Positions 1 to 64,000 of a stretch of DNA of 64,000 bases are shown in pieces. Positions within the stretch are counted from its first letter, which is position 1; each line of letters starts with the position of its first letter. Source of the stretch: Candidatus Nitrosacidococcus sp. I8 (GTDB taxonomy: Bacteria; Pseudomonadota; Gammaproteobacteria; Nitrosococcales; Nitrosococcaceae); contig NZ_OX241534.1 of NCBI RefSeq assembly GCF_945836005.1, forward strand, positions 1,474,275 through 1,538,274, read 5' to 3'. Under the pieces are notes generated by a model. That model was not told where the DNA came from, made no database searches, and saw only the letters and a list, made by a program, of their open reading frames with translations. A program made the translations under genes and the position numbers.

Positions 1-390
1 CAGCATATCAATCTACCTTTATCAAAAAATATACTCCAATCTGGTGAACGGATTGTTAAGGTGGATTTAGGAGGGAAATCTGCTTCTAGTCATTTCTACC
101 CTAAAAAATATTATAATAAAGCCACCCTAGTGGAAATAGCTTTAGAGACAGGTAGAACTCATCAAATCCGAGTACATTCGTCTTACCTAGGTAACCCTAT
201 TGCAGGAGATCAAAAATATGGAGATCCTATTTTTAATAAGGAATTAAAAATATTAGGGCTTCATCGATTATTTCTACACGCACGACAAGTAGTGTTTAAT
301 TTTCCTAGAAAGAAAAAACCCATAGAGATAGTAGCCCCTACTCCTACAGAATTAGATAATGTTCTAAAACTGTGGCACGATGAAACATAG
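1..390 (+). CDS. rluC: 23S rRNA pseudouridine synthase, RluC-like, 3' part only
   Basis: The reading frame is open from base 1, so the gene begins upstream of the window; about 129 C-terminal residues are seen. It carries the conserved GRTHQIRVH segment followed by GNPIAGDQKYG, typical of the RluA/RluC/RluD family that isomerises uridines in 23S rRNA. The catalytic Asp motif lies outside the window. RluC is favoured over RluD because the family C-terminus and the sppA neighbour downstream match usual gammaproteobacterial context; the exact paralogue is an inference. The stop is 38 bp before sppA. Confidence 0.85.
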   Translation, partial: QHINLPLSKNILQSGERIVKVDLGGKSASSHFYPKKYYNKATLVEIALETGRTHQIRVHSSYLGNPIAGDQKYGDPIFNKELKILGLHRLFLHARQVVFNFPRKKKPIEIVAPTPTELDNVLKLWHDET

Positions 391-428
391 TGTTTATTTC
401 TTCCAAATACCAATTTTAGAGAGGTTTT

Positions 429-1412
429 ATGTCCGAAGATAGTTCTTCTATCTCTAGTACCCGTCAGCAATCTCAAGGAGAAATGCTAACTTGGGAGCAA
501 AAAACGCTCAAAGAATTAGCTTTTGCCACCCTGAAAGAGCAGCGCCGAGCTCGACGCTGGGCAATTTTCTTTAGATTACTCTACCCTATTCTTTTAATTG
601 TTTTTCTATTCTCTTATCTTTCAAATGGTAGTGAAAGCAGCAACTTAAAAACCTCAAAACCCCATATTGCATTGATATCACTGGATGGAATTATTAGCTC
701 AGGGTTACCTGCCAGTGCAGAGAGTATTAACAAAGGACTAAGTACAGCTTTTACCAGCAAAGGGGTTACTGGAGTAATTTTACGTATTAATAGTCCTGGA
801 GGAAGCCCTGTTCAAGCAGGCTATATTAATGACGAAATACATCGATTACGAGAAAAACATCCTAAAACTCCCATATATACAGTAATTACAGATATCTGTG
901 CTTCTGGTGGATACTATATTGCAGTGGGCACTGATAAAATATACGCAGATAAAGCAAGCATGGTCGGATCCATTGGGGTACTACTTAATAGCTTTGGTTT
1001 TGTAGACATCATGAATAAATTAGGGGTGGAACGGCGGCTATTTACAGCTGGGGATCATAAAGGGTTTCTAGATCCGTTTTCCCCTACCAAAGAAGGAGAA
1101 TCTAAGCATCTTCAAGGAATGTTGGATAATATTCATCAGCAATTTATTAAAAAAGTCAAAGAAGGTCGTGGAAATCGACTTAAAAATAACCCTGATTTAT
1201 TCAGTGGTTTGATCTGGACTGGAGAGCAAGCTCTTGATTTAGGATTAATTGATGGATTAGGTGATAGTGAGTATGTTGCTAGAGAGCTGTTAGGTACAGA
1301 AAAAATAGTAGATTATACCTCCAAACCTGATCTACTAGAGCGACTTGGTCATCAGTTTGGCACTACGCTAAGTTATGTATTATCGAACTTAAGAATAAGC
1401 TATTTGCAGTAA
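429..1412 (+). CDS. sppA: signal peptide peptidase SppA, short 36K type (S49 family)
   Basis: Inner-membrane serine peptidase of 327 residues that degrades cleaved signal peptides. One hydrophobic segment lies at about residues 44-64, preceded by a basic stretch, leaving the catalytic domain outside. The oxyanion/Gly-rich segment NSPGGSP is at 121-127. The nucleophile is Ser159 in ICASGGYY and the general base is Lys211 in GDHKGF, giving the family's Ser-Lys dyad. The length fits the single-domain form rather than the double-length E. coli SppA. An AGAGG ribosome site lies a few bases before the ATG. It follows rluC closely, probably in one transcript. Confidence 0.92.
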   Translation: MSEDSSSISSTRQQSQGEMLTWEQKTLKELAFATLKEQRRARRWAIFFRLLYPILLIVFLFSYLSNGSESSNLKTSKPHIALISLDGIISSGLPASAESINKGLSTAFTSKGVTGVILRINSPGGSPVQAGYINDEIHRLREKHPKTPIYTVITDICASGGYYIAVGTDKIYADKASMVGSIGVLLNSFGFVDIMNKLGVERRLFTAGDHKGFLDPFSPTKEGESKHLQGMLDNIHQQFIKKVKEGRGNRLKNNPDLFSGLIWTGEQALDLGLIDGLGDSEYVARELLGTEKIVDYTSKPDLLERLGHQFGTTLSYVLSNLRISYLQ

Positions 1413-1419
1413 CGCATAT

Positions 1420-2334
1420 ATGTATCGCCAAAATTTAATACAAGATTTAACTAGAATCATTAAAGCAATTCTAACAAATCAATTTGCACGTTGGGCACCT
1501 CATCTTTATATTAAATACACTAAGCAAACAGGTCGAGGATCTAATGAAGCTTCACCTCCTGAGGTAGCACGTTATTTCCAAAATTGCTTTATGGATTATT
1601 TTAATATCTTAGGTATATCTTCAAATGCTATTCCAGAATATCTATCAGGGAAGCATGTATTTGAGTATGGACCAGGAGATGTTCCCGGAGTAGCTTTACT
1701 CATGATTGCACATGGGGCTGAACGTGTTACTTGTATTGATCGCTTTCCGATGCTTGCTTTCTCACCTAAAAATATTGAAATTATGAATCAACTCATGGCT
1801 AACATGAGCGGGGAGATATTACAAAGAGTAAGGGATTGCTTTTTAGAAAATGGAAATCCATCTTCTGGTTTTTCATCTCGTATCCAGTATTTAGTACGCC
1901 AGAATGGGCTTTCTGGATTATATGAGGAAGCTGACTTAATTATTTCTCGGGCTGTATTAGAGCACACAAATGATTTATCTGCTAGTTTTACTGATATGCG
2001 TCAAGCCCTACGTAAAGGGGGCATCACCGCACATCAGGTAGATCTAAAAAGCCATGGCTTACATAGAAAAAATCCACTAGACTTTCTTACGTGGTCAAAT
2101 TATCTTTGGTCATGGATGTACTCTTATAAAGGAGTGCCTAATCGATTACGTATTAACCACTATAGAGAGTGTATAGTGAGTACAAATTTTAAAACAATTC
2201 TAATTCAACCTACCGCTATCGCAAACGAACAGGACATAAAATCAATAAGACCATACCTTGCCAAATCATTTCAGAATATTTCAGATGAAGATTTATTATG
2301 CCTTGGTTTTTGGGTAGTTCTCGAAAAGATTTAA
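1420..2334 (+). CDS. class I SAM-dependent methyltransferase, substrate unknown
   Basis: Protein of 304 residues starting 7 bp after the sppA stop, so probably co-transcribed. A Rossmann-type SAM site is visible as VFEYGPGDVPG (near residue 85) followed by a second strand ending in CIDRF. A later segment (LIISRAVLEHTND) matches the post-motif region of Methyltransf_11/23 proteins that act on small molecules or lipids. No targeting signal is seen. The substrate cannot be told from sequence. It is the last intact plus-strand gene before the broken phosphofructokinase on the other strand. Confidence 0.75.
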   Translation: MYRQNLIQDLTRIIKAILTNQFARWAPHLYIKYTKQTGRGSNEASPPEVARYFQNCFMDYFNILGISSNAIPEYLSGKHVFEYGPGDVPGVALLMIAHGAERVTCIDRFPMLAFSPKNIEIMNQLMANMSGEILQRVRDCFLENGNPSSGFSSRIQYLVRQNGLSGLYEEADLIISRAVLEHTNDLSASFTDMRQALRKGGITAHQVDLKSHGLHRKNPLDFLTWSNYLWSWMYSYKGVPNRLRINHYRECIVSTNFKTILIQPTAIANEQDIKSIRPYLAKSFQNISDEDLLCLGFWVVLEKI

Positions 2335-2359
2335 TATATACCGTATTTAATTTCAAAAG

Positions 2360-3624
2360 CTACATACTCACTGTAAATAACTTATTAAGTTTCTTGGATA
2401 CAAGAATTCCCTTCAGTTGGGCATAATCGGGTAACCCATTCTTATAGGGGGGATAATCTCCCCCGTAAATTAGTGGTAAAAGATAAATACGTGCCTCTTC
2501 CGTAATACCAAATCCATCTGGAGTAATAAAATTTAGAGGGAATTTTTTTCAATATTAGCTACGTTTTTTAGGGGTGTTTTCCCAATTTCCCAGCGATAAG
2601 GGCTATTAGAAGTACGGACAATGGTCGGCATAATTGCATTTTCACCTTTTATTGCAAATTCTACCGCTGCTTTTCCTACTTCGTAGGCTTGTGTTACGTC
2701 CGTTTGAGATGCAATATGTCGTGCTGATCGCTGTAGATAATCAGCTACTGCCCAATGATATTTGTATCCTAATTTTTCTTGTACCATGTTTGCGATAACG
2801 GGAGCTAATCCCCCTAGTTGAGCATGACCAAAGGAATCGTATTTACTGGTTGCTGATAAAAATCCCCCTTTATCATTGCATACCCCTTCTGAAGCTACAA
2901 TGACGCAGTATCCGTAGTTTTTAACGCAGTCATCGACTTTTTTAAAAAATTGCTCAGGTTGAAATGGAATTTCTGGAAATAAAATAATATGGGGAGCATC
3001 TTCTGGTTTTTTTTCCCTAATCCTCCTGCTGCGGCAATCCAACCTGCATGACGACCCATGACTTCTAAAACAAATACTTTGGTTGAGGTGAGCGCCATGG
3101 AAGCTACATCCAATCCTGCTTCCTGTGTAGATAAAGCCACATATTTAGCAACAGAGCCAAACCCAGGACAGTTATCCGTAACCGCTAAATCATTATCAAT
3201 AGTTTTGGGAATACCAATACAAGTTATAGGATATTCTAGCTGCTCTCCGATTTGGGAAACTTTATAAGCGGTATCTTGGGAATCTCCACCACCATTATAG
3301 AAAAAATAACCAATATTATGGGCTTTAAAGACTTCAATTAAACGCTCATATTCAGCTTTATTTTCTGCGAGCCCCTTAAGCTCTATAACGGCAAGAGCCA
3401 AACGCTCCACCAGGGGTATAGCGTAGGGCTGTAATAGTATCATCAGGTTCTTGGCTAGTGTCGATCAGATTTTCCGTGAGAGCTCCAATAATTCCGTTGT
3501 GCCCAGCATATACTTTACCAATCTGCTGAGGGTATTTTCGTGCTGTTTCAATTACCCCGCAGGCTGAAGCGTTAATTACTGCAGTTACACCTCCAGACTG
3601 GGCATAAAATGCGTTTTTTATCAT
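2360..3624 (-). pseudogene. pfp: pyrophosphate-dependent 6-phosphofructokinase, three frameshifts
   Basis: Reads as a PPi-type phosphofructokinase (fructose-6-phosphate to fructose-1,6-bisphosphate using PPi) spread over three frames. The start at 3624 follows a good GGAGG. Segment one ends in GGAFGSCRY; the frame changes by one extra base near 3381-3384. Segment two holds the YNGGGDS and PKTIDND motifs and GRHAGWIAAA, then shifts at an A8 run (3007-3014), where A9 would restore frame. Segment three shifts at an A7 run (2543-2549), where A8 would restore the C-terminal reading ITPDGFGITEEA down to a stop at 2360-2362. Repaired, it is about 421 residues, the usual family length. It is a pseudogene, a slippage-rescued gene, or carries homopolymer miscalls. 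Confidence 0.85.
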
Positions 3625-3656
3625 TTATAAATCCTCCAAGCTACTGTATAAAGTAA

Positions 3657-3694
3657 TTGACACTCTTGGTCTTCCAAGATAGCGTAGCAAGAGT
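3657..3694 (+). promoter_or_regulatory. possible promoter with inverted repeat before adk
   Basis: A perfect TTGACA is at 3657-3662, with a weak -10 (TAGCGT) 17 bp later. A 7-bp inverted repeat ACTCTTG/CAAGAGT at 3662-3668 and 3688-3694 brackets the spacer and -10 and could be an operator. It lies in the 137-bp divergent gap between the phosphofructokinase relic and adk. The weak -10 keeps confidence low. Confidence 0.25.
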
Positions 3695-3761
3695 TTCTAA
3701 AAAATTCTAATAATTTACATAATCGATATAGCTTATTTGTATTAATTAAGGTGATTCCACG

Positions 3762-4421
3762 ATGAGAATAGTACTACTAGGTGCCCCCGGTTCAGGAAAA
3801 GGAACCCAAGGAAAATTATTATCTGAAAAATATAATATCCCTCAAATTTCTACTGGGGATTTATTGCGGGCTGCAGTAGCCGCTAATAGCCCTTTAGGAC
3901 AGCAAGCCAAAGCTGCAATAGATGCCGGTGCATTAGTCTCTGATGAATTGGTAACCCAAATTGTTGCCGAACGACTTATGCAAGCTGATGCAAGAAGAGG
4001 CTATATTCTTGATGGATTTCCTAGAAATTTGCCACAAGCTCAGACTCTAGATAATATTTTAAATGAACAACAAGAACCACTACAAGCGGCTATTTTACTT
4101 CATGTAGATTTAGAGATACTAACAAAACGCCTTACTGGTCGACGTGCTTGTAAAGGCTGTGGGATGATTTACAATATTTATTATTCTCCGCCTAAACAAG
4201 GATCACACTGTGATAAGTGTCATTGCAATGAACTGATTCAAAGATCAGACGATAACGAAGAAACTATTATCAATCGTTTACAAGTATATGAAGAGCAAAC
4301 TGCTCCTTTAATTAATTATTATACTGTTCAAGATAAGTTACACCAAGTGGATGGAGAGCAGGAGATAGAGCAAATTACCCAGCAAATTATTAATATCTTA
4401 GAAACTATATCAAGTATATAA
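3762..4421 (+). CDS. adk: adenylate kinase with zinc-type LID
   Basis: Converts AMP + ATP to 2 ADP in the cytoplasm. The P-loop GAPGSGKGTQ is at residues 7-16 and the AMP-binding STGDLLR follows at about 30-36. The LID carries Cys130, Cys133, Cys150 and Cys153 (Cys155 is a possible alternative), the four-cysteine zinc arrangement common in Gram-positive enzymes; the E. coli LID uses other residues. At 219 residues it is the normal long-LID form. The start ATG is preceded by AAGGTG. The next gene begins one base after its stop, so the two are likely translationally coupled. Confidence 0.96.
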   Translation: MRIVLLGAPGSGKGTQGKLLSEKYNIPQISTGDLLRAAVAANSPLGQQAKAAIDAGALVSDELVTQIVAERLMQADARRGYILDGFPRNLPQAQTLDNILNEQQEPLQAAILLHVDLEILTKRLTGRRACKGCGMIYNIYYSPPKQGSHCDKCHCNELIQRSDDNEETIINRLQVYEEQTAPLINYYTVQDKLHQVDGEQEIEQITQQIINILETISSI

Positions 4422-4422
4422 G

Positions 4423-5301
4423 GTGGCAAATATCTTAGGGGTTGGTAATACTACTTTAGATATTATTCATAGCGTAGCCTCTTATCCAAAGGAAGATGAT
4501 GAAGTAAGAGCAATTTCCAAAGCACGCCGTAGTGGTGGAAATTGTTTAAACACTTTAACCGTGTTAAAACAGCTAGGGCATCATTGCGTCTTTATGGGAA
4601 CATTAGCTAATGATATAGATGGGGTCTATCTCCAGCAACAAATAAAGACGCAGGAAATTAATGTTGATTACTGCCCTATCATAGCGGGAAAAACCCCTAC
4701 TTCTTATATTCTTTCAAGTGAAGATACGGGTGCTCGTACCATTGTTCATTATCGAGATTTAGATTTACCAGAATTAAGTTTTGAAGATTTTAATCATATA
4801 AATCTCTCGCAATTTGATTGGCTTCATTTTGAAGGACGTAATTTACCGGAAATATCTAAGATGATCTCCTTTACTAGGAAAGAATTCTCAACGCTTCCTT
4901 GTTCTATAGAGATTGAAAAGCCAAGAGAAAATATAGAATCTTTATTCTCTCAAGCAGATGTATTGTTTTTTTCTCAGCACTATATAAATCACTTAGGATA
5001 TAAGCATCCTAAAAATTTTTTAAACACCTTACAAGAGAAAATTCCTCATATAGACAAAATTTGCCCTTGGGGTGAGCAAGGAGCTTACAGCATGTTTTCT
5101 AATGGAGAGTTTTTTCATGAGCCTGCATACGCTCCAAGGCAAGTAGTCGATACATTAGGGGCAGGAGATACATTTAATGCTGGCTATATTCATGCTTGTT
5201 TAAATAAATATTCTTTTCCTAAGCGGCTCCATTTTGCTTGCCAGATTGCTGGTAAAAAATGTGAGCAAGAAGGCTTACATAATTTAATTAATATAGTTTG
5301 A
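4423..5301 (+). CDS. PfkB-family carbohydrate kinase
   Basis: Ribokinase-like kinase of 292 residues starting with GTG just after adk. The N-terminal region has the sugar-binding GGNCLNTL segment. The C-terminal signature DTLGAGDTFNAGY includes the catalytic Asp of the GAGD motif. The overall pattern resembles ketohexokinase-type members, but the phosphoryl acceptor cannot be set from sequence. Since the nearby PPi-phosphofructokinase is broken, a role in sugar phosphate metabolism is tempting but is only an inference; this family is not orthologous to the PfkA-type fold. Confidence 0.8.
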   Translation: MANILGVGNTTLDIIHSVASYPKEDDEVRAISKARRSGGNCLNTLTVLKQLGHHCVFMGTLANDIDGVYLQQQIKTQEINVDYCPIIAGKTPTSYILSSEDTGARTIVHYRDLDLPELSFEDFNHINLSQFDWLHFEGRNLPEISKMISFTRKEFSTLPCSIEIEKPRENIESLFSQADVLFFSQHYINHLGYKHPKNFLNTLQEKIPHIDKICPWGEQGAYSMFSNGEFFHEPAYAPRQVVDTLGAGDTFNAGYIHACLNKYSFPKRLHFACQIAGKKCEQEGLHNLINIV

Positions 5302-5307
5302 GGTTTT

Positions 5308-5544
5308 ATGCGTACTTTTAATGATGATAACGGAGTAGCTTGGCAAGCGGCACTTCTTGAGGCTTCCTACGGGAATATTATGTTAGTTTTTAGCCCTCTA
5401 CAAGGAGAAGAGCATAGGAAAAAATTTATGGATACGCCGAATTTAGCAAAAGCAGATCAAAAGTTTCTAAGCTTTAGTGAAGAAGATCTGCGAGCTATGC
5501 TAAGAGAATCTACCCTATGGGATCCAGCAGCAGGATTGGAATAA
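5308..5544 (+). CDS. small conserved-looking protein, function unknown
   Basis: Seventy-eight residues, six bases after the kinase stop and preceded by GAGG. It is acidic in its second half (SFSEEDLRAML), has no membrane segment and no domain that I recognise. The spacing suggests it is part of the adk-kinase operon. It converges on argJ with only 7 bp between stop codons, leaving no room for a terminator. Confidence 0.6.
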   Translation: MRTFNDDNGVAWQAALLEASYGNIMLVFSPLQGEEHRKKFMDTPNLAKADQKFLSFSEEDLRAMLRESTLWDPAAGLE

Positions 5545-5551
5545 TTATCTT

Positions 5552-6769
5552 TTAGCTTCGATATTCTGCATTAATTTTGACATAATCATAGGAAAAATCG
5601 CAGGTCCAAATTTTACTGCTAATTTTACCTCGGCCTAAAACAACTTTAATAGTAATCTCTTCAGTCTTCATTACCTTTTGACCTTTCTCCTCAGAATATT
5701 CTGGATCAATAATTCCTTGGCTAATGACACAAAGATCATTTAAATAAAATGAAACTTTATTTACATCTAAATTTGGAATGCCACTGCGGCCTATAGCTGC
5801 AAGAATTCTTCCCCAATTAGGATCGCTAGCGAAAAAGGCAGTTTTCACTAAAGGAGAGTGGGCAATGGTATAAGCAACTTGAGTGCACTCTTGAGTAGTT
5901 GCCCCTTCTACTACTTCGACAGCAATAAATTTAGTTGCCCCTTCACCATCTCGCACAATAGCTTGAGCCAAATACTGACAAACTTGTGTTAGCGTTTGCT
6001 GAAAAATTATAAAATCTTGACTATCTATTGATTCAATAACGGCAGGTTTCTTTCCAGTAGCAAAAAGTACACAAGCATCGTTAGTAGAAGTATCCCCATC
6101 TACCGTAATCCGATTAAAACTATCTTCAACAGCTTGGTTGAGGCAAGTTTGTAGCAAAGATTTGGGAATCTTTGCATCGGTAGCAAGAAATGCAAGCATG
6201 GTAGCCATATCAGGGCGAATCATGCCAGATCCTTTCGCAATTCCAGTAATGGTTACTGTATGACCCTGAAGTGTACATTGAGCTGAAATTCCTTTAGGTA
6301 CTGTATCGGTCGTCATAATTCCTCGAGCCGCTATTTCCCATCCAGTAGGCGAAAGACTATTCCATAACTTTGATATTCCTGCTTGAATAACTGCAACGGG
6401 TAATGGCATACCGATCACTCCTGTGGAGAAAGGTAACACTTGAGTTATTTCTGTATGATCCAGCTGAGCTAAAATAGTACAGCAGATTTTTGCATCTACT
6501 AGCCCTTGAGGGCCAGTACCTGCATTAGCATTTCCAGAATTAATAAGGAGCAGATGAGGAGAAGTTTGTGCTAAGTGAGCACGTGCAAGCGTAATAGGAG
6601 CTGCACAAAAGGCATTGCGTGTAAATACAGCAGCACAGTTACTTTCCTTTGACGCCTTAATGACTACCAGATCAAGCCGATTTTGATACCGAATTCCTGA
6701 AGCAATCGCTCCAAGCTCAATACCTTCAACAGGGATCAGTTTTGGTAATTGAGCAAGACCAATAGCCAT
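5552..6769 (-). CDS. argJ: bifunctional ornithine acetyltransferase / N-acetylglutamate synthase
   Basis: Transfers acetyl from N-acetylornithine to glutamate in the cyclic arginine pathway. The 405-residue precursor holds the self-cleavage site in [16 protein letters not shown]: Thr190 becomes the N-terminal nucleophile of the beta chain. The oxyanion pair STGVIG (about 115-120) is also present. The C-terminal sequence is intact, with the family's SDPNWGR near residue 316. A membrane protein gene lies 39 bp upstream and secA beyond it, an arrangement known near secA in several gammaproteobacteria. Confidence 0.95.
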
Positions 6770-6808
6770 TAAAGTACTCCTATAATATCCTAAAAAGATA
6801 GATACTAA

Positions 6809-7747
6809 CTATGCATGGATATTATTTGAAGAAGAAAACAGATTTAAATCTACTAGGCTTCTTATTATGCCTATAAGTGCTACTCCTTTAATAATCAGGG
6901 CAGGTGCTGAAAAAAGAATAATATAGAGAGGTATAAGCCACCAACCAGATAATCCTTTTGAGATAAGAATGGCATATAGTGCAGCAATACCTTGAAAGAA
7001 ATACAGCATAATTGCTGCCATAAGCAGATCTACCCATACACTTCCAGGTCCCGGCAAAATTTCTACTGTAATCAAAATTCCTAAAATAATAACTAATCCT
7101 GTAAGAATTTTAGGTAATTTTAGATTTGAAAACTCAGTACGGAAAGTTGTAGCTTGGTTTAAAAATGACTGCCATTTTCGAGCTAATAATATAGTACATA
7201 TTAGACTAGCTTCAAAAAACATAGCGACAAATCCATCCATAAATTCTAAAGCTCCTTCATTAACAAACCCCTGAACAGTAGCACCAGGTACTAAAGAGAT
7301 ATGTTGTTCTAGCCATTTTTTCCACCAAAGTGGCATATTATCAGCTGCAAAATGAGTACCTACTATAAAAAGTACTACAAAAAACCCTGCAACTAAAAAT
7401 GCAATAGTCATGGATCGACTAGCACATAGTACAAGTGTTGAGACAAAGTTAGGCAACCATAGTGTAAGTAAAATAGGTAAAACCACATCTACCTTATGAG
7501 GACCTAATATGTTAATACTAGAAAAAGCCATAAATAAAGCAATCACTGCAGCCCCCATACCTACAACCAACGCTTCTCTAGTCTTTTTTTCTAGAACAAC
7601 TAACCCAATAATTGCACCGTGGAGATAAGCAAATAAGGGAAAGAAAAAGGAAAGAGCACCTGCAAATCCGCCTATCATAATAGCAAGGCTGTTATGCTGG
7701 ATAAGTAGAAAAGTTGCCTCTCTCAGATCAGTGCTAATTTTACTCAT
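6809..7747 (-). CDS. multi-pass membrane protein, DUF2232/YybS-like
   Basis: A 312-residue protein with about eight hydrophobic segments. The C-terminal part (FFQGIAALYAILISKGL, then further membrane helices) resembles DUF2232 (YybS-like) proteins. Their role is not established. Family assignment is by recall of pattern, so it is moderate. It sits between secA and argJ on the same strand and may be read through from secA, 69 bp upstream. Confidence 0.6.
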   Translation of the reverse strand: MSKISTDLREATFLLIQHNSLAIMIGGFAGALSFFFPLFAYLHGAIIGLVVLEKKTREALVVGMGAAVIALFMAFSSINILGPHKVDVVLPILLTLWLPNFVSTLVLCASRSMTIAFLVAGFFVVLFIVGTHFAADNMPLWWKKWLEQHISLVPGATVQGFVNEGALEFMDGFVAMFFEASLICTILLARKWQSFLNQATTFRTEFSNLKLPKILTGLVIILGILITVEILPGPGSVWVDLLMAAIMLYFFQGIAALYAILISKGLSGWWLIPLYIILFSAPALIIKGVALIGIIRSLVDLNLFSSSNNIHA

Positions 7748-7816
7748 GGTTAGTTACCTCTTAAAGATAAGGAGCGTGCACAAAATTATAGTATTTTACT
7801 ATTTCTAGTAAGTAGC

Positions 7817-10546
7817 CTAATTCAACTTCCCATGGCAATGCTTAAATTTTTTCCCAGATCCACAAGGACAAACCTCATTACGCCCTACTTTTCGTTCCTC
7901 TCTTATATAGGGGGTTTTATTAGTTTCATGAATATCACTCGTATCCCTAGTATCAGTTTGCTGTTGTTCTGCTTCTGCCATCGCATTTGCTGATTCATGC
8001 TGATACTGCATAGTAGTCTGGTTACGGCGTTGGTCTTCAACAGCTTCTACATCTGCTTCTGTCTGTATTTGTACTTTAGCTAACAAAGTAACCACATCGT
8101 GTTTAAGACGTCCTAGCATTTCTTGAAATAACTCAAAGGCTTCTCGCTTAAATTCTTGTTTTGGATTTTGCTGTGCATAGCCCCGTAAATGTATCCCTTG
8201 GCGAAGATGATCCATGGTAGCTAAATGCTCTTTCCATTGGTAATCTAATACTTGAAGCATAGCTGCTTTTTCAAAATGGCGCATGATCTCAGCACCTACT
8301 GATTCTTCTTTAGCTTTATAGACTGCATCTGTAGCTTCAATAATACGCTCCCGAAGTGTTTCTTCATGCAGAGATTCATCTGTATGTAACCATTCGGTAA
8401 GATTCAGATGGAGGTTAAACTCACTGGCAAGTTCTTCCTGTAGTCCGTGAACATCCCACTGTTCATCAAGGCTGCCAGGAGGGATATGCTGATTTATAGC
8501 AGTATCGATTATATCATGGCGAATATCTGTTATAGTTTCCGAAATATCCTTAGCTCTCATGAGATCGTTGCGTTGTTCATAAATTACTTTACGCTGATCA
8601 TTGGCTACATCATCGAATTCTAAGAGCTGTTTACGAATATCAAAATTATGCCCTTCTACTTTACGTTGAGCATTTTCAATCGCTTTTGTTACCCATGGGT
8701 GCTCGATGGCTTCCCCTTTTTCCATACCTAATTTATTCATCAACCCAGAAATTTTTTCTGATGCAAAAATACGCATGAGACTATCTTCTAAGGATAAATA
8801 AAACCGACTTGATCCCGGATCTCCTTGCCTGCCTGATCGACCTCTAAGTTGGTTATCAATTCTTCTAGATTCATGGCGCTCAGTACCAATAATGTGCAGC
8901 CCGCCATTTGTCTTTACTTGTGTTTGTCGCTCTTGCCAAACTTGTTTTGTCTGTACTGTTTGCTCCTTGCTTGAATCTTCATCTAAAACAGCTAAGTCTG
9001 CCTCTAAACTACCTCCAAGAACAATATCGGTACCTCGACCTGCCATATTAGTAGCAATTGTAACTGCACCTGCCTTTCCTGCTTGAGCAATAATATGGGC
9101 TTCTTTTTCATGGAATTTGGCATTGAGTACTTGATGCTGAATGTTTTCTTGAGTAAGTAACTTTGAAAGTAACTCTGAGGTTTCAATGGACGCAGTTCCT
9201 ACTAATACAGGTTGATTACGATGGCAGCACTCCTTAACATCTTCAGCGATCGCTTGAAATTTCTCTTGAGCAGTTAAGTAGATTTTATCCCCGTGATCTT
9301 TGCGAATCATAGGTAAATGGGTAGGAATAACTACAACCTCTAGATCATAAATTTGTTGGAACTCATAAGCTTCTGTATCTGCAGTGCCTGTCATTCCAGA
9401 GAGTTTTTCATAGAGACGGAAATAATTTTGGAAAGTAATGGAAGCAAGAGTTTGATTTTCTCTTTGAATGGAAACCCCTTCTTTTGCTTCTACTGCTTGG
9501 TGAAGCCCTTCGGACCAGCGTCTGCCAAGCATCGTTCGCCCAGTAAACTCATCTACAATAATTACTTGATCGTCTTTAACAATATAGTCCACATCCCTAT
9601 GGAAAAGCACATGGGCACGTAAAGCAGAACTAATATGATGCATTAAACTAATATTAGTAGCATCATAAAGATTCTCTCCTTCTTTCATTAAACCGATCTG
9701 GTGGATAATCTGTTCTACTTTTTCATGGCCTGTATCCGTTAAATAGACTTGGCGTGCTTTTTCATCTACGGTGTAATCTCCAGGACCATCTTCCTGATCT
9801 TGTTTTGTTAATTGGGGAATAACTTTATTAATTTTCTGGTATAGCTCAGAGCTTTGCTGTGCAGCCCCAGAAATAATTAGAGGAGTACGTGCCTCATCAA
9901 TAAGAATTGAGTCTACTTCATCTACAATGGCATAGTGTAATTCTCGTTGAACTTTTTCCTCTAAGCTAAAAGCCATGTTATCTCTGAGGTAATCAAAGCC
10001 AAATTCATTATTAGTACCATAAGTAATATCTGCACTATAGGCTACCTTTCGCTCTGCAGGCTCCATATTAGAAAGAATGACTCCAGTAGATAGGCCTAAA
10101 AATTGATATAAAGATCCCATCCATTTAGAATCTCTTTGTGCAAGATAGTCATTAACGGTAACTACATGGACTCCTTTTTCAGGTAAGGCATTGAGATAGG
10201 CTGCAAGAGTAGCAACTAAAGTTTTACCCTCCCCCGTACGCATTTCAGCGATTTTGCCATCATTAAGCACCATAGCTCCTATAAGCTGTACATCAAAGTG
10301 GCGCATTCCTAATACCCGCTTGCCTGCTTCTCGCACCACTGCAAACGCTTCTGGTACTAAATCATCTAGATCCTCGCCTTGGACTAGTCGATTTCGAAAT
10401 TCCTTAGTTTTTTCTTGTAGTTGTTCATCACTTAAATTTGATATGCTCGGTTCAAATGCATTAACTTGATCGACTACTTTATGCAGATTTCGCAATAAAC
10501 GATCATTGCGGCTACCAAATACTTTATTGAGTAATTTAATTACCAT
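7817..10546 (-). CDS. secA: preprotein translocase ATPase SecA
   Basis: ATP motor that drives unfolded proteins through SecYEG. The full-length protein has 909 residues. Walker [10 protein letters not shown] is at 102-110, the DEAD-type box appears in [11 protein letters not shown] (near 208), and motif VI-type [11 protein letters not shown] is near 580. The C-terminal zinc/SecB-binding tail [14 protein letters not shown] is complete. The start ATG is supported by the conserved N-terminus. It is divergent from dciA across a 62-bp gap. Confidence 0.98.
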
Positions 10547-10608
10547 AAGATTACTAGGATTTGATTTTTAATATTAAAAAAAGTTAAGTTTAATATAGGA
10601 TTGATACT

Positions 10609-10977
10609 TTGAAAAAAATTATAGCAAATGCTTCTATACAAACGACTTCAAATCCACAATCCGTAAACAAACTGATCCGCTGTGCTCAAGGAAATCTCCA
10701 GTATATATTCTACCGCTCCAGATTTTTACAAGAACTCTCTTTAAGAGTAAATAAATCTTTACCTAAAGAGCTAGGAACTTACTGCCTAGTTGGCAATATT
10801 CGTGGTAACTTCCTTATTTTATATACTGACTCTGATTCTCGGGCTAGCCTATTACGTTATTATGTACCTACTATTATAAGAGATATTCAGCAATATCTAA
10901 AAACAACGCTCTCATATAAAGTAAAGATCAGAATACAGCCACTACTTTTTGATCAGACTAATTCATACTGTAGCTAA
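10609..10977 (+). CDS. dciA: DUF721 / DciA-like protein
   Basis: A 122-residue protein with the DUF721 pattern; members called DciA load the replicative helicase DnaB. Placement between lpxC and secA is the usual location of this family in gammaproteobacteria. I chose the TTG start at 10609 because an AGGA lies about 8 bases upstream and no ATG is available earlier in frame. Its last 15 bases overlap the end of lpxC tail to tail, so the two transcripts are antisense there. The helicase-loader role is known for the family and inferred here. Confidence 0.7.
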
Positions 10978-11877
10978 AGGAGAGGAAAATAAAAAAGGAG
11001 TTGATTTAGCTTTTTTCTCAAAAGTAACAATTTCCCAAGCTGTTTTATCTTCTATAAGTTGGCAAAGTAGTTTATTGTTCAAAGTATGACCAGATTTATA
11101 CCCTTTAAAAGCACCAATAAGGGTATAACCTAGTAAATAGAGATCACCAATCGCATCTAAAACTTTATGACGAGCAAATTCATCTTTGTACCGTAACCCA
11201 TCCTCATTAATGACCTGATAGTCATCTACTACCACTACATTTTTTAGATTAGCACCTAATGCTAGATTTAACTCTCGTAATCGATTCATATCCTTCATAA
11301 ACCCAAAAGTTCGAGCCCGGCTTATCTCCTTCGTAAAAGAGGTGGAAGAAAAATCAATTTCGACTCCTTTAGGACAATCTTTAAAAGCTGGATGATCAAA
11401 ATCAATAACGAATGAAACTTTAAATCCGTCAAATGGATCAAATCTTGCCCATCGATCTTCTTCTTCTATAAGAAGTGATTTTTTAATGCGAATGTAGCGT
11501 TTAGGAGCCTCTTGAGTAATAATACCCGCAGATTGAATTAGAAAAACAAAAGGACCTGCACTACCATCCATGATAGGTACTTCTGAACTATTTAGATCTA
11601 CATAAGCATTATCAATACCTACGCCAGCAAAAGCAGATAATAAATGTTCTACTGTTGCGATTCTTGTATCGCCACTTATAAGCGTAGAAGAGAGATTTGT
11701 ATCTCCTACGTTTCCTGCATGTGCTTTTATTTCTACTAGAGGATCGAGATCAACTCGACGAAATATAATACCAGTATCTACTGGTGCAGGATGTAAAGTA
11801 AGACAGACAGATTCTCCTGTATGTAACCCAATACCTGTTGCCTGTATTGAATTCTTAAGGGTACATTGTTTTATCAT
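10963..11877 (-). CDS. lpxC: UDP-3-O-acyl-N-acetylglucosamine deacetylase
   Basis: Zinc enzyme committing UDP-GlcNAc to lipid A synthesis. The 304 residues include the expected ligands: His78 in TVEHLLS, His237 and Asp241 in [11 protein letters not shown]. The length equals the usual 300-305. It closes the dcw cluster 20 bp after ftsZ, and its 3' end overlaps the opposing dciA by 15 bp. Confidence 0.97.
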
Positions 11878-11897
11878 TAAGGAGGTAATTTTTATAC

Positions 11898-13040
11898 TTA
11901 ATCTGCCTGGCGACGTAGAAATGCAGGCACATCCAAATAATCCATACTATTTTCACTTCCTTCCATAGATTTCTTATTGTATTGCGATGAGTGGTGGCGA
12001 ATCACAGTCGGTCGATCTAATTGAGTGTAATCAATAGGATCATCAATATTGGATGGATTAAAATGAGCAGATGGTTTTGTTTCAGATTGCCCCAACCCAG
12101 TAGCAACTACAGTAACCCTCAATTCATCTTCTAAACTTGGGTCAATTACCGTACCTACCACTACAGTGGCATTATCAGCTGCATAGTCTTTCACCGTATG
12201 TCCCACCTCTTCAAACTCGCCAATAGACATATTAGCCCCACCTGTGATATTTACTAATATTCCTCGAGCACCTCTTAAGCTAATATCTTCTAGGAGAGGA
12301 CTTGCTACTGCAGCTTCAGCTGCTAATCTTGCCCTCTCTTCACCTCTAGCACTTCCAGATCCCATCATAGCCATCCCCATTTCTGACATTACAGTGCGTA
12401 CATCAGCAAAATCCACATTAATCAATCCGGGGCGAGTAATTAACTCTGCTATACCTTGAACCGCACCAAGGAGTACATCATTAGCTGCTTTAAATGCGTT
12501 AAGCAAACTAATACTTTTACCTAATACAGGCATCAATTTTTCGTTAGGTATCGTAATGACAGAATCTACATACTGTGTTAGCTCTTGAATACCTTTCTCT
12601 GCAATAGCTGCTCGTTTACGTCCTTCAAAAGCAAAGGGGCGAGTTACTACCGCAACGGTAAGGACGCCCAGCTCTTTTGTTACTTGGGCAACAATAGGTG
12701 CTCCTCCAGTTCCAGTTCCACCACCCATTCCAGCGGTAATAAAAACCATATCAGCACCATTAATCACTTCCATAATCCGCTCTCGATCTTCAAGTGCTGC
12801 TTGGCGACCTATTTCTGGATCTGCCCCTGCCCCCAACCCTTTTGTAATGTTATTTCCGAGCTGAAGTACAGTTTGTGCACTACTGTCTTTTAGTGCTTGG
12901 GCATCGGTATTAGCAACTATAAAATCCACCCCTTCTATTTTGGCATCTACCATATGGCGAATAGCATTGCCGCCACCTCCCCCAACCCCGATCACCTTAA
13001 TTACAGCACTTTGGGTATAAGAATCCATTAATTCAAACAT
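11898..13040 (-). CDS. ftsZ: cell division GTPase FtsZ
   Basis: Tubulin-like GTPase forming the division ring. The GTP signature GMGGGTGTG is at residues 104-112. The T7-loop aspartates are in the [11 protein letters not shown] region near 210. The conserved C-terminal peptide [12 protein letters not shown], which binds FtsA and ZipA, ends the 380-residue protein. It lies 43 bp downstream of ftsA. Confidence 0.98.
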
Positions 13041-13083
13041 ATATAGTGCTCTCCTATCATCAGGATTTTAGTTCTGTAAGTTA

Positions 13084-14319
13084 TCAAATATTTCCTTGAA
13101 ACCAAACTTTCATCTTTTCCCATATTCCCGTTACACCTTTTAGGGAACGATTTTCTAAACTAGGAATATGGCGATGATTTTGCCCAAAAAGAAGTAATCC
13201 TATACCTGTAGCGTGGGCAGGATTTCTTACAATATCTGTTAGTCCCGTCATATAACCAGGAATACCTAGCCTTACAGGAGAATTAAAAATTAATTCTGCC
13301 AAGTCAATAGCTCCTTCCATTTTCGCACTTCCTCCCGTGAGAACAATTCCAGCACCTAATAACTCTTCATAGCCACTGCGCTGTAATTCCTGCAAAATAA
13401 GCTTAAGTAATTCCTCATAACGAGGTTCTACAACGCTTGCCAAAATTTGTTGAGATAGCCTGCGTGGTGGTCTATCCCCTACGCTTAGTACTTCTATATT
13501 TTCCTCTGCAGAGGCTAATTGGGTTAATGCACAAGCGTGCTTTATTTTTATATCTTCAGCATATTGAGTAGGCGTACGTAGAGCTACAGCAATATCATTG
13601 GTAATTTGATCACCTCCGATAGGAATCACCGCTGTATAGTGGATAGCACCATTAATAAAAATAGCAATATCAGTAGTTCCACCACCGACATCTACTAAGC
13701 ATACGCCAAGCTCTTTCTCATCATGAGTGAGTACTGAATAGCTAGAGGCAAATTGCTGCAATACTATATCATCTGCATCTAGACCGCAGCGGCGAATACA
13801 CTTAATAATATTTTGTGCTGCACTTAAGGCACCGAAAACTAAATGCACTTTAGATTCTAGGCGTACCCCGGACATACCTATAGGATCTCTAATTCCTTCT
13901 TGGTTATCAATCGTAAATTCTTGAGGGAGTACATGAAGTACTTTTTGATCTGCAGGAATAGCGATAGCTCGGGCAGAATCAATAACACGAGCGACGTCTT
14001 CTGGACTAACCTCTTTATCACGGATAGCAACTATTCCATGGGAATTCAAGCTACGAATATGATTGCCAGAGATTCCTGTAAAAACTGAGTGGATACGACA
14101 GCCAGCTGTTAGCTCTGCTTGTTCTACCGCTCTTTGAATAGATTGAACTGTGGAATCAATATTAACGACTACTCCTTTTTTTAACCCATGGGATGGGTGC
14201 ACCCCAACACCTACTATTTCTAACTCTCCTTCAGGATGAGCTTCTGCTACAATAGCAGCTACTTTTGAAGTACCTACATCTAAGCCAACAATTAAATTCT
14301 TATCACCATACCTAGACAT
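13084..14319 (-). CDS. ftsA: cell division protein FtsA
   Basis: Actin-like ATPase that anchors FtsZ to the membrane. Nucleotide-site motifs are GLDVGTSKVAAIV near residues 12-24, VDVGGGTTDIAIF in the middle, and VLTGGSAKMEG near 325. The C-terminus (IWEKMKVWFQ) looks like the amphipathic membrane-targeting helix. It is 411 residues long and overlaps the end of ftsQ by 8 bp. Confidence 0.97.
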   Translation of the reverse strand: MSRYGDKNLIVGLDVGTSKVAAIVAEAHPEGELEIVGVGVHPSHGLKKGVVVNIDSTVQSIQRAVEQAELTAGCRIHSVFTGISGNHIRSLNSHGIVAIRDKEVSPEDVARVIDSARAIAIPADQKVLHVLPQEFTIDNQEGIRDPIGMSGVRLESKVHLVFGALSAAQNIIKCIRRCGLDADDIVLQQFASSYSVLTHDEKELGVCLVDVGGGTTDIAIFINGAIHYTAVIPIGGDQITNDIAVALRTPTQYAEDIKIKHACALTQLASAEENIEVLSVGDRPPRRLSQQILASVVEPRYEELLKLILQELQRSGYEELLGAGIVLTGGSAKMEGAIDLAELIFNSPVRLGIPGYMTGLTDIVRNPAHATGIGLLLFGQNHRHIPSLENRSLKGVTGIWEKMKVWFQGNI

Positions 14320-15100
14320 CTAATACTGCCTCACGAGCCCAAGTAGGTATTTCATTATTATGCCAAATTACTGAAAATCCATTAGCATAGCGCATATCTA
14401 CTTTTTGTATATCTTCTTGATGTTGTTGTAATAGTTGAAGATAAATTTGGTAGAATTTAACTAGACGTTGCTGATTATATGCCCTACCAAGCACAAGTTC
14501 TATTCCATTATTAAAAATAATGTAGCAATCTTGCCGATCTCCGATGGAGAATTCAACAATTCGCAATCCTAACCCTTGTAATTGTTGTTGTATTGCTTTA
14601 AATTGGCTAGCCACTCGTTGTTCGCTACCAGTATTACCAATAATTTTTGGCAGGTTTTGTGGGAAACTCTCTAAGGGAGGAGAAAATCGTATTCCATCTA
14701 TACTCACTAAAGATCTTTCTCCCCAGCGGGCAAGAGGGATTTGCTCTTTTACCTGTATCTTTAACTGATCTGGCCAAACCCTACGCACTTTTATTTGTGC
14801 AATCCAAGGTAGTTTCTTGGTGGCTGCTTGTACTGATTTTAAATCTATACCAAAAAATCCCTTTGCAACATCACTAGCAATAGCATCATTAATGTCTTGT
14901 TTATTAAGATGCTTAAATTCCCCTTCTATATTCACTTCTTGCAATGGAAGCCTTTTAGGATCCAAAAACCATTTAGTTCCTAAAATGATTAATCCAGCTA
15001 AAGATAGTAAAAATAACCCCTGTCCTATCACTTGCAATAATATAGGTCGTAATAATGGTTTTGGACGACTCGCTCCACGAATTTTTTTATTTTTTAGCAT
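14312..15100 (-). CDS. ftsQ: cell division protein FtsQ
   Basis: Bitopic divisome protein. A basic cytoplasmic tail is followed by one membrane helix at about residues 22-46. The POTRA segment begins near LQEVNIEGEFKHL and the beta domain fills the rest of the 262 residues. It lies between ddlB (13 bp) and ftsA (8-bp overlap), the classical order. Confidence 0.95.
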   Translation of the reverse strand: MLKNKKIRGASRPKPLLRPILLQVIGQGLFLLSLAGLIILGTKWFLDPKRLPLQEVNIEGEFKHLNKQDINDAIASDVAKGFFGIDLKSVQAATKKLPWIAQIKVRRVWPDQLKIQVKEQIPLARWGERSLVSIDGIRFSPPLESFPQNLPKIIGNTGSEQRVASQFKAIQQQLQGLGLRIVEFSIGDRQDCYIIFNNGIELVLGRAYNQQRLVKFYQIYLQLLQQHQEDIQKVDMRYANGFSVIWHNNEIPTWAREAVLDV

Positions 15101-15113
15101 AACTTGTAATATT

Positions 15114-16046
15114 TCAATAGTTTTTCTCGCTACTTTCTAGTATTTTTAGAACGAGATCATTAAAGGTAATACCAGCTGCTTTTGCTGCCATAGGAACAAG
15201 ACTATGATTAGTCATCCCAGGTACTGTATTTACTTCTAATAAATAGGGATTACCCTCCTTATCACATTTAAAATCTACTCTTCCCCATCCGCTTGCACCA
15301 AGTATATTAAAAGCTTGCAATGCAATATCCTGCAACAATCTCTCCGATTCACTTGTAAGACCACAAGGGCAGAGATAGCGGGTGGTATTTGCAAGATACT
15401 TAGCTTCAAAATCATAGAATTTATGGGGAGTTTCTAATCTAATAATAGGTAAGGGCTGTCCTAGAAGAATGCTTGCAGTATATTCTACCCCTGAGAGCCA
15501 TTGTTCTGCTAGTATTAGATTATCAAAAACTTTTGCTTTGCTATAAGCAACCTCAAAATCCTCAATACTATCTACTCTAAAAATACCAACACTCGATCCT
15601 TGTCTTGCTGGTTTTACGATAAGAGGCAACCCTAATTGCTGAGCTACTAAAGGAAAATTAGTGGTTTCATCAAGCAGTAAAAAATCTGCAGTAGGTAACT
15701 GCAATCCTTGCCAAAGCTGTTTACTCTTTAGTTTATCCATTGCCAGAGCAGAACCTAATACCCCACTACCCGTATAAGGAATTTCTGCAAAATCTAGAGC
15801 TCCTTGAATAACTCCATCCTCTCCACCTTTTCCATGAAGTGCGATAAACGCACGTTGAAACTTCTCTACTTGTAGTTGAGCCATTGTATGTTTATTAACA
15901 TCTATGCCATAGGAATCTACTCCTTCATCTATTAGTGCTTGTAGTACAGCTCGTCCACTTTCTAAAGAAATATTCCGCTCTGAGGAATTCCCTCCCATAA
16001 GCACAGCTACCTTGCCCCAATCTTGCCTTTCAGTAGTCAATTTCAC
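15114..16046 (-). CDS. ddlB: D-alanine--D-alanine ligase
   Basis: ATP-grasp enzyme making the D-Ala-D-Ala end of the peptidoglycan stem. It has the N-terminal MGGNSSERNISL, the ATP-grasp loop KPARQGSSVGI and the metal/substrate segment EVNTVPGMTNHS. The length of 310 is standard for DdlB. The start overlaps the murB stop by 4 bp, suggesting coupled translation. Confidence 0.96.
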   Translation of the reverse strand: MKLTTERQDWGKVAVLMGGNSSERNISLESGRAVLQALIDEGVDSYGIDVNKHTMAQLQVEKFQRAFIALHGKGGEDGVIQGALDFAEIPYTGSGVLGSALAMDKLKSKQLWQGLQLPTADFLLLDETTNFPLVAQQLGLPLIVKPARQGSSVGIFRVDSIEDFEVAYSKAKVFDNLILAEQWLSGVEYTASILLGQPLPIIRLETPHKFYDFEAKYLANTTRYLCPCGLTSESERLLQDIALQAFNILGASGWGRVDFKCDKEGNPYLLEVNTVPGMTNHSLVPMAAKAAGITFNDLVLKILESSEKNY

Positions 16047-16939
16047 ATAGAGGATCCTATAATATGCACTTCTGGGGCTAAAGTAATACCTTGTTGTTGA
16101 CTCACTACATTTACAACGAACTGTATTAAATGCTCTATATGAGCTGCTGTTGCTCCCCCTCTATTAATAATGAAATTTCCATGCTTTTCAGAAATTTGGG
16201 CATCGCCCATAGAAGTACCCTTAAGCTGACTTAGCTCGATGAGTTGACCTGCTTTTCTATTGATAGGATTACGGAATACTGAACCAGCACTAGGGTAGTG
16301 TATAGGTTGTGTTTGGTTGCGCTGTTTTAGCAAAGTACTAATACGCTGTTTACCACTATTTCCTAAAATAAATTTTAGTTTTACTGCTAAGAACCACTCT
16401 TGTACTGGCTTATAAACGGTACGATAACTAATTTTATAGTCTTGAGGAGAGCGTTGATGAATAATACCTCCTATAGTTACCGTTTCTACACTTATGACCA
16501 ATTCCCATATTTCATAACCAAAAGCACCTGCATTCATTGCAAGTGCTCCTCCAATAGTGCCTGGGATTCCCGCAAGAAATTCAGCACCGCATAGACCTTC
16601 TCTCACGCAAAACTTGGCTAATTTAGAACAAGTTACGCCAGATTCAACCCACACTTCGGTATCATTGAGTCGTTTTATATTATTTAAAGTACCTACAGTA
16701 GTAATTACGGTGCTGAGCAGTCCGCAGTCTCGTACCAGTACATTGCTTCCTAAACCAAGCCAGAATAAAGACTCTTCTTTAGGTAAAATTTTAAGGAATG
16801 CCAGAAGATCTTCCCTATCTTTTGGTTTATATAGATATTTCGCAGGCCCGCCTACTCGCCAAGAAGTATATCTAGCCATTGGAACATGTTGTTCTAATTT
16901 TCCTCGAAGAAAAGAGGTATCTAAAATACTCAGTGTCAA
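16043..16939 (-). CDS. murB: UDP-N-acetylenolpyruvoylglucosamine reductase
   Basis: FAD enzyme reducing enolpyruvyl-UDP-GlcNAc to UDP-MurNAc. The FAD motifs are YTSWRVGGPAKYL near residue 24 and AGIPGTIGGALAMNAGAFG near 123. The catalytic Ser lies in YPSAGSVFRNP. At 298 residues without the Tyr-loop insert, it looks like the type II enzyme. It overlaps murC and ddlB by 4 bp each. Confidence 0.95.
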   Translation of the reverse strand: MTLSILDTSFLRGKLEQHVPMARYTSWRVGGPAKYLYKPKDREDLLAFLKILPKEESLFWLGLGSNVLVRDCGLLSTVITTVGTLNNIKRLNDTEVWVESGVTCSKLAKFCVREGLCGAEFLAGIPGTIGGALAMNAGAFGYEIWELVISVETVTIGGIIHQRSPQDYKISYRTVYKPVQEWFLAVKLKFILGNSGKQRISTLLKQRNQTQPIHYPSAGSVFRNPINRKAGQLIELSQLKGTSMGDAQISEKHGNFIINRGGATAAHIEHLIQFVVNVVSQQQGITLAPEVHIIGSSM

Positions 16940-18375
16940 TTAATTTCTCTTCTCAAAGAGGTAGCTAATTGTTTAGCTAGGGTTGCAATATCGCCCGCAC
17001 CTAAAGTAAGTAAAATATCCCCTTGCTGAAGTACATTTATTAAAAACTCTGTTGTTAGGTTATTTTTCTCTATAAACAATGGCTTTATTTTACTATACCT
17101 TTTTAATTCTTCTTGTAAAATAAGACTATCTATTCCTAGAATAGGAGTTTCTCCTGCGCTATATATTTCTAATAAGATAAGTAGATCTATTCGAGATAAT
17201 ATATGGATAAATTCTTGAAATAAATCACGGGTTCGGGTATATCGGTGAGGCTGAAAAATAACAACTAATCGCCGATTAGGCCAACCAAACCTAATTGCTT
17301 CTATAGTTGCAGCAATTTCTCGAGGGTGATGTCCATAATCATCTATTAATAAAATAGACCCAACTAACGTATTAATTTCTCCATAAGATTGAGATCGCCG
17401 CTCAATTCCAGAAAATACTTTTAATCCATTTTGAATAATTGTTTCTTTTATTCCTGATTCGTAGGCTACAATCGCTGCCGCTAGAGCATTTAATCCATTG
17501 TGGATTCCAGGGAGATTTAAAGATAATTCTAACCAATGGTTCTGACCCGGTTTGTCTATTAAAAATTTAATACAGCCCTGTTTCTGCTGTAGAGTGTGGA
17601 GACGATAATCTGCATCTTCAGAAATACCGTAAGTAAGTATAGGTCGTTCAATATCAGGAAGTAGTGACCTTAAAGTAGGATCATCAATACAAAGAACAGC
17701 TAACCCATAAAAGGGGAGACGGTGCAAAAATGCTAAAAATGCTTTTTTAAGTACATCAAAATCTCCCTTATAGGTATCCATATGATCTGCATCAATATTG
17801 GTCACTACTGCTAGAAGAGGTTGTAAATGCAAAAAGGAAGAATCGCTCTCATCTGCTTCAGCGATCAAATATTCACCATTTCCTAAACGGCTATTGGCTC
17901 CTATACTATTTACCTTTCCACCAATAATAAATGTAGGATCCAATTTAGCCTCACCAAAAATACTTGCAATAAGGCTAGTTGTCGTTGTTTTACCATGAGT
18001 ACCAGCTACTGCTATTCCATAACGAAAACGCATTAGCTCTGCAAGCATTTGTGCTCTTGGTACAATAGGAATAAGTTGTGCTCGAGCTGCAAGTACCTCC
18101 GAGTTATCTTTATGAATTGCACTTGAGATGACTACGACATCACACCCTTGAATATGTTGAGCATGATGACCAATGTTAATTTTTGCTCCTAAATTAACTA
18201 ATCGTTCTATAAATTGGTTTTTATTTAAATCTGATCCTGAAACTACATAGCCTAGATTAATGAGCACTTCAGCAATTCCTCCCATACCTACACCACCAAT
18301 GCCAATCAAGTGAATACGCCGAATTCGGCGCATCATCGGGGGAATCGGTAGTATATGAGGATTAGTTACAAGCAA
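16936..18375 (-). CDS. murC: UDP-N-acetylmuramate--L-alanine ligase
   Basis: Adds L-Ala to UDP-MurNAc. The N-terminal dinucleotide-like fold begins IHLIGIGGVGMGGIAEVL. The ATP loop is GTHGKTTTTSL near 128, followed by the ADESDSSFLH Mur-ligase segment. The C-terminal domain has DDYGHHPREIAATI. It is 479 residues long and overlaps murG by 14 bp. Confidence 0.97.
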   Translation of the reverse strand: MLVTNPHILPIPPMMRRIRRIHLIGIGGVGMGGIAEVLINLGYVVSGSDLNKNQFIERLVNLGAKINIGHHAQHIQGCDVVVISSAIHKDNSEVLAARAQLIPIVPRAQMLAELMRFRYGIAVAGTHGKTTTTSLIASIFGEAKLDPTFIIGGKVNSIGANSRLGNGEYLIAEADESDSSFLHLQPLLAVVTNIDADHMDTYKGDFDVLKKAFLAFLHRLPFYGLAVLCIDDPTLRSLLPDIERPILTYGISEDADYRLHTLQQKQGCIKFLIDKPGQNHWLELSLNLPGIHNGLNALAAAIVAYESGIKETIIQNGLKVFSGIERRSQSYGEINTLVGSILLIDDYGHHPREIAATIEAIRFGWPNRRLVVIFQPHRYTRTRDLFQEFIHILSRIDLLILLEIYSAGETPILGIDSLILQEELKRYSKIKPLFIEKNNLTTEFLINVLQQGDILLTLGAGDIATLAKQLATSLRREIN

Positions 18376-19438
18376 TTTGCAGACACTCCTCAGCTATTCT
18401 TTGTGCTGTATTACCTAAGTGTAGTTTGTAGGCAGATTCTGCCATTGTATCCAGCAGATCTCGATGCATATTGAAATACCTAAGAGTCTCCGCAAGCTTT
18501 TGTGGAGTGAGCTCTTTTTCGGGTAATAATAGTGCTGCGTCATGATTAACTAAGTATTGAGCATTAGCTAATTGATGATTATCAATTGCAAAAGGGTAAG
18601 GTACTAATAAAGAAGTGATGCCCACTGCCATTAATTCTGCAATGGTAGACGCACCTGCACGACATAGCACCATATCAGCCCATGTATAAGCATCAGCAAT
18701 TTCATCTATGAATGCCACTACTTTAGCGTCTACCCTAAATGATCGATAAGCTGTGATTACTTCTTTTTCTCTATTTGTACCGCACTGATGCCAAATTTCT
18801 GGATATTCATTTAATTCAAGATGGGATAGTGTTTGGGGGAGTACCTTATTTAATATTTGAGCTCCTTGTGATCCACCAAGCACAAGTAAACGGATAGGAG
18901 TATGCCTATCTCTTATCGTATTCTTTTTTGCATAATACACAGACTCTATTTCTGCCCTAACTGGATTACCTACCCACTTTCCATGTAAAGTTTTAGAGAA
19001 AGTATTTGGAAATCCCTCTAATATTTGGCTAGATAGACGAGCAAGAATGCGATTGGTAGTGCCAGCAATTGCATTTTGTTCATGGGTAATTAGAGGTATT
19101 CTAAGTAACCAAGCACCTAATCCTCCTGGTCCTGAAACAAATCCACCCCAGCCTAAAACTACCGATGGCTTTTGTTTATGTAATATTTTTAAAGCCTGAA
19201 ATAATGCAATAAGCAATTTTACAGGAGCAGTTAACCATGTAATTATACCTTTTCCCCTAAGCCCATTTACTGAGATCCACTCAATAGAATATCCAGCCTT
19301 TGGTATAAATTTTGCTTCTAACCCTCGATGAGTGCCAAGCCATATTACCTCTATTCCTTTTGATTGGAGTACGTTAGCTACTGCTAAAGCAGGAAATATA
19401 TGACCACCTGTACCACCTGCCATCATTAATATACGCAT
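18362..19438 (-). CDS. murG: lipid II synthase MurG (GlcNAc transferase)
   Basis: Peripheral inner-membrane GT28 glycosyltransferase adding GlcNAc to lipid I. The glycine-rich loop GGTGGHIFPALAVA is at residues 8-21, and the second GGSQGAQILN is near 190. The UDP-GlcNAc site CRAGASTIAELMAVG is complete. The length of 358 is normal. It lies 2 bp after ftsW. Confidence 0.97.
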   Translation of the reverse strand: MRILMMAGGTGGHIFPALAVANVLQSKGIEVIWLGTHRGLEAKFIPKAGYSIEWISVNGLRGKGIITWLTAPVKLLIALFQALKILHKQKPSVVLGWGGFVSGPGGLGAWLLRIPLITHEQNAIAGTTNRILARLSSQILEGFPNTFSKTLHGKWVGNPVRAEIESVYYAKKNTIRDRHTPIRLLVLGGSQGAQILNKVLPQTLSHLELNEYPEIWHQCGTNREKEVITAYRSFRVDAKVVAFIDEIADAYTWADMVLCRAGASTIAELMAVGITSLLVPYPFAIDNHQLANAQYLVNHDAALLLPEKELTPQKLAETLRYFNMHRDLLDTMAESAYKLHLGNTAQRIAEECLQIACN

Positions 19439-19440
19439 TA

Positions 19441-20592
19441 TTATTTAGAACGAGATCGCACCACTTTAGGAAAACGAGTTTCCATGTCCACTCTTAGAAC
19501 TAAGGAAATAGCTACGCAAATGACGATACTACTACTACCTCCTGCACTCATTAAGGGCAGAGTTAATCCCTTGGTAGGCAATATCCCCATATTCACCCCT
19601 AAGTTGACAAAAGCTTGTAGCCCAATCCAAATACCCAGCCCATAAGCGAGATAACTTCCAAAAAAGTGCCCTCTTCGCTCTGCTGCCCAACCAATCATAA
19701 AAGTACGGTAAATGAGTATTGAAAATAAAATAATTACAGCCAAGCTACCCGCTAATCCTAGCTCTTCTCCGATTACTGCATAAAGAAAATCGGTATGTGC
19801 TTCAGGTAAATAAAACAATTTTTGTACACTATCCCCTAGTCCTACCCCTAACCATGAACCACGGCCAAAAGCAATCAGTGCTTGAGTGAGTTGATAACCG
19901 CTATTTAAAGGATCATCCCAAGGATTTAAAAAAGAAGTTAGCCGAAGTACTCGATAAGGAGAATGCCAAGCAATAGCTGCAAGCGATGATCCCCCTAAAA
20001 TAACTAGGAAAAGGAAATACCGAAGAGGAGCTCCTCCTAAAAAAAGCATTCCCATAATTGTAGCAAATAGAACTGCAATGGTACCAAAATCTGGTTCTAG
20101 TAAAAGCAATCCACTGATAATTGTAAACAATCCAATAGGAAATAAAAAACCTCTCATTGCTGTTCGTACAATATCCTTGCGACGTACTAAATAACCAGCA
20201 AGATAAATAATCATAAATAATTTAATCAATTCTGAAGGTTGTAACCTAATGGGACCTACCCCTAGCCACCTGCGGCTTCCATTAATTTCTAAGCCAACCT
20301 TTGGTATAAGTACTAATATCAACAATCCTGCACTTATAAATAAGAAAACAGGTGCAGTTCTTTCCCAAAAAATTAGCTTAACTTTTAGAGCACTAAAAGC
20401 TGCTATAAGCCCTAAAGATAAAAAAATACCCTGCCGCCAGAAGTAGTAGGTAGGCATGCCAAAATTATTTTCAGCAATAGCAATAGAGGCTGATCCTACC
20501 ATTACCCATCCAAACCCTAGTAGTACAAGAGCAGATCCTAACAAGTAAGGATCAAGAGAGAGTTGCTGATTTAGAGGTGTATCTTGTTTCAC
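19441..20592 (-). CDS. ftsW: peptidoglycan polymerase FtsW (SEDS)
   Basis: Septal glycosyltransferase paired with FtsI. The 383 residues form about ten membrane segments. Family signatures include the NGSRRWLGVGPIRLQPSEL region, YQLTQALIAFGRGSWLGVGLG, and the C-terminal PLMSAGGSSSI. Start ATG overlaps the murD stop by 4 bp. Confidence 0.96.
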   Translation of the reverse strand: MKQDTPLNQQLSLDPYLLGSALVLLGFGWVMVGSASIAIAENNFGMPTYYFWRQGIFLSLGLIAAFSALKVKLIFWERTAPVFLFISAGLLILVLIPKVGLEINGSRRWLGVGPIRLQPSELIKLFMIIYLAGYLVRRKDIVRTAMRGFLFPIGLFTIISGLLLLEPDFGTIAVLFATIMGMLFLGGAPLRYFLFLVILGGSSLAAIAWHSPYRVLRLTSFLNPWDDPLNSGYQLTQALIAFGRGSWLGVGLGDSVQKLFYLPEAHTDFLYAVIGEELGLAGSLAVIILFSILIYRTFMIGWAAERRGHFFGSYLAYGLGIWIGLQAFVNLGVNMGILPTKGLTLPLMSAGGSSSIVICVAISLVLRVDMETRFPKVVRSRSK

Positions 20593-21920
20593 GGCTGAAT
20601 AGCTCGAACCGCTTGTACAAATGCTTCGCCTCTAGCTTCAAATCCTGAAAACATATCAAAACTAGCACAGGCAGGGGATAAGAGGACGCAATCCTCAGAA
20701 AAAGCTAAACGATGGGCAGTATTTACCGCCTCAATCATGCTGCTTACTTGATAAACGGGAGTGCTACCAGCAAGATCTGTTGCTATCCGATCAGCATCTC
20801 TTCCCATTAAAATAAGAGCTTTTGCTCGTTCTGCTAATGGTTTATATAAGGGGCGAAAATCAGCCCCTTTACCTATACCCCCTGCGATTAAAATAATCTT
20901 CCCATGACAAGGCAATCCCTCAAGTGCCGCTAAGGTAGCACCCACATTGGTTCCTTTAGAGTCATTAAACCAATCTACTCCATTTATACAGGTAATCGTT
21001 TGACATCTATGAGGTAATCCGTGAAATTCCCGTAATGCATTAGCCATTGCTGGTAGAGGTAATCCAATAGATTCCCCAAGTGCTAACGCAGCCAATGCAT
21101 TTGCCCAATTGTGCCTCCCTTTTATAGGGAGTTGCTCTATAAGGAGTATTAATTCATTTCCTTTAGCAAGCCATATTTGGTTATTTTGTTCTTGTATTCC
21201 ATATTCATCTGTTTTAGGACGATTTAAGGTAAAGTAAATACAATGACTATTTGAATCACTAAAGGAAGATAGATAAGGATCGTCTTTATTTATTACAATT
21301 GTTTTAGCATTTTGGTAAATTCGTAACTTAGCTTCGATATAGGATTCTATATTGGAATATCGATCCATATGATCAGGGCTAATATTTAAGATGCAAGAAG
21401 ATTCTAGTTTTAAGGTATAGGTAGTTTCTAATTGAAAACTAGAGAGTTCTAAAACATAAAAATCTGGCGTAGGCTTCTCTAATAAAGTAAGGGCAGGTAC
21501 TCCTAAATTTCCACCTGTAAGTACTTGCTTACCTGCCTTACGTACCATAGCATCTACTAGTAAAGTTACTGTGCTTTTTCCATTAGATCCTGTAATTGCT
21601 ATAACTGGTGCCTTAGCATAGTGAGCAAATAGTTCAATGTCCCCTAAAATAGGGATTCCTATTCTTTGAGCTTCTAGAATAGATGAATCGTGAATGGAAA
21701 CTCCGGGGCTAACAATCAAGCGATCTGCAGTAGACATAATGCTTAAGTTAAATAAGCCTAAATGAATAGGTATCTTAGGGAATTGCCTTTTAAATTGAGT
21801 AAGTTCAGGTGGATTTTCTCGACTGTCTATGACAGTGAATTGACAATTTTGCTGAGATAGAAATTGGGCACAGGATAATCCTGTTTTGCCAAGACCTATA
21901 ATGACAGTGATAGGATTAAT
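20589..21920 (-). CDS. murD: UDP-MurNAc-L-alanine:D-glutamate ligase, apparent ATT start
   Basis: Adds D-Glu to UDP-MurNAc-L-Ala. The ATP loop ITGSNGKSTVTLL and the ELSSFQLET segment are clear. An ATG-based reading starts at 21737 and gives 382 residues, which would lack the N-terminal UDP-MurNAc-Ala-binding domain. Yet the same frame continues upstream through a good MurD N-terminus (VIIGLGKTGLSCAQFLSQQ, then VIDSRENPPEL) for 61 more codons. No ATG, GTG or TTG occurs in that stretch before an in-frame stop. The codon at the right distance from AAGGAGG is ATT at 21918-21920, giving a 443-residue protein of normal length. AUU initiation is rare but known (infC). Confidence 0.88.
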   Translation of the reverse strand: MNPITVIIGLGKTGLSCAQFLSQQNCQFTVIDSRENPPELTQFKRQFPKIPIHLGLFNLSIMSTADRLIVSPGVSIHDSSILEAQRIGIPILGDIELFAHYAKAPVIAITGSNGKSTVTLLVDAMVRKAGKQVLTGGNLGVPALTLLEKPTPDFYVLELSSFQLETTYTLKLESSCILNISPDHMDRYSNIESYIEAKLRIYQNAKTIVINKDDPYLSSFSDSNSHCIYFTLNRPKTDEYGIQEQNNQIWLAKGNELILLIEQLPIKGRHNWANALAALALGESIGLPLPAMANALREFHGLPHRCQTITCINGVDWFNDSKGTNVGATLAALEGLPCHGKIILIAGGIGKGADFRPLYKPLAERAKALILMGRDADRIATDLAGSTPVYQVSSMIEAVNTAHRLAFSEDCVLLSPACASFDMFSGFEARGEAFVQAVRAIQP

Positions 21921-21936
21921 TTTATAATTCCTCCTT
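21918..21936 (-). promoter_or_regulatory. strong ribosome binding site selecting an ATT start for murD
   Basis: On the minus strand AAGGAGG (21936-21930) is followed by nine bases and then ATT (21920-21918), in frame with the MurD N-terminal domain. The alternative ATG in another frame upstream runs into a stop after seven codons. Position and strength of the site decide the start. Confidence 0.7.
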
Positions 21937-21975
21937 AGGCAACATTATCAAAATAGGGTAATTTTATTTAAGATT

Positions 21976-23055
21976 CTAGCGAATTTTTAGACTAGATAAC
22001 CCAATAAGAACTAAAATAACAGTAATAATCCAAAAACGAACGATCACTCTAGGTTCCGGCCAACCTTTTATCTCGAAATGGTGATGTAGTGGTGCCATTT
22101 GAAAGATTCGCTTTCCAGTTAGTTTATAGGATATTACTTGTAAAATCACAGAAATAGTTTCAATGACAAAAACACCGCCCATAATAGCAAGGACTAATTC
22201 TTGCCGTATTAACACAGCAAGTACTCCTAAAGCTGCTCCAAGTGCAAGAGCCCCCATATCCCCCATAAATACTTGAGCAGGATAAGTGTTGAACCACAAA
22301 AATCCTAATCCAGCTCCTACTAAGGATCCACAAAAAACAACTAATTCTCCTGCACCGGAGATGTAGGGAACACCCAAATAGTGGGAAAATCCTACATGAC
22401 CTGTAACATAGGCAAAAATTCCTAGAGCACCACCTACTAATACAGTAGGCAGAATAGCTAATCCGTCTAAGCCATCGGTCAAATTTACTGCATTACTACT
22501 ACCTACAATTACGAAATAAACAAGTAAAATATAATAGCTCCCTAAATTAATTGCTATACCTTTAAAAAAGGGAACAATCAGTACTGTTTCTGCAGGTATG
22601 GTCGCAGTAGAGTACAAAAATAGTGCAGCACCCAAAGCAATAATGGATTGTCCAAAATATTTATGCCTTGCTGAAAGGCCTTTTGGGTTTTTATAGACAA
22701 GTTTTTTATAGTCATCTATACAACCTAAGCTACCGAACAACAACATAACTGCTAAAGTTAACCAGATATATCGGTTAGTCAAATCTGACCAAAGTAAGGT
22801 TGTCATTGTGATAGCCAGTAAAATAAGTCCTCCCCCCATAGTAGGAGTTCCTATTTTACTAAAATGGGTTTTAGGTCCATCTATACGTATAGGCTGACTC
22901 ACTAGCATACTTAATCGACGAATTACGATTGGACCTATAGCTAAAGAAATGATAAGTGCAGTTAGTACACTTAAAACAGCTCGTAATGTAAGATACTGAA
23001 ATACATTAAATCCTCTATTTAAGGTAGTTAAGTGCTCAGCTAAATATAGCAGCAT
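21976..23055 (-). CDS. mraY: phospho-MurNAc-pentapeptide transferase MraY
   Basis: Integral membrane enzyme making lipid I on undecaprenyl phosphate. It has about ten membrane segments in 359 residues. The family motifs are visible: [10 protein letters not shown], the [10 protein letters not shown] active-site segment, [14 protein letters not shown] and the C-terminal MAPLHHHFE loop. It lies 18 bp after murF, and a 55-bp gap separates it from the murD start. Confidence 0.97.
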
Positions 23056-23073
23056 AAATATAAATTAAATTAA

Positions 23074-24426
23074 TTAAGTACATAGAGCAGATACAATTTG
23101 CTCCATATTCATGAATCGAGATCCTTTAATTAGAATAGTCGTATTGGGATTTTTTATCCTTTGCAACTCAGCAATAAGTGTTTGTCGATCAAAAAAATGC
23201 TTTCCATAACCAAAAGATTTGGAAGTAGCAGCACTGAGGTCACCTAGTGTGTACAGTTGATTGATTTGAGCAGCTCTAGCTTGTTGCCCTAGGCTTTTAT
23301 GGAGCTCAATCGATTTTTCCCCTAGCTCTCCAAAATCTCCAAGTACTAAAATATGATCGCCAACAAATTGAGTTAAAACCTCTAAGGCAGCTTGGAAAGA
23401 ACTAGGATTAGCATTATAAGTGTCATCTAAGATTCTTACCCCAGAGGGGGCGTATTTAACTTGCAAACGACCAGAAGTAGGAGAAAATGCAATTAATCCT
23501 TCATAAATTTGATCTAACTTTAATCCTAGAGCAAAAGCAGTAGCACTTGCAGCTAACGCATTGACTACATTATGTGTTCCAAGGAAAGGAAGAGAAATTC
23601 TTATAGCTCCTTTAGGGGTAAAAAGGGTAAACTCAGTACCCTCTGGGTTTGAAGCTAGATCGTAGGCATGAAGCATTGCAGACTGTCCTAAGCCAAAACT
23701 AATGAATCTAAGCCCATTACGCATTGCTAATCGATGCCAAGAAAAAAAATAAGGATCGTCTCGATTTAAGATCGCAATACCCCCAGAACTTACTCCTTGG
23801 AAAATTTCCCCTTTAGCTTGAGCAACTCCATTAAGATCCTTAAATCCTGCAAGATGAGCTGATCCTGCGTTAGTGATGAGTGCTATTTGAGGGTGAGCTA
23901 ATTGGCTAAGGTAGTTAATTTCTCCAGAGTGATTAGCACCCATTTCAATCACTGCAAAACGATGGCTTGAATTTAATTGCAGTAATGTTAAGGGAACACC
24001 AATTTCATTATTTAGATTTCCTTGAGTTGATAAGGTTAAGCTAGCTTTATTTAAAATGGACGCAACCATTTCTTTAGTTGTAGTTTTTCCGTTGCTTCCT
24101 GTAATTGCGACAACGGGAATTTTAAAATGCTTCCGCCAATAACTCCCGATTTGCCCAAGGGCAAGGTGCGTATTTGCTACCCTTATTTGAGGAATATCGG
24201 ATTCAATAAATTCTTCAAGTAAAACTGCACTAGCACCTTTTTCTATTGCGTGAGGAATAAAAGTATGACCGTTAAATTTCTCTCCCTTTAATGGGATAAA
24301 GAGCATACCGGAAAGACTATTTAATCGACTGTCTGTACTAATTCCAGAAACAGTGATTTCTCCCTTCCCTCTCAACTGTCCTTGAACAGTTTGACTGATC
24401 TCTGTAAGACTACTAGTAAAGCTCAT
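23074..24426 (-). CDS. murF: UDP-MurNAc-tripeptide--D-Ala-D-Ala ligase
   Basis: Adds the D-Ala-D-Ala dipeptide. The ATP loop ITGSNGKTTTKEM is near residue 107. The Mur-ligase AVIEMGANHSGEI and GRLQVKYAPSG segments follow, with DDTYNANPSSF in the C-terminal domain. The length of 450 is normal. It overlaps murE by 14 bp. Confidence 0.97.
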   Translation of the reverse strand: MSFTSSLTEISQTVQGQLRGKGEITVSGISTDSRLNSLSGMLFIPLKGEKFNGHTFIPHAIEKGASAVLLEEFIESDIPQIRVANTHLALGQIGSYWRKHFKIPVVAITGSNGKTTTKEMVASILNKASLTLSTQGNLNNEIGVPLTLLQLNSSHRFAVIEMGANHSGEINYLSQLAHPQIALITNAGSAHLAGFKDLNGVAQAKGEIFQGVSSGGIAILNRDDPYFFSWHRLAMRNGLRFISFGLGQSAMLHAYDLASNPEGTEFTLFTPKGAIRISLPFLGTHNVVNALAASATAFALGLKLDQIYEGLIAFSPTSGRLQVKYAPSGVRILDDTYNANPSSFQAALEVLTQFVGDHILVLGDFGELGEKSIELHKSLGQQARAAQINQLYTLGDLSAATSKSFGYGKHFFDRQTLIAELQRIKNPNTTILIKGSRFMNMEQIVSALCT

Positions 24427-25936
24427 ATTGATGATCTTTTAATGCTTGCTGTGCACACTGTTTATCACTAAAGGGATAAAATTTAGTACCTATTTGCTGA
24501 TATTCCTCATGACCCTTTCCTGCTATCAGTACGGTATCTTTCGATTTAGCCAACTGTATTGTACGAGAAATAGCTTCTGATCTAGGGCGATATTTATAGA
24601 CTTTATCTGGATGTTTCATTCCAGACATAATGTCTATTATGATTTGAATAGGATCTTCCTCTCTCGGGTTATCATCAGTCAGTACCACAAAGTCTGAAAA
24701 TCGTTCAGCTATTTCGCCCATAAGAGAGCGTTTACCAGAATCTCGATTACCGCCACAACCAAATATGCACCATAATCTTCCTTTAGGGTCTGAATACTCT
24801 TTTAAGGAATAAAGTACTTGACTCAGTGCATCTGGAGTATGGGCATAATCTATAACGACTAATGGTCCAGCTGGACTTTCGAGTAATTCCATACGTCCAG
24901 GTACGGATTTTACCCGAGAGAGTCGCTCTAGAGCTTCATCAAACGGGATATTATAAGCTAATAAACCACCTAAAGCCGCAAGTATATTATAAACATTGAA
25001 TTTCCCAAGTAAGGGGCATCGTAATAAGCCGCTACCCCATTGCCCCTGTATTTCTAGGGATATTTCCGATTTATTATAGTGAATGCATTTGGCTTGAAGT
25101 GAAGCATTATCACTTAAACCGTAGCTAATAACTTTAGTACTATTGGAAACCTTACTAGTAAGATTACATCCTACTTTATCATCTATATTAATCACCGCAT
25201 ATTCTAATTCAGGCCAATGGAATAATTTAGATTTTACTGCCTCATAATTTTCCATGCTTTGATGGTAATCAAGATGATCTCTACTTAAATTAGTAAAAAT
25301 AGCAGTATTAAAGGTGATTCCATTTACTCTACCCTGATCTAGGGCATGAGAGGAAACTTCCATCACTACATTAGAAACCCCTGCGTTACGAAAATCATTT
25401 AGATGTTTGTGAATAGTTAATGAATCTGGAGTGGTTAATTTACTAGAAATGACTGATTCTAGTGTGCCTACACCAAGTGTGCCTATGATCCCACAGGGGG
25501 TTTGCTCAGCATGTAATGCTTGAGCTAAAAAATGAGATACCGATGTCTTTCCATTGGTGCCAGTAATACCAGTGATCCTGATTTGCCTTGAAGGATAAAA
25601 ATAGAACTGATTAGCAATAAATCCTATTTTTTTATGCAGTTCTAGCACTGGAATACAAGGAATATCTAGAGCCTGTAATTGGCTTTGAATTTCTGTAGAA
25701 ATTGGAATAATTGAATCAAAAATAATTGCTCTAACACCTTTACTAATAGCTTCGGGTATATAGTTATGCCCTAATTCTTTTCGCCCTAGACAAGCAAAAA
25801 ATAAAGAACCAGAATTTACCTCTCGGCTATCTATACAAATATGACTAATAATTGGATTATCATCTAACTTTGTAGAGTTAGGTTCTAGCCACTCGTTTAA
25901 TAAAGATATTAGTGAGTGTTGATAGTTTTGCCCCAT
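24413..25936 (-). CDS. murE: UDP-MurNAc-L-Ala-D-Glu:meso-diaminopimelate ligase
   Basis: Adds the third residue of the stem peptide. ATP loop ITGTNGKTSVSHF is near residue 122. The C-terminal DNPR motif (TDDNPREEDP), which in this family reads out meso-diaminopimelate over lysine, is present, so a Gram-negative type wall is predicted. It has 507 residues and lies 3 bp after ftsI. Confidence 0.97.
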   Translation of the reverse strand: MGQNYQHSLISLLNEWLEPNSTKLDDNPIISHICIDSREVNSGSLFFACLGRKELGHNYIPEAISKGVRAIIFDSIIPISTEIQSQLQALDIPCIPVLELHKKIGFIANQFYFYPSRQIRITGITGTNGKTSVSHFLAQALHAEQTPCGIIGTLGVGTLESVISSKLTTPDSLTIHKHLNDFRNAGVSNVVMEVSSHALDQGRVNGITFNTAIFTNLSRDHLDYHQSMENYEAVKSKLFHWPELEYAVINIDDKVGCNLTSKVSNSTKVISYGLSDNASLQAKCIHYNKSEISLEIQGQWGSGLLRCPLLGKFNVYNILAALGGLLAYNIPFDEALERLSRVKSVPGRMELLESPAGPLVVIDYAHTPDALSQVLYSLKEYSDPKGRLWCIFGCGGNRDSGKRSLMGEIAERFSDFVVLTDDNPREEDPIQIIIDIMSGMKHPDKVYKYRPRSEAISRTIQLAKSKDTVLIAGKGHEEYQQIGTKFYPFSDKQCAQQALKDHQYELY

Positions 25937-25939
25937 AAT

Positions 25940-27631
25940 CTATTTTTCATAAGCCGCTTGTAAATTATCTGGGGCAATATTAAGTAATCGCATAGCATCA
26001 ATCATTATTTGAGAGAAAACGGGGGCAGCAATAGATCCTCCATAATAACCCCCCTTTTTAGGATTATCGATCATAATTATTGCTGCTAAACGTGGATTAC
26101 TTGCGGGGATCAGTCCAGCAAAAAGTGCAATATATTTATTTTTAGTATAGCGACCTGCTTGAGTCTTCTTTACAGTACCTGTTTTCCCTGCTACCCGATA
26201 GCCAGGTACACGGGCTTGAGTACCTGTTCCACCGTTTATAGTAACTCCTTCAAGCATGGCTAGTACAGCATGGGCTATTTCTTTAGACCATATAAACTTT
26301 CCCTCAGTAGGCTGTTTTTGATAAAAAAAACTAGTTGGTTTTAATACTCCCCCTGCACCAATCATGGCATAAGCACGAGCAAGTTGAAGTGCAGTTACTG
26401 ACAAACCATAACCAAAAGATAGAGTAGCTCTTGCAATTTCACTTTTTTGAAAGGTATTTGGGTTAGGTAAATGCCCTTCTGCTTCTCCTGGAAATCCACT
26501 AGCAGTAGACATACCAAATTCCAATTGAGAAAAATTTTGAAAGAATTGTTGTGGGTCAAGATCTAGTGCAATTTTACTCATTCCTACATTGCTTGATTTT
26601 TGGATAATGGTACTAATATCGATTCGCCCATAATTATGAACATCATGAATTGTATAGCGACCTATCTGGAAGTACCCAGGTGTAGTATCGAAGAAAGTAT
26701 AGGGGGTTACTTTCCCTAGCATTAAAGCAATTCCCATAATAAATGGTTTGATGGTTGAGCCAGGCTCAAACAAATCAGTTATCGAGCGATTTCGATATAA
26801 TTGACCTTGTCGCTGTGTGTAATCATTTGGGTTGTAAGATGGTTGACTTGTCATCGCTAGAATCTCCCCCGTATGTACATCTAGAATGACAATAGATCCC
26901 GCTTGAGCTTCATGGATCTGAATAGCATGTTTTAATTTTTGATAGGCTAAATACTGTAGCTGTAAATCAATACTTAAGCGTAAATCTTCACCTGGCTGGG
27001 GTGTACGTATATTTTCTATATCTCCTATGGTGCGACCTCGGCTGTCTCGAATAATTCTTTTTTTTCCTGGAATTCCTTGTAGGATACTATTAAATCCTAG
27101 TTCTATACCTTCTTGTCCTATATCATCAACATTTGTAAACCCTACGACATGAGCAGCTAGGGGACCAGTAGGATAATAACGCTTATATTCTGATTGAAAC
27201 CCTACACCTAATATATCAAGTGCTTGAATACGATCGGCTAATTCTGGTTCTGCCCATCGCTTTAAATAGGCAAACTCATGAGCCGCACCTTTTTGCACTT
27301 TATCTGCTATATAATTTCTTGAGACTCCTAGTGTATTTCCTAACATAGCCCATTGCTCAGGGGTTTGGCTAAGTAATTTAGGGTTAATCCATATGGAATC
27401 TACCGGCGTGCTTACTGCAAGCGGTTCTCCATGCCGATCAGTAATCATTCCCCGATGAACAGGTATAGTGACTACCCGTAAATGGCGAGTTTCTCCTTTT
27501 CCTCGTAAAAAATCGTAATCTAGTACTTGTAATTTAATTAGACGGACGACTAAAGAAATAATTATTAAAGAAAAAATAAACCCTACAATTTGTAATCGAG
27601 TAAAGTAAGGTTTATCTCTAATTTTCCTCAT
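25940..27631 (-). CDS. ftsI: septal transpeptidase FtsI (PBP3)
   Basis: Class B penicillin-binding protein cross-linking septal peptidoglycan. An N-terminal membrane helix covers about residues 13-33. The pedestal domain follows (GMITDRHGEPLAVSTP). The transpeptidase domain has Ser292 and Lys295 in GSTIKPF, then the SSN motif (KSSNVGMSKIAL) and KTGT in VAGKTGTVKK. It has 563 residues and overlaps ftsL by 14 bp. Confidence 0.97.
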   Translation of the reverse strand: MRKIRDKPYFTRLQIVGFIFSLIIISLVVRLIKLQVLDYDFLRGKGETRHLRVVTIPVHRGMITDRHGEPLAVSTPVDSIWINPKLLSQTPEQWAMLGNTLGVSRNYIADKVQKGAAHEFAYLKRWAEPELADRIQALDILGVGFQSEYKRYYPTGPLAAHVVGFTNVDDIGQEGIELGFNSILQGIPGKKRIIRDSRGRTIGDIENIRTPQPGEDLRLSIDLQLQYLAYQKLKHAIQIHEAQAGSIVILDVHTGEILAMTSQPSYNPNDYTQRQGQLYRNRSITDLFEPGSTIKPFIMGIALMLGKVTPYTFFDTTPGYFQIGRYTIHDVHNYGRIDISTIIQKSSNVGMSKIALDLDPQQFFQNFSQLEFGMSTASGFPGEAEGHLPNPNTFQKSEIARATLSFGYGLSVTALQLARAYAMIGAGGVLKPTSFFYQKQPTEGKFIWSKEIAHAVLAMLEGVTINGGTGTQARVPGYRVAGKTGTVKKTQAGRYTKNKYIALFAGLIPASNPRLAAIIMIDNPKKGGYYGGSIAAPVFSQIMIDAMRLLNIAPDNLQAAYEK

Positions 27632-27920
27632 ATTTCTTTATTTTTATCACCACTATTTGAGTTGAGTCTGGAGCAACCATCCCTAACTTTTCTCTAGCAA
27701 TTTGCTCGATTCTCCCTTGCCTAACAAGAGTACTTTGTTCCAAAAGTAAGCGCCCCCATTCATCATCGAGTTGATCTCTGGCTTTATATAGCTTTTGTAA
27801 TTCCATAAACTGTTTTCGATTTTGGTGTTTGATATCAACCACGGTTACTGCAGAAACTAAAATTAATACACTTAAAACAGAGATAACTATAACTAGCCAT
27901 CGATGTATACTTATTATCAC
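27618..27920 (-). CDS. ftsL: cell division protein FtsL
   Basis: Small bitopic divisome protein of 100 residues. A membrane helix at about residues 8-28 is followed by a heptad-rich periplasmic coiled coil (from about 33 to 80) ending in the family's REKLGMVAPD. It overlaps rsmH by 4 bp and ftsI by 14 bp. Position and fold make the call. Confidence 0.93.
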   Translation of the reverse strand: MIISIHRWLVIVISVLSVLILVSAVTVVDIKHQNRKQFMELQKLYKARDQLDDEWGRLLLEQSTLVRQGRIEQIAREKLGMVAPDSTQIVVIKIKKYEEN

Positions 27921-28876
27921 GGTGAGTTACAAGCTACTTTTTGGGCAATACGTAGCTTTGCACTGCGCGATCTGGGATTATGTGTAGTTTCATCTAAATT
28001 AGGTACTATGGGTTTCCCTAAAACTCGAAAAATAGGGGATTGTTGTTGATTTTCTGTAATAGGTAAATAGGAAGGTAAGTATGTATTTTCATTTTGGGAG
28101 TTTTTTTTAAAAAATTGTTTAATAATCCGATCCTCTAAGGAATGAAAGCTAATAATAGCTAAATGTCCTCCTACTGCTAATACAGATTTTGCTTGCTCTA
28201 GGGCATCATAGAGTTCTTCTAACTCTCGGTTAATAAAGATTCGAATTGCCTGAAATGAGCGAGTAGCTGGATGTTTTTTTTTCTCCCAGCTTGGATTTGC
28301 CTGAGAAATAATTTGGGCAAGTTGCTGTGTGTTTATTAATTCTTGTGTATTTCTGGCATTTGTAATAGCGCGGGCAATCCTTTGGGCATAGCGTTCTTCC
28401 CCATATTTTTTAAGTATATCTGAGATTTCACCCTCCTCAGCTTGTGCCAGCCACTCTGCAGCACTTTGTCCACTTTTACAATCCATACGCATATCTAAAG
28501 GACCAGGGTGCAAAAAACTAAATCCTCGCTCTGGGCTGTCCAGTTGAGGGGAGGAAACTCCAAGATCAAATAAGATTCCATGAACCTGATTCATCCATCC
28601 CATATCTGCTGCTATTTTTTCAAGATTACTTATGGGAGCATGAATAATAGAAAACCGCTTATCTTGCTGAGCTAGTTTTTGCCCCACTGCAATAGCTTCT
28701 GGATCCTTATCAATCGCAAGTAACGTTCCCTTAGTAGAGAGTTTAGCTAAAATAGCCCTACTATGACCACCACGACCAAAAGTTGCATCAATATAGATGC
28801 CATTTTCTTGAATGTTTAGTGCATGAATGGATTCAAATAGCAGAACGGATTGATGTGTACTCTTACTCTCACACAT
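27917..28876 (-). CDS. rsmH: 16S rRNA m4C1402 methyltransferase RsmH (MraW)
   Basis: Methylates N4 of C1402 in 16S rRNA. The SAM-binding segment is IDATFGRGGHSRAIL near residue 30. The family motif GILFDLGVSSPQLD and the C-terminal SFHSLEDRIIKQFF are present. It is the first gene of the dcw run here; the usual mraZ upstream is absent, and only 75 bp separate it from rnpB. Confidence 0.97.
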   Translation of the reverse strand: MCESKSTHQSVLLFESIHALNIQENGIYIDATFGRGGHSRAILAKLSTKGTLLAIDKDPEAIAVGQKLAQQDKRFSIIHAPISNLEKIAADMGWMNQVHGILFDLGVSSPQLDSPERGFSFLHPGPLDMRMDCKSGQSAAEWLAQAEEGEISDILKKYGEERYAQRIARAITNARNTQELINTQQLAQIISQANPSWEKKKHPATRSFQAIRIFINRELEELYDALEQAKSVLAVGGHLAIISFHSLEDRIIKQFFKKNSQNENTYLPSYLPITENQQQSPIFRVLGKPIVPNLDETTHNPRSRSAKLRIAQKVACNSP

Positions 28877-28908
28877 AGGAAAGTATTTTCCTTTAGATCA
28901 TTTTAGTT

Positions 28909-28936
28909 ATTTTAAATAAAACCTTGATATTATCAA
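28909..28936 (-). promoter_or_regulatory. possible sigma-70 promoter for the dcw cluster
   Basis: On the minus strand a TTGATA (28936-28931), 16-bp spacer and TAAAAT (28914-28909) lie between the rnpB 3' end and the rsmH start. With mraZ missing, this would be the only local promoter site ahead of rsmH. Matches are partial. Confidence 0.35.
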
Positions 28937-28951
28937 TAGGTAATAAAAATT

Positions 28952-29284
28952 GAGATAGCCGATAAGCCGGGTTCTGTCGTGGACAGCCATTCATCTAGGA
29001 TATATGTCACCATATACCTCAAGCAGCCTACCCGGAAACAATGCGGGTCACATTATTGCTCCCCTATTTGGCTTTGCTCCGAATGGGGTTTACCTTGCCG
29101 CAGTATGTTACCATCTGCGCGGTGTGCTCTTACCACACCTTTTCACCCTTACCTATTGGCGGTTTATTTTCTGTGGCACTTTCCGTAGGCTCACGCCTCC
29201 CAGGTATTACCTGGCATTCTACCCTATGGAGCCCGGACTTTCCTCATCATTTAAGTAAAAACAATGCGACTGTCTGGCTATCTC
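28952..29284 (-). ncRNA. rnpB: RNase P RNA, bacterial class A
   Basis: Catalytic RNA of RNase P, which trims tRNA 5' ends. The 5' end GAGATAGCC pairs perfectly with the 3' end GGCTATCTC to form helix P1, which fixes the limits at 333 nt. Conserved core blocks are clear: GAGGAAAGTCCGGGCTCC early, GGTAAGGGTGAAAAGG in the middle, then GGTAAACCCC, GAGCAAAGCCAAATAGG and the end block CGACAGAACCCGGCTTATCG. It lies between rsmI and rsmH, its usual gammaproteobacterial location. Confidence 0.97.
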
Positions 29285-29328
29285 AAAACCTATATAATCT
29301 TACTTTATTAATTTTCACTATATAAATT

Positions 29329-30180
29329 CTAACCATTATTTAATTTTAGTGCTAACTGGTAAAGATAGTTTTTTTTAATTCCTGTAATTTCACTTCCCGT
29401 AACTACTGCTTGTTTCAATGGAAGTACCTTCAATAAGGGTATTAATACATTAAGTGCCTTAGTTTCCATATCCTCTTGATCTTCTTCTGCTCCATGTACG
29501 AGAACTACAAACTCTCCTCGGCTTAGTATTGAATCGTCCTTTAGTTGAGTAAGTAATAAATTAAGCGACCCTTCCCACACTGTTTCATAGAGTTTAGTAA
29601 GTTCTTTAGCTAGAGCTACTTTTCTCTTAGAGCCCAATACCTTTACCATCGCTTCAAGAGTATCTAATAATCGGTGAGGTGCTTCATAAAAAATAAGCGT
29701 ACGGGTTTCTTTGGCTAATTGGTTTAGTCTAGTATATCGTACACTGGGTTTTGCAGATAGAAATCCTTCAAATACAAAACGATCGGAGGGGAGTCCCGCA
29801 ACAGAAAGTGCAGCAATTAATGCACAAGGTCCTGGAATTGGCGTGATTAGTATCCCAGTAAGTCGTGCTTGTTGTACTAAGCGATAACCCGGATCGCTAA
29901 TTAATGGCGTACCTGCATCACTGATTAGGGCGATGGAATCCCCATTTTGGCAATGCGCAATTAAGACTTTTGATCGCTCTAACTCATTATACTCGTGGAG
30001 TGAGACTATAGGTGTAGTAATATTAAAGTGTTTTAATAAGGTAGCACTGTGGCGGGTATCCTCAGCAGCAATTAATTTTACTTTCTGCAAGGTTTCTTGA
30101 GCACGGAAACTAAAATCTTTTAAATTTCCAATAGGCGTAGCCACTATGTATAGTGTACCTATTTTATTAGCTATTACCAT
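29329..30180 (-). CDS. rsmI: 16S rRNA 2'-O-ribose C1402 methyltransferase RsmI
   Basis: Tetrapyrrole-methylase fold protein that 2'-O-methylates C1402, the same nucleotide that RsmH modifies. Signatures are LYIVATPIGNLKD near residue 10, AAEDTRHSATLL, and ALISDAGTPLISDPGY. The length of 283 is normal. It is divergent from lpoA; its 3' end is 44 bp from the rnpB 5' end. Confidence 0.96.
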   Translation of the reverse strand: MVIANKIGTLYIVATPIGNLKDFSFRAQETLQKVKLIAAEDTRHSATLLKHFNITTPIVSLHEYNELERSKVLIAHCQNGDSIALISDAGTPLISDPGYRLVQQARLTGILITPIPGPCALIAALSVAGLPSDRFVFEGFLSAKPSVRYTRLNQLAKETRTLIFYEAPHRLLDTLEAMVKVLGSKRKVALAKELTKLYETVWEGSLNLLLTQLKDDSILSRGEFVVLVHGAEEDQEDMETKALNVLIPLLKVLPLKQAVVTGSEITGIKKNYLYQLALKLNNG

Positions 30181-30232
30181 GAGTATTTATATTACTTTAT
30201 TGTTTCTACAGTAAAATGATTTATTCATATTT

Positions 30233-30715
30233 ATGGCTGCTTTTCTCCAAAAATTAACCTATTTTTTTAAATTCATAGTCTTAATTTTTGTCTTTAATTT
30301 AGCTGTTTTTTGTACTTCTAATGCTGAATCTTTAATAAAAATAGATGATTTATTTAATAAAAAAATTATTTACTAAATAATCATGCCAATAATCGATTAG
30401 ATTACAGCCTTACCAATTCTAAAGAATTTTCTAAAAATCAACATATTTTTCTCTCTCTAAACATTTTACTTATAGAAAAAAATGGGCTTGCCTTACCAAA
30501 CCTAGCCTTTAATTATTTAGAAGAAAGTACCTATCCTGAAAAAATTCTACAAAAATTACATTTTTTCCAGGAAAAGTGAAAGAAATAACCCAAAGCACTT
30601 GGTATCATGGCTATGACAATGCTCTAGCCTTTTTCTCTATAACTCATATGGTAATCACATAGAAAAATCTACAATTGAGCAATGGTCATAATTGAGCGGT
30701 GCAGTATTGAATAAG
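30233..30715 (+). pseudogene. decayed, internally deleted copy of lpoA
   Basis: Pieces match the intact lpoA that starts 290 bp downstream. The start copies its signal region: a Phe-Phe-Lys-Phe stretch then VFNLAVFCTS against VFNLVACATD, then DDLFNKK against DSLFAKG. Further on, LAFNYLEES matches LVLNYLEED; TWYHGYDNALA matches AWYEGYDNALI; and YGNHIEKSTIEQWS matches WGNRIEKALIEQWN. These are joined by frame changes and stops, and most of the TPR part is missing. It is a relic of a tandem duplication. Confidence 0.8.
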
Positions 30716-31004
30716 ATGTTTCTAAGCTATGCTATACCATTATAAAGCGGAGAGATAAAAAGAAAATAAATGGATATTTGACCTGGAATAGTAAGACTAC
30801 AAGTAAAGGGTTAGCTTTATAGGGATCTCTAATTTAAAGCGTAGTTTGTAAAATTGAAAAATTCCATAATGCCAATGGTATTCCTTAAAATATGAGTTAT
30901 TAGTTAAAAATAAGCCCCATAAGGATTATGCTAATTTCTCTAAAGAGTTTTCAAAGATCATCATAGAAACACTATACCAGAATCTTAGGTAATTTATTCT
31001 ATAT
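30716..31004 (+). other. non-coding stretch before lpoA
   Basis: This stretch is AT-rich, with short stops in all frames and no similarity that I can see to lpoA or another gene. It probably holds the lpoA promoter and further worn remains of the duplicate. Confidence 0.4.
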
Positions 31005-32918
31005 ATGTTTATAACCACTTCTATTCAAAGAATAATCTGTTTATTTAAGTTTGTAGGCTTAATTGCTATTGTCTTTAATTTAGTTGCTTGTGCTACCGAT
31101 CCTTTTGGGTTTACAGGACCTTCAACAAAAGCTGATTCCTTATTTGCTAAAGGTAATTATTTAGCAGCAGCTACAGAATATTCAAAATTAGCTACTGATG
31201 CTCAGTCACCTCAGCAAGAAGAATATCAACTAAAAGCAAGTGATGCTTTTCTACGAGGTAATCAGCCACTAAAAGCACAAAATATATTAAATAAAATAGC
31301 AACTGAAAATTTAAATCCATTACTAAAACTACGCTATCGGATACTCAGTGCGCAAGTGGCACTTACTCAAAAAAACAGTACTCAAACACTTTCTCTATTA
31401 AGCAATATAGAGAGGCTAGAGCCAGATTCTCAGCAACAAACGATTATCTATCAGCTAAGAGCGGAAGCTAATGAAGCGGATGGTAACCTACTAGCTGCCG
31501 CTCATGCAAGAAGCCAATTAGATCCTACCCTAACTGACGCAGAGAAATCCGCTGAAAATCAGCAGATGTTATGGTATGATCTTACAAGCCTCTCCCCCAT
31601 TACTTTACAACAAGCCTACAACCAGCCATCGTCCTCTACTTTTCATGGCTGGATTGATTTAGCATTGATTGCACAACAATATCAAACGGTGCCAGATAGG
31701 CTAAATGAAGCACTTGAAAACTGGCAAAGCAAATACCCCAATCACCCAGCTTCTCTATCTTTAATTCAAGATATATCTACTGATCTAGAGACACCCTACC
31801 ATCCTAAGCATATTGCCTTATTACTTCCTGCTTCTGGAAAATTCTCCACGATTGCTAAAGCAATTGGAGATGGTTTCTTTACTGCTTACTATGCACAAAA
31901 TCAAGAAGATACTACTATCCAATTCTACCCAGTTACTACTAACTTGCAAAATAATCAAAGCGACATTATTGAGGTTTATCAACAGGCAAAAGCAGCAGGT
32001 GCTGATTTTATTGTAGGTCCTTTAGTTAAACAGGCAGTGACACAGCTTGTAGAAAATCGTGAAATAATTACCTTACCTACCCTAGTACTTAATTATTTAG
32101 AAGAAGATAATTCTCTGGAAATTAGAAATTTCTATCAACTTTCATTATCACCAGAAGAAGAAGTTAGAGAGGTGGCTAATAGGGCATGGTACGAAGGCTA
32201 TGATAATGCTCTAATTCTTACGCCTAATAGTGCTTGGGGTAATCGTATAGAAAAAGCATTAATTGAACAATGGAATCAGCTAGGTGGGGAAGTGTTAAGG
32301 AGTCAAACTTATAATTCCAATCAAAAAGATTATGCTTTAGTCATTCAGAGACTTCTTAATATTAATCAAGGCTATGCTAGCCAAAAAGAGCTTCAGGAGG
32401 CATTAAATAATAAGGAAATATTTACGCTTCCTCAAGATCAAGATCCGGACTTAATTTTCTTAATTGCCCCTCCTGAACAAGCACGACTGATCGTTCCCCA
32501 GTTAAAATTCTATCGTGCTGAAAATCTTCCTATCTACAGTACTTCATATATTTACACAGGGTATCCAGATTCAAATCAAGATCAAGATTTAAACGGAGTT
32601 ATTTTTAGCGATATTCCTTGGGTTTTAGATAAAAATATTCAAGAAGAATCCTCCACCTACCGTAGTTTAGCCCAAAATAATCCTGAAGACTTTAAATTAC
32701 TTAAAAGATTCTATGCTTTAGGCTATGATGCGTACCAAATTATCCCCCGCTTAAAATCTCTCCATCAAATGGAGGGTGCGAACTTTGAAGGGGCAACAGG
32801 TGTACTTAGCATGAATCTTCAAGGGCAAATAAAACGAGATTTAGTTTGGGCCCAATTTAAAAAAGGAACTCCATTCTTACTCCCAATAAAAGATAGCTAC
32901 ATCAAAAAAGATGAGTAA
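31005..32918 (+). CDS. lpoA: outer-membrane lipoprotein activator of PBP1A (LpoA/LppC)
   Basis: Activates the peptidoglycan synthase PBP1A from the outer membrane. A type II signal peptide ends in the lipobox LVAC, with Cys29 as the lipidated residue. Residues about 40-250 look like TPR helices. The C-terminal half, from about HIALLLPASGKFS, has the periplasmic-binding-protein fold (VGPLVKQAVTQLV; LILTPNSAWGNRIE; DLIFLIAPPEQARL). It is 637 residues long. Its stop overlaps yraN by 8 bp, and the lpoA-yraN-diaA-dolP order is classical. Confidence 0.93.
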   Translation: MFITTSIQRIICLFKFVGLIAIVFNLVACATDPFGFTGPSTKADSLFAKGNYLAAATEYSKLATDAQSPQQEEYQLKASDAFLRGNQPLKAQNILNKIATENLNPLLKLRYRILSAQVALTQKNSTQTLSLLSNIERLEPDSQQQTIIYQLRAEANEADGNLLAAAHARSQLDPTLTDAEKSAENQQMLWYDLTSLSPITLQQAYNQPSSSTFHGWIDLALIAQQYQTVPDRLNEALENWQSKYPNHPASLSLIQDISTDLETPYHPKHIALLLPASGKFSTIAKAIGDGFFTAYYAQNQEDTTIQFYPVTTNLQNNQSDIIEVYQQAKAAGADFIVGPLVKQAVTQLVENREIITLPTLVLNYLEEDNSLEIRNFYQLSLSPEEEVREVANRAWYEGYDNALILTPNSAWGNRIEKALIEQWNQLGGEVLRSQTYNSNQKDYALVIQRLLNINQGYASQKELQEALNNKEIFTLPQDQDPDLIFLIAPPEQARLIVPQLKFYRAENLPIYSTSYIYTGYPDSNQDQDLNGVIFSDIPWVLDKNIQEESSTYRSLAQNNPEDFKLLKRFYALGYDAYQIIPRLKSLHQMEGANFEGATGVLSMNLQGQIKRDLVWAQFKKGTPFLLPIKDSYIKKDE

Positions 32919-33276
32919 AAATACTAATAGAGGTATCCAAGCAGAACGGCTTGCTTGTGATCATCTCTTAGCCCATGGGTTATCTTTAATACAACGAAAT
33001 TACCGCTGCCCTTATGGAGAAATAGATCTAATCATGGAAGATAGAGATAGTTTAATTTTTGTTGAGGTACGGTATCGTACCCATGATAGTTTTGGTAGTG
33101 CACTTGAAAGTATTACTACAACTAAGCAACATAAAATTATCGCAACAGCACAGCACTATCTGCAACAAATGAAAATAATAGATAAACCATGCCGCTTTGA
33201 TGCAATAGGTATTACGCCAAAACAAGAAACAAACTCTCGCATTATTTGGCTTGTAAATGCGTTTCAATTAAACTAA
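32911..33276 (+). CDS. yraN: YraN family (UPF0102) endonuclease-fold protein
   Basis: A 121-residue protein of the UPF0102 family, related to Holliday-junction-resolvase-type nucleases. The core GEIDLIMEDRDSLIFVEVRYR carries the expected acidic residues plus Glu-x-Arg in place of Glu-x-Lys. The cellular role is not settled. It overlaps lpoA by 8 bp and lies 17 bp before diaA. Confidence 0.92.
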   Translation: MSKNTNRGIQAERLACDHLLAHGLSLIQRNYRCPYGEIDLIMEDRDSLIFVEVRYRTHDSFGSALESITTTKQHKIIATAQHYLQQMKIIDKPCRFDAIGITPKQETNSRIIWLVNAFQLN

Positions 33277-33290
33277 TTACTTATTGCTAA

Positions 33291-34417
<1,127 letters not shown>

Positions 34418-34419
34418 AT

Positions 34420-35808
34420 ATGGCTAGAAATGATCTTTTTACTCAATTTAGCCGTATTGTAGATAAAGAGAGAATCTATACTGATCCAAGTGATTGCTGG
34501 GCCTATGGCTATGATAATAGTCGTCGCCATGGACTGGCTGAATGGGTAATTTTTCCACTTACTCATGGGGAAATTCGAGATATTGTCCGTATATGTAATC
34601 GATCCTGTATACCCATTATTCCCCGAGGTCGGGGCACAGGTACTACTGGAGCAACTGTACCTATTCGTGGAGGTGTAGTGCTTTCTTTAGAGCGGATGAA
34701 TACTATCTATAAAATAGATTCTGCTAATCGATTTATGATCGTGGCCCCTGGAGTAACCAATCAAGAAGTACAAATAGCAGCAAGTGAATATGGATTTTTT
34801 TGGCCCCCTGATCCTACCAGTGCTGCATTTTGCTCTGTAGGAGGTAATCTTGCCTATAATTCCGCTGGACCAAAAGCAGTAAAATACGGTACTCCTCGAG
34901 AAAACGTATTGGGACTTAGGGCAATTACCGGTGCAGGAGAAGAAATTCGCTGTGGAGTTTATACCACAAAAGGTGTCGTAGGTTACGATTTAACTCGCCT
35001 TATTATCGGATCAGAAGGTACGCTTGCTATTATTACTGAAGCAACCTTGAAACTTACTCCTCTTCCGGAGGTAAAGCAAATTTTACGGGCTACTTATAAA
35101 GACCCTGAAAGCGCAGGTGAGGCAGTAGCAGCAATTATGAGCCAACCAATTATTCCTAGTGCTCTAGAATTTATGGATCGCCAAGCAATTATGCTAGCTC
35201 AGGGACAAGGAGGGGTAAATTTACCCTCTGGAGCAGGTGCTTTGCTCATGATTGAAGTAGAAGGAACTAACATATCACTAAATGATAATTTAGAAAAAGT
35301 TAAGCAGGCTGCTAAAAATAATGGAACCATAGAGATTGTCGCCGCTCAGACTGATGAGGAGGCTAAAAAGCTATGGGCAGCTCGAAAAGCACTTTCCCCT
35401 GCACTTCGAACCCTTGCCCCTAAAAAAATTAATGAAGATGTAGTGGTTCCCATCTCCTCCTTAGCTATTTTTATTAGAAAATTAGAAAACTTAGCTCAGG
35501 AATTTTCAATTAAAATAGTTAATTTTGGTCACGCAGGTAATGGCAATATTCATGTGAATTTATTGGTTAATCCAGATGATCCTATTGAAATGGACCGTAC
35601 AAAATCCTGTTTAGATCAAATATTTAATCTAGTACTTCAACTAAATGGTACCTTATCTGGAGAACATGGAGTAGGCTTAGAGAAACGAGATTTTGTAAGT
35701 AGGGAGATCGATCCTGTAACACTAGGAATTATGCGGCGTATTAAAGATCAGTTTGATCCTAATGGAATTCTTAATCCAGAAAAAAAATTACCTCTCATAG
35801 AAAAATAA
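34420..35808 (+). CDS. FAD-linked oxidase, GlcD / D-2-hydroxyacid dehydrogenase type
   Basis: A 462-residue flavoprotein. The PCMH-type FAD-binding domain has PRGRGTGTTGATVPI near residue 68 and SVGGNLAYNSAGPKAVKYG near 145. The C-terminal oxidase domain has NFGHAGNGNIHVNL and ends in FDPNGILNPEK, typical of the glycolate oxidase GlcD and D-lactate/D-2-hydroxyglutarate dehydrogenase family. No GlcE or GlcF partners are adjacent, so the substrate is open. It begins 2 bp after dolP. Confidence 0.82.
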   Translation: MARNDLFTQFSRIVDKERIYTDPSDCWAYGYDNSRRHGLAEWVIFPLTHGEIRDIVRICNRSCIPIIPRGRGTGTTGATVPIRGGVVLSLERMNTIYKIDSANRFMIVAPGVTNQEVQIAASEYGFFWPPDPTSAAFCSVGGNLAYNSAGPKAVKYGTPRENVLGLRAITGAGEEIRCGVYTTKGVVGYDLTRLIIGSEGTLAIITEATLKLTPLPEVKQILRATYKDPESAGEAVAAIMSQPIIPSALEFMDRQAIMLAQGQGGVNLPSGAGALLMIEVEGTNISLNDNLEKVKQAAKNNGTIEIVAAQTDEEAKKLWAARKALSPALRTLAPKKINEDVVVPISSLAIFIRKLENLAQEFSIKIVNFGHAGNGNIHVNLLVNPDDPIEMDRTKSCLDQIFNLVLQLNGTLSGEHGVGLEKRDFVSREIDPVTLGIMRRIKDQFDPNGILNPEKKLPLIEK

Positions 35809-35869
35809 GTTAAAATTTTATTTTAAATATATGTTTTTAAATTATGCAATCAAATTGATTGAAATTTAA

Positions 35870-36172
35870 GTGAAGTTTATTTATAGTGCACCTAATCTAC
35901 TCTTCGTAAGTCACTGCAAGAATTTACTTGAATCCCATGGAGTAAACTGCATTATAAAAAATGAGAATTTAAATAGTGCTGCAGGAGAAATACCCCCCAC
36001 TGAATGTTGGCCAGAGCTATGGCTAATAAAAAACGAAGACTATCAAAGAGCGGCATATATTTTAAATTCTGAACGGCAAAATCAAGACTCTTGGATCTGT
36101 CCCAGCTGCCACGAATCTTTAGAAGAACAGTTTGATAAGTGCTGGAGTTGCGGGGATTGGAAAATGGGTTAG
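35870..36172 (+). CDS. DUF2007 protein with C-terminal zinc ribbon
   Basis: One hundred residues with a GTG start. The N-terminal half fits DUF2007 (FIYSAPNLLFVSHCKNLLESHG). The end carries two CxxC knuckles (ICPSCHESLE and KCWSCGDW), likely a small zinc ribbon. Function is unknown. It follows the FAD oxidase by 61 bp. Confidence 0.7.
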   Translation: MKFIYSAPNLLFVSHCKNLLESHGVNCIIKNENLNSAAGEIPPTECWPELWLIKNEDYQRAAYILNSERQNQDSWICPSCHESLEEQFDKCWSCGDWKMG

Positions 36173-36256
36173 CTAAAATTCTCTAGTAATTATTAGTTAC
36201 TACAAAATAGCCGCTTGACAAGTGTAATGTTAAATAAAATCATACATACATGAATG

Positions 36257-36262
36257 TATAAT
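36257..36262 (+). promoter_or_regulatory. TATAAT box before the MCE operon
   Basis: A perfect TATAAT lies 44 bp before the permease ATG within a 133-bp gap. No matching -35 sits 16-18 bp upstream; a perfect TTGACA at 36215-36220 is too far away to pair with it. It is a tentative -10 element. Confidence 0.25.
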
Positions 36263-36305
36263 AATTTATCATCTCTATATGTAATTTTTAGCTAACTAAA
36301 CCAGT

Positions 36306-37448
36306 ATGAACTTTAATAAGAAAGATTCGGCCAGCGAAGCACGAATCCAATACCATGAAACTACTAGTACTTTATCCTGTTTTGGTGATTGGACAGTACA
36401 CTATCTTGCCCAGCTAGAGCGTAGCTTATCTTCTACTTTAAAAGAATATGGAAAAGTTAATACCATTGAAGCTAGCGGTATCAATCAAATGGATACTGGA
36501 GGAGCTTGGCTCTTTAATTACTTAATAGCACAATTTTCCCAAGAGAAAAAAACTATCCCTTATGAAGGGTTACGCCAAGAACACCAAAAATTATTATCCC
36601 TAGTTCAGGATAAAGGAAATTTTGGTAAGCAAAAACCTGTTATTACTCCCTCCCTTAATATAATTGCAAAGATAGGCTATATCACTTGGGATTATGCTGA
36701 AGAGGCTTTTTCTTTTATATCATTTATTGGGGAAGTCTTTGTTTATTTCTTAAAAGGAGTAATCAACCCTAGCCGAATTCGTTGGCGTGTTTTGCTCAAT
36801 AATATGCAAACTGCAGGGATTGAATCTATTCCTATCATCGGGTTACTTGTTTTTTTAATAGGTGTTGTTTTGGCTTACCAAGGAGGTATGCAACTTAAGG
36901 ATTATGGTGCCAACATTTTTATTGTTGATCTAGTTTCCTTAACTATGATACGAGAGTTAGCACCGTTAATCTCTGCAATTATTCTTGCAGGGCGAACCGG
37001 ATCTGCCTTTGCTGCCCAAATTGGCACCATGAAAGTGAGTGAAGAAATTGATGCTTTGAGGATATTAGGTATTCCTCCAATAGATCAGCTCGTTATCCCT
37101 AAAATAATGGCTTTAATGATTTCTTTACCCTTATTAACAGTCTTTGCGGATATCTGCGGTATTATTGGCGGTATGCTCATGGCTGATGCACAGTTAGGTG
37201 TAGGAATTCAGTTGTTTATTGAACGTCTTGATGAGGTTGTTGATCTTCCATCATTTTTTATTGGGCTTTTTAAAGCTTTCTTTTTTGCTGCAACTATTGC
37301 AACAGTAGGCTGCTTTCAGGGGCTTCGAGTGAGCGGTGGTGCAGAAAGCGTAGGTAAGAAAACCACTTCTAGTGTAGTACAGGCTATTTTTCTGATTATC
37401 GTCAGTGACTCAGTGTTTTCTATTTTCTTTAGTTGGCTAGGCATATAG
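36306..37448 (+). CDS. MCE transporter permease with N-terminal STAS domain (MlaE-like)
   Basis: Inner-membrane permease of 380 residues for lipid transport. The first ~100 residues form a STAS-like domain (ASGINQMDTGGAWL), the role played by separate MlaB in the canonical Mla system. From about 130 on comes the MlaE permease with several membrane helices and the conserved EIDALRILGIPPIDQLVIP loop. The four-gene order (STAS-permease, ATPase, MCE, auxiliary lipoprotein) matches the Pseudomonas PA3211-PA3214 type rather than mlaFEDCB. Confidence 0.88.
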   Translation: MNFNKKDSASEARIQYHETTSTLSCFGDWTVHYLAQLERSLSSTLKEYGKVNTIEASGINQMDTGGAWLFNYLIAQFSQEKKTIPYEGLRQEHQKLLSLVQDKGNFGKQKPVITPSLNIIAKIGYITWDYAEEAFSFISFIGEVFVYFLKGVINPSRIRWRVLLNNMQTAGIESIPIIGLLVFLIGVVLAYQGGMQLKDYGANIFIVDLVSLTMIRELAPLISAIILAGRTGSAFAAQIGTMKVSEEIDALRILGIPPIDQLVIPKIMALMISLPLLTVFADICGIIGGMLMADAQLGVGIQLFIERLDEVVDLPSFFIGLFKAFFFAATIATVGCFQGLRVSGGAESVGKKTTSSVVQAIFLIIVSDSVFSIFFSWLGI

Positions 37449-37449
37449 C

Positions 37450-38238
37450 ATGGATAAAGAGTTAGAAGCAGTCGTTAAAGTTCAAAACCTTTATACCCGC
37501 TTTGGTGAAGCGGTTATCCACAAAGATATTAGTTTTGATATTCATCGGGGCGAAATTTTTGCAATTATTGGTGGCAGTGGATCGGGTAAATCTACCCTAC
37601 TTCGAGAGATTGCTATGCTCAACTCTCCTTCATCAGGCACTATCCAAGTTTTTGGAAAATCCTTGCAAGATCTTCATGAAAAAGAAATCTTAAGGTTAAG
37701 AACTCGCTTTGCGATGATGTTTCAAAAAGGGGCGTTATTTAGTTCCTTTACTGTACTGGAGAATATAGCCCTACCTTTAAAAGAACATACCGATCTTTCA
37801 TCAAAATTTATTAATGAATTAGCATTGCAAAAAATAGAATTAGTAGGCTTACCCCGGGATGCTGCAGTGAAGTTTCCACGAGAGCTCTCTGGCGGTATGA
37901 TTAAGCGAGCAGCAGTAGCTAGATCATTAGCACTTGATCCAGAATTATTATTACTAGATGAACCTGGTTCAGGCTTAGATCCTGTGAGTGCCTCTGCTTT
38001 AGATGATCTTATCCTTTCTCTTAGGGAATCCCTTAACCTGACGGTAGTATTAGTGACTCATGATCTCGGGTCCTTATGGAGAATTGCTGATCGGGTAGCT
38101 TTTTTAGGAGAAAAAATACTTCTTGGTTTAGATACGGTAGTAAATTTGGCTCACTCTGATGAATCTCAGCTCCGAGCCTATTTTAGAGGAGAGCGTGGCC
38201 ATCTTGCCTATCAGGAGAATACATGGATACAAAAGTAA
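37450..38238 (+). CDS. MCE transporter ATP-binding protein (MlaF-like)
   Basis: ABC ATPase of 262 residues. Walker A GGSGSGKST is at 41-49, the signature ELSGGMIKRAAVARS near 140, and Walker B LLLLDEPGSGLDP follows; the switch His is in VTHDLGSL. It begins 1 bp after the permease gene and overlaps the MCE gene by 16 bp, so this is one operon. It powers lipid movement by the neighbouring permease. Confidence 0.92.
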   Translation: MDKELEAVVKVQNLYTRFGEAVIHKDISFDIHRGEIFAIIGGSGSGKSTLLREIAMLNSPSSGTIQVFGKSLQDLHEKEILRLRTRFAMMFQKGALFSSFTVLENIALPLKEHTDLSSKFINELALQKIELVGLPRDAAVKFPRELSGGMIKRAAVARSLALDPELLLLDEPGSGLDPVSASALDDLILSLRESLNLTVVLVTHDLGSLWRIADRVAFLGEKILLGLDTVVNLAHSDESQLRAYFRGERGHLAYQENTWIQK

Positions 38239-39164
38239 ATTACACCTTAATCGGTCTTTTTGTTATTGGGCTGAGCACCGTTCTCATCGTCATAGTTTCT
38301 TGGTTAAGTGCCCATACTTCTTTTACCGGATATGATACCTACCTTACCTATACGCAAGATTCTGTATCCGGGCTAGAAAAAAATACTCCAGTTAAGTACC
38401 AAGGGGTCGAGGTAGGTAAAATTAAAAACATTGAGCTGGATGAAAACGATCCTTCTAGAGTACGAATCACTTTAGGTATAGAGGAAGGAACTCCAGTAAA
38501 AGAAGATACTATTGCAGTAATTGCCTCTAATGGTCTTACTGGAATTGCTTATATGGAGCTAACTAAAGGTACTAAAGAAGCCCCTTTACTTAAAGCAGGT
38601 CCAAATGACCCTTATCCTATCATTAACTCAGGTCCATCTTTTATGGGTCGTTTAGGCGATGGGTTAACTGATTTGTTAGATGAGCTTACAGGTGCTGCCA
38701 AAGAACTTCGTCATATTGGTGAAAATATTGATATTCCTCGCTTTAGAACAAGCCAAGAATATCTTAATGACACCCTAGAAAATACTAGAAGATTTAGCAA
38801 AGCTTTTGCAGATATCGCAGATGATCCGGAAAACCAGCGTGCATTTAATCGAACGTTGAGAAATATGGAAATTTTATCCACTTCCCTTGCTGCCCAAAGT
38901 GCCCAGTTAGAAGCGGGAATTGCACAGCTACCTATTTTAATGCGTAGTGCAAATGAAGCAACCACCCGACTTAATAATTTACTTAAAACAGGGCAAAAAC
39001 AGTTTAATCTACTTGGAGAAGTTACTTTACCCCATGCAGATCAAATACTAAGTAATTTTGACCATATTAGCCGAAACTTAGAGCGATTTAGCCAACGTTT
39101 AAATGAAAATCCTAGCGTTTTGTTATTTGGATCTTCATCAACTTTACCTGGACCGGGGGAGTAG
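38223..39164 (+). CDS. MCE-domain lipid-binding protein (MlaD-like)
   Basis: A 313-residue protein anchored by one helix at about residues 8-28. The single MCE domain (VSGLEKNTPVKYQGVEVG, then GLTGIAYMELT) covers about 40-118. A long helical region follows (about 140-300), longer than in E. coli MlaD, suggesting a periplasmic tube or needle. It overlaps the ATPase gene by 16 bp. Confidence 0.9.
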   Translation: MDTKVNYTLIGLFVIGLSTVLIVIVSWLSAHTSFTGYDTYLTYTQDSVSGLEKNTPVKYQGVEVGKIKNIELDENDPSRVRITLGIEEGTPVKEDTIAVIASNGLTGIAYMELTKGTKEAPLLKAGPNDPYPIINSGPSFMGRLGDGLTDLLDELTGAAKELRHIGENIDIPRFRTSQEYLNDTLENTRRFSKAFADIADDPENQRAFNRTLRNMEILSTSLAAQSAQLEAGIAQLPILMRSANEATTRLNNLLKTGQKQFNLLGEVTLPHADQILSNFDHISRNLERFSQRLNENPSVLLFGSSSTLPGPGE

Positions 39165-39167
39165 CTT

Positions 39168-39836
39168 GTGGTTTTTCTACTAAAAATAAAATCTCTTAAA
39201 TATTTACCATACCCACCTATGGCTTTTAGATTATTATTTATAGGAATTTTAATCGGAACACTTTCTGGCTGTAGCAATAGCTCTCGTGCTCCTAGCCATA
39301 CTTATCTATTCTCTACACCGCAACATCCAGTAAAAGTAGAAGCGTCCCGTGCGACTAACTTATCATTAATAGTTACAACACCACGCACGGCAACAGGCTA
39401 TAATACTCAGCGCATGGCCTATACTCGCCAACCCTATGAGCTAAGTTATTTTAGCTATAACGATTGGGTAGATACTCCCGGTTATATGCTCGAACCTGTG
39501 ATTATCAGCACTTTAGCGGATAGTGATGGGTTTCTCAATGTTACATCTAATACTTATAATCAAACACCAGCTGATTTAAGGCTAGATAGCGATATTCTTG
39601 CTCTATTACAAGATTATTCGGTTAAACCAAGCCAAGCTCGCTTTTCTTTGCATGTTCAATTAGTTGATCTTAAAACAGGTAAAAAAATTGCAAGTGATAT
39701 CTTCAATGGCCAGGAACCTATAGCTAAAGAGGATGCCTACAATGGGGTCACAGCTTTGAATAAAGCTTTAGAATACGTGCTTGGGAAATTAGTAGATTTT
39801 ATTATTGAAAATGGGCAAGAATACGATCAGTATTAA
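39168..39836 (+). CDS. ABC-type transport auxiliary lipoprotein (DUF330-like)
   Basis: A lipoprotein of up to 222 residues from a GTG start; an ATG at 39219 would shorten it by 17. The lipobox LSGC gives Cys35 in the longer form. The rest resembles the ABC-type auxiliary (DUF330/PqiC-like) family, which links MCE systems to the outer membrane: YLFSTPQHPVKVEAS and the QLVDLKTGKKIASDIF end. It closes the MCE operon and converges on the broken permease. Confidence 0.8.
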   Translation: MVFLLKIKSLKYLPYPPMAFRLLFIGILIGTLSGCSNSSRAPSHTYLFSTPQHPVKVEASRATNLSLIVTTPRTATGYNTQRMAYTRQPYELSYFSYNDWVDTPGYMLEPVIISTLADSDGFLNVTSNTYNQTPADLRLDSDILALLQDYSVKPSQARFSLHVQLVDLKTGKKIASDIFNGQEPIAKEDAYNGVTALNKALEYVLGKLVDFIIENGQEYDQY

Positions 39837-39854
39837 AAAAATAAATCAAGTATT

Positions 39855-41345
39855 TTACTCCTTGCTTAATAAGCTATGGCTCATCCCATAGCTAAAATAT
39901 AGGAATAACCCTAGCCCCATCCAGAGAATAAAACGCCAAAGAGTAGTGATAGGAAGGCCGCTTAATAAAACAAGATGACCTTCCAGCTTCCAAGGCCAAC
40001 CAATAATCAAAAATAAAGAAAATAAAACCCCTGCCGGTGCAATGATCCAAATCATGGGCATTTTAAACGCCCTAGGCAATTCTGGGTGCTGTATCCGCAA
40101 AATAAACACTGCACAACAAATCACAATAAAAGCACTTAAGGTACCGATATTGACCAGTTCAGTTGCCTGCTCAATAGGTAAAAATCCTGCTGCTAAAGCG
40201 GTGAAGATGCCAAGGATTAAGGTAGGTCGATAAGGAGTTTTATAGTAAGGGTGTATTTTGGAAAACCATCTAGGTAACAGCCCATCTCGAGCTAAAGCAA
40301 ACCAAATTCTTGCAGCTCCTAATAAGAAAGCAAATAAGACGCTAGTCATTCCCATAATTGCTGTAATATTTATAATTCCTCGTACCCAATGAAGATTAAG
40401 GGCTTTAAATGCTGCATCTACCGGAGCATCACTATTTAGCTCAGAATAAGGCACCAGCCCAGTAAGCACTAAGGACACAGCAAGGTATAAGACAATAGAT
40501 ATAGCAAGGGAAAATAATACTGCTTTAGGTAAATCCCGCTTAGGATATTTTGATTCTTCCGCTGTTGTGGTCAAGGTATCGTAGCCAAAGCAAGCAAAAA
40601 AAACGATACTAGCAGCAGAAAATACTCCAGGTCAACCAAAGTGAGGGATGCCCCGATCATCTTCTATATTAGATGGTATAAAGGGTTGCCAATTTATTGG
40701 GTCAATATAAAAAATTCCAACTAAAATGACGAGCAAAACCCCGATCATTTTTAGAATCACAATCAAACTATTTACTCTCATTCCCCAAGTGGTTTTTAAG
40801 GTAAGTAACCCACTGACTCCTAAAGTAATCAAAGCAGCAATTAAATTAAAAACCTTACCACTATCAGGATTAGTAGGATCCCAAGCACCTTGTAAAGTGG
40901 TGGGGAGCTCTAACCCAGTAAATTGGGTAATCAACGCTTGCATATAACCGGACCAACCAATCGCAACCACTGCCACAATCAAGCTATACTCTAAGAGTAA
41001 ATCCCAGCCAATAACCCATGCACATAACTCCCCTAGCACCGCATAACTATAGGTATAAGCACTACCAGTGACCGGAATCATGCTAGAAAATTCCGCATAG
41101 GATAAAGCAGCACAGCTACTGCCTAACCCTGCAATAATAAAACTAAACACTACCCCGGGACCTGCATTAACTGCAGCTTGTTGTCCTGCTAAGACAAAAA
41201 CCCCTACCCCAATAATAGCTCCAATCCCAACCGCAACAAGTTGCCATAACCCAAGGGTACGTTGAAATCCATGGGAAGATTGATCGCTCTCTACTTGTAA
41301 TTGGATAACGGATTTACGGCGAGTTAAAGCGGTAAATAAATTCAT
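39855..41345 (-). pseudogene. APC-family amino acid permease interrupted by an in-frame TGA
   Basis: A 12-helix type permease of about 496 codons. The first 237 residues (AVGIGAIIGVGVFVLAG near residue 40) end at TGA 40634-40632. The same frame continues without any shift: PGVFSAASIVFFACFGYDT, then TTTAEESKYPKRDLPKA to the normal end. The stop lies in a position where the family often has Trp or a similar residue, so TGG to TGA is the simplest explanation. No homopolymer is involved. It is probably a pseudogene unless UGA is read through or the base is a miscall. Confidence 0.85.
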
Positions 41346-41498
41346 AACCCCCTAATGTACCTGAATGAAGGCTTCAGGAATAGCTAATTAGAAACTTTAT
41401 GAAAGGCACTTATCTGAGTTAAGCGGTTATTTTATTCTCTATATCAATGAGATGGTAGAATGATTGAAACCCATTTTACGCATAAAAAGGATATAAAT

Positions 41499-43595
41499 AT
41501 GAAAACAGATAATTGCTCTATCAGTGATGTTTTAGAGAAAAACTCTACTTCTTTTTTCATCCCACCTTTCCAGAGATCTTACGCTTGGGGTAAGACTGAA
41601 ATTGAGCGCTTTTTCGATGATATGCTACGAATTATAGAATCAGAGCTAGATCCGAAACAGATCGATAAGCTCGAACATTTTTTTGGAACTCTTGTAATTA
41701 AAAATGAAAATGAAGTGCTTGCCACAAAATCTATTGTAGTAGATGGACAACAGCGACTTACCACTACCTTATTATTTTTAATTGCATTACGGGATTTAGA
41801 AAAAGATACAAATAAACAAAATCTTATCACCCAAAGGTATCTGATTAATAGTACCTCTACTTTTCAAGACAAGATAAAACTAAAACAAGTCTCTAAAGAT
41901 TGGGAAGCATATAAAGCCCTAGTAAACAAAGAATCCCCTGAACAACTCGGAATTATTTGTAATGCCTATGGGCAATTTGCCAATTTAATAAAAAAACAAG
42001 CTCGACCAGAAATTGAACTTGAGCACTATATCACTGCCATCAGAAGAATGAATGTTGCGGTAATTTCCCTAGATGAACGACCCTACAAAGGCGAAGATCC
42101 GCAAATTATCTTCGAAACCCTAAATTCACTAGGTAAACCGCTTACCCTTTCAGATTTAGTAAGAAATTTTATTTTGCTTAATATGAAGAGCGATGATCAA
42201 GCAAGAATCTATGAGCAGATTTGGTACCCTAAAATTGAATCTATCCTAGGGGATCATATCTCGCATTTTTTCCGTGACTATTTACAATATAAAGTATCAC
42301 GCTTAATTAAAGTAGTCAGCGATAACAATACAAAAGAGATCTATCATCAGTTTAGAGGTTTTGTAAATAAAGAATTTACTGATCGTAGTCAATTTATTGG
42401 CGATATTATCCAGTATGTAAATTGGTATCACTGGATAATTAATACAAATCCAAAAGAGATTGGCCAAATCGCTCACAGTGCTGGCAATGACAAAGAAATA
42501 AAAGAATTACTTAGAAATATCTTCCATGATATCAAAAGCGATCCTTTTAAACCCTTTGTTTTAGGATTGTTGGAGTACCACCAAGATAAAGAAAAAGCAG
42601 TACATTTAAGCGATGATAAGCTCATTTCTATTTTGAAAATAATTTGTACTTACTTAATTCGTAGAAGAACTCTAGGACTAACTCAAGGAGAAAATAAAGA
42701 GATAGTTTTATTAAGTCACCGTATTGAAGAATTAGCCGATGAAAGTACCTCTATGCTTGAGCTACTCTCAAATATGCCATATAACGCAAGGCTGCCTAAT
42801 GATGGGGAAATTAAAAAAAGACTTCAAGAAATGGATTTTTACAATAGCGTAAAAAACTACGGAAAATTCATTTTTGGAAAAATAGAAAAATGTAACACAA
42901 AAGGAGTTGTTAATTTTCGTAATTCAAAAATTACTATTGAGCATATTATGCCACAAAAATTAAATAAAACATGGGAACAGGAATTAGGGGATAATTTTTC
43001 TGAAATCCATAAAAAATATCTTCATAATATTGGGAATCTAACTATTACAGAATTCAATTCTGAAATGGGTAATAAATCATTTACCGAAAAAAAAGAAAAA
43101 TTTAATCAATCTGCACTATACTTTCGGCTCGATATTATTAATCAGGAAAAATGGAATGAAGAAAGTATCTTAGCTCATCAAAATAGTATGATCACTTGGT
43201 TCTTGAATACATTTTCTTTACCTGATAAATATAAGGAAAAAGATAATTGGAAGATTAACTCATCTACTACTAAGACAAATACCTTTTCACCCCTTGATGA
43301 AGAGGCAGGTGAGATTGCAACAGGGAATAAGCCTGAAAAAGTGAGTATTGATGGCACTGAATACCCTACTAAATCATGGCAAGATGCTTTTTTAGCATTC
43401 CTTCTCTATATTAGAAATAGCTCAGAATTTGATTTTGAAATTATATTAAATAATCAAAATGATCTCTTTGGAAGAGAAAACATCATAGTAAAATGGGTTG
43501 CTTTTCAGGATTTGGTTGAAAATGAAAATGAAAATGATTTAGAAAAAAATATAAAACCTTCACAGGGAAGTTTTGGCATGAAGAAACAAATCTAA
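41499..43595 (+). CDS. GmrSD-like DUF262/DUF1524 nuclease, frameshifted near the 3' end
   Basis: Fusion of DUF262 and DUF1524 as in type IV restriction GmrSD and related defence nucleases. I prefer the ATG at 41499 with AAGGA 7 bp upstream over the ATG at 41460; residue numbers here count from 41460. DUF262 motifs are IPPFQRSYAWG (34-44) and VDGQQRL (94-100). The HNH-type nuclease is EHIMPQ with His495 and HNIGNL with His522-Asn523. At T4 (43571-43574) one extra T would extend the frame through WHEETNLSD to a stop at 43715-43717. That longer end looks native, with codons like those upstream. Confidence 0.82.
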   Translation: MKTDNCSISDVLEKNSTSFFIPPFQRSYAWGKTEIERFFDDMLRIIESELDPKQIDKLEHFFGTLVIKNENEVLATKSIVVDGQQRLTTTLLFLIALRDLEKDTNKQNLITQRYLINSTSTFQDKIKLKQVSKDWEAYKALVNKESPEQLGIICNAYGQFANLIKKQARPEIELEHYITAIRRMNVAVISLDERPYKGEDPQIIFETLNSLGKPLTLSDLVRNFILLNMKSDDQARIYEQIWYPKIESILGDHISHFFRDYLQYKVSRLIKVVSDNNTKEIYHQFRGFVNKEFTDRSQFIGDIIQYVNWYHWIINTNPKEIGQIAHSAGNDKEIKELLRNIFHDIKSDPFKPFVLGLLEYHQDKEKAVHLSDDKLISILKIICTYLIRRRTLGLTQGENKEIVLLSHRIEELADESTSMLELLSNMPYNARLPNDGEIKKRLQEMDFYNSVKNYGKFIFGKIEKCNTKGVVNFRNSKITIEHIMPQKLNKTWEQELGDNFSEIHKKYLHNIGNLTITEFNSEMGNKSFTEKKEKFNQSALYFRLDIINQEKWNEESILAHQNSMITWFLNTFSLPDKYKEKDNWKINSSTTKTNTFSPLDEEAGEIATGNKPEKVSIDGTEYPTKSWQDAFLAFLLYIRNSSEFDFEIILNNQNDLFGRENIIVKWVAFQDLVENENENDLEKNIKPSQGSFGMKKQI

Positions 43596-43801
43596 GCGAC
43601 TCAACCCTTCTTATTCATATCAATATATCTGCTGCAACTTGTGTAAATAGATTAGCAAGTGTTATGAACAAGTACGGGCTACCAAAAAATTTTATTGAAA
43701 TAACATTAAAGCGTTAATAATTTTTTTCTAGCTAAACTGCTTGTAAAATCCAAAGCCATACAATCCTAACAAACCATCTCCAACCTAAATAAATATTAAA
43801 A

Positions 43802-44668
43802 ATGGATGTGTATTTTAAATATAAATATGATGAGCTGTTTAATCCTACCCTGCAGGCACTGAAAAATCTGGGTAACTCTGGATCGGTTAGTGAAATTGAA
43901 GCAGAAATTATTAAAATTCTGCAGCTTAGTAACAATGAAGTAGATGAAATTTTGAGAGGGAGTACCACTAAACTAGCCTGTAGACTCTCTTGGGCAAGAT
44001 ACTATCTTAAAGATTATGGATTACTAGAAAATTCTTCGCAGGATATTTGGTCTTTAACAGATAAAGGACATAAAGTTACTCAAGTAGATCCAGAAGAAGT
44101 AAAGCGATTTATCAAGCAAAATAACCAGCAAATAGTTAAAGAAAAAGCTCAAATATCAGAAGAATCAAATAGTAGTTCTAACAATCAAATTGATGAAGTA
44201 AATGAGCTTACTTGGCAAGATCAGCTCCTAGAAACTATCAAGAAAATTACTCCTGATCAATTTGAAAAGTTGTGTCAACGGCTACTCAGGGAACTTGGAT
44301 TTAAAAATGTGGTAGTAACTGGAAAATCTAATGATGGGGGGATTGATGGCAAAGGGATTTTAAGGATTGGTCATGTTTTATCCTTTCATATAGTATTTCA
44401 AGCCAAAAGATACCAAGGCACTGTTTCTTCCTCAGTGGTGCGGGATTTTAGGGGATCAATGGAAGGTCGAGCAGAAAAAGGCTTAATTATGACCACGGGG
44501 GTATTTAGTCTTGAAGCTCAAAAAGAAGCAGAAAGACCAGGGGCAAAACAAATTGATTTGATAGATGGTAATGAGTTTATAGAACGACTCAAGGAACTAG
44601 GATTAGGGGTAGAAATTGAAATGGTAGAAAAAGTAAGCATTAAACAAGATTGGTTTAAAAACTTATAG
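43802..44668 (+). CDS. Mrr-like restriction endonuclease
   Basis: A 288-residue protein with Mrr layout. Residues 1-95 look like the Mrr N-terminal winged helix, then a Ser/Asn-rich linker to about 135, then the catalytic domain. The PD-(D/E)xK site is seen as Asp182 in NDGGIDG and Gln200-x-Lys202 in VFQAKRY, the QxK variant typical of Mrr. Such enzymes cut methylated or otherwise modified DNA. It follows the GmrSD-like gene on the same strand, an apparent defence pair. Confidence 0.87.
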   Translation: MDVYFKYKYDELFNPTLQALKNLGNSGSVSEIEAEIIKILQLSNNEVDEILRGSTTKLACRLSWARYYLKDYGLLENSSQDIWSLTDKGHKVTQVDPEEVKRFIKQNNQQIVKEKAQISEESNSSSNNQIDEVNELTWQDQLLETIKKITPDQFEKLCQRLLRELGFKNVVVTGKSNDGGIDGKGILRIGHVLSFHIVFQAKRYQGTVSSSVVRDFRGSMEGRAEKGLIMTTGVFSLEAQKEAERPGAKQIDLIDGNEFIERLKELGLGVEIEMVEKVSIKQDWFKNL

Positions 44669-44681
44669 AGAATAGTTTTTC

Positions 44682-44712
44682 AAAAAAAAGGCTGAAGAAC
44701 ATACCCCAGCCT
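44682..44712 (-). terminator. rho-independent terminator on the minus strand
   Basis: On the minus strand AGGCTG and CAGCCT pair across a 12-base loop and are followed by eight T. It ends the run from the truncated secreted-protein copy and lies 13 bp past the opposing mrr stop. Confidence 0.6.
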
Positions 44713-44734
44713 CATCAAATAAATAGAGAATATT

Positions 44735-45112
44735 TATTTTAAACTCACTAAGAAGCCCCAGCCCCACAAAAAGCGATTCCGGCATCGATCCAACCCTCAT
44801 CAAGCAGAGGTTCCAGTACCGAGCGATCGGACACATAACGAAAACCGGACTCTTTACCTTGAGCAGGACCATTATTGTAGGCATGGTATATTGGAGTATA
44901 AGAATCAGGGCATACTTGAGTCCCATCAGTGATTTGAGCAGGAATTGCCATAAAGGGATACTTCTCAAAATTCCATCGAGGGGTATTCTCTGGAGTTTGA
45001 GCTTGTAGATCTAAGAGCTGATTACATTCACTCGGAGAAATAGTCCAATAATGACTATTAGGTCCGGGGTTGAGGGATTCATAAAATTAGCACACATAAG
45101 CCCCCATACTAC
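44735..45112 (-). pseudogene. truncated 3' copy of the secreted Asp-box/DUF5648-like gene
   Basis: These 378 bp align without gaps to 49752-50129, the 3' end of the intact secreted-protein gene, at about 90% identity by hand count. The reading frame is kept (SHYWTISPSECNQLL through GIAFCGAGAS, stop at 44748), except that a CAG is replaced by TAA near 45088-45090. Only the last ~120 residues remain; the 5' part has been replaced by the restriction module. No start site is seen. It is a paralogue, since a fresh target duplication would be identical. Confidence 0.88.
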
Positions 45113-45159
45113 AGGGTATTATCATCCATTATTTTCGATCTCATCATGATGTGTTGGCT

Positions 45160-45220
45160 GGTAGCTCTTTTGCATTTTTAGTCTGGCTTTGTGCGGTTGG
45201 AAAAATGCAAATATACTACC
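45160..45220. repeat. imperfect palindrome at the end of the restriction module
   Basis: Two 20-base arms (45160-45179 and 45201-45220) pair: GGTAG with CTACC outside and TTTGCATTTTT with AAAAATGCAAA inside, with a 4-base mismatch between them and a 21-base loop. It lies between the truncated paralogue and the Z1 gene stop. It may be a recombination or terminator element and could mark the edge of the inserted DNA. Confidence 0.55.
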
Positions 45221-45236
45221 AAAAGTAGTGGGTGTT

Positions 45237-47129
45237 TCAACCTTTCACATCGTAAAAACAAGCATCGCCGGGGAACTTAATGTTAGGTATCCAAAACGGT
45301 TTCCCTTTCCAACCTTTTGAAGTTTGTCCGTTCACACGATACAAAGTCAGAACTAATGCCCTGTTGAGTTTGTCGCCAATTTTTCTGTCAGTAGGCGATA
45401 GTAATGTTCCTGTACCGCTTGAAATATCTCTGTCCCTGCGAATGATTAAATAACATTTCGTACTTGGTCTTTTTACGCTTAACGATTGTACGCAATTATT
45501 AAATTTCTCATTGTCCCAATCTTCTATGTCCGTACTGCCAACATGTTTTAAAAGTTGTTGAATGGTGACAAACGTTGTGTTTTCTATTTCTTTTTCGTTT
45601 TTGTAAGATGATAACAGTTCGTCAACTTGTTCAGCGTTGTTTTCAAGTGGATTATTTGGAAAGAAGTTTACACCTCCCGCAACAAAATTCAAAAACTCGT
45701 TATCAACAACATTTTTACGAGTAGGTCGTATGTTTTTAGGGTAAATCAACTGTATTCCGTCCAAGCCAAACTCTTCTATTTGTTTTATCAGAACACGGTT
45801 TGAGTTGTTTAATTCCGTGAATAATCTATGCAAAGTTGGCGGAATATAAATTCTCATCAAGCCTGCGCCTCTATCATAACCGAACATTCGAGAATGTTGC
45901 CAAAACGTGTCTGCTTGTGGTGTTTTTGATTTACGACAATAATAAATAGTTTGTAGTTTTGATATTGTTATTCCTCTGCCTAAACTGTTTCCGCCAACGA
46001 TAATATTATATCCTTTGTTATAATCTACCTCTATTGAAGATGTTGAATTTAGTATAACAGTCTTGATTTTTTGCTCGAATAATAACGAAGTTATCTGTTG
46101 TTTTATGTCCTCAAAATTTGTTATGTCGGGTTTTGACATTTGTAAATCAAGCCATGCCCTACGTAGATTGTCTTCAAATATTGTACTTTCCGTTTCTAAT
46201 TCTTCAAGTAGGAAATTCAAATGTTCCCCAATTTTGTTTGCAAAAATTTCGTGATCATTTATTCTTACGCTTGGGTGAATTAGAAAATTACAAGTGTCTT
46301 GTTTACTTTCATTACAATATGCACAAACTACAAGAAACGACATTAAACTATCTCGTAATCCCTGCGGTATAAATTCGCTTTCCTGTTTTACTTTATCTAA
46401 TTCGTTTTCTTCAGTGTAGCGAATGCAATAAGATGTCGGTTCTGCATAGAAAAAATCGCCACCTAAATAATTGTCGCCCGGTTTAAAATAATTTACAAAT
46501 GCAGGTTTCCAACCCGAAATTTCAGATTGCAAAAGTATTGATTGTGGTGTTGCTGTAACTTGAAAATAAATGCTGCTGCTTGCTAAATCTTTGATTGAGG
46601 CAAGATGATTATTGATTGTACTTACTCGTTTCTTATTTATCAATGTATTCAAACTTGCTGCATCTGCCTCATCATCTACAATAACAATAGGATTTGATGA
46701 ACAATAATTAGAAGAAGATAAATGATTACGCCATTTTTTGAGAACATTTGTATTCTTTTTAAGAACGACAAGAATAGTTTTTTTCATTTCTGAATTAAAA
46801 AACGGCACATCATCATACTCACCAAAGACATCAAATGTTGTCAGACTGCTGATTGCTCTTTCGTAGGTTTGTTTTTGTAAATAAACATTGTCAGTCGTAA
46901 GCATTAGAAAAATAGGAAAACACTCATCTGCTAATTTTGCAATTATGCCTAATGTTTGGGCAGTTTTTCCACTCTGAACATTGCCTAATAAAAGACCGTT
47001 AATGTTGTTTGTATAATCAAAGTGTTGTTGAATATTTGAATAAACAGAAGTTGATGTATCTATAATTGTTCTTACAAGACCTTGATTGTCAATTTTATTT
47101 GTATATTCTGATAAATTACTAACACCCAT
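45237..47129 (-). CDS. Z1-domain ATPase/helicase-like protein of a restriction system
   Basis: A 630-residue P-loop protein. Walker A GNVQSGKT is at 49-56, Walker B VDDEAD at 151-156, and motif III-like VTATPQS at 191-197. The Z1 region follows; RGITISKLQTIYYCRK and the arginine-finger-like QHSRMFGYDRG sit near 385-420. Z1 proteins are known from predicted restriction systems, where they are thought to act as DNA-dependent motors. It begins 4 bp after the nuclease stop, so the three genes form one operon. Confidence 0.82.
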   Translation of the reverse strand: MGVSNLSEYTNKIDNQGLVRTIIDTSTSVYSNIQQHFDYTNNINGLLLGNVQSGKTAQTLGIIAKLADECFPIFLMLTTDNVYLQKQTYERAISSLTTFDVFGEYDDVPFFNSEMKKTILVVLKKNTNVLKKWRNHLSSSNYCSSNPIVIVDDEADAASLNTLINKKRVSTINNHLASIKDLASSSIYFQVTATPQSILLQSEISGWKPAFVNYFKPGDNYLGGDFFYAEPTSYCIRYTEENELDKVKQESEFIPQGLRDSLMSFLVVCAYCNESKQDTCNFLIHPSVRINDHEIFANKIGEHLNFLLEELETESTIFEDNLRRAWLDLQMSKPDITNFEDIKQQITSLLFEQKIKTVILNSTSSIEVDYNKGYNIIVGGNSLGRGITISKLQTIYYCRKSKTPQADTFWQHSRMFGYDRGAGLMRIYIPPTLHRLFTELNNSNRVLIKQIEEFGLDGIQLIYPKNIRPTRKNVVDNEFLNFVAGGVNFFPNNPLENNAEQVDELLSSYKNEKEIENTTFVTIQQLLKHVGSTDIEDWDNEKFNNCVQSLSVKRPSTKCYLIIRRDRDISSGTGTLLSPTDRKIGDKLNRALVLTLYRVNGQTSKGWKGKPFWIPNIKFPGDACFYDVKG

Positions 47130-47133
47130 TTTA

Positions 47134-48153
47134 TTAAAATTCGATTAACCATAAATTAGGGTCGTTAGTTGCGGACAACTTCATTTCGCTTCTTCCGTAT
47201 TGTAATAAAACATTTTCAGTTACAGGCGTTCCCATTGTAAGTGCATTTTTCTGTTCCAATTTACCTTTTATCCACTTGCCTAAAACTAATAAGTCATCAG
47301 CAGAACGAAGGTTTTTACCATAATCGCCCGTAGTTTTACAACTAAAACGCCAACCATCGTCTGTTACGACATCAAAAGTTCGTTTTACTGGATAATTTGG
47401 TTGCCGTGTTATAGTTACTGGCACTATAATTTCGACTTCATACCAAGGTCGAGGCATTTCAAAACCTCTTTGATTTATTCTACCTTTCCCAAAATAAACA
47501 TTTAGGTTACTCTTTGCTTCTGTTTTCATTGGAATATCAAAAGAAACATCAGTCTTTGTATTCCATATTTGAGTATGTTCTGTCGGATTTAACTTTTTTA
47601 CACCATAATGATTTTCTAATAGTTCATTGTTTTCATTAAATTTATCAATTTGAAAATCTGTAATTGGCTTGCCGAGCTTACCGAATAAATCTCGAATAGA
47701 TTTATCTATTGTTTTAGCGTTGTCTTGCTCAAAAAAGCAATCCGCCTCATAAATTTTATTTGCTGATAAAAGGCTGCTTAAATTAGATGAGCCTATAATC
47801 GCACTAAAACATTGTTTTGTATCGCAAAACGAATACATCTTTCCGTGAAATCGCACTGCATTTGATAAGTATACAATACCTCTGTTTTGCTCTTGTAAAG
47901 TTTCATTCAATGCCAAAGCACAATCAAATTGTTGTTTTGTGAAGCCGTCAAAGTAGTGCATACCAATTAGCATTTCAACATGAGGTTTCTCATTCACTTC
48001 AGCCATTTTCTTTAATTCAATCAAAGAAGCAGAAGAAATAAATCCTGTGGCAATTCTGATTAGTTCGGCTTTTGCCAAATTCTCAAGCCAAACCTTTGGC
48101 GTTGTTCCGTTTGAAAATTTTGCAGGTTGATGATTCGACAGTAATAATTCCAT
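47134..48153 (-). CDS. PLD-type restriction endonuclease, NgoFVII/BfiI-like
   Basis: A 339-residue protein. Residues 1-160 form a phospholipase-D nuclease domain with one HxK motif: His103 and Lys105 in FHGKMYS, then GSSNLS at 121-126. This is the layout of metal-independent BfiI-type enzymes, which dimerise to build one active site. The C-terminal part, about 200-339, fits a B3-like DNA-binding domain. Family resemblance to NgoFVII is by recall. It lies 10 bp after the methyltransferase and is the likely cutting subunit. Confidence 0.8.
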   Translation of the reverse strand: MELLLSNHQPAKFSNGTTPKVWLENLAKAELIRIATGFISSASLIELKKMAEVNEKPHVEMLIGMHYFDGFTKQQFDCALALNETLQEQNRGIVYLSNAVRFHGKMYSFCDTKQCFSAIIGSSNLSSLLSANKIYEADCFFEQDNAKTIDKSIRDLFGKLGKPITDFQIDKFNENNELLENHYGVKKLNPTEHTQIWNTKTDVSFDIPMKTEAKSNLNVYFGKGRINQRGFEMPRPWYEVEIIVPVTITRQPNYPVKRTFDVVTDDGWRFSCKTTGDYGKNLRSADDLLVLGKWIKGKLEQKNALTMGTPVTENVLLQYGRSEMKLSATNDPNLWLIEF

Positions 48154-48163
48154 AGGTAAAGTA

Positions 48164-49240
48164 TTAAGCAGTTATCATTGCCAATCGTTCAGAAAAAGGC
48201 ATTGCAATAAGATCTTTCCTTAACTGCTTCAAATCAGTTGTTTTGTATTTATCCATAAAAAGAGGTAGAAGGGTTTTTGCCAATTCTTCAACTCCTTTTG
48301 GTGGGACAGCATTTCCAATTTGTCTCCGTACTTCTGTTGTAGACCCCTCAAAAACGAAATCATCAGGGAAAGATTGTAATCTTGCTCTTTCTCTATTTGT
48401 TAATGCTCGTGGTTCGGGATAGTGATAGCCCCAAGTTCCACCACCACCTGCTGCAATAATCGTTTTTGCAGGTTCATCAAGTTTTAGCCTGCGATAAACG
48501 TGACTTATCAAGCCTTTTACATAAAGAGGGTGGTTTTTTGGTATATCTGTGAAATTTCCACCCTCTGGAATTAGGCTTAACATTTCACGAGTTTTGTCCG
48601 TTATTCTCAAAAGTTCGTTATTGTATTTAGTTTTTTCAACCCCTTTTAATGCTTCTCCTGCTGTAAAATATGGTTTTCCGTTTTCTATTCCGTGAGTTGG
48701 TTGTGGGTGTTCAAATTCAAAACCTGTATCCACTCTAATTCCGACAATCAAAACCCTTTCTCTAAACTGTGGCACTCCGTACTCTGCAAATTTATAAAGC
48801 TTGGGAATAACAACATAACCCGGTTTGATTTTATCAAAGTCCTCTATGATTTGTTGAATTGCTTTTTTCTCGTTTGCTGTCAACAGCCCTTTTACGTTTT
48901 CAGCGACAAAGACTTTTGGTTTTTTCGCATCAACAAAACGTAAAAAACTTTTGTATAAATTTCCTCTTTCGCCTTTAAGTCCAGGTTGTTTCCAAATCAT
49001 AGAAAAATCTTGGCAAGGGAAACCACCCAATATTAGATCGCAATCAGGAATAGATTTGTCTGTATAAGGGTCAATCTCTTCAATATCTTTTTCAACGATG
49101 ATGTCGCCAAAATTTTTCTTAAAAGTTTCGCAAGCCCAATGAGCAAAGTCATTAGCCCAAACAGTTTCATAGCCTTGATTGTGAAAACCAAGGTCAAGCC
49201 CGCCACATCCTGAAAAGAGGGACACTATTTTAGGTTTCAA
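48164..49240 (-). CDS. DNA (cytosine-5) methyltransferase
   Basis: A 358-residue C5 methyltransferase. Motif I is LFSGCGGLDLGF, motif IV GGFPCQDFS with catalytic Cys76, motif VI AENVKGL, motif VIII QFRERVLIVG and motif X RRQIGNAVPP. The target-recognition region between VIII and IX spans only about 130 residues. It is the first gene of the minus-strand module and would protect host DNA from the PLD nuclease. The recognition sequence cannot be read from it. Confidence 0.95.
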   Translation of the reverse strand: MKPKIVSLFSGCGGLDLGFHNQGYETVWANDFAHWACETFKKNFGDIIVEKDIEEIDPYTDKSIPDCDLILGGFPCQDFSMIWKQPGLKGERGNLYKSFLRFVDAKKPKVFVAENVKGLLTANEKKAIQQIIEDFDKIKPGYVVIPKLYKFAEYGVPQFRERVLIVGIRVDTGFEFEHPQPTHGIENGKPYFTAGEALKGVEKTKYNNELLRITDKTREMLSLIPEGGNFTDIPKNHPLYVKGLISHVYRRLKLDEPAKTIIAAGGGGTWGYHYPEPRALTNRERARLQSFPDDFVFEGSTTEVRRQIGNAVPPKGVEELAKTLLPLFMDKYKTTDLKQLRKDLIAMPFSERLAMITA

Positions 49241-49751
49241 TGCTCAATCTCCTATTACTTAGTGAGGTGGAAAGATTGTGCCTAGCCAGCCGAAAGTAAT
49301 CCTGTTAGCCTAAACACTGCTACAAAATATACAGCAACTCAGAATATGTGATCCATAGTTTTATTGAATTCATCTGTCTCAGATTGCTCTGGTTCAGAAC
49401 GTATTTCTCTGATTTCAGGCATAGGTACAGCCTAGCTCTATCTATTGCAGCCATTAATGCTGCCCTTCTTATCTGCGTATCCTTAATTTCTCCTATTTGT
49501 CTTAAGGTTTTGGAATTGATTGTTTTCTGTTCTAGCATGTCTAACTGTTGCTCTAAGTCATGATATTTTCTCCTGTTTGCTACTTGATTAATATTTGATT
49601 AAAACTCTTACTTATAAGCCTATCTAGCTTAATATTAAAGGGAAAATGAGTAAGTAGAGTGTATCTAGACTAATGATTTATCCCCAGATTCCTTAAATTG
49701 TTTAAGAAATAAGGGGATTTTATAGCCCCTTATATTAAAGTTAGAAAAGAC
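49241..49751. other. long non-coding gap upstream of the restriction module
   Basis: No confident gene is seen. A minus-strand frame from about 49600 to 49320 is open (QQLDMLEQKTINSKTLRQ, helical and polar) but matches nothing that I know. It has no good ribosome site and may be a gene remnant. The module's promoter should lie near 49241-49320. The secreted protein's terminator is at 49709-49733. Confidence 0.35.
49709..49733 (-). terminator. likely terminator of the secreted-protein operon
   Basis: On the minus strand ATAAGGGG and CCCCTTAT pair perfectly over a 9-base loop, followed by TTTCTT. It lies 32 bp after the stop of the secreted protein gene. The T-run is interrupted by one C, so strength is uncertain. 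Confidence 0.45.
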
Positions 49752-49764
49752 TATTTTAAACTAA

Positions 49765-51546
49765 CTAAGAAGCCCCAGCCCCACAAAAAGCGATTCCGGC
49801 ATCAATCCAACCCGCATCAAACAAGGGTTCAAGTACCGAACGATCGGACACATAACGAAAACCAGACTCTTTGCCTTGAACAGGACCATTATTATAGGCA
49901 TGATATATTGGGCTATAAGAATCAGGACAGGACTGAACCCCATCGCTCACTTGAACAGGAATTGCCATAAACGGATACTTCTCAAAATTCCAGCGAGGGG
50001 TATTCTCTGGAGTTTGAGCTTGTAGATCTAAGAGCTGATTACATTCACTCGGAGAAATAGTCCAATAATGGCTATTGGGTCCGGGATTGAGGGAGCCATA
50101 AAACTGACACACATAAGCCCCGACACTACTACCTAACACACTCCATGCAGTAAAACTCTGTCCAGTAGGTGCCCAACCAGCCCCTGCTACCCCTGAGGCC
50201 CCCATCGCCTCTGGATCGGTAGTCATAAAGTATTGATCAATATTGGAATTATAAAATTCAGTAACTGTCACCGTATGCTCTTGATTAAAAGTAGTCCCTG
50301 CTTGAAGAGCATTAAACAGATCCGTACGTAAGGCACTAGCCGTAGTAGGTAATCCTTCAGGTACTGCCTGCCCCAATCCAAAACAGTCCAGATCAGCACA
50401 AGTAAAGTAGCCTGCCGCACTGACCGCAATCAATAAGCCATGGGCATTAGTGACACTATGAGGAATACTCAGTAATCCTTGGTTCATTCCTTGCCAATCG
50501 CCTAAAGGATCAGTATCAATCATAATGCCAGTATCAGTGCCTGCTACCATCATGGGTTTTAAGGGCGGGGCTTGAGGAACAAAAACTAAGCCATGAACCG
50601 GTTGGGTTAAGGTGGTAAGAGTCCAAGACACACCCCGATCTTGACTTTGGTATAAGCCTTGATTGGAAAGAGCGTAGGCAATTTGAGGATTATTAGGATC
50701 TAATACCACTCGTACGGTTTTTTCAGGAAAGCTGCCATTGTCTACTGGAGTCCAGGTAGCTCCTAGGTTGGTGGATTCCCAAAGTCCCGAAGGATTATTA
50801 CCAAATTCTGAAACATTAGCCCATAGTCCTGTACCTTCTGGATTAGCTAGTAAATTATAGCGATCATCGCCGATTCGGAGATTAGTATCATCATCAATCT
50901 GTGCTTTTACTCCTTGCCAAGTTTGCCCTTCATCGGTGCTAGAATAAATACTCTGCACTCCTATTCTCATCCCCCCTACAAGCAGGGTATTGCCAAGACG
51001 CACTGGAGGACCCGTGAAGGTATAGAGAGTGGTATCTACGTTAGCTGGGTTGGATGCGTCGATGTCAAATAAAGCGGTAGAGCCAACTAGCTCTCCTTCT
51101 GAAGAATAGTGCATTACCCAATTAGAGCCATAAAACTGCAACATACTCCCATCTTTTGTTTCAATAGCATTATAATTAGATATTTGAAGGCTAGATGGAT
51201 AGGGAACCTCTGCAGTAGGCTGTCTGTTAGGAATTAAAATATCGGCCACAGTTTTGGGAGGATGAATGACAAATACCCCTTGTGAATGAAAATCATAGCT
51301 TTCTTGTGTAAACATATTGGAATACTGTAGCCAAGCATTTTGAGTACCTACGATGGGTACCAAAGCAGGATTTAACAGCTCTAGTAGCCCTTGAGAACCA
51401 ATATACACTTGTGGATAGATACAAGAATCTTGCTCTGGGCATAGCTGATGCCATTGAGTAGCTTGAACAACAGGTACAGAAAGTAAGCTACTGAGAGCAG
51501 TGCTTAATAAGGTAAATTTTCTAAGCTTAGTCATGATTAAAACCAT
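49765..51546 (-). CDS. secreted protein with Asp-box repeats and DUF5648-like C-terminus
   Basis: A 593-residue exported protein; a start at 51534 would drop four residues. A signal peptide ends near VQA-T at residue 30. Three Asp-box (BNR) motifs, as STDEGQTW, STNLGATW and SQDRGVSW, mark beta-propeller blades in the first two thirds. The last third has two repeats of a FYNSN..YFMTTDPEAMG / VCQFYGS..HYWTISPSE kind, which resembles DUF5648. Function is unknown; a surface or extracellular sugar-binding role would be a guess. It overlaps the preceding gene by 10 bp. Confidence 0.72.
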   Translation of the reverse strand: MVLIMTKLRKFTLLSTALSSLLSVPVVQATQWHQLCPEQDSCIYPQVYIGSQGLLELLNPALVPIVGTQNAWLQYSNMFTQESYDFHSQGVFVIHPPKTVADILIPNRQPTAEVPYPSSLQISNYNAIETKDGSMLQFYGSNWVMHYSSEGELVGSTALFDIDASNPANVDTTLYTFTGPPVRLGNTLLVGGMRIGVQSIYSSTDEGQTWQGVKAQIDDDTNLRIGDDRYNLLANPEGTGLWANVSEFGNNPSGLWESTNLGATWTPVDNGSFPEKTVRVVLDPNNPQIAYALSNQGLYQSQDRGVSWTLTTLTQPVHGLVFVPQAPPLKPMMVAGTDTGIMIDTDPLGDWQGMNQGLLSIPHSVTNAHGLLIAVSAAGYFTCADLDCFGLGQAVPEGLPTTASALRTDLFNALQAGTTFNQEHTVTVTEFYNSNIDQYFMTTDPEAMGASGVAGAGWAPTGQSFTAWSVLGSSVGAYVCQFYGSLNPGPNSHYWTISPSECNQLLDLQAQTPENTPRWNFEKYPFMAIPVQVSDGVQSCPDSYSPIYHAYNNGPVQGKESGFRYVSDRSVLEPLFDAGWIDAGIAFCGAGAS

Positions 51547-52202
51547 CCATAGCTGAAATTATTGACGTAAATCGTCCAGTTATTACCTCCCTTTACTGAG
51601 CCGATAAATAAGCTTTTAGCAGTAGAATCTAGATTTGGTGTTCCATTTGGCCAATTTTGGCTAAGTACATTTAAAGTTTTCCAAGGGGTTACGGTAACTA
51701 AATTACCATTTTGGTATTCTTGAACTTGATAGCTTACCCATTTACCTGTGCTGGCCTGAATACTCATACGATAATGGGGCTGAGGAGTGCCACCTGAATG
51801 CAATTCAGCACCACAACTATTAGGACCATTATAAGTTAAACTTTGCTGATCCTGAGGTCCTTGAGGATTAAGGAGTTGTGCCCAACCTTCAATTTGGGTG
51901 GTATAAATCATGTTTGATCCGCATCCATGCAAAAGATCTTGTGAGTTATTTCCAAAGAAAGCTCCCCAGCCATGGAGGATTTGTTTAAAGAAAGGCACGA
52001 TAATGTTGTGGGTTGCTTGTCCCTCATAGTTTGGACTAGTATAAAAATCAAAGCCAACCCACTGAGTGCTTACAGTATTAGAAGTGGTCGTCGTAAGACA
52101 ATAAATATTACCAAAAACATTTCCTGATGAATCTCCATAAATCGTAAAATTAGTAGGTATTGGACATTTTTCTTCAGATTTCTTCAGACTCATTAGGTCC
52201 AC
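51537..52202 (-). CDS. unknown secreted-type protein, probable 3' part of a split gene
   Basis: A 221-residue reading frame with a GTG start inside the previous gene. It has no signal peptide of its own, although the content (IYGDSSGNVFGNIYCL, many Asn/Thr/Gly, paired Cys) looks extracellular. Removing one copy of a 10-bp tandem repeat (52169-52188) joins it in frame to the signal-peptide-bearing gene at 52174-52500, giving one exported protein of about 320 residues. I read it as the broken second half. No known domain is recognised. Confidence 0.6.
   Translation of the reverse strand: MDLMSLKKSEEKCPIPTNFTIYGDSSGNVFGNIYCLTTTTSNTVSTQWVGFDFYTSPNYEGQATHNIIVPFFKQILHGWGAFFGNNSQDLLHGCGSNMIYTTQIEGWAQLLNPQGPQDQQSLTYNGPNSCGAELHSGGTPQPHYRMSIQASTGKWVSYQVQEYQNGNLVTVTPWKTLNVLSQNWPNGTPNLDSTAKSLFIGSVKGGNNWTIYVNNFSYGWF
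52169..52188 (-). repeat. 10-bp perfect tandem duplication that shifts the frame
   Basis: On the minus strand the unit TCTGAAGAAA occurs twice with no gap. One copy reads NESEEKCPIP in frame through the junction of the two genes; two copies shift the frame by one base and end the first gene at a TGA. The unit length is not a multiple of three, so gain or loss switches the gene off or on. Confidence 0.85.
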
Positions 52203-52500
52203 TTGATTGAGTATTATAATTATCTAGCTTATCTGGCTCTTGCAAAGGCAGTATGCCAATTTGAAATCCAGCCGCTTTTAATTCATCAAGCTCAGCTTGA
52301 TCTACACTAGCTTGGATTACATCGTAGGTATTATTTTTAGGATCAAAATCTAGCTCAATTCTAAAAAATTGCCCTGTTTCTTCATCTTGTTGGATATAAA
52401 CGGTTGGTTTGGAGTCTATCTGTGCATCAAGAGCGTAGATAGATGGGGGTGCAGCGATGAGCATCCCAATGAGGAAAAGATAACATCTAGAAAACATCAT
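52174..52500 (-). CDS. signal-peptide-bearing N-terminal part of the split secreted gene
   Basis: A 108-residue reading frame. A signal peptide (LFLIGMLIAAPPSIYALD) ends near residue 24. The rest is acidic and polar, with no known domain. It stops just after the tandem duplication and overlaps the next frame by 29 bp. See the repeat entry for the single-gene reading. It is divergent from nadE over a 184-bp AT-rich gap that would carry both promoters. Confidence 0.6.
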   Translation of the reverse strand: MMFSRCYLFLIGMLIAAPPSIYALDAQIDSKPTVYIQQDEETGQFFRIELDFDPKNNTYDVIQASVDQAELDELKAAGFQIGILPLQEPDKLDNYNTQSSGPNESEEI

Positions 52501-52696
52501 TTTATTTACCTCCGGAATAAATGATTAATCTCTAGGTCATTTTAGCAGCTTTTAAAAAAAAGATAAAAACTATTAAATATAGTACAAAATATTTGTATTG
52601 CAAGAAAAGAATAATATCCTAGTTATCTATTTGAAATACAAATTTCTTTTTTTAGATTAAACTGATAATAACTCGTCTAAAAAGGTGCTGTTAGAT

Positions 52697-54733
52697 ATGA
52701 TCAATAATCATCATTTTTTTAATCTATACCACCATAACTTTGTTCGTATTGCCGTAGCTATTCCTTGCGTAAAAATAGCTGATCCTCAATTTAACAGTCA
52801 AGAAATTCTAAATTTATTAGAGCAAGGGATTAAGGATAAAAGTATTTTAATAGCATTTCCGGAGTTAAGCCTCTCTGGTTATAGCTGTGGCGATCTTTTT
52901 TTCCAACAAGCGTTATTAACGGAATGTGAGCAGGCTTTTTATTGGCTTCTAAAACAATCTCAAAATCTCCCTATTATTGGGGTGATTGGAATGCCTTTAC
53001 TAATAGAGGGATCACTTTTTAACTGTGCAGCAGCTTTTTATCAAGGGAAAATTTTAGGAGTAGTACCTAAAGTTAGCTTAGCAAATCATGAAAGACGGCA
53101 ATTTACTTCTGTTTCTCGTATTTTTAAAAAATATGTTTCTATTGCAAATCAAGATATTATTCCTGTTAATCCCTATTTACTCTTTAAAAGTAAGGAACAG
53201 CCATTATTTAGTTTTCATATCACGGTAGGTGAAGATTTTTCCCCTATTCCCTCTTCTTCTTATGGTGCTTTAGCAGAGGCTCACGTCTTAATTAACTTAA
53301 CTGCATCTAATGCTGGAGTTGATAAAATATATAATCGTTCCCAGCTAATCAGCAGCCAATCCCAACGGTGTTGTGCTGCTTATTTTTATGCCAATGGAGG
53401 ATTTGGAGAATCTACTACAGATTTTGCATGGGATGGGCAAGGGATAATTTATGAAAATGGTACTTGCCTTGCTCAAACCCAGCCTTTCTCCTATCAATCT
53501 CAATTGATCAGCGGTGACATTGACTTAGATAGTTTGCAGCAAAGCCAGATTCGATCTCACAATTTTTCTGAAGCTTGTTATCAGCATCAAGAACTTCTTA
53601 CAAATTTTGAAACAATTTCTTATTCAATTTTTCTTCCTTTACAAGAGAGGTTACTACTGAAGCGAATTTATTCGCGCTTTCCTTATCTACCAAAGAACCT
53701 AGAAAAACAAGATAAACGCTACCAAGAAATCTACGCAATGCAGGTACAGGGATTAGTTAAACGACTACAAACTACTGGAATAACTAAAATAGTGTTAGGG
53801 GTTTCTGGAGGATTAGATTCTACCTTAGCCTTAATTGTATGTATGGGAGCTATGGACATTTTAAAGTTATCTCGTAGTCATATCCTCGCTTATATCATGA
53901 CTGGATTTGGTACCAGCGAAAATGCACTCATTCGGGCAAGGCAGCTTACTACTGCAAGTGGGTGCCAAGTCCATGAAATGGATATTTCCCCTAGTGCGAT
54001 GCAAATGTTGAAAGATATTGGTCATCCCTATGCAGAAGGTAAGCTGGTTTATGATTTAACCTTTGAAAATGTACAAGCCGGTGAACGAGCAAGTCATTTA
54101 TTTCGGATCGCTAATTTCCATCAAGCCCTTGTGATTGGTACTGGAGATTTAAGTGAAATGGCTTTAGGTTGGTGTACTTATGGGGTAGGTGATCATATGG
54201 CACACTACCATGTGAATAGTAGTCTCCCTAAAACCTTAATTCAGTCTATGATTAGTTGGATAGAGAAAAGCCAAAAATTTGGGGAAGAAATGAGTGTTGC
54301 CCTAAAAACTATCCTAGCTAGTGAAATCAGCCCAGAGCTTATTCCCATTGAAGAAAATCATCCTATCCAGCGATCTGAAGATACAGTAGGTCCTTATCCG
54401 CTTCAGGATTTTCATCTGTATTACACTTTGGGTTTTGGCTATTCGCCTAGCAAAGTAGCTTTTCTTGCGTGGTCCGCATGGCATGACTTTAGACAAGGTA
54501 ATTGGCCAGATCATATTGAAGATCACCGCTGCCAATATACTTTGAAAGAAATTAAACACTGGCTAGGTGTGTTTTTGAAACGCTTCTTTCATTCAAGCCA
54601 ATTTAAACGAAGTGCGATGGTAGATGGTGTAAGTGTAGGTTACAGCTTATCACCTAGAGTGGGTTATCAAGCACCGAGTGATAGTGAAATTACCACTTGG
54701 CTAAACCAGCTAGATAAAATCCCAGAGGAATAA
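52697..54733 (+). CDS. nadE: NAD synthetase, two-domain form with altered glutaminase site
   Basis: Makes NAD from deamido-NAD. I take the ATG at 52697; a GTG at 52685 adds 4 residues, and numbers here use the GTG. The N-terminal domain is the CN-hydrolase (nitrilase) glutaminase: Glu60 in AFPELSL and Lys129 in VVPKVSL are present. The nucleophile Cys expected in the ICED motif is Gly182 in TVGEDFSP. The loop after Lys129 is also about 3-4 residues shorter than in family members. The synthetase domain is intact, with the P-loop GVSGGLDSTLAL. Length 678-682 fits the M. tuberculosis-type enzyme, whose triad is Glu52/Lys121/Cys176. Confidence 0.93.
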   Translation: MINNHHFFNLYHHNFVRIAVAIPCVKIADPQFNSQEILNLLEQGIKDKSILIAFPELSLSGYSCGDLFFQQALLTECEQAFYWLLKQSQNLPIIGVIGMPLLIEGSLFNCAAAFYQGKILGVVPKVSLANHERRQFTSVSRIFKKYVSIANQDIIPVNPYLLFKSKEQPLFSFHITVGEDFSPIPSSSYGALAEAHVLINLTASNAGVDKIYNRSQLISSQSQRCCAAYFYANGGFGESTTDFAWDGQGIIYENGTCLAQTQPFSYQSQLISGDIDLDSLQQSQIRSHNFSEACYQHQELLTNFETISYSIFLPLQERLLLKRIYSRFPYLPKNLEKQDKRYQEIYAMQVQGLVKRLQTTGITKIVLGVSGGLDSTLALIVCMGAMDILKLSRSHILAYIMTGFGTSENALIRARQLTTASGCQVHEMDISPSAMQMLKDIGHPYAEGKLVYDLTFENVQAGERASHLFRIANFHQALVIGTGDLSEMALGWCTYGVGDHMAHYHVNSSLPKTLIQSMISWIEKSQKFGEEMSVALKTILASEISPELIPIEENHPIQRSEDTVGPYPLQDFHLYYTLGFGYSPSKVAFLAWSAWHDFRQGNWPDHIEDHRCQYTLKEIKHWLGVFLKRFFHSSQFKRSAMVDGVSVGYSLSPRVGYQAPSDSEITTWLNQLDKIPEE

Positions 54734-54749
54734 TTATCTGCTGGTTTAG
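54701..54749. terminator. hairpin across the nadE stop codon
   Basis: Arms CTAAACCAGC...AGATAA (54701-54717) and its complement TTATCTGCTGGTTTAG (54734-54749) form a 16-bp stem with a single bulged base and a short loop holding the nadE stop. No T-run follows on either strand, so it may act as an attenuating or mRNA 3'-end structure between convergent nadE and the mlaC-like gene. Confidence 0.45.
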
Positions 54750-54765
54750 CTATTAAATAAAACTA

Positions 54766-55482
54766 CTATTTCTTATTAGATTTTTCTTTCTGAGAACTTT
54801 TATCATCATCCGTTGCTTTCTTTTCCATGACTTCCTTATTATGAGAAGCAAGTTCATCAATTAAAGCCTGCATCCCGTTAGTGTGGATTTTATTGGAAAA
54901 TTCAGCCCGATAGTTAGTAATTAAACTGATTCCTTCTACTAATACATCATCTACTTTCCAGTCTTTTTCTTTATCTAAATAAAGTCTAAGAACGATATTG
55001 GCAGGATCTCCACCTCCATCCCTTTCTGCAATAACCCTTACATCGACTCGTTTTGCATCAGGTGGATAATTAACTGGGGGAACTTGGATTTTATCTTTTA
55101 TAAAGGTGGAGAGATCTTCAGCACTATATTTGGTTAAAGCAATAATATAAGTGCGTAATAGTAGTTGACGAAACTGATCGGTAAAATCTGTTTTTTGCTG
55201 ATCGGTCGCATCACGCCAGTATTTTCCTAACGCCCGTTGGGATAATCTTTTAAAATTAAAATGAGGAACAATATATTTATTAGCTATATCATAGAAGAAC
55301 TCCGGATTATCATTAACATTTACATTTTTATCTTTGAGCTCTTCAAGTACTTTCTGAGAAGTAGTGAGTACTACGTCTCTAGGAGAAAGATTATCTCCTG
55401 CTTGAGCGATATTTAATCCTAAAGCAATTAAGAAAAAAATCCCAATAGTTTTGCATTGTTTAATCATAGGTAGGATCTGCAC
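54766..55482 (-). CDS. MlaC/Ttg2D-like periplasmic phospholipid carrier
   Basis: A 238-residue protein with a signal peptide ending AQA-G near residue 29 (or residue 24 from the second Met). The body matches the Tol_Tol_Ttg2 family: FNFKRLSQRALGKYWRDA and FRQLLLRTY. The C-terminus is a lysine/serine-rich tail (about residues 215-238) beyond the usual fold. MlaC ferries phospholipids between the outer-membrane complex and MlaFEDB. Here it is alone, 15 kb from the MCE operon, so its partner is uncertain. Confidence 0.85.
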   Translation of the reverse strand: MQILPMIKQCKTIGIFFLIALGLNIAQAGDNLSPRDVVLTTSQKVLEELKDKNVNVNDNPEFFYDIANKYIVPHFNFKRLSQRALGKYWRDATDQQKTDFTDQFRQLLLRTYIIALTKYSAEDLSTFIKDKIQVPPVNYPPDAKRVDVRVIAERDGGGDPANIVLRLYLDKEKDWKVDDVLVEGISLITNYRAEFSNKIHTNGMQALIDELASHNKEVMEKKATDDDKSSQKEKSNKK

Positions 55483-55597
55483 CGTTAATTAAAAAATAAG
55501 TTTTTAAAAGTTTTAAGATAGAGGTTTCTAATTCTTAGAGTTACACAATAAGCTTAAAAATTTCTTAATTTTACACCACATAGACCTATGTAACTCC

Positions 55598-56269
55598 TTA
55601 TAGTTCCAGACTAAGGTGTTCTGATATTTTTTCAGCAGTTAGTTGATCTAAATAAGGAATAATACCTAATAGGGGTGCAGATAAGTGTTCACGAAGGGAA
55701 TGAATATTCTCCTCTACCCAATCCATCTGTGGTTGTACTTGATTAGCAATCCATCCAGCCAAGGGAAGTCCTGATTTTAAAATAGATTCAGAGGTGAGTA
55801 AGGCATGGTTAAGGCACCCTAAACGCATACCTACCACTAGAATTATAGGCAATTTAAATAACTGAGCAACTTCTACCATAGTTTGCTTTTGATTAATAGG
55901 CACCATCCATCCCCCTACCCCTTCTATAATGATTACGTCAGATTTGATAACTATGTCATCGAAGTGATTTTGTATTATCTTTAAATCAATTTGGGTATTT
56001 TGGTGTTGAGCAGCTAAGTGAGGTGCAATTGGTAAGGATAAATTATGGGGATTAACTTGCGGGTAAGTTAGGGAAATACTTGAATGATCTCTAAGCAGTA
56101 GTGCATCTTCATTACATATACCTAGTGGAGTAGATATGCAGCCACTAGCTACTGGCTTCATTCCAGCTACTTGGAATCCCTGTTGTTTAAAGTAGGTGAT
56201 TAACCCTACACTAATCCAAGTTTTACCAATTCCTGTGTCTGTACCAGTAACAAAAAAACCTTTTGCCAT
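55598..56269 (-). CDS. bioD: dethiobiotin synthetase
   Basis: ATP-dependent carboxylase closing the ureido ring of dethiobiotin. The P-loop GTDTGIGKT is at residues 9-17, and GVGGWMVPIN (near 119) matches the family's second motif. It has 223 residues, is the last gene of the biotin operon and starts 9 bp after bioC. A 115-bp gap separates it from the mlaC-like gene. Confidence 0.95.
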   Translation of the reverse strand: MAKGFFVTGTDTGIGKTWISVGLITYFKQQGFQVAGMKPVASGCISTPLGICNEDALLLRDHSSISLTYPQVNPHNLSLPIAPHLAAQHQNTQIDLKIIQNHFDDIVIKSDVIIIEGVGGWMVPINQKQTMVEVAQLFKLPIILVVGMRLGCLNHALLTSESILKSGLPLAGWIANQVQPQMDWVEENIHSLREHLSAPLLGIIPYLDQLTAEKISEHLSLEL

Positions 56270-56278
56270 AAATTAAAA

Positions 56279-57178
56279 TCAGAAGGGTGTTTTAGGAGTA
56301 GTTCTAGGAATCCGTTTAAATCCAGTTAAATCTCTACGCCAAGCATGGCCGAAAATAACCTCAAAGCTGGCAGGTAATCCCTCTGAGCTACGAAAAGATT
56401 CATAATATCGAATCATTTTTTGTTGCCGATTTTTACCCATGAGTCCTTTATTTCTGCCAGATCCTACTGTATGAGCTCCTAAGTTTTTCAAATCTTTCAT
56501 CAGTTTATAAACATCTGAGTAATTTAAAATATATCGCTCTACATCCATCACTGGATTTATAAAATCTCTATGTACTAGTTTATCTCCAATATCGTGCATA
56601 TCCATAAAGGTATTAACATGCTGATTTTCATCTATGGTAGCCCAAGCTTCTCGAAGCTCTTTTAGAGTATCAGGACCGAAAGTAGTAAATACTAATAACC
56701 CCTTGGGTTTTAAAATTCGCTTAAATTCTTCAAAAACAGAATCTAATTGCCAGTTCCACTGAAGGGCTAAATTTGAGTAAATCACATCCACACTTTCTGA
56801 AGTAAAAGGTAGATTTTCTAAATCACCACAAACGCAGTGTACAGCTCCTAGGGTAGAGGAAGATTTTATTTTTCCTAAAATTTTGGAAAATACTCGAGGA
56901 AATGTATTTTTAAATCGCTTTTTTGCTTGTTGCACCATATTAAATGCGAAATCCAAAGCAATAATTTGTGACTCTTGATAGCGTTGATGTAATATTTCTG
57001 CTTGTAGGCCTGTGCCTGCTCCTAAATCCACAATAAGTTTAGGGCTTAATTTCTCTAGATCTAGCCGATCTATTAATTGTTCTCCCACCATTTTTTGTAA
57101 TACGGCAGTTTCATCATAATGGGCAGCTGCTTGGCTAAAGGCTTTTGCTATTTTTTTCTTATCAATGGTATAGTCCAA
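56279..57178 (-). CDS. bioC: malonyl-ACP O-methyltransferase BioC
   Basis: SAM enzyme that methylates malonyl-ACP to start the pimelate moiety. The start matches BioC (KKKIAKAFSQAAAHYDE). The SAM site VDLGAGTGLQAE is near residue 50; the SNLALQWNWQLD segment follows. The length of 299 is a little above the usual ~260-290. It lies 18 bp after bioH, its partner. Confidence 0.95.
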   Translation of the reverse strand: MDYTIDKKKIAKAFSQAAAHYDETAVLQKMVGEQLIDRLDLEKLSPKLIVDLGAGTGLQAEILHQRYQESQIIALDFAFNMVQQAKKRFKNTFPRVFSKILGKIKSSSTLGAVHCVCGDLENLPFTSESVDVIYSNLALQWNWQLDSVFEEFKRILKPKGLLVFTTFGPDTLKELREAWATIDENQHVNTFMDMHDIGDKLVHRDFINPVMDVERYILNYSDVYKLMKDLKNLGAHTVGSGRNKGLMGKNRQQKMIRYYESFRSSEGLPASFEVIFGHAWRRDLTGFKRIPRTTPKTPF

Positions 57179-57196
57179 AACGTGCTCTATTTGTAA

Positions 57197-57973
57197 TTAG
57201 GGATAATTAAGTATCAATTCTAGTGTATGCCAAAATTCTTTAGGGTGAGAGAGAAATGGAGTATGCCCTGCATTATCAAACAGATAAACCTGACTTAATG
57301 GTATTTTATTTTGCACCCAGTCGCCTAACTCAGCAGGGATTAAACGATCTTCTTTGCCTAAAATAAAAGAAAGAGAGCATTTAATTTTAGCTATATCTTC
57401 TCTCAAATCCCCTCCTTTAAGAATATTTAACATTACCCCTAAGCCATAACTATGAGAGCAATTTAATTTAATCTCTGCAATGAGTGCTCTAGTTAAATAA
57501 ATGGCTTCTTTAATGCCCTGATTTTGTAACAACACAAATCGTTTTAAAGTATCTTCTGGTTTTTTTTGCAGCCCAACAGAAAAGTTATTAAATATTTCAG
57601 CATTAATTCCATAAAACCAATCATCAGTGGTAGTAAATTTAGGGGTGGTTGCTACTAAGATAAGCTTATTAACAATAGCTAGTTGGTAAATAGCAATATA
57701 TAGCCCAATTAGTCCACCTAAGGACCAACCGAGCCAAATAGCAGGAGACGGGGCAGCTACTGCAACCATAGCAGCAATTTCAGCTAAAGATTTTTCCTCA
57801 ATGAGTAGCTGGCTATGACCATGACCTGGTAGATCGATCAAAGTTACCCTAAAGTTTAAAGACAATTGATCGGCTAAAGACTTCCAAATACCACTATTAA
57901 ATCCCCAACCATGGAGTAATACAATATCAGGTCCTGATCCTAGCTGAGTAATATGGAGGCTATGGCGATTCAT
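57197..57973 (-). CDS. bioH: pimeloyl-ACP methyl ester esterase BioH
   Basis: Alpha/beta hydrolase that removes the methyl ester added by BioC. The nucleophile Ser84 lies in GWSLGG, the acid is in GKEDRLIP and the catalytic His in NAGHTPFLSHP. The N-terminal HGWGFNSGIW supplies the oxyanion region. It has 258 residues and overlaps bioF by 4 bp (ATGA). Confidence 0.94.
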   Translation of the reverse strand: MNRHSLHITQLGSGPDIVLLHGWGFNSGIWKSLADQLSLNFRVTLIDLPGHGHSQLLIEEKSLAEIAAMVAVAAPSPAIWLGWSLGGLIGLYIAIYQLAIVNKLILVATTPKFTTTDDWFYGINAEIFNNFSVGLQKKPEDTLKRFVLLQNQGIKEAIYLTRALIAEIKLNCSHSYGLGVMLNILKGGDLREDIAKIKCSLSFILGKEDRLIPAELGDWVQNKIPLSQVYLFDNAGHTPFLSHPKEFWHTLELILNYP

Positions 57974-59130
57974 ATACTATGAGCAAGGCTATCCAATAAC
58001 TGATTTACTTGCTCTTCAGTATGATCGGCAGTGAAAGTAATCCGAAGCCGTGCAGTTCCTTGCGGCACTGTAGGTGGTCGAATTGGGATAACAAAAATCC
58101 CACGCTTAAGCAATGACTGGCTTATTTCAAGAGCTTTTTCAGAATTTCCAACTACAAGAGGTTGGATAGGTGTTATTGAATCCATTAATTTAAGCCCTAA
58201 TTGCGCAGCCCCTTTGCGAAAGTGCTGAATAAGGAAAGTTAATTTTTCTCGGCGCCAAGATTCAGAGCGGGTAAGCTGTAGGCTAGCCAAGGTGGCAGTA
58301 GCTACTGCTGGTGGTGGCGCGGTAGTATAAATATAAGTACGGGCTTGTTGAATTAAAGTTTCAATGAGTGCTTCTTCTCCTGCCACAAAAGCCCCAAACG
58401 TACCTAAGGCTTTCCCAAGAGTCCCAATTAAAATAGGCACTTGGTTTTCACTTAATTTTAAATATTCTAAAGTTCCCCTTCCTTGATCTCCTAGTACCCC
58501 TAATCCATGAGCATCATCTACCATTAACCAAGCATTATGTTGCTCTGCAGCAGTGCTCAGTGCCACAAGAGGGGCAATATCTCCATCCATACTAAATACC
58601 CCATCCGTAACTACTAATTTACGCCTATGGATACTAGACTCTAAAATATTCTTAAGAGCAGAATCATCCCCATGGAAATAGCGTTTAAACTCAGCACCAC
58701 TAAATTTTCCCCCATCAATTAAGGAGGCATGATTCAAACGATCCTCAATCACTAAATCTTGCCGTCCTAATAGAGCATTTATTACCCCAATATTTGCCAT
58801 GTAGCCCGTAGAAAATAATAATGCTCGAGGGCGATTTACAAATTCTGCTAATGCTTCTTCTAAATCATGGTGTGCTTGGCTATGACCAGTAACCAGATGA
58901 GCAGCACCACTTCCTATTCCATATTGATTAGCTCCTTGAATAAAAGCGGTATGTACTTTAGGATGATTAGCAAGACCTAAATAATTATTACTACAAAACC
59001 CTAAAAATTTCTTGTCATCTACTTGGATAAAAGAACCTTGAGGTCCTTGGATGATTTTTCGGTATCGATAAAGAGATTGGGCTTTGCGTTGCTCAAGATC
59101 AGCTTTAAGAGCAGCACTTAAAGAAAGCAC
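57970..59130 (-). CDS. bioF: 8-amino-7-oxononanoate synthase
   Basis: PLP enzyme joining pimeloyl-ACP and L-alanine. The PLP lysine is Lys240 in GTLGKALG; the VDDAHGLGVLG segment holds the Asp and His that bind the cofactor. It has 386 residues. It follows bioB by 8 bp and overlaps bioH by 4 bp. Confidence 0.96.
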   Translation of the reverse strand: MLSLSAALKADLEQRKAQSLYRYRKIIQGPQGSFIQVDDKKFLGFCSNNYLGLANHPKVHTAFIQGANQYGIGSGAAHLVTGHSQAHHDLEEALAEFVNRPRALLFSTGYMANIGVINALLGRQDLVIEDRLNHASLIDGGKFSGAEFKRYFHGDDSALKNILESSIHRRKLVVTDGVFSMDGDIAPLVALSTAAEQHNAWLMVDDAHGLGVLGDQGRGTLEYLKLSENQVPILIGTLGKALGTFGAFVAGEEALIETLIQQARTYIYTTAPPPAVATATLASLQLTRSESWRREKLTFLIQHFRKGAAQLGLKLMDSITPIQPLVVGNSEKALEISQSLLKRGIFVIPIRPPTVPQGTARLRITFTADHTEEQVNQLLDSLAHSI

Positions 59131-59138
59131 AATTTACT

Positions 59139-60173
59139 CTAAGAAGATAAAGAAGCAGAACATTGGCAAGTGGAATTAGGGGTTTTCTCTAAATTTTTAG
59201 TCGCTGAAAAAGCTAGCCCTAATCGCTTTAACAGTTGCTGATCCCGATTCATTTCTGGATTGGGGGTAGTGAGTAACTTATCTCCACAAAAAAGAGAATT
59301 AGCACCTGCAAAAAAGCATAGAGCCTGTAATTCATCGCTCATGGTTTCTCTACCGGCAGAAAGTCGTACAAAAGATTGAGGCATTAAAATACGGGCACAG
59401 GCTACGGTACGCACAAATTCAAAGGGATCAAGAGAGGGTGCATTAGCTAGTGGTGTGCCTGCGACTTTTACTAACTGATTAATCGGGACGCTCTCTGGAT
59501 GATAGGGTAAATTGGCTAGACTTGCCAGTAGACCTGCTCGATGAGATCGCTCTTCACCCATTCCCACGATTCCGCCACAGCAGACATGAATCCCCGCCTC
59601 TCTAACTTGTGCTAGGGTATCCAATCGATCTTGGTAAGTACGGGTAGTAATAATTTCCTCATAAAACTCTGGCGAGGTATCTAAATTATGATTGTAATAA
59701 TCTAATCCGGCTGCTTTGAGCTGTTCGGCTTGCCCCGGAGCCAACATCCCTAAAGTAACGCAAGTTTCTAAACCGAGGGTTTTTACTTCTTTTATCATGC
59801 CTATAATTTTTTCAAGGCTTTTCTCTTTTGGGCTGCGCCACGCAGCCCCCATACAAAATCGGCCAGCACCTTGGGCTTTCGCTTGAGTCGCTGCTTCAAC
59901 TACTTGATTTAGAGATAATAAAGGCTCAGATTCTACTGAAGTTTGATGGTGTACACTTTGAGGGCAATAGGCACAATCTTCTGGACATCCCCCTGTTTTA
60001 ATACTCAATAAAGTACTTGCTTGGATTTGATTGGGATCGAAATACTGGCGATGAACAGTGTGTGCTTGATAAAGTAAATCCGTAAATGGTATCTCAAATA
60101 AATTGAGTATTTCTGCTATGGTCCAATCATGACGTAACTGAGATTGTATTGTGGGAGATGAGGAGAGATCCAT
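59139..60173 (-). CDS. bioB: biotin synthase
   Basis: Radical-SAM enzyme inserting sulfur into dethiobiotin. The CxxxCxxC motif is Cys63, Cys67 and Cys70 in [13 protein letters not shown]; further family segments are [12 protein letters not shown] and [13 protein letters not shown]. It has 344 residues and is the first gene of the operon bioB-F-H-C-D. bioA, the aminotransferase, is not in the window. It is divergent from comF with only 29 bp between. Confidence 0.97.
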
Positions 60174-60202
60174 ATTCTTATTTTTAAAAAAAAGATTACC
60201 TT

Positions 60203-60922
60203 GTGTTTATTCAGAATGTTTCACTTATTCTAACAGCATTAAAACAAAGTCTATATCCTCCTACTTGTATCTTATGTGGTGCGGCTGGAGATTTAGGGTT
60301 AGATATTTGTACTCCATGTCGATTGGATCTTCCTTTATTAGGCACTGCTTGTTCCCAGTGTGCTAATTCCCTTACTAAAGATACACCTACACTCTGTGAT
60401 GATTGCCAACAACATCCTCCGCCCCAAAAAAACACCTTATGCCCTTATATTTACGATCAGCCTATGGATTATTTAATCCAACAATTAAAATTTCGCCATA
60501 AACTATATTTAGCTCCTCTACTTGGGGAACTAATGGTGCAATTTTTAAAAACTCGTTTAGACACAATACCAGAGTGCATTATTCCTGTACCTTTGCATCC
60601 CAAACGATTAAGAGAACGGAGATTTAATCAAGGCTTAGAAATTGCTCGTCCTATTGCTCGTGCATTTAATATTCCTATTGATTATCAATCTGTAGAGCGG
60701 ATTCGAGATACCCCGCCACAGTTAGGGTTATTACAAACGGATCGAAAAACTAATTTACGTAATGCTTTTTTAATTAAGAAAGATTTTCGCCTAAAACATA
60801 TAGTCATTATGGATGATGTGCTGACTACAGGAGCTACTGTAGGGGAACTGGCTAAAGTGTTGTATCAAGGAGGTATAGAGCGGGTAGATGTTTGGGTTTG
60901 TGCTCGTAGTCTACTTAAATAA
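60203..60922 (+). CDS. comF: ComF-family phosphoribosyltransferase-like protein
   Basis: A 239-residue protein with a GTG start. Two CxxC pairs near the N-terminus (CILCGAAG, then CDDCQQ region) form a likely zinc site. The C-terminal phosphoribosyltransferase signature [15 protein letters not shown] is intact, with [15 protein letters not shown] before it. ComF/GntX proteins are linked to DNA uptake; the exact role is unresolved. Its end overlaps the opposing nuclease gene by 8 bp. Confidence 0.88.
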
Positions 60923-61763
60923 TTTTAAGACTACTGGGATGATTGACTAAAATAGAGTAATGATCTTGACGACGATTGACCCAGCCCCGTACTTCTACTT
61001 TTTTCCCAAGATAATTTTCAAGAGGATCAAAATAAGAAAGTTGTTCTTGAGGAATGCGTATATCAATATTTTTACTGAATACTAAATAAGTATACTTTTG
61101 TGTTTGCTTAATTTTTTCTGGAGTGCCCCAATAGCGATTCCAGCCCTTTTCATACTTTCCTATTGCTAACTTGGCAATCGATTGTGGTGTATAAGCTGCC
61201 ATATTCCAAATTCCTAATTTGGCAGTTTCGTCTTTACTTTGAGCTTGAGTCAGTTGATTACTATATTTAAAGTTAGGAGGAATTAAACTCACGATTGCTA
61301 GACCCTCTTCTACTAAACGTAAATTAATATGGGTACCATCTAGAGCAAATATATGGGCTAAAAGCCGCTGATAGTGATCTCGCTTTTCCTTATCAAGTTC
61401 TAATGTTATTTTTTTCCCTTCAAGCTGGGATTTAAGCCAACCCTTTGCTTCATCCCCACCAGGCTCTGCAGGGCGAAAACGGCTTTCTATTTCAGGGGTG
61501 TTAATCCCTAATAATCGAATTTTTTCTCCTCCTTTAAGGTGAATGGTATCTCCATCATAAACACTTTTTACCTCATACTCGCTATGATTTGGATTATCTA
61601 CCTTAACTTGAATTTCTTCAGCATCAGGATGAGGGCGATCGCTATAATGGGTTACCCCTTCTGAATCTGTCCACCCATATATGGCAGCCTTTACAGAAAA
61701 TAGACTAAGTAAAAGAATCCATAATAACCAGCTATTTTTTAATTTAGGAATCAATATTTTCAC
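60915..61763 (-). CDS. secreted thermonuclease-like protein with DUF4124
   Basis: A 282-residue protein. A signal peptide ends near VKA at residue 26. Next comes a short DUF4124-type segment (IYGWTDSEGVTHYSDRP, about 28-44). The staphylococcal nuclease fold spans about 62-185 with DGDT (70-73), Arg83 and Glu91 in RLLGINTPE as active-site residues, then RDHYQRLLAHIF. A C-terminal beta-rich region (about 205-280) may be an OB-like domain. It would be a periplasmic or extracellular nuclease. It lies 5 bp after ubiA. Confidence 0.83.
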   Translation of the reverse strand: MKILIPKLKNSWLLWILLLSLFSVKAAIYGWTDSEGVTHYSDRPHPDAEEIQVKVDNPNHSEYEVKSVYDGDTIHLKGGEKIRLLGINTPEIESRFRPAEPGGDEAKGWLKSQLEGKKITLELDKEKRDHYQRLLAHIFALDGTHINLRLVEEGLAIVSLIPPNFKYSNQLTQAQSKDETAKLGIWNMAAYTPQSIAKLAIGKYEKGWNRYWGTPEKIKQTQKYTYLVFSKNIDIRIPQEQLSYFDPLENYLGKKVEVRGWVNRRQDHYSILVNHPSSLKII

Positions 61764-61768
61764 ACTGA

Positions 61769-62632
61769 TTAAGTCATTAAATAATGAATGGCGATCCCAA
61801 TAAAAATAACCATACCAAAATAATTATTATTTAGAAAAGCTTGAAAACACTTATTGGGTTCTCGATGTCTAATTAGATACTGCTGGTAAATAGCAAAACA
61901 ACTTGCAATGAATAATCCAATAAAATAAAAATACCCCAATTGGACTAGCAATCCTATCCAGGTTAATAGTAAGGTTAATACAATTTGTAATACGCCAGTG
62001 ATCAATCGATCATTAGGACCAAAAAAAATTGCCGTTGATTTTACCCCAATTCGTAAATCATCCTCCCGATCTACCATGGCATAAAAAGTGTCATATACAG
62101 TGGTCCAAATGATTGCTGCTAGAAATAGCAACCAAGCTACGAATGGTATCGTATTTGTCTGTACTGCAAAAGCCATAGGTATTCCCCAGCTAAAGGCAGC
62201 ACCTAAATACACTTGGGGTAGAGGCGTGTAGCGTTTCATAAAAGGATAAGTGGCTGCTAAAAATGCCCCAATAAAAGAAAGTTGAATAGTAAAGGTATTA
62301 AGTAACAGTACTAAGCTAAAGGCAGTTAGAGATAATCCAATGAATAGTAAGATTGCTTCTTTAGGTGAGGCTATACCAATAGCTAAAGGCCTGCCTTGAG
62401 TACGTGCAACATGGGGATCAAAGTTTCGATCGGCAAAATCATTAATCACACACCCAGCAGATCGCATTAAAGTAACTCCAATTAAAAATATAATCAGTAC
62501 TTTTAAACTAGGCTGTCCTTGGCTTGCAATCCATAATGCCCACAAAGTAGGCCATAAGAGTAAATAGATTCCAATAGGTTTATCTAACCGCATTAATTTG
62601 GCATAGACAATTAGTTGATTCATCATATTCAT
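61769..62632 (-). CDS. ubiA: 4-hydroxybenzoate polyprenyltransferase
   Basis: Integral membrane prenyltransferase that attaches the polyprenyl tail in ubiquinone synthesis. The first Asp-rich motif NDFADRNFD is at residues 64-72; the second, AMVDREDD, is near 190. It has 287 residues and about eight helices. It lies 21 bp after recG and 5 bp before the nuclease gene. Confidence 0.95.
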   Translation of the reverse strand: MNMMNQLIVYAKLMRLDKPIGIYLLLWPTLWALWIASQGQPSLKVLIIFLIGVTLMRSAGCVINDFADRNFDPHVARTQGRPLAIGIASPKEAILLFIGLSLTAFSLVLLLNTFTIQLSFIGAFLAATYPFMKRYTPLPQVYLGAAFSWGIPMAFAVQTNTIPFVAWLLFLAAIIWTTVYDTFYAMVDREDDLRIGVKSTAIFFGPNDRLITGVLQIVLTLLLTWIGLLVQLGYFYFIGLFIASCFAIYQQYLIRHREPNKCFQAFLNNNYFGMVIFIGIAIHYLMT

Positions 62633-62653
62633 TTAATATCGATTGAAACAATA

Positions 62654-64000
62654 CTATACATCCTTATAGCGACTCCCCTCTCCTAACCATCTATGGATGA
62701 TTTTAGGAATATAGCAAGAATATTGAGTTATTAGTTTATCTGCTACTTGATCTACTTTTGCTAGTAAATCCTGATCACGGAGTAAATTAGCAATTCGATA
62801 AGAAATTAATCCAGTTTGGCGGGTGCCTAATAACATCCCTGGGCCACGAAGCTCAAGATCAAGACGAGCAATTTCAAACCCATCCTGGGTAGTACGCAAA
62901 CAATCCAATCGAGCTCTACTTAGCCTAGATAAAGGACCATGATACAGTAAAATGCAATAACTACGCTCGGTACTACGCCCAATCCGTCCCCGTAGTTGAT
63001 GCAATTGAGATAAACCTAATCGTTCTGCATTTTCTATCACCATTAAACTAGCATTAGGCACATCTATCCCTACTTCAATGACTGTGGTAGCTACTAACAA
63101 TTTTATATTTCCTACTCTGAAATTTACCATCACCGATTCTTTTTCTTGAGGCTTTAGCCGACCATGTACTAAGCCAATGTTCAATTCTGGTAATAGCTGG
63201 TTGAGATCTAAGGCTACTTTTTCTGCAGCTTGTGCTTGAAGAGTTTCCGATTCCTCTACCAAAGTACATACCCAATAAACCTGTTTTCCCTCCCTACATG
63301 CCTCTTGTATCTTTACAATCACTTCATTTCGACGAAAATCAGGAATAGCTACTGTCATAATGGGGGAGCGCCCTAGGGGGAGTTGATCGATGATTGAGGT
63401 ATGAAAATCTCCATAGGTAGCCATGGCTAAAGTGCGAGGAATAGGGGTTGCGGTCATAATCAGTTGGTGAGGACAGTAATTGTTATTTTGCCCTTTTTTT
63501 AGTAGGGCAAACCGCTGTGTTACCCCAAAGCGGTGCTGCTCATCTATAATAACTAGCCCTAGATTATGAAATATAACCTCTTCTTGAAATAGCACATGGG
63601 TACCAATAATTAAATGAATATCTCCTTGCTTTAGCCCCATTAAACACGCTTTCCGTGCTTTGGTATTGCCTTTTGAAGGGAGACGCTCAACCCTAATCTT
63701 AAGGGGAGAAATCCAGTGTTGAAAGACTGCTAAATGTTGCTCTGCTAATAGTTCAGTAGGCACCATCAATGCAGCTTGATAACCTGCTTCTACCGCTTGC
63801 AATATTCCAAAAGCTGCTACAATAGTTTTTCCTGATCCCACATCTCCTTGAAGGAGTCTTTGCATGGGGGTATTTTTTGCAATATCTCTTAAAATTTCTG
63901 CAGTGACTCGTTGCTGTGCTTCAGTTAAAGCAAAGGGAAGGATAGCTAAAAACTGCTTAATCAGCTTTCTGCTTGCTTGTAATACAGGTGCTCGTAATTG
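62654..64000 (-). CDS. recG: ATP-dependent DNA helicase RecG, 3' part
   Basis: The frame is open to the edge of the window, so the N-terminal wedge domain is missing; about 448 residues are seen. Helicase motifs are visible: QGDVGSGKT (motif I), IIDEQHRFG (II), MTATPIPRTLA (III) and QLRGRIGRS (VI). RecG remodels stalled forks and Holliday junctions. The ATG at 63863-63865 is internal; 45 further codons upstream match the RecG segment around the FALTEAQQRV region. Confidence 0.96.
   Translation of the reverse strand, partial: QLRAPVLQASRKLIKQFLAILPFALTEAQQRVTAEILRDIAKNTPMQRLLQGDVGSGKTIVAAFGILQAVEAGYQAALMVPTELLAEQHLAVFQHWISPLKIRVERLPSKGNTKARKACLMGLKQGDIHLIIGTHVLFQEEVIFHNLGLVIIDEQHRFGVTQRFALLKKGQNNNYCPHQLIMTATPIPRTLAMATYGDFHTSIIDQLPLGRSPIMTVAIPDFRRNEVIVKIQEACREGKQVYWVCTLVEESETLQAQAAEKVALDLNQLLPELNIGLVHGRLKPQEKESVMVNFRVGNIKLLVATTVIEVGIDVPNASLMVIENAERLGLSQLHQLRGRIGRSTERSYCILLYHGPLSRLSRARLDCLRTTQDGFEIARLDLELRGPGMLLGTRQTGLISYRIANLLRDQDLLAKVDQVADKLITQYSCYIPKIIHRWLGEGSRYKDV

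Follow-up and report, generated by a model that had tools for sequence, protein, structure and literature searches.

The murD gene in the window, the whole stretch of 64,000 nucleotides analysed from Candidatus Nitrosacidococcus sp. I8, is probably translated from a genuine AUU start codon at position 21920, located behind a strong Shine-Dalgarno (SD) sequence. This reading is based on an intact and conserved N-terminal domain, a perfect SD, the lack of a canonical start codon in the frame, and the same layout in the infC gene of the same genome. The murD start would then be a further case of a known, rare arrangement in which a weak start codon is placed behind a strong SD. The features of the region are as follows.

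20589 to 21920, minus strand: murD coding sequence read from the ATT, 443 residues plus stop; open frame, with TIGR01087 and the Pfam MurD domains matched at full length.
21918 to 21920, minus strand: ATT, proposed as the start, with 21918 as its third base; the only in-frame near-cognate codon near the SD, also recovered by the blind scan.
21930 to 21936, minus strand: AAGGAGG, perfect SD, 9 nt before the ATT; identified from the sequence and from how often the motif occurs within coding regions and at gene starts.
21922 to 21945, minus strand: out-of-frame ATG TTG CCT AAG GAG GAA TTA TAA (MLPKEEL*), a possible relic start; spacing compared with relatives, alignment ambiguous.
21735 to 21737, minus strand: first in-frame ATG in the list of open reading frames, giving a conventional gene-finder product of 382 residues.
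21976 to 23055, minus strand: mraY, the upstream neighbour, ending 55 nt before the ATT; assigned from the dcw cluster order and the sequence.

The murD frame was open for 451 codons, from just after a TGA-TAA to the TGA at 20591–20589, and reading from the ATT at 21920–21918 gave 443 codons to that stop. No ATG, GTG or TTG was present before codon 62, the first in-frame ATG being located at 21737, 61 codons after the ATT. None of the eight preceding codons (TGT TGC CTA AGG AGG AAT TAT AAA) was a start codon, and the frame included no canonical start for 69 codons altogether. The AAGGAGG at 21936–21930 was followed by the nine-base spacer AATTATAAA and then by the ATT. The in-frame codons 3' of the SD were AAT, TAT, AAA, ATT, AAT, CCT and ATC, of which the ATT was the only near-cognate codon within usable distance of the AAGGAGG. 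Both features of SD-assisted AUU initiation were thus found in murD: a strong SD at usable spacing ahead of an in-frame AUU, and conserved N-terminal coding with no in-frame canonical start upstream. A sequence-only reading of the window had described this layout (AAGGAGG, nine bases, 443 residues, first ATG 61 codons on) and the absence of ATG, GTG and TTG over the 61 codons, and both descriptions were correct when the coordinates were re-read.

The 443-residue product matched the NCBIfam murD equivalog TIGR01087 almost completely (residues 6–439 against model positions 3–440 of 441; 432 bits, cut-off 212), and the N-terminal, middle and C-terminal Mur ligase domains were all matched (PF21799, PF08245 and PF02875). 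The Pfam MurD-like_N match covered residues 5–93 (model positions 3–88 of 88, 8.1e-26), and solved MurD chains aligned from residue 5. Residues 10–61 were 42–50% identical to eight relatives and the remainder 53–66%, which indicates that the protein sequence is constrained in its N-terminal part, too. The sequence-only reading had placed a real MurD N-terminal domain upstream of the first ATG, and Pfam, TIGR01087, the solved chains and the relatives all agree with this. The genome carries a single murD, and a search for a further copy in viral contigs found none.

Same-strand coding sequence of the genome amounting to 588 kb contained 59 copies of the AAGGAGG motif, approximately one per 10 kb, so the chance of a copy falling in the right 7–8 positions is about 7e-4. 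A blind scan was made for (A/G)GGAGG located 4–10 nt before ATT, ATC, ATA or CTG, followed by at least 100 open codons, in frames that lacked a canonical start upstream and would be lengthened by 15 codons or more. The scan covered 864 kb of the genome (about 47%) together with the infC locus, which was added on purpose, and murD and infC were the only matches. When the SD hexamer was replaced by others of equal composition, 4613 sites gave two matches; one of these was evidently murD, found again by way of the overlapping GGAGGA. As the same strong-SD scan did not exceed the background in the nearest relative, G001, the scan was given limited weight and was not used as support alone. A hairpin formed by AGGA and UCCU across the ATT (-5.5 kcal/mol) was not significant (z -1.7 for 30 nt and -0.2 for 43 nt).

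The comparison set included five other genomes of the family, the genus being represented by the source genome alone. The non-canonical start codon was not conserved in these close relatives: in all five, murD can begin with an ATG or GTG 17 codons before GLGKT, in each case without a good SD. Readable murD loci were compared across the order and outside it, 91 in all with that of the window, and every one but the latter has a canonical codon ahead of the GxGxTG loop. In each of the five family relatives the ATG or GTG, followed by CTG, TTG or CTC, sits 51 nt before GLG, while the ATG-TTG of the window is 49 nt before it and therefore out of frame. This ATG-TTG at 21945–21940, overlooked in the sequence-only reading, opens the short frame MLPKEEL*, the stop of which ends one base before the ATT. 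The MAFFT DNA alignment placed the ATG at 21945 out of register with the ATG of the sister genomes, leaving the homology ambiguous. Judged by its position, the out-of-frame ATG-TTG may be a remnant of the ancestral start, shifted out of frame by an indel, or it may have arisen by chance. If it is a real relic, the SD–AUU site must already have carried initiation.

In infC of the source genome, GAGGAGG is located 8 nt before ATT ATT (minus strand, position 1746 of the locus stretch), and in the relatives (A/G)AGGAGG is located 8 nt before ATC. In four of the relatives (G001, G002, G003 and G005), another gene, treY (malto-oligosyltrehalose synthase), had no ATG, GTG or TTG ahead of its conserved PRATYR motif. 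In G001 its ATT lies behind GAGGAGG and was the best match of the blind scan in that genome, and three Nitrosococcus-like genomes have ATC at or beside the same place, in one of them (G003) behind AAGGAGG. The treY gene of the source genome itself has ATG. These sequences suggest that an AUU/AUC start is conserved in treY of the sister genera, and starts of this type thus appear to occur in the family also in other genes than infC.

Two other genes of the source genome had neither a canonical start nor a strong SD. One is a kinase at about genome position 1364962 (minus strand), which we take to resemble AmgK; it had no canonical start for 49 codons of its conserved N-terminus, the candidates being CTG and ATA. 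The other is an ATP-grasp-like gene, in which no canonical start precedes the conserved N-terminus either in the source genome or in G001; in the relatives, a GTG, ATG or TTG lies farther upstream. These two cases show that a missing canonical start alone is no proof of an AUU start.

The source genome is a single contig of 1,848,551 bases with about 37% G+C over the part read, and it includes a match to PF02461 (ammonia monooxygenase family). The Illumina and Nanopore reads of Ca. N. urinae I8 were obtained from an enrichment (PMC9574496). A frameshift census compared 864 kb of the genome with 1.6 Mb of G001 in 673 ortholog alignments including 214,676 residues. Three frameshifted genes were found in the source genome (a phosphofructokinase gene with three shifts and two others) and three in G001. 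As there were so few frameshifts despite more than 400 homopolymers of seven or more bases in the aligned coding regions of the source genome, the assembly appears well polished. The stretch around the murD start included no homopolymer beyond AAAA, and with approximately five shifts in 644 kb, the 25 bases in question have a chance near 2e-4 of carrying an indel artefact. An assembly error at the murD start looks unlikely.

The phosphofructokinase gene (window 2366–3624, minus strand) had three frameshifts, two of them at A8 and A7 runs, and was intact in G001. The split gene had raised the suspicion of an error-ridden long-read assembly, which was rejected, frameshifts being exceptional across the 673 ortholog alignments; the gene is probably decaying. 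An amino-acid permease gene (window 39855–41345, minus strand) has an in-frame TGA (HFG*PGV) where a homologue has Trp, and the G001 copy is broken too. The region at window 41460–49240 is a restriction-modification island with a GmrSD-type endonuclease, a possible Mrr-like protein, a Z1-domain protein and a C5 cytosine methylase.

The main rival to the AUU start is that the codon at 21920 is really ATG, either miscalled or hidden by a minor variant in the consensus, in which case translation would be ordinary (MNPITV..., SD spacing 9). One base change would be enough to yield a textbook start, the I8 genome originates from an enrichment and partly from Nanopore reads (PMC9574496), and a single-base miscall is less tightly bounded than an indel. 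However, few errors were visible in the 215,000 aligned residues. Furthermore, a perfect AAGGAGG was found at only three of the approximately 490 ordinary starts of the genome, where the SDs were mostly weak, yet such a motif is typical of non-canonical starts such as infC, which also counts against a miscalled ATG. We consider this explanation unlikely, and the view of the sequence-only reading that a G-to-T substitution or miscall would be simpler is not favoured by the low visible error rate of the assembly; its proposal of an AUU start remains the best supported one, with infC in the same genome and treY in the sister genera. What that reading did not take into account is an indel 5' of the SD. 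The true start could be the ATG at 21945, with a protein beginning MLPKE, if an indel of one or two bases between it and the SD region were an assembly error and the AAGGAGG were present by chance. The distances to GLG (51 nt to ATG or GTG in five of five family relatives, 49 nt to the ATG-TTG of the window) agree with this, but indel artefacts are rare (three frameshifted genes, more than 400 homopolymers of seven or more bases), no local run exceeds AAAA, the ATGs do not clearly line up in the alignment, and the ATG at 21945 has no SD. Such an indel error seems quite improbable.

The same ATG at 21945 could also be used together with a +1 shift at TTA-TAA stimulated by the AAGGAGG, in the manner of prfB. 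The SD-like element two bases before TTA, the stop TAA and the direction of the shift are all as this would require. Re-pairing of the P-site UUA on UAU would nevertheless leave the middle position mismatched, a UAA with A after it is not the weak stop of a prfB-type shift, and the layout is absent from the relatives; together with the missing SD of the ATG, this makes the frameshift very unlikely. Production of MurD from the ATG at 21737 alone, as a protein of 382 residues, corresponds to the open reading frame call when start codons are limited to the canonical ones. The 61 upstream codons are, however, open and conserved and account for a large part of the substrate-binding N-terminal domain, and murD is present as a single copy, and we regard a MurD of this length as hardly credible.

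In the favoured reading, initiation at the AUU, deduced from the sequence features, would proceed with the perfect AAGGAGG nine bases upstream positioning the 30S subunit and holding the AUU in the P site. The strong SD would compensate for the weak codon, as at infC, and the initiator tRNA would be accepted despite the third-position mismatch. Methionine would be incorporated at position 1 (MNPITVIIGLGKTG...) and the full 443-residue MurD made, its predicted N-terminal tryptic peptide being MNPITVIIGLGK, with or without formyl-Met. By analogy with known weak starts, initiation at murD is expected to be roughly ten-fold below AUG and sensitive to the level of IF3. The IF3 brake raised in the sequence-only reading is such an analogy. 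In a wider reading, which is unlikely, the AUU start would throttle an essential step of wall synthesis in the acidophilic gammaproteobacterial ammonia oxidisers by tying MurD output both to growth state and to the level of IF3, and murD would belong with infC and treY of the sister genera to a small IF3-sensitive group of strong-SD AUU/AUC genes.

AUU starts outside infC are rare, and an essential single-copy enzyme with such a start would provide a natural test of enzyme dosage set by a weak codon. Gene-finders that accept only ATG, GTG and TTG would call a MurD of 382 residues without most of the substrate-binding domain, and they would equally shorten treY in the sister genomes. Truncated start calls of this kind propagate to work on essentiality, structure and expression.

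Among the known systems, infC with its AUU or AUC start is similar to murD in having a strong SD 8–9 nt ahead and no in-frame canonical start, and it is found in the same genome. It encodes IF3 and is autoregulated, whereas murD by itself offers no feedback of this kind, and the relatives begin the gene at a canonical codon. The +1 frameshift of prfB shares with murD the SD-like element close 5' of an in-frame stop and the entry to the main frame by +1, but the murD TTA re-pairs poorly in +1, there is no CUU-UGA, and the arrangement is not conserved in the relatives. In Escherichia coli pcnB, the AUU start has been shown by experiment to limit translation (Binns and Masters 2002, as cited in PMC13009471); like murD it is an AUU start in a gene other than infC, but it is known experimentally and the gene is not a cell-wall gene. 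In Staphylococcus aureus, non-canonical starts have been mapped by Ribo-Ret and reporters: cvfC1 (AUU) and ccpN and citZ (AUA) give about 10% of AUG expression in poor medium, cvfC1 and ccpN behind extended SDs (PMC13009471). These cases are from another phylum and their sites were mapped experimentally, whereas the murD start is proposed from the sequence. Comparable to murD, citZ encodes an enzyme of metabolism and its weak start is confined to one lineage; a non-canonical start is usually conserved, but it need not be, as citZ shows.

Follow-up and report, generated by a model that had tools for sequence, protein, structure and literature searches.

The nadE gene of Candidatus Nitrosacidococcus sp. 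I8 encodes an NAD synthetase fused to a glutaminase domain, in which the catalytic cysteine is replaced. This locus raises the question whether such an enzyme can still draw on glutamine, what its amide donor would otherwise be, and under which conditions the loss could be tolerated. The window analysed here is a 64,000-nucleotide stretch of contig NZ_OX241534.1 with a G+C content of 37.4 per cent; 'Ca. Nitrosacidococcus tergens' is described with 1.8 Mbp and 37 per cent G+C (PMC8115276).

The nadE reading frame (52697-54733, plus strand) is open over 678 codons. Its start was placed at ATG 52697, which is common to relatives and gives a 678-AA product; the original prediction had counted from GTG 52685 (682 AA), and its residues 60, 129 and 182 are Glu56, Lys125 and Gly178 in our numbering. 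The product matched NF002730 (NCBIfam) over nearly its full length with 868.7 bits vs. a cut-off of 473, and PF02540 with 76.7 bits vs. 21, while the match to PF00795 (30.2 bits vs. 23.2) covered residues 20-141 only. The best solved structures were those of M. tuberculosis (Mtb) NadE, and the AF2 model (pLDDT 84; Z 48.7 to Mtb NadE) kept the fold of the whole glutaminase domain. The gene, its domains and the triad positions are as follows:

52697..54733, plus strand: nadE coding sequence, fused glutaminase-synthetase NAD synthetase of 678 AA (NF002730 equivalog)
52697..53596, plus strand: nitrilase-type glutaminase domain, residues about 1-300, predicted to be catalytically dead (PF00795, fold)
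52862..52864, plus strand: Glu56, acid/base (Mtb Glu52), kept (alignment)
53069..53071, plus strand: Lys125 (Mtb Lys121), kept (alignment)
53228..53230, plus strand: Gly178 (GGT) for the catalytic Cys (Mtb Cys176) (alignment, codon)
53699..54730, plus strand: NAD synthetase domain, residues 335-678, SGGLDS loop 370-375 intact (PF02540, invariant columns)

The Cys-Glu-Lys triad of NadE1-Gln is incomplete in this protein: Glu56 and Lys125 are kept, and Gly178 aligns on Cys176 of M. tuberculosis NadE, within the ICED motif. All three residues are as the original prediction had them, and the alignment to M. tuberculosis NadE and relatives that it called for gave Cys at the nucleophile column in 128 of 130 sequences (this one included) and Gly in two. 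The alignment had 131 rows (this protein, five from its family, a class sample of five, 71 named genome records and a phylum sample of 49), and all but L102, which ends before the site, span this column. The 71 named loci were retrieved by peptide patterns that excluded the nucleophile site; of 53 other genomes with a match 50 were used (30 loci and 20 fetched), with G648, G590 and G630 left out, and L038, a duplicate of the window, was dropped. In G630 (C1:3814961-3816989) a nadE of the same family lies in two overlapping pieces in different frames, from a frameshift or an assembly error.

The second Gly-bearing sequence, L006, comes from G001, a different genus within the family, which we take, from its kinship and size, to be an acid-tolerant sister genus; genus g3 of this family is called Nitrosococcus-like on the same assumption, and all four of its genomes examined keep the Cys. 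The Gly codon is GGT in both this genome (G000) and L006, and TGT stands in a Nitrosococcus-like relative, in agreement with the single base change (TGT to GGT) that had been proposed. Chance or error was rejected as the source of Gly178, because Cys is found in 128/130 sequences and the same Gly recurs in a second, independent genome from a different genus.

Another cysteine of the domain might have taken over as nucleophile. The glutaminase domain contains eight Cys, and some stand at unusual places: none of 122 relatives has Cys at the positions of Cys24 and Cys226, and five have it at that of Cys294. The nearest ones to Gly178 in sequence are, however, Cys110 and Cys225, the other five Cys positions hold Cys in 16 to 102 of the 122 relatives, and the sister protein, which also lacks the nucleophile, carries Ser, Leu and Arg at the positions of Cys24, Cys226 and Cys294. 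With no candidate near in sequence and no unusual Cys common to the sister, we rejected a replacement nucleophile as highly improbable.

The second defining feature of the glutamine-dependent enzyme is the YRE loop (Mtb 127-132), which contacts glutamine and is the bottleneck that separates the glutamine tunnel from the ammonia tunnel (PMC6946656). In Mtb NadE it signals to the synthetase via Arg128 and Arg576, and its Glu129 bonds Lys644 at the tunnel, Lys644 being constriction 2A (PMC6946656). The corresponding positions in the Nitrosacidococcus protein are:

53084..53092, plus strand: deletion site of YREF (Mtb 127-130), between Asn130 and His131 (alignment; YRE loop per PMC6946656)
54431..54433, plus strand: Gly579 for Mtb Arg576 (helix alpha17, YRE-loop partner) (alignment; role per PMC6946656)
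54602..54682, plus strand: changed C-terminal segment, residues 636-662, with the Lys of the PKV motif (Mtb Lys644) lost (alignment)

The predicted shortening of the loop after the triad Lys was thus confirmed, with four residues after Lys125 gone (YREF, Mtb 127-130); within what is left of the loop Tyr131 is changed to His and the second Glu (Glu132) is kept, and one further residue is absent after the ICED motif. The synthetase partner of the loop is also missing (Arg576 to Gly), and Mtb Lys644 has no Lys counterpart. In L006 there is no deletion and the counterparts of Arg576 and Lys644 are kept, with SWESYE vs. YREFYE of the Nitrosococcus-like proteins (YREF to SWES) and Gly for the Trp directly after the ICED motif. 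Across 122 full-length relatives the loop opens with Tyr in 118, and its fourth position is occupied by Phe in 106. Arg128 varies among Cys-bearing relatives; six of the same class (L124, L126, L128, L129, L150 and L156) read YGEF, YWEF or YNEF, and, given these six Cys-bearing genomes without it, the Arg of the loop is, as judged by alignment, dispensable.

Glutamine-using NadE is marked by an extended C-terminal loop that lies where the two domains meet (PMC3376133). The C-terminal segment is present in the Nitrosacidococcus protein, with six near-invariant sites changed at residues 643-658, which by their position probably belong to that loop.

Because the protein lacks two of the features that define the glutamine-dependent enzyme, it is, by its predicted properties, a glutaminase-dead variant of NadE1-Gln. 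It resembles M. tuberculosis NadE (NadE1-Gln, NF002730/PRK02628) in two-domain fold, length, the Glu and Lys of the triad and the synthetase active site, but lacks the nucleophile Cys, YRE residues 127-130, Arg576 and Lys644. Structures of C176A Mtb NadE (PDB 3sdb, 3seq, 3sez, 3szg) were among the top matches to our model; in them the same residue is replaced with the fold unaffected, but that variant was designed, and in the natural protein the coupling loop and tunnel residues are missing as well. No natural glutaminase-dead NadE is described in the titles or abstracts of the open-access literature searched.

At the motif level the synthetase domain is intact, as had been expected: its invariant columns are kept, including S370, G371, G372, L373, D374 and S375 of the SGGLDS loop. 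Within the 1.85 Mb genome the PF02540 profile rose above its cut-off three times, at nadE, GuaA (GMP synthase) and MnmA, and nadE is the only NAD synthetase found by this search in the genome and in the window. Free ammonia is a substrate of both the M. tuberculosis (tbNadE) and the human (hsNadE) enzymes, and hsNadE has a Km of 42 mM for NH3 (PMC6946656). Because the nucleophile is lost, the synthetase motifs are intact and there is a single NadE, free ammonia is the likely substrate, which supports the direct ammonia use suggested at the outset. The single-domain NadE-NH3 would share this substrate but has no glutaminase domain, whereas here the domain is kept and predicted to be dead.

A separate glutaminase subunit (type C/R) could in principle serve the dead fused enzyme in trans, with glutamine still as nitrogen source, and two-subunit NAD synthetases do exist in other bacteria (PMC3376133). 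Yet the coupling parts of this protein (YRE loop, C-terminal segment) are altered, the dead domain would presumably still fill the docking site of a trans subunit, and no nitrilase was found beside nadE: the three downstream neighbours scanned are MlaC, BioD and BioC, and of three upstream frames two matched no Pfam family and the third none of the nitrilase type. We consider such supply in trans very unlikely. Part of the neighbourhood recurs in the family, with MlaC- and BioD-like genes beside nadE in the one Nitrosococcus-like genome scanned and a BioD-like gene in the sister genus. In the sister, bioD and nadE are separated by the gene of an acyltransferase-SGNH protein (PF01757, PF19040; L167, 1557-3539), which takes the place held by the MlaC-like gene in this genome and in one Nitrosococcus-like genome. 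With MlaC- or BioD-type neighbours recurring in the family, and the protein grouping with its family on the tree, horizontal acquisition of nadE was rejected. By architecture the protein is a NadE1-Gln, probably vertically inherited, with the octameric type assigned by kinship only; NadE type 1 forms an octameric assembly (PMC7196632).

Our preferred reading is that the protein is very probably an ammonia-using NAD synthetase which retains its dead glutaminase domain as a scaffold. Without the Cys nucleophile no glutamyl-thioester would form, and without the YRE loop glutamine would not be held and no signal would pass between the two active sites. The synthetase half would activate NaAD and take free NH3 from the cytoplasm. 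The dead domain would have been kept, the fused oligomeric enzyme being built around it, and the old glutamine pocket may be the ammonia entry.

To compare the divergence of the two parts we counted changes at near-invariant sites, defined as alignment columns with an identity of at least 97 per cent among 118 of the 131 rows (>640 AA) in a set that left out the own row, L006 and the four Nitrosococcus-like rows. The Nitrosacidococcus protein is changed at 12/52 such sites in the glutaminase vs. 9/90 in the synthetase part, a marginal difference (Fisher p = 0.049), and six of the nine synthetase-side changes fall at residues 643-658. L006 has two changes in each part (2/52 and 2/90), and each of six Cys-bearing neighbours has 0 or 1. 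Three-taxon estimates gave the own branch a length of 0.488 (0.383-0.613, bootstrap) for the glutaminase domain vs. 0.251 (0.193-0.326) for residues 335-635, and the L006 branch 0.179 vs. 0.183 for the synthetase domain. The ratio of ratios was 1.99 (1.10-3.61) when residues 636-662 were left out and 1.66 (0.96-3.07) when they were counted. The glutaminase domain of this lineage has evolved about twice as fast as its synthetase domain, which is not so in the sister.

The same ratio was 0.84 (0.44-1.58) for GuaA, with no speed-up on the glutaminase side, 2.02 (0.87-4.65) for PyrG (L184) and 1.74 (0.71-4.94) for GlmS (L196). The last two glutaminase domains lean faster here than in the sister, with intervals that include 1. 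Because both keep their Cys and lean the same way, speed alone is no proof of loss. The fast branch of this lineage would also fit a nadE that is decaying to a pseudogene, and the Gly might be a plain sequencing error; against this stand the 678 open codons, the single NadE of the genome, the kept synthetase invariants and the same Gly in two independent genomes. With the frame open and the two genomes in agreement we rejected both possibilities as extremely improbable.

The two Gly-bearing proteins are sisters on the synthetase-domain tree (support 97/96) and on the glutaminase-domain tree (95/97, where the composition of the own row is unusual), and with weaker support on the tree of PurF (86/91). 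The simplest history would be one ancestral loss followed by deeper decay in this lineage. The common ancestor of the two sister ammonia-oxidising genera is the most likely starting point of the loss, and decay would then have gone further here, with YREF, Arg576 and Lys644 lost. Because the sister has the Gly without the loop deletion, the deletion is probably a later event of this lineage and the Cys change older. The original prediction had taken the shortened loop as a sign of older decay: the change does appear to be old and not a single recent mutation, but the sister genus reverses the proposed order of loop before Cys. One point against an early shared loss is that L006 shows no general relaxation, where more decay would be expected. 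Gly may instead have arisen twice, once per genus; the lack of overall acceleration in the sister's glutaminase domain would agree with this, and TGT to GGT is one step. The codon is nonetheless GGT in both, the sister grouping is well supported in both domains, and the YRE loop is altered in both genera, which makes a double origin rather unlikely.

A second glutamine enzyme of this genome shows a similar change. The only PurF found (L197, G000:C1 about 938486-938893, outside the window) matched the purF equivalog with 506.6 bits vs. a cut-off of 350, and begins with MGGVIG vs. MCGIIG in seven relatives (G001, four of g3 and two others), i.e., Cys2 is replaced by Gly. The open frame upstream of purF contains no Cys, and an alternative start cannot restore the nucleophile. 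Arg73, which presumably binds glutamine, is changed to His, and five more changes fall at residues 75-83, a stretch we take to be the glutamine loop. At sites identical in the seven others, 15/144 are changed in the glutaminase vs. 6/155 in the transferase part (p = 0.040); the same count gave 4/133 and 4/153 for G001, 7/136 and 5/154 for G006 (p = 0.56), and none for G003 and G005. As a whole the PurF glutaminase domain shows no clear acceleration (ratio of ratios 1.29, 0.52-3.27).

E. coli PurF lacking its Cys no longer uses glutamine but can still work with ammonia (PMC3261824). A crenarchaeal PurF' without the N-terminal Cys shows the same loss of the nucleophile, but accompanies a Cys-bearing PurF as a second copy (PMC3261824), whereas the one described here is the only PurF found. 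Six class I glutaminase domains, PurL, GlmS and an AsnB-like protein of this genome keep their Cys, and a loss of all glutaminases of the cell was rejected on this ground.

The glutaminase domain of glutamate synthase (PF00310) had no match in G000 or G001; it was matched once each in the Nitrosococcus-like G003 and G005 and is present in 12/14 control genomes. In the alignment the NadE Gly is confined to this pair of sister genera without a PF00310 match. Both genomes encode an NADP-specific glutamate dehydrogenase (750.5 bits in G000 and 749.9 in G001 vs. an NCBIfam cut-off of 536), a route characterised as low-affinity in a review of ammonia-oxidising archaea (PMC10432482).

As for the cause of the loss, the original prediction held that an ammonia-rich or ammonia-oxidising host would tolerate it. 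This genome does carry an AMO-family gene (PF02461), but so do four Nitrosococcus-like genomes and one Nitrosomonas MAG, all of which keep the Cys; ammonia oxidation alone was rejected as the cause, and an ammonia-oxidising host does not suffice as stated. Two MAGs named as ammonia oxidisers (L040 and L103) also keep the Cys; they had no PF02461 match and hence were not counted. Acid life alone was rejected likewise: Ferrovum, Ferrovaceae and Methylacidiphilum are acidophiles, and the Cys is kept in 11/11 Ferrovum or Ferrovaceae rows and in the one Methylacidiphilum. We prefer high ammonium together with assimilation based on glutamate dehydrogenase, and infer that the loss was tolerated in cells that are surrounded by ammonium at tens of mM and assimilate it by way of this enzyme. 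A species resembling this genome was grown in 70 mM NH4Cl (PMC13170337); glutamine and glutamate are unmentioned in the main text of three published Nitrosacidococcus accounts.

Taken together, glutamine may have been abandoned stepwise as an amide donor in this cell. We hold the chances to be even that the lineage drops it enzyme by enzyme, with both genera having lost glutamate synthase and the function of the NadE glutaminase, the PurF glutaminase dead afterwards in this genus only, and ammonia taken directly from an ammonium-rich cytoplasm, the missing YRE loop turning the NadE glutamine pocket into an open ammonia port. This would be a bacterial counterpart of the transition from CPS III to CPS I, in several enzymes of one cell. 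Vertebrate CPS I is a different enzyme with a different glutaminase fold in an animal mitochondrion. It is alike in that the fused glutaminase domain is kept after loss of its Cys and that free ammonia is used (PMC7657897).

Two enzymes with glutaminase residues lost and the dead domain kept would show when glutamine channelling becomes dispensable in a free-living bacterium, and they hint at high ammonium inside acid-tolerant ammonia oxidisers. Channelling is usually viewed as the way in which amidotransferases keep ammonia inside the enzyme. The two sister genera would represent steps of the loss, with the Cys and loop residues changed in one, and the loop deletion and tunnel residues added in the other. 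A caution for annotation also follows: NadE and PurF both score far above their NCBIfam cut-offs and are named as if they were intact.
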